Below are positions 1 through 6,791 of a stretch of DNA of 6,791 bases, in pieces (position 1 is the stretch's first letter; every line of letters begins with the position of its first letter). Under the pieces are notes generated by a model. That model saw nothing but the letters and a program-made list of their open reading frames with translations. It did no database searches and was not told where the DNA came from. Both the position numbers and the translations under genes were made by a program. Location of the stretch: the NCBI GenBank assembly GCA_025774615.1, contig JALGVQ010000155.1:1-6791 (forward strand), given 5' to 3'. Source of the DNA: a bacterium. Lineage in GTDB: Bacteria; Blakebacterota; Blakebacteria; Blakebacterales; Blakebacteraceae.

Positions 1-324
1 GACCACCTCGTCACCCGGTTGGATCAGCTCGAGCGTAGCCAGAAAGTTGGCCTCGGCTCCGCCGTGGGTGACCAGGATGTTCTCGATGGTGGCACCGGGG
101 TAGATGAGTGAGATCCGTTCCCGGAGTGGTTCCACTCCGTTCCCTTGTGCGTACCCGAGCTCGGTTGCGAGCAGTTCATCAAGGGTAAGCGCGGGACCGT
201 CACCGGGTATCTCCAGCAGTTCACTGAGAGTGAGCGGGTGGACGCCGCTCTCAGAGAGGTTGTAATCGACCTTGTGTTCAAAGGTAGACTGCCAGCGCTC
301 CATCTCGAACGGTTCGATCTTCAT
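1..324 (-). CDS. PLP-dependent class I/II-fold aminotransferase, N-terminal part
   Basis: The reading frame opens at an ATG (complement of 322-324) and stays open for exactly 108 codons to the window edge, so the gene is cut at its 3' end. The protein starts MKIEPFEMERWQS and has no signal peptide, so it is cytoplasmic. Residues 20-31 (DYNLSESGVHPL) and 57-70 (GYAQGNGVEPLRER) resemble the N-terminal arm and the 'Y..G...LR..I' segment of fold-type I aminotransferases. Residues 84-108 contain VTHGGAEANFLATL followed by PGDEVV, the classical cofactor-phosphate-proximal glycine/alanine turn and start of the large PLP domain. The catalytic Lys lies beyond the window. Proteins of this kind are often annotated as generic class I/II aminotransferases, some resembling capreomycidine synthase (VioD); the substrate cannot be inferred. 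It is transcribed divergently from the S9 peptidase gene. The family call is firm; the specific reaction is unknown. Confidence 0.85.
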   Translation of the reverse strand, partial: MKIEPFEMERWQSTFEHKVDYNLSESGVHPLTLSELLEIPGDGPALTLDELLATELGYAQGNGVEPLRERISLIYPGATIENILVTHGGAEANFLATLELIQPGDEVV

Positions 325-331
325 CGTGGTG

Positions 332-337
332 CCTCCT
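332..337 (-). promoter_or_regulatory. Shine-Dalgarno for the aminotransferase gene
   Basis: On the minus strand this reads AGGAGG, a perfect Shine-Dalgarno core, with seven bases between it and the ATG at 324. It fixes the start codon of the leftward gene. Confidence 0.8.
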
Positions 338-417
338 CGTATGTTGAACCTGACTCAGAACTCTAACGGGTACGGGACGTGAGGTCAGGTGAAAAGGTGA
401 GGCGGGGAGTACCCGTA

Positions 418-446
418 TTGACCCTCTCAGGAGCCTGCGGTAAGGT
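418..446 (+). promoter_or_regulatory. Candidate sigma70-type promoter for the S9 peptidase gene
   Basis: TTGACC at 418-423 matches five of six bases of the -35 consensus. It is followed after exactly 17 bases by TAAGGT at 441-446, which keeps the three most important -10 positions (T1, A2, T6). Transcription would begin near 453, leaving a leader of about 37 bases before the ATG at 490. This supports the start at 490 over the upstream in-frame ATG at 379, which would lie upstream of the promoter. No equally good promoter was seen for the divergent aminotransferase in the same 165-bp gap. If the organism uses a Bacteroidota-type sigma factor (-7 TAnnTTTG), this call would be wrong. Confidence 0.4.
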
Positions 447-489
447 GGGGCTTCCTGCTTTCAACCCCTTTAATGGGAGTTTCTATCAG

Positions 490-2532
490 ATGCAGATCCT
501 CCGTTCCCTCCTGGTGGTGTTCACCTTGATCACGATATCCGGGATTCCACTCGATGCGGTAGCGCAGTCGGGTAGTGACCCGATAACGCCGCGTGACCTG
601 TGGGCCATGGGCAGGGTAGGGGCACCGGCGATCAGTCCCGACGGGACCCGGATCGCCTACCCTGTGACGTGGTACGATGTCGATGCTGACCGGGGGAACA
701 GTGATATCTGGATGGTCGGGATCGAGGGAGGGGACTCGGTACAGCTGACCAGCTCTCCCGGGACCGACACATCACCAGCCTGGTCTCCTGATGGAAAGTG
801 GCTGGCCTTTGTCACAACCCGCGGTGGAGATGGTCCGCAGATCTATCTCCTCCCTGCTTCAGGCGGGGAGGCCCGGAGACTCACTTCAGCCGAGGGGGGA
901 GCCACCGGCCCGGTGTGGTCCCGGGACAGGAAGCAGATCCTGTTCATCAGCGAGGTCTGGCCGGAAGGTGATGAACAGGCCGATCGTCTGCGAACCCTCA
1001 GTGAGGGAACTACAGACGCGAAGATCTACGATGAACTGATGTACCGGCACTGGGACACCTGGGAAGACGGCATGCGGAGTCATGTGTTCATGGTGGACGT
1101 GGCCAGTGGTGTCGCACGCGATCTCACACCGGGCCCATATGACACACCTCCCATCTCGCTCGGAGGATTCCAGGATTACGATCTCAGTCCCGACGGGACC
1201 GAACTTGCGTTCGTTCGCAACACAGATGTGCCGACAGCGGTGGGGACCGATAATGACATCTGGGTTGTATCGACCGGCGGGGGTGAACCGGTTCTGCTTA
1301 CCAGTAATGAAGCCAATGACACCGCCCCCCAGTACAGCCCCGATGGCCGGTATATGGCCTACCTGGCGATGGAACGGCCCGGCTTCGAAGCCGATCGAAC
1401 ACGAATGATCCTCTATGACCGGGGGAGTGGAGAGCACCGGCCGCTGACCGAGGCCCTCGACCGGTCGATCGCGGACTTCGTCTGGGCGTCCGATTCCCGG
1501 AGTATCACCTTCACCTGTCAGGATCGGATCTACCGGAGCATCTACCGGGTGACGGTCGATGGGAGCACTCTCGAGCAGCTGACAACCGGTCATTATTTCG
1601 CAGGTCCTGCCCTCACACCGGATGGCAGACATATCGTCGCACTCTCGCAGGCGAACGACATGCCCTCCGAGCTGTTCATCATGGCCACTGATGGTTCAGG
1701 TATCCGTCAGCTCACCAGCACCAATGAAGGACTCCTGCCACGGCTCTCACTCGACTCAGCGGAAGTCTTCACCTTCAAGGGTGCCGGTGGGGATGATGTC
1801 GAAGGATTTCTGATCAGGCCACCCGGATTCGATCCGTCGAAAAAGTATCCGCTCGTCTACCTGGTGCACGGCGGTCCCCAGGGTGCCTGGAGTGATGTGT
1901 TCCACTACCGGTGGAACGCGAACATGTTCGCCGCTCCCGGGTACGTGGTTCTTTCGGTGAATCCGCGCGGCAGTACCGGGTACGGACAGCAGTTCACCGA
2001 CGAGATCACCCGCGACTGGGGTGGCAAGGTATACGAGGATCTCATGAACGGGCTCGACGCCGCTCTGGAGCGGTTCCCGTTCATTGATTCCACCCGCATG
2101 GCCGCCACGGGGGCATCCTACGGCGGCTACATGATGAACTGGTTCGAGGGGCATACCACGAGGTTCCGGACGCTCATCAACCATGATGGTGTGACGAACC
2201 TCTTCAGTATGTATGGCGCTACCGAGGAACTCTGGTTCCCCGAGTGGGAGTTCGGTGGACTGCCATGGGAGAATCCACGCTACTACGAGCGCTGGAATCC
2301 GATGGCGTTCGTGAAAAATTTCCAGACGCCGATGCTGATCATCCATGGCGGGCTCGATTACCGGGTTCCGCTGGGACAGGGGCTCGAGATGTTCACCGCC
2401 CTGCGCCGGACAGGTGTGAGGGCCCGTCTCCTCTATTTCCCTGACGAAGGGCACTGGGTCTTGCGCCCGCAAAACGCCATGGTATGGTGGGAGACGATCT
2501 ATGAGTGGCTGGCCGAATACCTGAAGGAGTAG
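490..2532 (+). CDS. Secreted S9 family peptidase, dipeptidyl-peptidase 5-like
   Basis: A 680-residue prolyl-oligopeptidase-family serine exopeptidase, predicted to release dipeptides or acylated residues from peptide N-termini in the periplasm or outside the cell. Residues 1-25 form a Sec signal peptide (basic R5, hydrophobic 6-19, AVA cleavage site before QSG). Residues about 45-425 are a beta-propeller of PD40/WD40-like blades, with repeated SPDG motifs near 49, 99, 233, 283 and 376 and degenerate copies between. Residues about 426-680 are the alpha/beta hydrolase: oxyanion HGGP at 460-463, nucleophile Ser543 in GASYGGY, Asp623 in HGGLDYRVP, His655 in DEGHW. Length and triad spacing agree closely with Porphyromonas gingivalis DPP5 (about 684 residues, Ser542, as I recall), which prefers Ala or hydrophobic P1 residues; specificity here is inferred. 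I chose the ATG at 490 because it begins the signal peptide and has GGGAG ten bases upstream; an in-frame ATG at 379 would add 37 non-hydrophobic residues. Likely the first gene of a two-peptidase operon. An acylaminoacyl-peptidase activity is the main alternative. Confidence 0.9.
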   Translation: MQILRSLLVVFTLITISGIPLDAVAQSGSDPITPRDLWAMGRVGAPAISPDGTRIAYPVTWYDVDADRGNSDIWMVGIEGGDSVQLTSSPGTDTSPAWSPDGKWLAFVTTRGGDGPQIYLLPASGGEARRLTSAEGGATGPVWSRDRKQILFISEVWPEGDEQADRLRTLSEGTTDAKIYDELMYRHWDTWEDGMRSHVFMVDVASGVARDLTPGPYDTPPISLGGFQDYDLSPDGTELAFVRNTDVPTAVGTDNDIWVVSTGGGEPVLLTSNEANDTAPQYSPDGRYMAYLAMERPGFEADRTRMILYDRGSGEHRPLTEALDRSIADFVWASDSRSITFTCQDRIYRSIYRVTVDGSTLEQLTTGHYFAGPALTPDGRHIVALSQANDMPSELFIMATDGSGIRQLTSTNEGLLPRLSLDSAEVFTFKGAGGDDVEGFLIRPPGFDPSKKYPLVYLVHGGPQGAWSDVFHYRWNANMFAAPGYVVLSVNPRGSTGYGQQFTDEITRDWGGKVYEDLMNGLDAALERFPFIDSTRMAATGASYGGYMMNWFEGHTTRFRTLINHDGVTNLFSMYGATEELWFPEWEFGGLPWENPRYYERWNPMAFVKNFQTPMLIIHGGLDYRVPLGQGLEMFTALRRTGVRARLLYFPDEGHWVLRPQNAMVWWETIYEWLAEYLKE

Positions 2533-2559
2533 GGGTCCTCGGCCATAGTGAAAGAGAAC

Positions 2560-2586
2560 GACCGCAGTCAAGCCCGGACCGCAGTC
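2560..2586 (+). repeat. 10-bp direct repeat between the two peptidase genes
   Basis: GACCGCAGTC occurs at 2560-2569 and again at 2577-2586, separated by seven bases, in the 92-bp gap. The start-to-start distance is 17 bases. It could be a tandem operator half-site, a remnant of a small duplication, or chance. No terminator-like hairpin was seen in the gap, so read-through from the upstream gene is expected. Confidence 0.5.
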
Positions 2587-2611
2587 GTGATTCGACCGTT
2601 ATCCGATCATC

Positions 2612-2617
2612 AGGAGG
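2612..2617 (+). promoter_or_regulatory. Shine-Dalgarno setting the start of the second peptidase
   Basis: A perfect AGGAGG lies seven bases before the ATG at 2625. This decides the start: the longer in-frame reading from the ATG at 2505 would overlap the end of the upstream gene, lacks such a site, and would bury the signal peptide behind 40 residues. Confidence 0.85.
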
Positions 2618-2624
2618 AAAAACA

Positions 2625-5354
2625 ATGCGAACAGGGTCACAGAGGAAGATCGAAGTCCTGGCGCGCCCGGTTCTGGTCCTTTTTGCCGCGTCCCTCGTCA
2701 TGGTTCTGACGACGGGCACTCTTACGGCACAGGGGACAAACCAGGACCCTCATGGCAGGTCAGTCAGAACAGCGAACTACACACTGGCAGCCCAGTGGAC
2801 TTCAGCGAAGTTGAGCCAGAGGACGTACAGCACGTCGGTGAACCCCGGCTGGCTGGAACACAGCGATCGGTTCTGGTACAGCTACCAGACACCGGCGGGA
2901 ACCAACTGGTTCCTGGTCGATCCGGCGAGGAAGACCAGGGCGCCATTGTTCAATTCGGTTAAGATGGCAGCGGATCTTTCGCGACTGACACGGGATCCCT
3001 ACGACCATCAGCACCTGCCGTTCAGCCGGTTCGAATTCATCGATGAGGACCAGGCTATCCGCTTCTCGGTGCAGAGCACCCGTCCGGCGGCGGAGGACAC
3101 CGCCAAAGCAGCGGAATCAGACACCACCGAGGGTGAGAGCAGCAGCAACAAGGTGTACCGGCCGACCGAGAAGACCCTCTGGTTCCGGTACGATTTCTCC
3201 TCCCAGCGCCTGACACAGCTGGAAGATTACGAGGAGGAGGAGAGTGAGCTGAGATGGGCGACCTTTTCTCCTGACTCGACCGTTGTGCTCTTTGCCCGCG
3301 ATCACAATCTGTGGATGATGGAGCGGGGCGAGTACGACCGGCTCAAGGCTCATGAAAATGAGAAGGAAGAGAGTGGTGGAGCACGCGGATCGCGTGGTGG
3401 CCGCGACCGGATGGAGCAGCGTACACAGCAGGCCGAAGAGGCCGAAGAGGAAGAGCAGGAAGAAGAAGAACTCGAGGTCACAGAGGTCAAGCTCACCACC
3501 GATGGTGAGGAGTATTACAGTTACGCCGGCAGCAGCTACGAGCGGATGAATACTGCCGAGTTCGACTCCACCGAACGCGTCCGTTGCGGCCGGGTCATCT
3601 GGGCTCCCGACAGCAACAGGTTCTCGCTCCAGCGCAGTGATGACCGTGAGGTCAAGGATCTCTGGGTGATCAACTCGCTGGCCAATCCGCGTCCGACACT
3701 CGAGACCTACCGCTACGCCATGCCGGGTGAAGAAGAGATGCCGCAGACCGAGGTCTGGGTCTTCGATATCGCTGAGCTCACTCAGACCCGGATCGATGTC
3801 GAGCTGTACAAGGACCAGACTGTCTCGGTGTACAGCAAGCGCAGGGATCCGACCATCCGGACCCCACAGCCGAGCACCTGGATGTCAGAGAACTCGACCG
3901 AGCTGTGGTTCTCCCGGCAGAGTCGGGACCTGCACAAGGTCGATATCTGTGTCGCCAACGTCGAGACCGGTGAGGTGCGGGTCGTTATCGAAGAACGCCT
4001 GAACACCTACATCGAGATGCAGGGCCTTGTGATGCTCAAGGACCGGAACGAACTGATCTGGTGGTCGGAGCGTGACGGCTGGGGCCATTACTACCTCTAC
4101 GGCACCGACGGCACCCTGAAGCGGCAGCTCACCTCAGGACCGTGGGCGTGTCGCGGCATCACCGGGATCGACAAGGATGAAGGGGTGATCTTCTTCACCG
4201 CTAACGGTCGTGAAGCCGGCGAAGACCCCTATTTCAACCACTTCTACCGGGTTGGTCTCGACGGCCGTGGTATGAAACTGCTCAACCCCGGTGATTTCGA
4301 TCACCGATCCTCGATCGATCCGAACAACCGTTACTTCGTGGACACCTTCTCCCAGGTGAACACCGCGCCGAAATCGATTCTCTTCAACGCCGACGGAGAG
4401 CAGTTGATGGATCTGGAGACGGCCGATCTTTCTCAGCTGTTCGAGGCCGGCTACCAGTACCCGGAGCCGTTCGTGGCCAAGGCCGATGACGGCGTGACCG
4501 ACATCTACGGGGTCATGTACAAGCCGTTCGATTTCGACCCTGCCAGGCAGTACCCGATCATTGCCTATGTCTACCCCGGTCCTCAGACCGAGAGTGTGGC
4601 CAAGGCGTTCTCTACCAACTCGACCACCACCTCGCTGGCGCAGTTCGGCTTCGTTGTGATCACCCTGGGGAACCGGGGTGGACACCCGAATCGGTCGAAG
4701 TGGTACCACAACTACAGTTACGGCGATCTGCGTGACTACGGACTGGCCGACAAGAAGGCCGTGATCGAGCAGCTGGCAGTACGTCATTCCTATGTAGATA
4801 TCGACAGGGTAGGGATCTTCGGCCACTCGGGGGGTGGGTTCATGTCAACCGCCGCCCTGCTGGTATATCCCGACTTCTTCAAGGTCGCGGTCTCTTCCTC
4901 CGGTAACCACGAGAACAACATCTACAACAAGTGGTGGAGCGAGAAGCACCACGGTGTCACCGAGATCATCAATGCCGATGGAACGGTCTCCTTCGAGTAC
5001 GATATCGACAAGAACTCGGAACTGGCCGGGAACCTGAAGGGGCACCTGCTCCTGACGACCGGGGATATCGACAACAACGTGCATCCCGGGGGCACGATCC
5101 GGATGGCAAACGCCCTCATCCAGGCGGGGAAGCGGTTCGACCTCTTCATCTTCCCCGGCGCCCGTCATGGTTACGGGGGGATGAGCAACTACTTCTCCTG
5201 GCTGCGGGCCGATTACTTCTGCAAGCACCTACTGGGAGATTATTCCACGAGTGTGGACATGATTGAACTGCTCCGTGAGCAGGATCAGAGCCCTGATGCC
5301 GGACGCCGATCAGGCGGAACCGTCAACCGGGGCGGCGGCAGAGGAGGTAATTAG
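2625..5354 (+). CDS. Secreted S9 family peptidase, DPP-IV-like (S9B) with low-complexity insertions
   Basis: A 909-residue prolyl-oligopeptidase-family peptidase, expected to cleave N-terminal dipeptides or related units from peptides outside the cytoplasm. Residues 1-35 are a long Sec signal peptide (RKIEVLAR, then a hydrophobic stretch 15-28, cleavage after LTA). Residues about 70-610 correspond to the DPPIV_N-type beta-propeller; recognisable blocks are LTTDGEEYYSY at 290-300, VIWAPDS at 324-330 and the following DLWVIN..ANPRPTLETYRY..PGEE stretch. Residues about 620-870 are the hydrolase: Ser735 in GHSGGGF, Asp816 in DIDNNVHP, His848 in ARHGYGG. The intervals of 81 and 32 residues nearly match human DPP-IV (630/708/740). 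Oddities are a polar linker (153-176), an RGG-then-poly-Glu insertion (241-284) and a Gly/Arg-rich C-terminal tail (about 889-909). The nucleophile motif lacks the usual Tyr of GWSYGG, and the DPP-IV double-Glu motif is not visible, so Xaa-Pro specificity should not be assumed. It lies 92 bp behind the first S9 gene and is followed by a terminator, so the two are probably co-transcribed. Confidence 0.9.
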   Translation: MRTGSQRKIEVLARPVLVLFAASLVMVLTTGTLTAQGTNQDPHGRSVRTANYTLAAQWTSAKLSQRTYSTSVNPGWLEHSDRFWYSYQTPAGTNWFLVDPARKTRAPLFNSVKMAADLSRLTRDPYDHQHLPFSRFEFIDEDQAIRFSVQSTRPAAEDTAKAAESDTTEGESSSNKVYRPTEKTLWFRYDFSSQRLTQLEDYEEEESELRWATFSPDSTVVLFARDHNLWMMERGEYDRLKAHENEKEESGGARGSRGGRDRMEQRTQQAEEAEEEEQEEEELEVTEVKLTTDGEEYYSYAGSSYERMNTAEFDSTERVRCGRVIWAPDSNRFSLQRSDDREVKDLWVINSLANPRPTLETYRYAMPGEEEMPQTEVWVFDIAELTQTRIDVELYKDQTVSVYSKRRDPTIRTPQPSTWMSENSTELWFSRQSRDLHKVDICVANVETGEVRVVIEERLNTYIEMQGLVMLKDRNELIWWSERDGWGHYYLYGTDGTLKRQLTSGPWACRGITGIDKDEGVIFFTANGREAGEDPYFNHFYRVGLDGRGMKLLNPGDFDHRSSIDPNNRYFVDTFSQVNTAPKSILFNADGEQLMDLETADLSQLFEAGYQYPEPFVAKADDGVTDIYGVMYKPFDFDPARQYPIIAYVYPGPQTESVAKAFSTNSTTTSLAQFGFVVITLGNRGGHPNRSKWYHNYSYGDLRDYGLADKKAVIEQLAVRHSYVDIDRVGIFGHSGGGFMSTAALLVYPDFFKVAVSSSGNHENNIYNKWWSEKHHGVTEIINADGTVSFEYDIDKNSELAGNLKGHLLLTTGDIDNNVHPGGTIRMANALIQAGKRFDLFIFPGARHGYGGMSNYFSWLRADYFCKHLLGDYSTSVDMIELLREQDQSPDAGRRSGGTVNRGGGRGGN

Positions 5355-5377
5355 CAGTCGATCGTTGATCGGATGAT

Positions 5378-5396
5378 CCCTGTTCAGTGAACAGGG
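5378..5396. repeat. 19-nt perfect palindrome downstream of the S9B gene
   Basis: CCCTGTTCAGTGAACAGGG has two 9-base arms around a single central G, starting 23 bases after the stop codon. As RNA it would form a short hairpin with a tight loop; as DNA it has the symmetry of a dimeric repressor operator. No U-tract follows it directly, so it is not the terminator itself. It may protect the mRNA 3' end or be a binding site; neither can be settled here. Confidence 0.55.
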
Positions 5397-5413
5397 GACG
5401 GTTGAGACAGAAA

Positions 5414-5450
5414 GGGCACCCGGTATCCTCTGCCGGGTGCCCTCTTCTAT
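5414..5450 (+). terminator. Intrinsic terminator after the peptidase pair
   Basis: GGGCACCCGG (5414-5423) pairs perfectly with CCGGGTGCCC (5433-5442) around a nine-base loop, giving a ten-base-pair GC-rich stem. It is followed by the pyrimidine-rich TCTTCTAT and preceded by AGAAA. The U-tract is imperfect, but the stem is strong. It ends the S9 transcription unit and isolates it from the cytochrome-porin gene. Confidence 0.88.
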
Positions 5451-5462
5451 ATCTATCCCATC

Positions 5463-5468
5463 TATAAT
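5463..5468 (+). promoter_or_regulatory. Possible -10 element (TATAAT)
   Basis: An exact TATAAT consensus just after the terminator. The bases 17 upstream (CCCTCT) do not resemble a -35 box and fall in the terminator stem, so it would need an activator or a relaxed -35. It would give a leader of roughly 140 bases. This is a tentative call. Confidence 0.25.
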
Positions 5469-5525
5469 GTATCGGTTGTATCAATCGATTCTAACAAGCT
5501 GAATGATCGGTGGTTTATTATAAGG

Positions 5526-5538
5526 ACTACTAAGTAGT
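5526..5538. repeat. 13-nt palindrome in the leader
   Basis: ACTACTAAGTAGT is perfectly symmetric around the central A, with six-base arms. It sits 75 bases upstream of the cytochrome-porin start in the AT-rich leader, a position suited to a dimeric regulator. No known operator consensus was recognised. Confidence 0.4.
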
Positions 5539-5596
5539 TTATTCCTCTCGCACCTTCCGTTATCATTGCTCACGATGGTTGAACCCACCCACCCGT

Positions 5597-5615
5597 GATG
5601 GGATGTGATGAGATG
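5597..5615 (+). promoter_or_regulatory. Cluster of four ATG codons at the translation start
   Basis: GATGGGATGTGATGAGATG places ATG at 5598, 5603, 5608 and 5613, each five bases apart. Those at 5598 and 5613 are in the gene's frame. The one at 5603 is followed at once by TGA, and the one at 5608 stops after one further codon, overlapping the start at 5613. There is no strong Shine-Dalgarno; GGGAT at 5600-5604 is the best match. I chose 5613 because MKTR followed by the hydrophobic stretch is a standard signal-peptide start. Confidence 0.5.
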
Positions 5616-6791
5616 AAGACGAGAATATTCCCTGCACTCCTGCTGTTTTCCTGCACTCTGATTATCGGAACCGTTCAGTCCGCGCAGGCTCAGCAGGGCG
5701 CGATGCTGTACGAGACGAAATGCAGCCGCTGTCATGCTGCCTTTGCTCCTTCAGACTACACCGCTGAAGAATGGCCGGGGATCGTCCGTTCGATGCGGGC
5801 CCAATCGGCCCTGACCGCTGAAGAAGAGCGAGTCATTACCGACTACCTGATATCCGAGAGTGAACAGTTCGAGGAGAGGTCAGGGAGGATCAGTTACAAA
5901 CCGGTACTCGGGGGATACCTCTACACCGAGTATTTCGAGACACCCCAGGCAAAGAAGAACTTCGACATCCACTACCTTGCCCTGTACGCATCGGGTTGGG
6001 TGAGTGAGAACATATATTACTTCGGTGAGTTCGAACTGGAGCACGGAGGTACGGGCGGCAGCAATACGTTCGTGGAACAGGCCTATCTCGATTACTGGAT
6101 CAGGCCGAATATCGCCATACGGATAGGGGCCATGCTCGCGCCCTTCAACCGGTTCGACGAGTTCCACGATCCGATCTCGAATTTCATCATCACGAGACCA
6201 CAGGTTTCACGTGAACTCGGTGTAAGCGCCTGGAAGGATGTCGGCGTCGATATTCACGGGTATTTCAATCTGAATACAGAGGCCTCCTTCGGATTCGATC
6301 TGTACACCATCAACGGTCTCGGAGGGGGCAGTAACCTCAGGGGAAGCCGGCAATACCGCGATAACAACGAGGATATGGCCCTGGGTGCGCGGGTGAACCT
6401 GATGTATTCAGATTTCCTCGAGGTAGGAGGGTCCCTCTACCAGGGAAAGTGGGACGACGCCGGTCTCTATAATCTCCAGATGCTCGGGGTACACGGCATG
6501 GTACGTACTCCCCTTGCGGATCTGTATGGAGAGTACATCAGTTCGACCTCTGAGAATGAAGCGCCTGCGGATGACGGGAAAATGTCCGGTTACTTCATCC
6601 AGGGATCGCGACTGTTCGACTTGAAATATCGGGCGACCATCCGTTACGGCGCACTCGACTATCTCGATCCGGGGGATCAGTTCGGCCGTGATCCCGCCAA
6701 GGGAGACAAGGATCTGAATGAGTTGGTGTTCGGTTTCACCTACTACCCGGTACCCCGGGCGGCGTTCAAAATCGAGTACAATCTCTTCGGG
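5613..6791 (+). CDS. Monoheme cytochrome c-outer membrane porin fusion (Cyc2-like architecture), 3' end missing
   Basis: The frame is open for 393 codons to the window edge. Residues 1-26 are a Sec signal peptide ending AQA before QQG. Residues 27-85 form a small class I cytochrome c domain: CSRCH at 37-41 binds one covalent heme with His41 as ligand, and Met61, within W54..IVRSM, is the probable distal ligand, followed by LTAEEERVITDYL as the closing helix. From about residue 95 the sequence changes to alternating amphipathic strands with aromatic girdles, as in phosphate-selective-porin-like (OprO/OprP) barrels: GGYLYTEYF at 100-108, YYFGEFELEHG at 135-145, and EQAYLDYW..PNIAIRIGAMLAPFNRF at 155-181. 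The last visible strands (FGFTYYPVPRAAFKIEYN) resemble the penultimate region of such porins, so perhaps 20-50 residues are missing. The arrangement suggests a heme held in or next to an outer-membrane pore, for electron transfer across that membrane as proposed for the iron oxidase Cyc2. Orthology to Cyc2 is inference. It is separated from the peptidases by a terminator. Confidence 0.85.
   Translation, partial: MKTRIFPALLLFSCTLIIGTVQSAQAQQGAMLYETKCSRCHAAFAPSDYTAEEWPGIVRSMRAQSALTAEEERVITDYLISESEQFEERSGRISYKPVLGGYLYTEYFETPQAKKNFDIHYLALYASGWVSENIYYFGEFELEHGGTGGSNTFVEQAYLDYWIRPNIAIRIGAMLAPFNRFDEFHDPISNFIITRPQVSRELGVSAWKDVGVDIHGYFNLNTEASFGFDLYTINGLGGGSNLRGSRQYRDNNEDMALGARVNLMYSDFLEVGGSLYQGKWDDAGLYNLQMLGVHGMVRTPLADLYGEYISSTSENEAPADDGKMSGYFIQGSRLFDLKYRATIRYGALDYLDPGDQFGRDPAKGDKDLNELVFGFTYYPVPRAAFKIEYNLFG

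Follow-up and report, generated by a model that had tools for sequence, protein, structure and literature searches.

A single reading frame that runs into the end of a contig from an uncultured bacterium encodes a small cytochrome c domain followed by an outer-membrane beta barrel, an architecture shared with Cyc2 in a protein that, by its sequence, is not Cyc2. Computation gave the order of the domains, 16 strands in the predicted barrel, a conserved Met61, a split-gene counterpart in other bacteria, and no Cyc2 signatures. We propose that the product carries a heme where a pore opens to the periplasm and that this heme would exchange single electrons with a soluble redox species. Support is good for a heme that sits on the periplasmic side and serves a solute pore, and the explanation as a whole has, in our judgment, an even chance of being right.

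The cytochrome-porin fusion gene is intact in a second genome

The window, that is, the whole stretch of DNA analyzed (6,791 bases), is an entire contig of a 3.3-Mb assembly that is 82% complete, from a phylum represented by just four genomes in our genome set. It carries an aminotransferase fragment (−), two S9-family peptidase genes (+), a hairpin, and the fusion frame (+), which has no stop in 393 codons and is open at the contig edge. The features are as follows.

5413 to 5443 (+), hairpin resembling an intrinsic terminator, located in the gap between the S9 peptidase and fusion genes; 13-bp stem with 9 G-C pairs
5613 to 6791 (+), cytochrome-porin fusion gene, 393 codons; the contig end cuts off about 21 residues, judged by the 413-amino-acid (aa) relative in a second metagenome-assembled genome (MAG)
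5613 to 5690 (+), signal peptide, residues 1 to 26 (...SAQA|QQG), read directly from the sequence; likely signal peptidase I
5691 to 5879 (+), monoheme cytochrome c domain of the DHC/TorC type, residues 27 to 89, from profile matches and the domain model
5721 to 5735 (+), heme-binding motif CSRCH, residues 37 to 41; C, C, and H invariant
5793 to 5795 (+), Met61, the probable distal ligand of the heme; 28 of 30 aligned relatives also have Met here
5880 to 5900 (+), short linker, residues 90 to 96, between the last helix (69 to 90) and strand 1 (97) of the model
5901 to 6791 (+), beta barrel of the Porin_O_P type; 15 of 16 predicted strands, the 16th lying past the contig end

An earlier note made from the letters of this DNA had described one uninterrupted frame with a signal peptide, a single CxxCH domain, and then a porin, a description that holds, and had called for the missing 3' end. 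A search of genome contigs supplied it by recovering one relative of the fusion, in a second MAG of the same genus ("Meg22_46_Bin_213," JALGWK010000253.1, positions 3369 to 4607), the only genus in which the fusion was seen. There the gene is whole and encodes 413 aa ending in IGIQIAVKF, so that the part missing from the contig copy amounts to one strand. The final residue is Phe, which is usual at the C terminus of outer-membrane barrels.

The two fusion proteins are 90% identical, with the signal peptide the least conserved part (73% identity). Over residues 27 to 393, the copies share 87% of their DNA sequence, with a dN of 0.047 and a dS of 0.64 (dN/dS, ∼0.07); taken by itself, the cytochrome part has a dN of 0.031 and a dS of 0.30. 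These values indicate purifying selection that keeps both domains in one frame. Assembly error joining two genes, which the earlier note had named among the findings that would refute its reading, and which the contig stopping inside the gene might suggest, can be practically dismissed, since both parts appear to be under selection in one frame in two MAGs with the identical layout and the frame is continuous and stop-free across the junction.

The terminator-like hairpin upstream suggests that the fusion gene is a separate transcription unit. The order peptidase-peptidase-fusion is common to both MAGs, and downstream of the fusion in the second MAG lies an unlinked convergent gene; none of these neighbors points to redox chemistry or metals. 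The peptidase genes themselves (positions 379 to 5354) encode Dpp5-like and DPPIV-like proteins of the S9 family.

The N-terminal domain resembles small cytochromes c and keeps a probable Met ligand

The heme-binding motif CSRCH and the probable distal ligand Met61, both proposed in the earlier note, are present. In the alignment of heme domains, the motif's C, C, and H are invariant, as are a P and a W; the Met61 column is occupied by Met in every barrel-linked relative aligned, and the two exceptions, both Tyr, are not barrel linked. Met61 is thus conserved where a barrel is linked, and it is the probable distal ligand of a heme that would be attached through CSRCH.

Pfam DHC (PF09626) matches the contig copy at 22.0 bits and the full-length relative at 22.2 bits (cut-off, 22.2); the second heme-binding motif expected for DHC is absent, as the fusion has one CxxCH only. 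The C-terminal stretch of NCBIfam TorC matches the cytochrome part at 34 bits, far below the whole-protein cut-off, and a PHROGs search gave one match over the same part, to a family of unknown function. Modeled alone, the domain is three-helical (pLDDT, 89), and its top fold matches are DHC (2fwt), cytochrome cz (3a9f), and SorB (2blf) at a Z score of ∼7, with Foldseek E values that are not significant alone (best, 0.38). The domain has the CxxCH, W, and Met pattern of the DHC, TorC C-terminal, and SorB group of small cytochromes c, which also supplies its best fold matches; the members of that group have two or more hemes or serve as subunits of enzymes and have no joined barrel, whereas the fusion is monoheme and continues into one.

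The C-terminal part is predicted to form a 16-strand barrel of the OprP/OprO fold

The earlier note expected a barrel after residue 95. The AlphaFold2 model of the 413-aa relative, built from an alignment of 47 sequences (pLDDT, 83; pTM, 0.78), bears this out with 16 strands at residues 97 to 412. The best solved matches to the barrel are the phosphate-selective porins OprP and OprO (OprP 2o4v; Z score, 27.7 over ∼308 residues; rmsd, 3.2), which share the fold, at 14% identity, and have no heme domain. Pfam Porin_O_P (PF07396) matches the full-length relative at 23.4 bits, above its cut-off of 20.9, and the shortened contig copy at 14.5 bits. A phmmer search against the sequences of solved structures returned only chance matches to lipases.

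Since the heme-domain helix ends at residue 90 and strand 1 begins at residue 97, the model would place the heme domain at the periplasmic rim of the barrel, provided that the usual porin orientation holds. We therefore picture one outer-membrane protein whose signal peptide is cleaved and whose His/Met-ligated monoheme domain would face the periplasm, joined through ∼7 linker residues to strand 1 of an OprP-like barrel with 16 strands. Placed where the solute pore opens to the periplasm, the heme would most likely exchange single electrons with a small soluble redox species that comes in through the pore, for which a metal ion or metal complex is the most plausible candidate, and would have periplasmic cytochromes as its partners. 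The term "electron conduit," used in the earlier note, needs softening: the cytochrome-porin fusion stands, but one periplasmic heme is not enough to bridge the membrane.

Several homologous barrels in other phyla have, as read from their sequences, a coiled-coil-like N terminus in place of the cytochrome, and net charge does not distinguish the barrel of the fusion from these heme-less relatives. An exchangeable N terminus would fit an ordinary porin whose cytochrome domain has no redox role and serves as a structural plug or membrane-docking module. We consider this improbable, as CxxCH and Met61 are kept and the values given above indicate strong purifying selection on the cytochrome domain.

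The fusion shares its layout, not its sequence, with Cyc2

Cyc2 is defined by the motif AXPXFAR[Q/K][T/Y] 5 residues before CXXCH and by PXL 4 residues after it (PMC8406198). The first motif is absent from the full-length relative, in which the residues ahead of CSRCH are SAQAQQGAMLYETK; after the heme motif, the sequence AAFAPSD has the P in place and a D instead of the L. For a profile comparison, we used five plasmid-borne Cyc2-family proteins carrying the published motif or a close form of it, which had been found with a consensus bait and then checked against that motif (PMC8406198). This profile scored 0.1 bits on the fusion, and hhalign of fusion alignments against it gave probabilities of 12.7% and 14.6%, the latter for an alignment spanning CxxCH alone.

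The Cyc2 of Acidithiobacillus and Mariprofundus and the fusion have in common a signal peptide (read by eye in the fusion), a single N-terminal CxxCH, a fused 16-strand OprO/OprP-like barrel, and a similar length. They differ in the type of heme domain, in the Porin_O_P-type barrel sequence, and in the Cyc2 motifs and profile match that the fusion lacks. A further difference is the host of the fusion, in which no heme-copper oxidase was detected. Of the two origins raised in the earlier note, a divergent Cyc2 thus finds no support, and the suspected independent fusion does; the fusion is probably convergent with Cyc2.

A separate protein of 417 aa (L020, positions 5883 to 7136, −), which has a single CxxCH at the N-terminal end ahead of a long C-terminal part, matches the Cyc2 profile weakly, at 19.7 bits; its gene lies near one for a heme-less barrel of the fusion's barrel family and one for a 6-heme protein.

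Cytochrome-porin fusions as such are already known, from Cyc2 and from Cyc572 of Leptospirillum, which is described as highly divergent from Cyc2 (PMC10654088). Compared by description only, the nearest structures reported for Cyc572 are PorB porins and those of the fusion are OprP/OprO. The MtrAB and PCC conduits likewise combine a barrel with c-type heme at the outer membrane, but in separate subunits and with a multiheme wire inside a barrel of ∼26 strands, whereas the fusion has a single CxxCH and 16 strands.

Homologous barrels and cytochromes occur as adjacent genes in several phyla

No other cytochrome-barrel fusion was found in the ∼500 genomes searched, where barrels and cytochromes occur separately. 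They are frequently neighbors: in 25 of 34 loci recovered via the cytochrome part, and so not selected for adjacency to a barrel, a homologous barrel gene lies directly upstream on the same strand. In 22 of the 25, the two genes overlap or lie no more than 65 bases apart (median gap, ∼19 bases). Counted among these 25 are all 11 loci added by a widened search in the phylum of one genome (G217) and 7 of the 8 added around another (G192). The split pairs encode small cytochromes, of which 23 of 25 match a simple pattern for a lipobox-like signal; the split heme protein would therefore be expected at the membrane beside the barrel. Gene order is barrel then cytochrome, the reverse of the order in the fusion.

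The split pairs come from several phyla, and their barrels belong to two or more distinct lineages. In the barrel tree, the cytochrome-linked barrels fall into two lineages, and their union in one clade is rejected (p-AU, 6e-6), which indicates that the association of barrel and cytochrome arose, or was kept, more than once. Grouping the fusion with lineage i is rejected in AU tests (0.005), and grouping it with lineage ii is not (0.085).

We tentatively suggest, at somewhat below even chances, that the fusion belongs to an undescribed family of single-heme outer-membrane redox porins, independent of Cyc2 and acting in metal redox chemistry, which would comprise the fusion in the source genus and a conserved two-gene module (barrel plus, in most cases, a monoheme lipoprotein) in several poorly studied phyla. 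In the literature searched, which excluded most subscription journals, we found no description of this fusion type or of the split pair. The presence of Cyc2 is taken as a sign of iron oxidation, and publications on Cyc2 treat its fused structure and its cytochrome motif as features of that family only. An unrelated second fusion suggests that such a layout has evolved anew, and the layout by itself therefore does not mark a protein as an iron oxidase. The split pair in several phyla offers a gene-neighborhood handle on an apparently undescribed placement of heme at an outer-membrane pore and would allow functional tests in whichever host grows most easily.

Two further loci were noted. At L019 (positions 5606 to 8474), a heme-less barrel of the fusion's family is encoded alongside a Rieske protein and a further protein bearing two CxxCH motifs, so that barrels of this type also occur in a different redox setting. 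A plasmid match in Candidatus Manganitrophus that appeared to combine cytochrome and barrel was rejected because the cytochrome is missing: the plasmid has a broken copy of a heme-less barrel of this family, close to a fragment of a Tn3 transposase (L132, positions 2017 to 3200), and another plasmid (L133) has an intact copy.

Genomic context bears on substrate and direction of electron flow

The substrate and the direction of electron flow we infer only tentatively, from genomic context. The earlier note had argued from the lack of any other cytochrome gene that the protein stands alone; there is none on its contig, but the genome encodes a decaheme and further multiheme cytochromes. A decaheme cytochrome of the DmsE family (219.6 bits against a cut-off of 192.2) lies on another contig than the fusion, in an MtrCAB-like cluster (L165, contig C34, positions 2294 to 12716), where the DmsE/MtrA-family gene is followed immediately by one for a candidate barrel of 626 aa that neither Pfam nor NCBIfam recognizes. 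The cluster adjoins c-type cytochrome assembly (Ccm) genes and a CusCBA-type efflux system. Cytochromes with 8 to 9 hemes that begin like lipoproteins belong to the cluster too; the genome encodes several such proteins, among them some that have MtrC-like domains, as well as Rieske and cytochrome b proteins. With a DmsE/MtrA-family decaheme and MtrC-like proteins, the host is probably already capable of extracellular electron transfer.

Heme-copper oxidase subunit I was not found in this 82%-complete genome, whereas the same model was positive in 8 of 14 control genomes. A strict Cyc2-type Fe(II) oxidase, in which Fe2+ would enter the pore and be oxidized at the heme, with electrons passing inward to a terminal oxidase, would fit the architecture and the OprP/OprO structural relatives, which have been reported for Cyc2 too (PMC8406198). 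Against it stand the missing motifs and profile match and the missing oxidase subunit, even though a CydA-like protein with a cytochrome domain exists; the host gene set does not favor oxygen-linked Fe(II) oxidation, and we regard such an oxidase as unlikely.

Outward transfer, in which periplasmic cytochromes would reduce the heme and the heme a soluble Fe(III), Cu(II), or other metal complex or a shuttle at the pore, is suggested by the decaheme gene beside its candidate barrel, the MtrC-like lipoproteins, and the multiheme proteins and cytochrome b complexes in a genome with no COX1 found. The fusion gene is, however, unlinked to the Mtr-like cluster, that route would already do the same job, and sequence cannot show direction; we see outward transfer as a possibility that falls well short of probable.

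Metal genes occur mostly near the split pairs of one barrel lineage: lineage ii pairs often lie near genes for CusA/CzcA RND, DUF2231, DUF302, P-II, and Met-rich proteins, and one lineage i locus has a DtxR-type metal repressor upstream. No relevant description of the DUF302/DUF2231/CusA/porin combination was found in the literature. The CusA/CzcA RND efflux, DUF302, DUF2231, and Met-rich genes and the repressor would suit metal homeostasis, with the heme setting the redox state of a passing metal (e.g., copper) or gating the pore in a redox-dependent way, outside respiration. No metal genes adjoin the fusion, however, and the class I cytochrome c that often precedes lineage ii pairs (15 loci) suits electron transfer equally, so we hold this reading to be rather unlikely. 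For this host, we slightly prefer outward transfer or metal handling over Fe(II) oxidation.

The CydA-like membrane protein (L159, positions 1165 to 2607) carries its cytochrome c domain at the C terminus and is encoded beside a cytochrome b gene.
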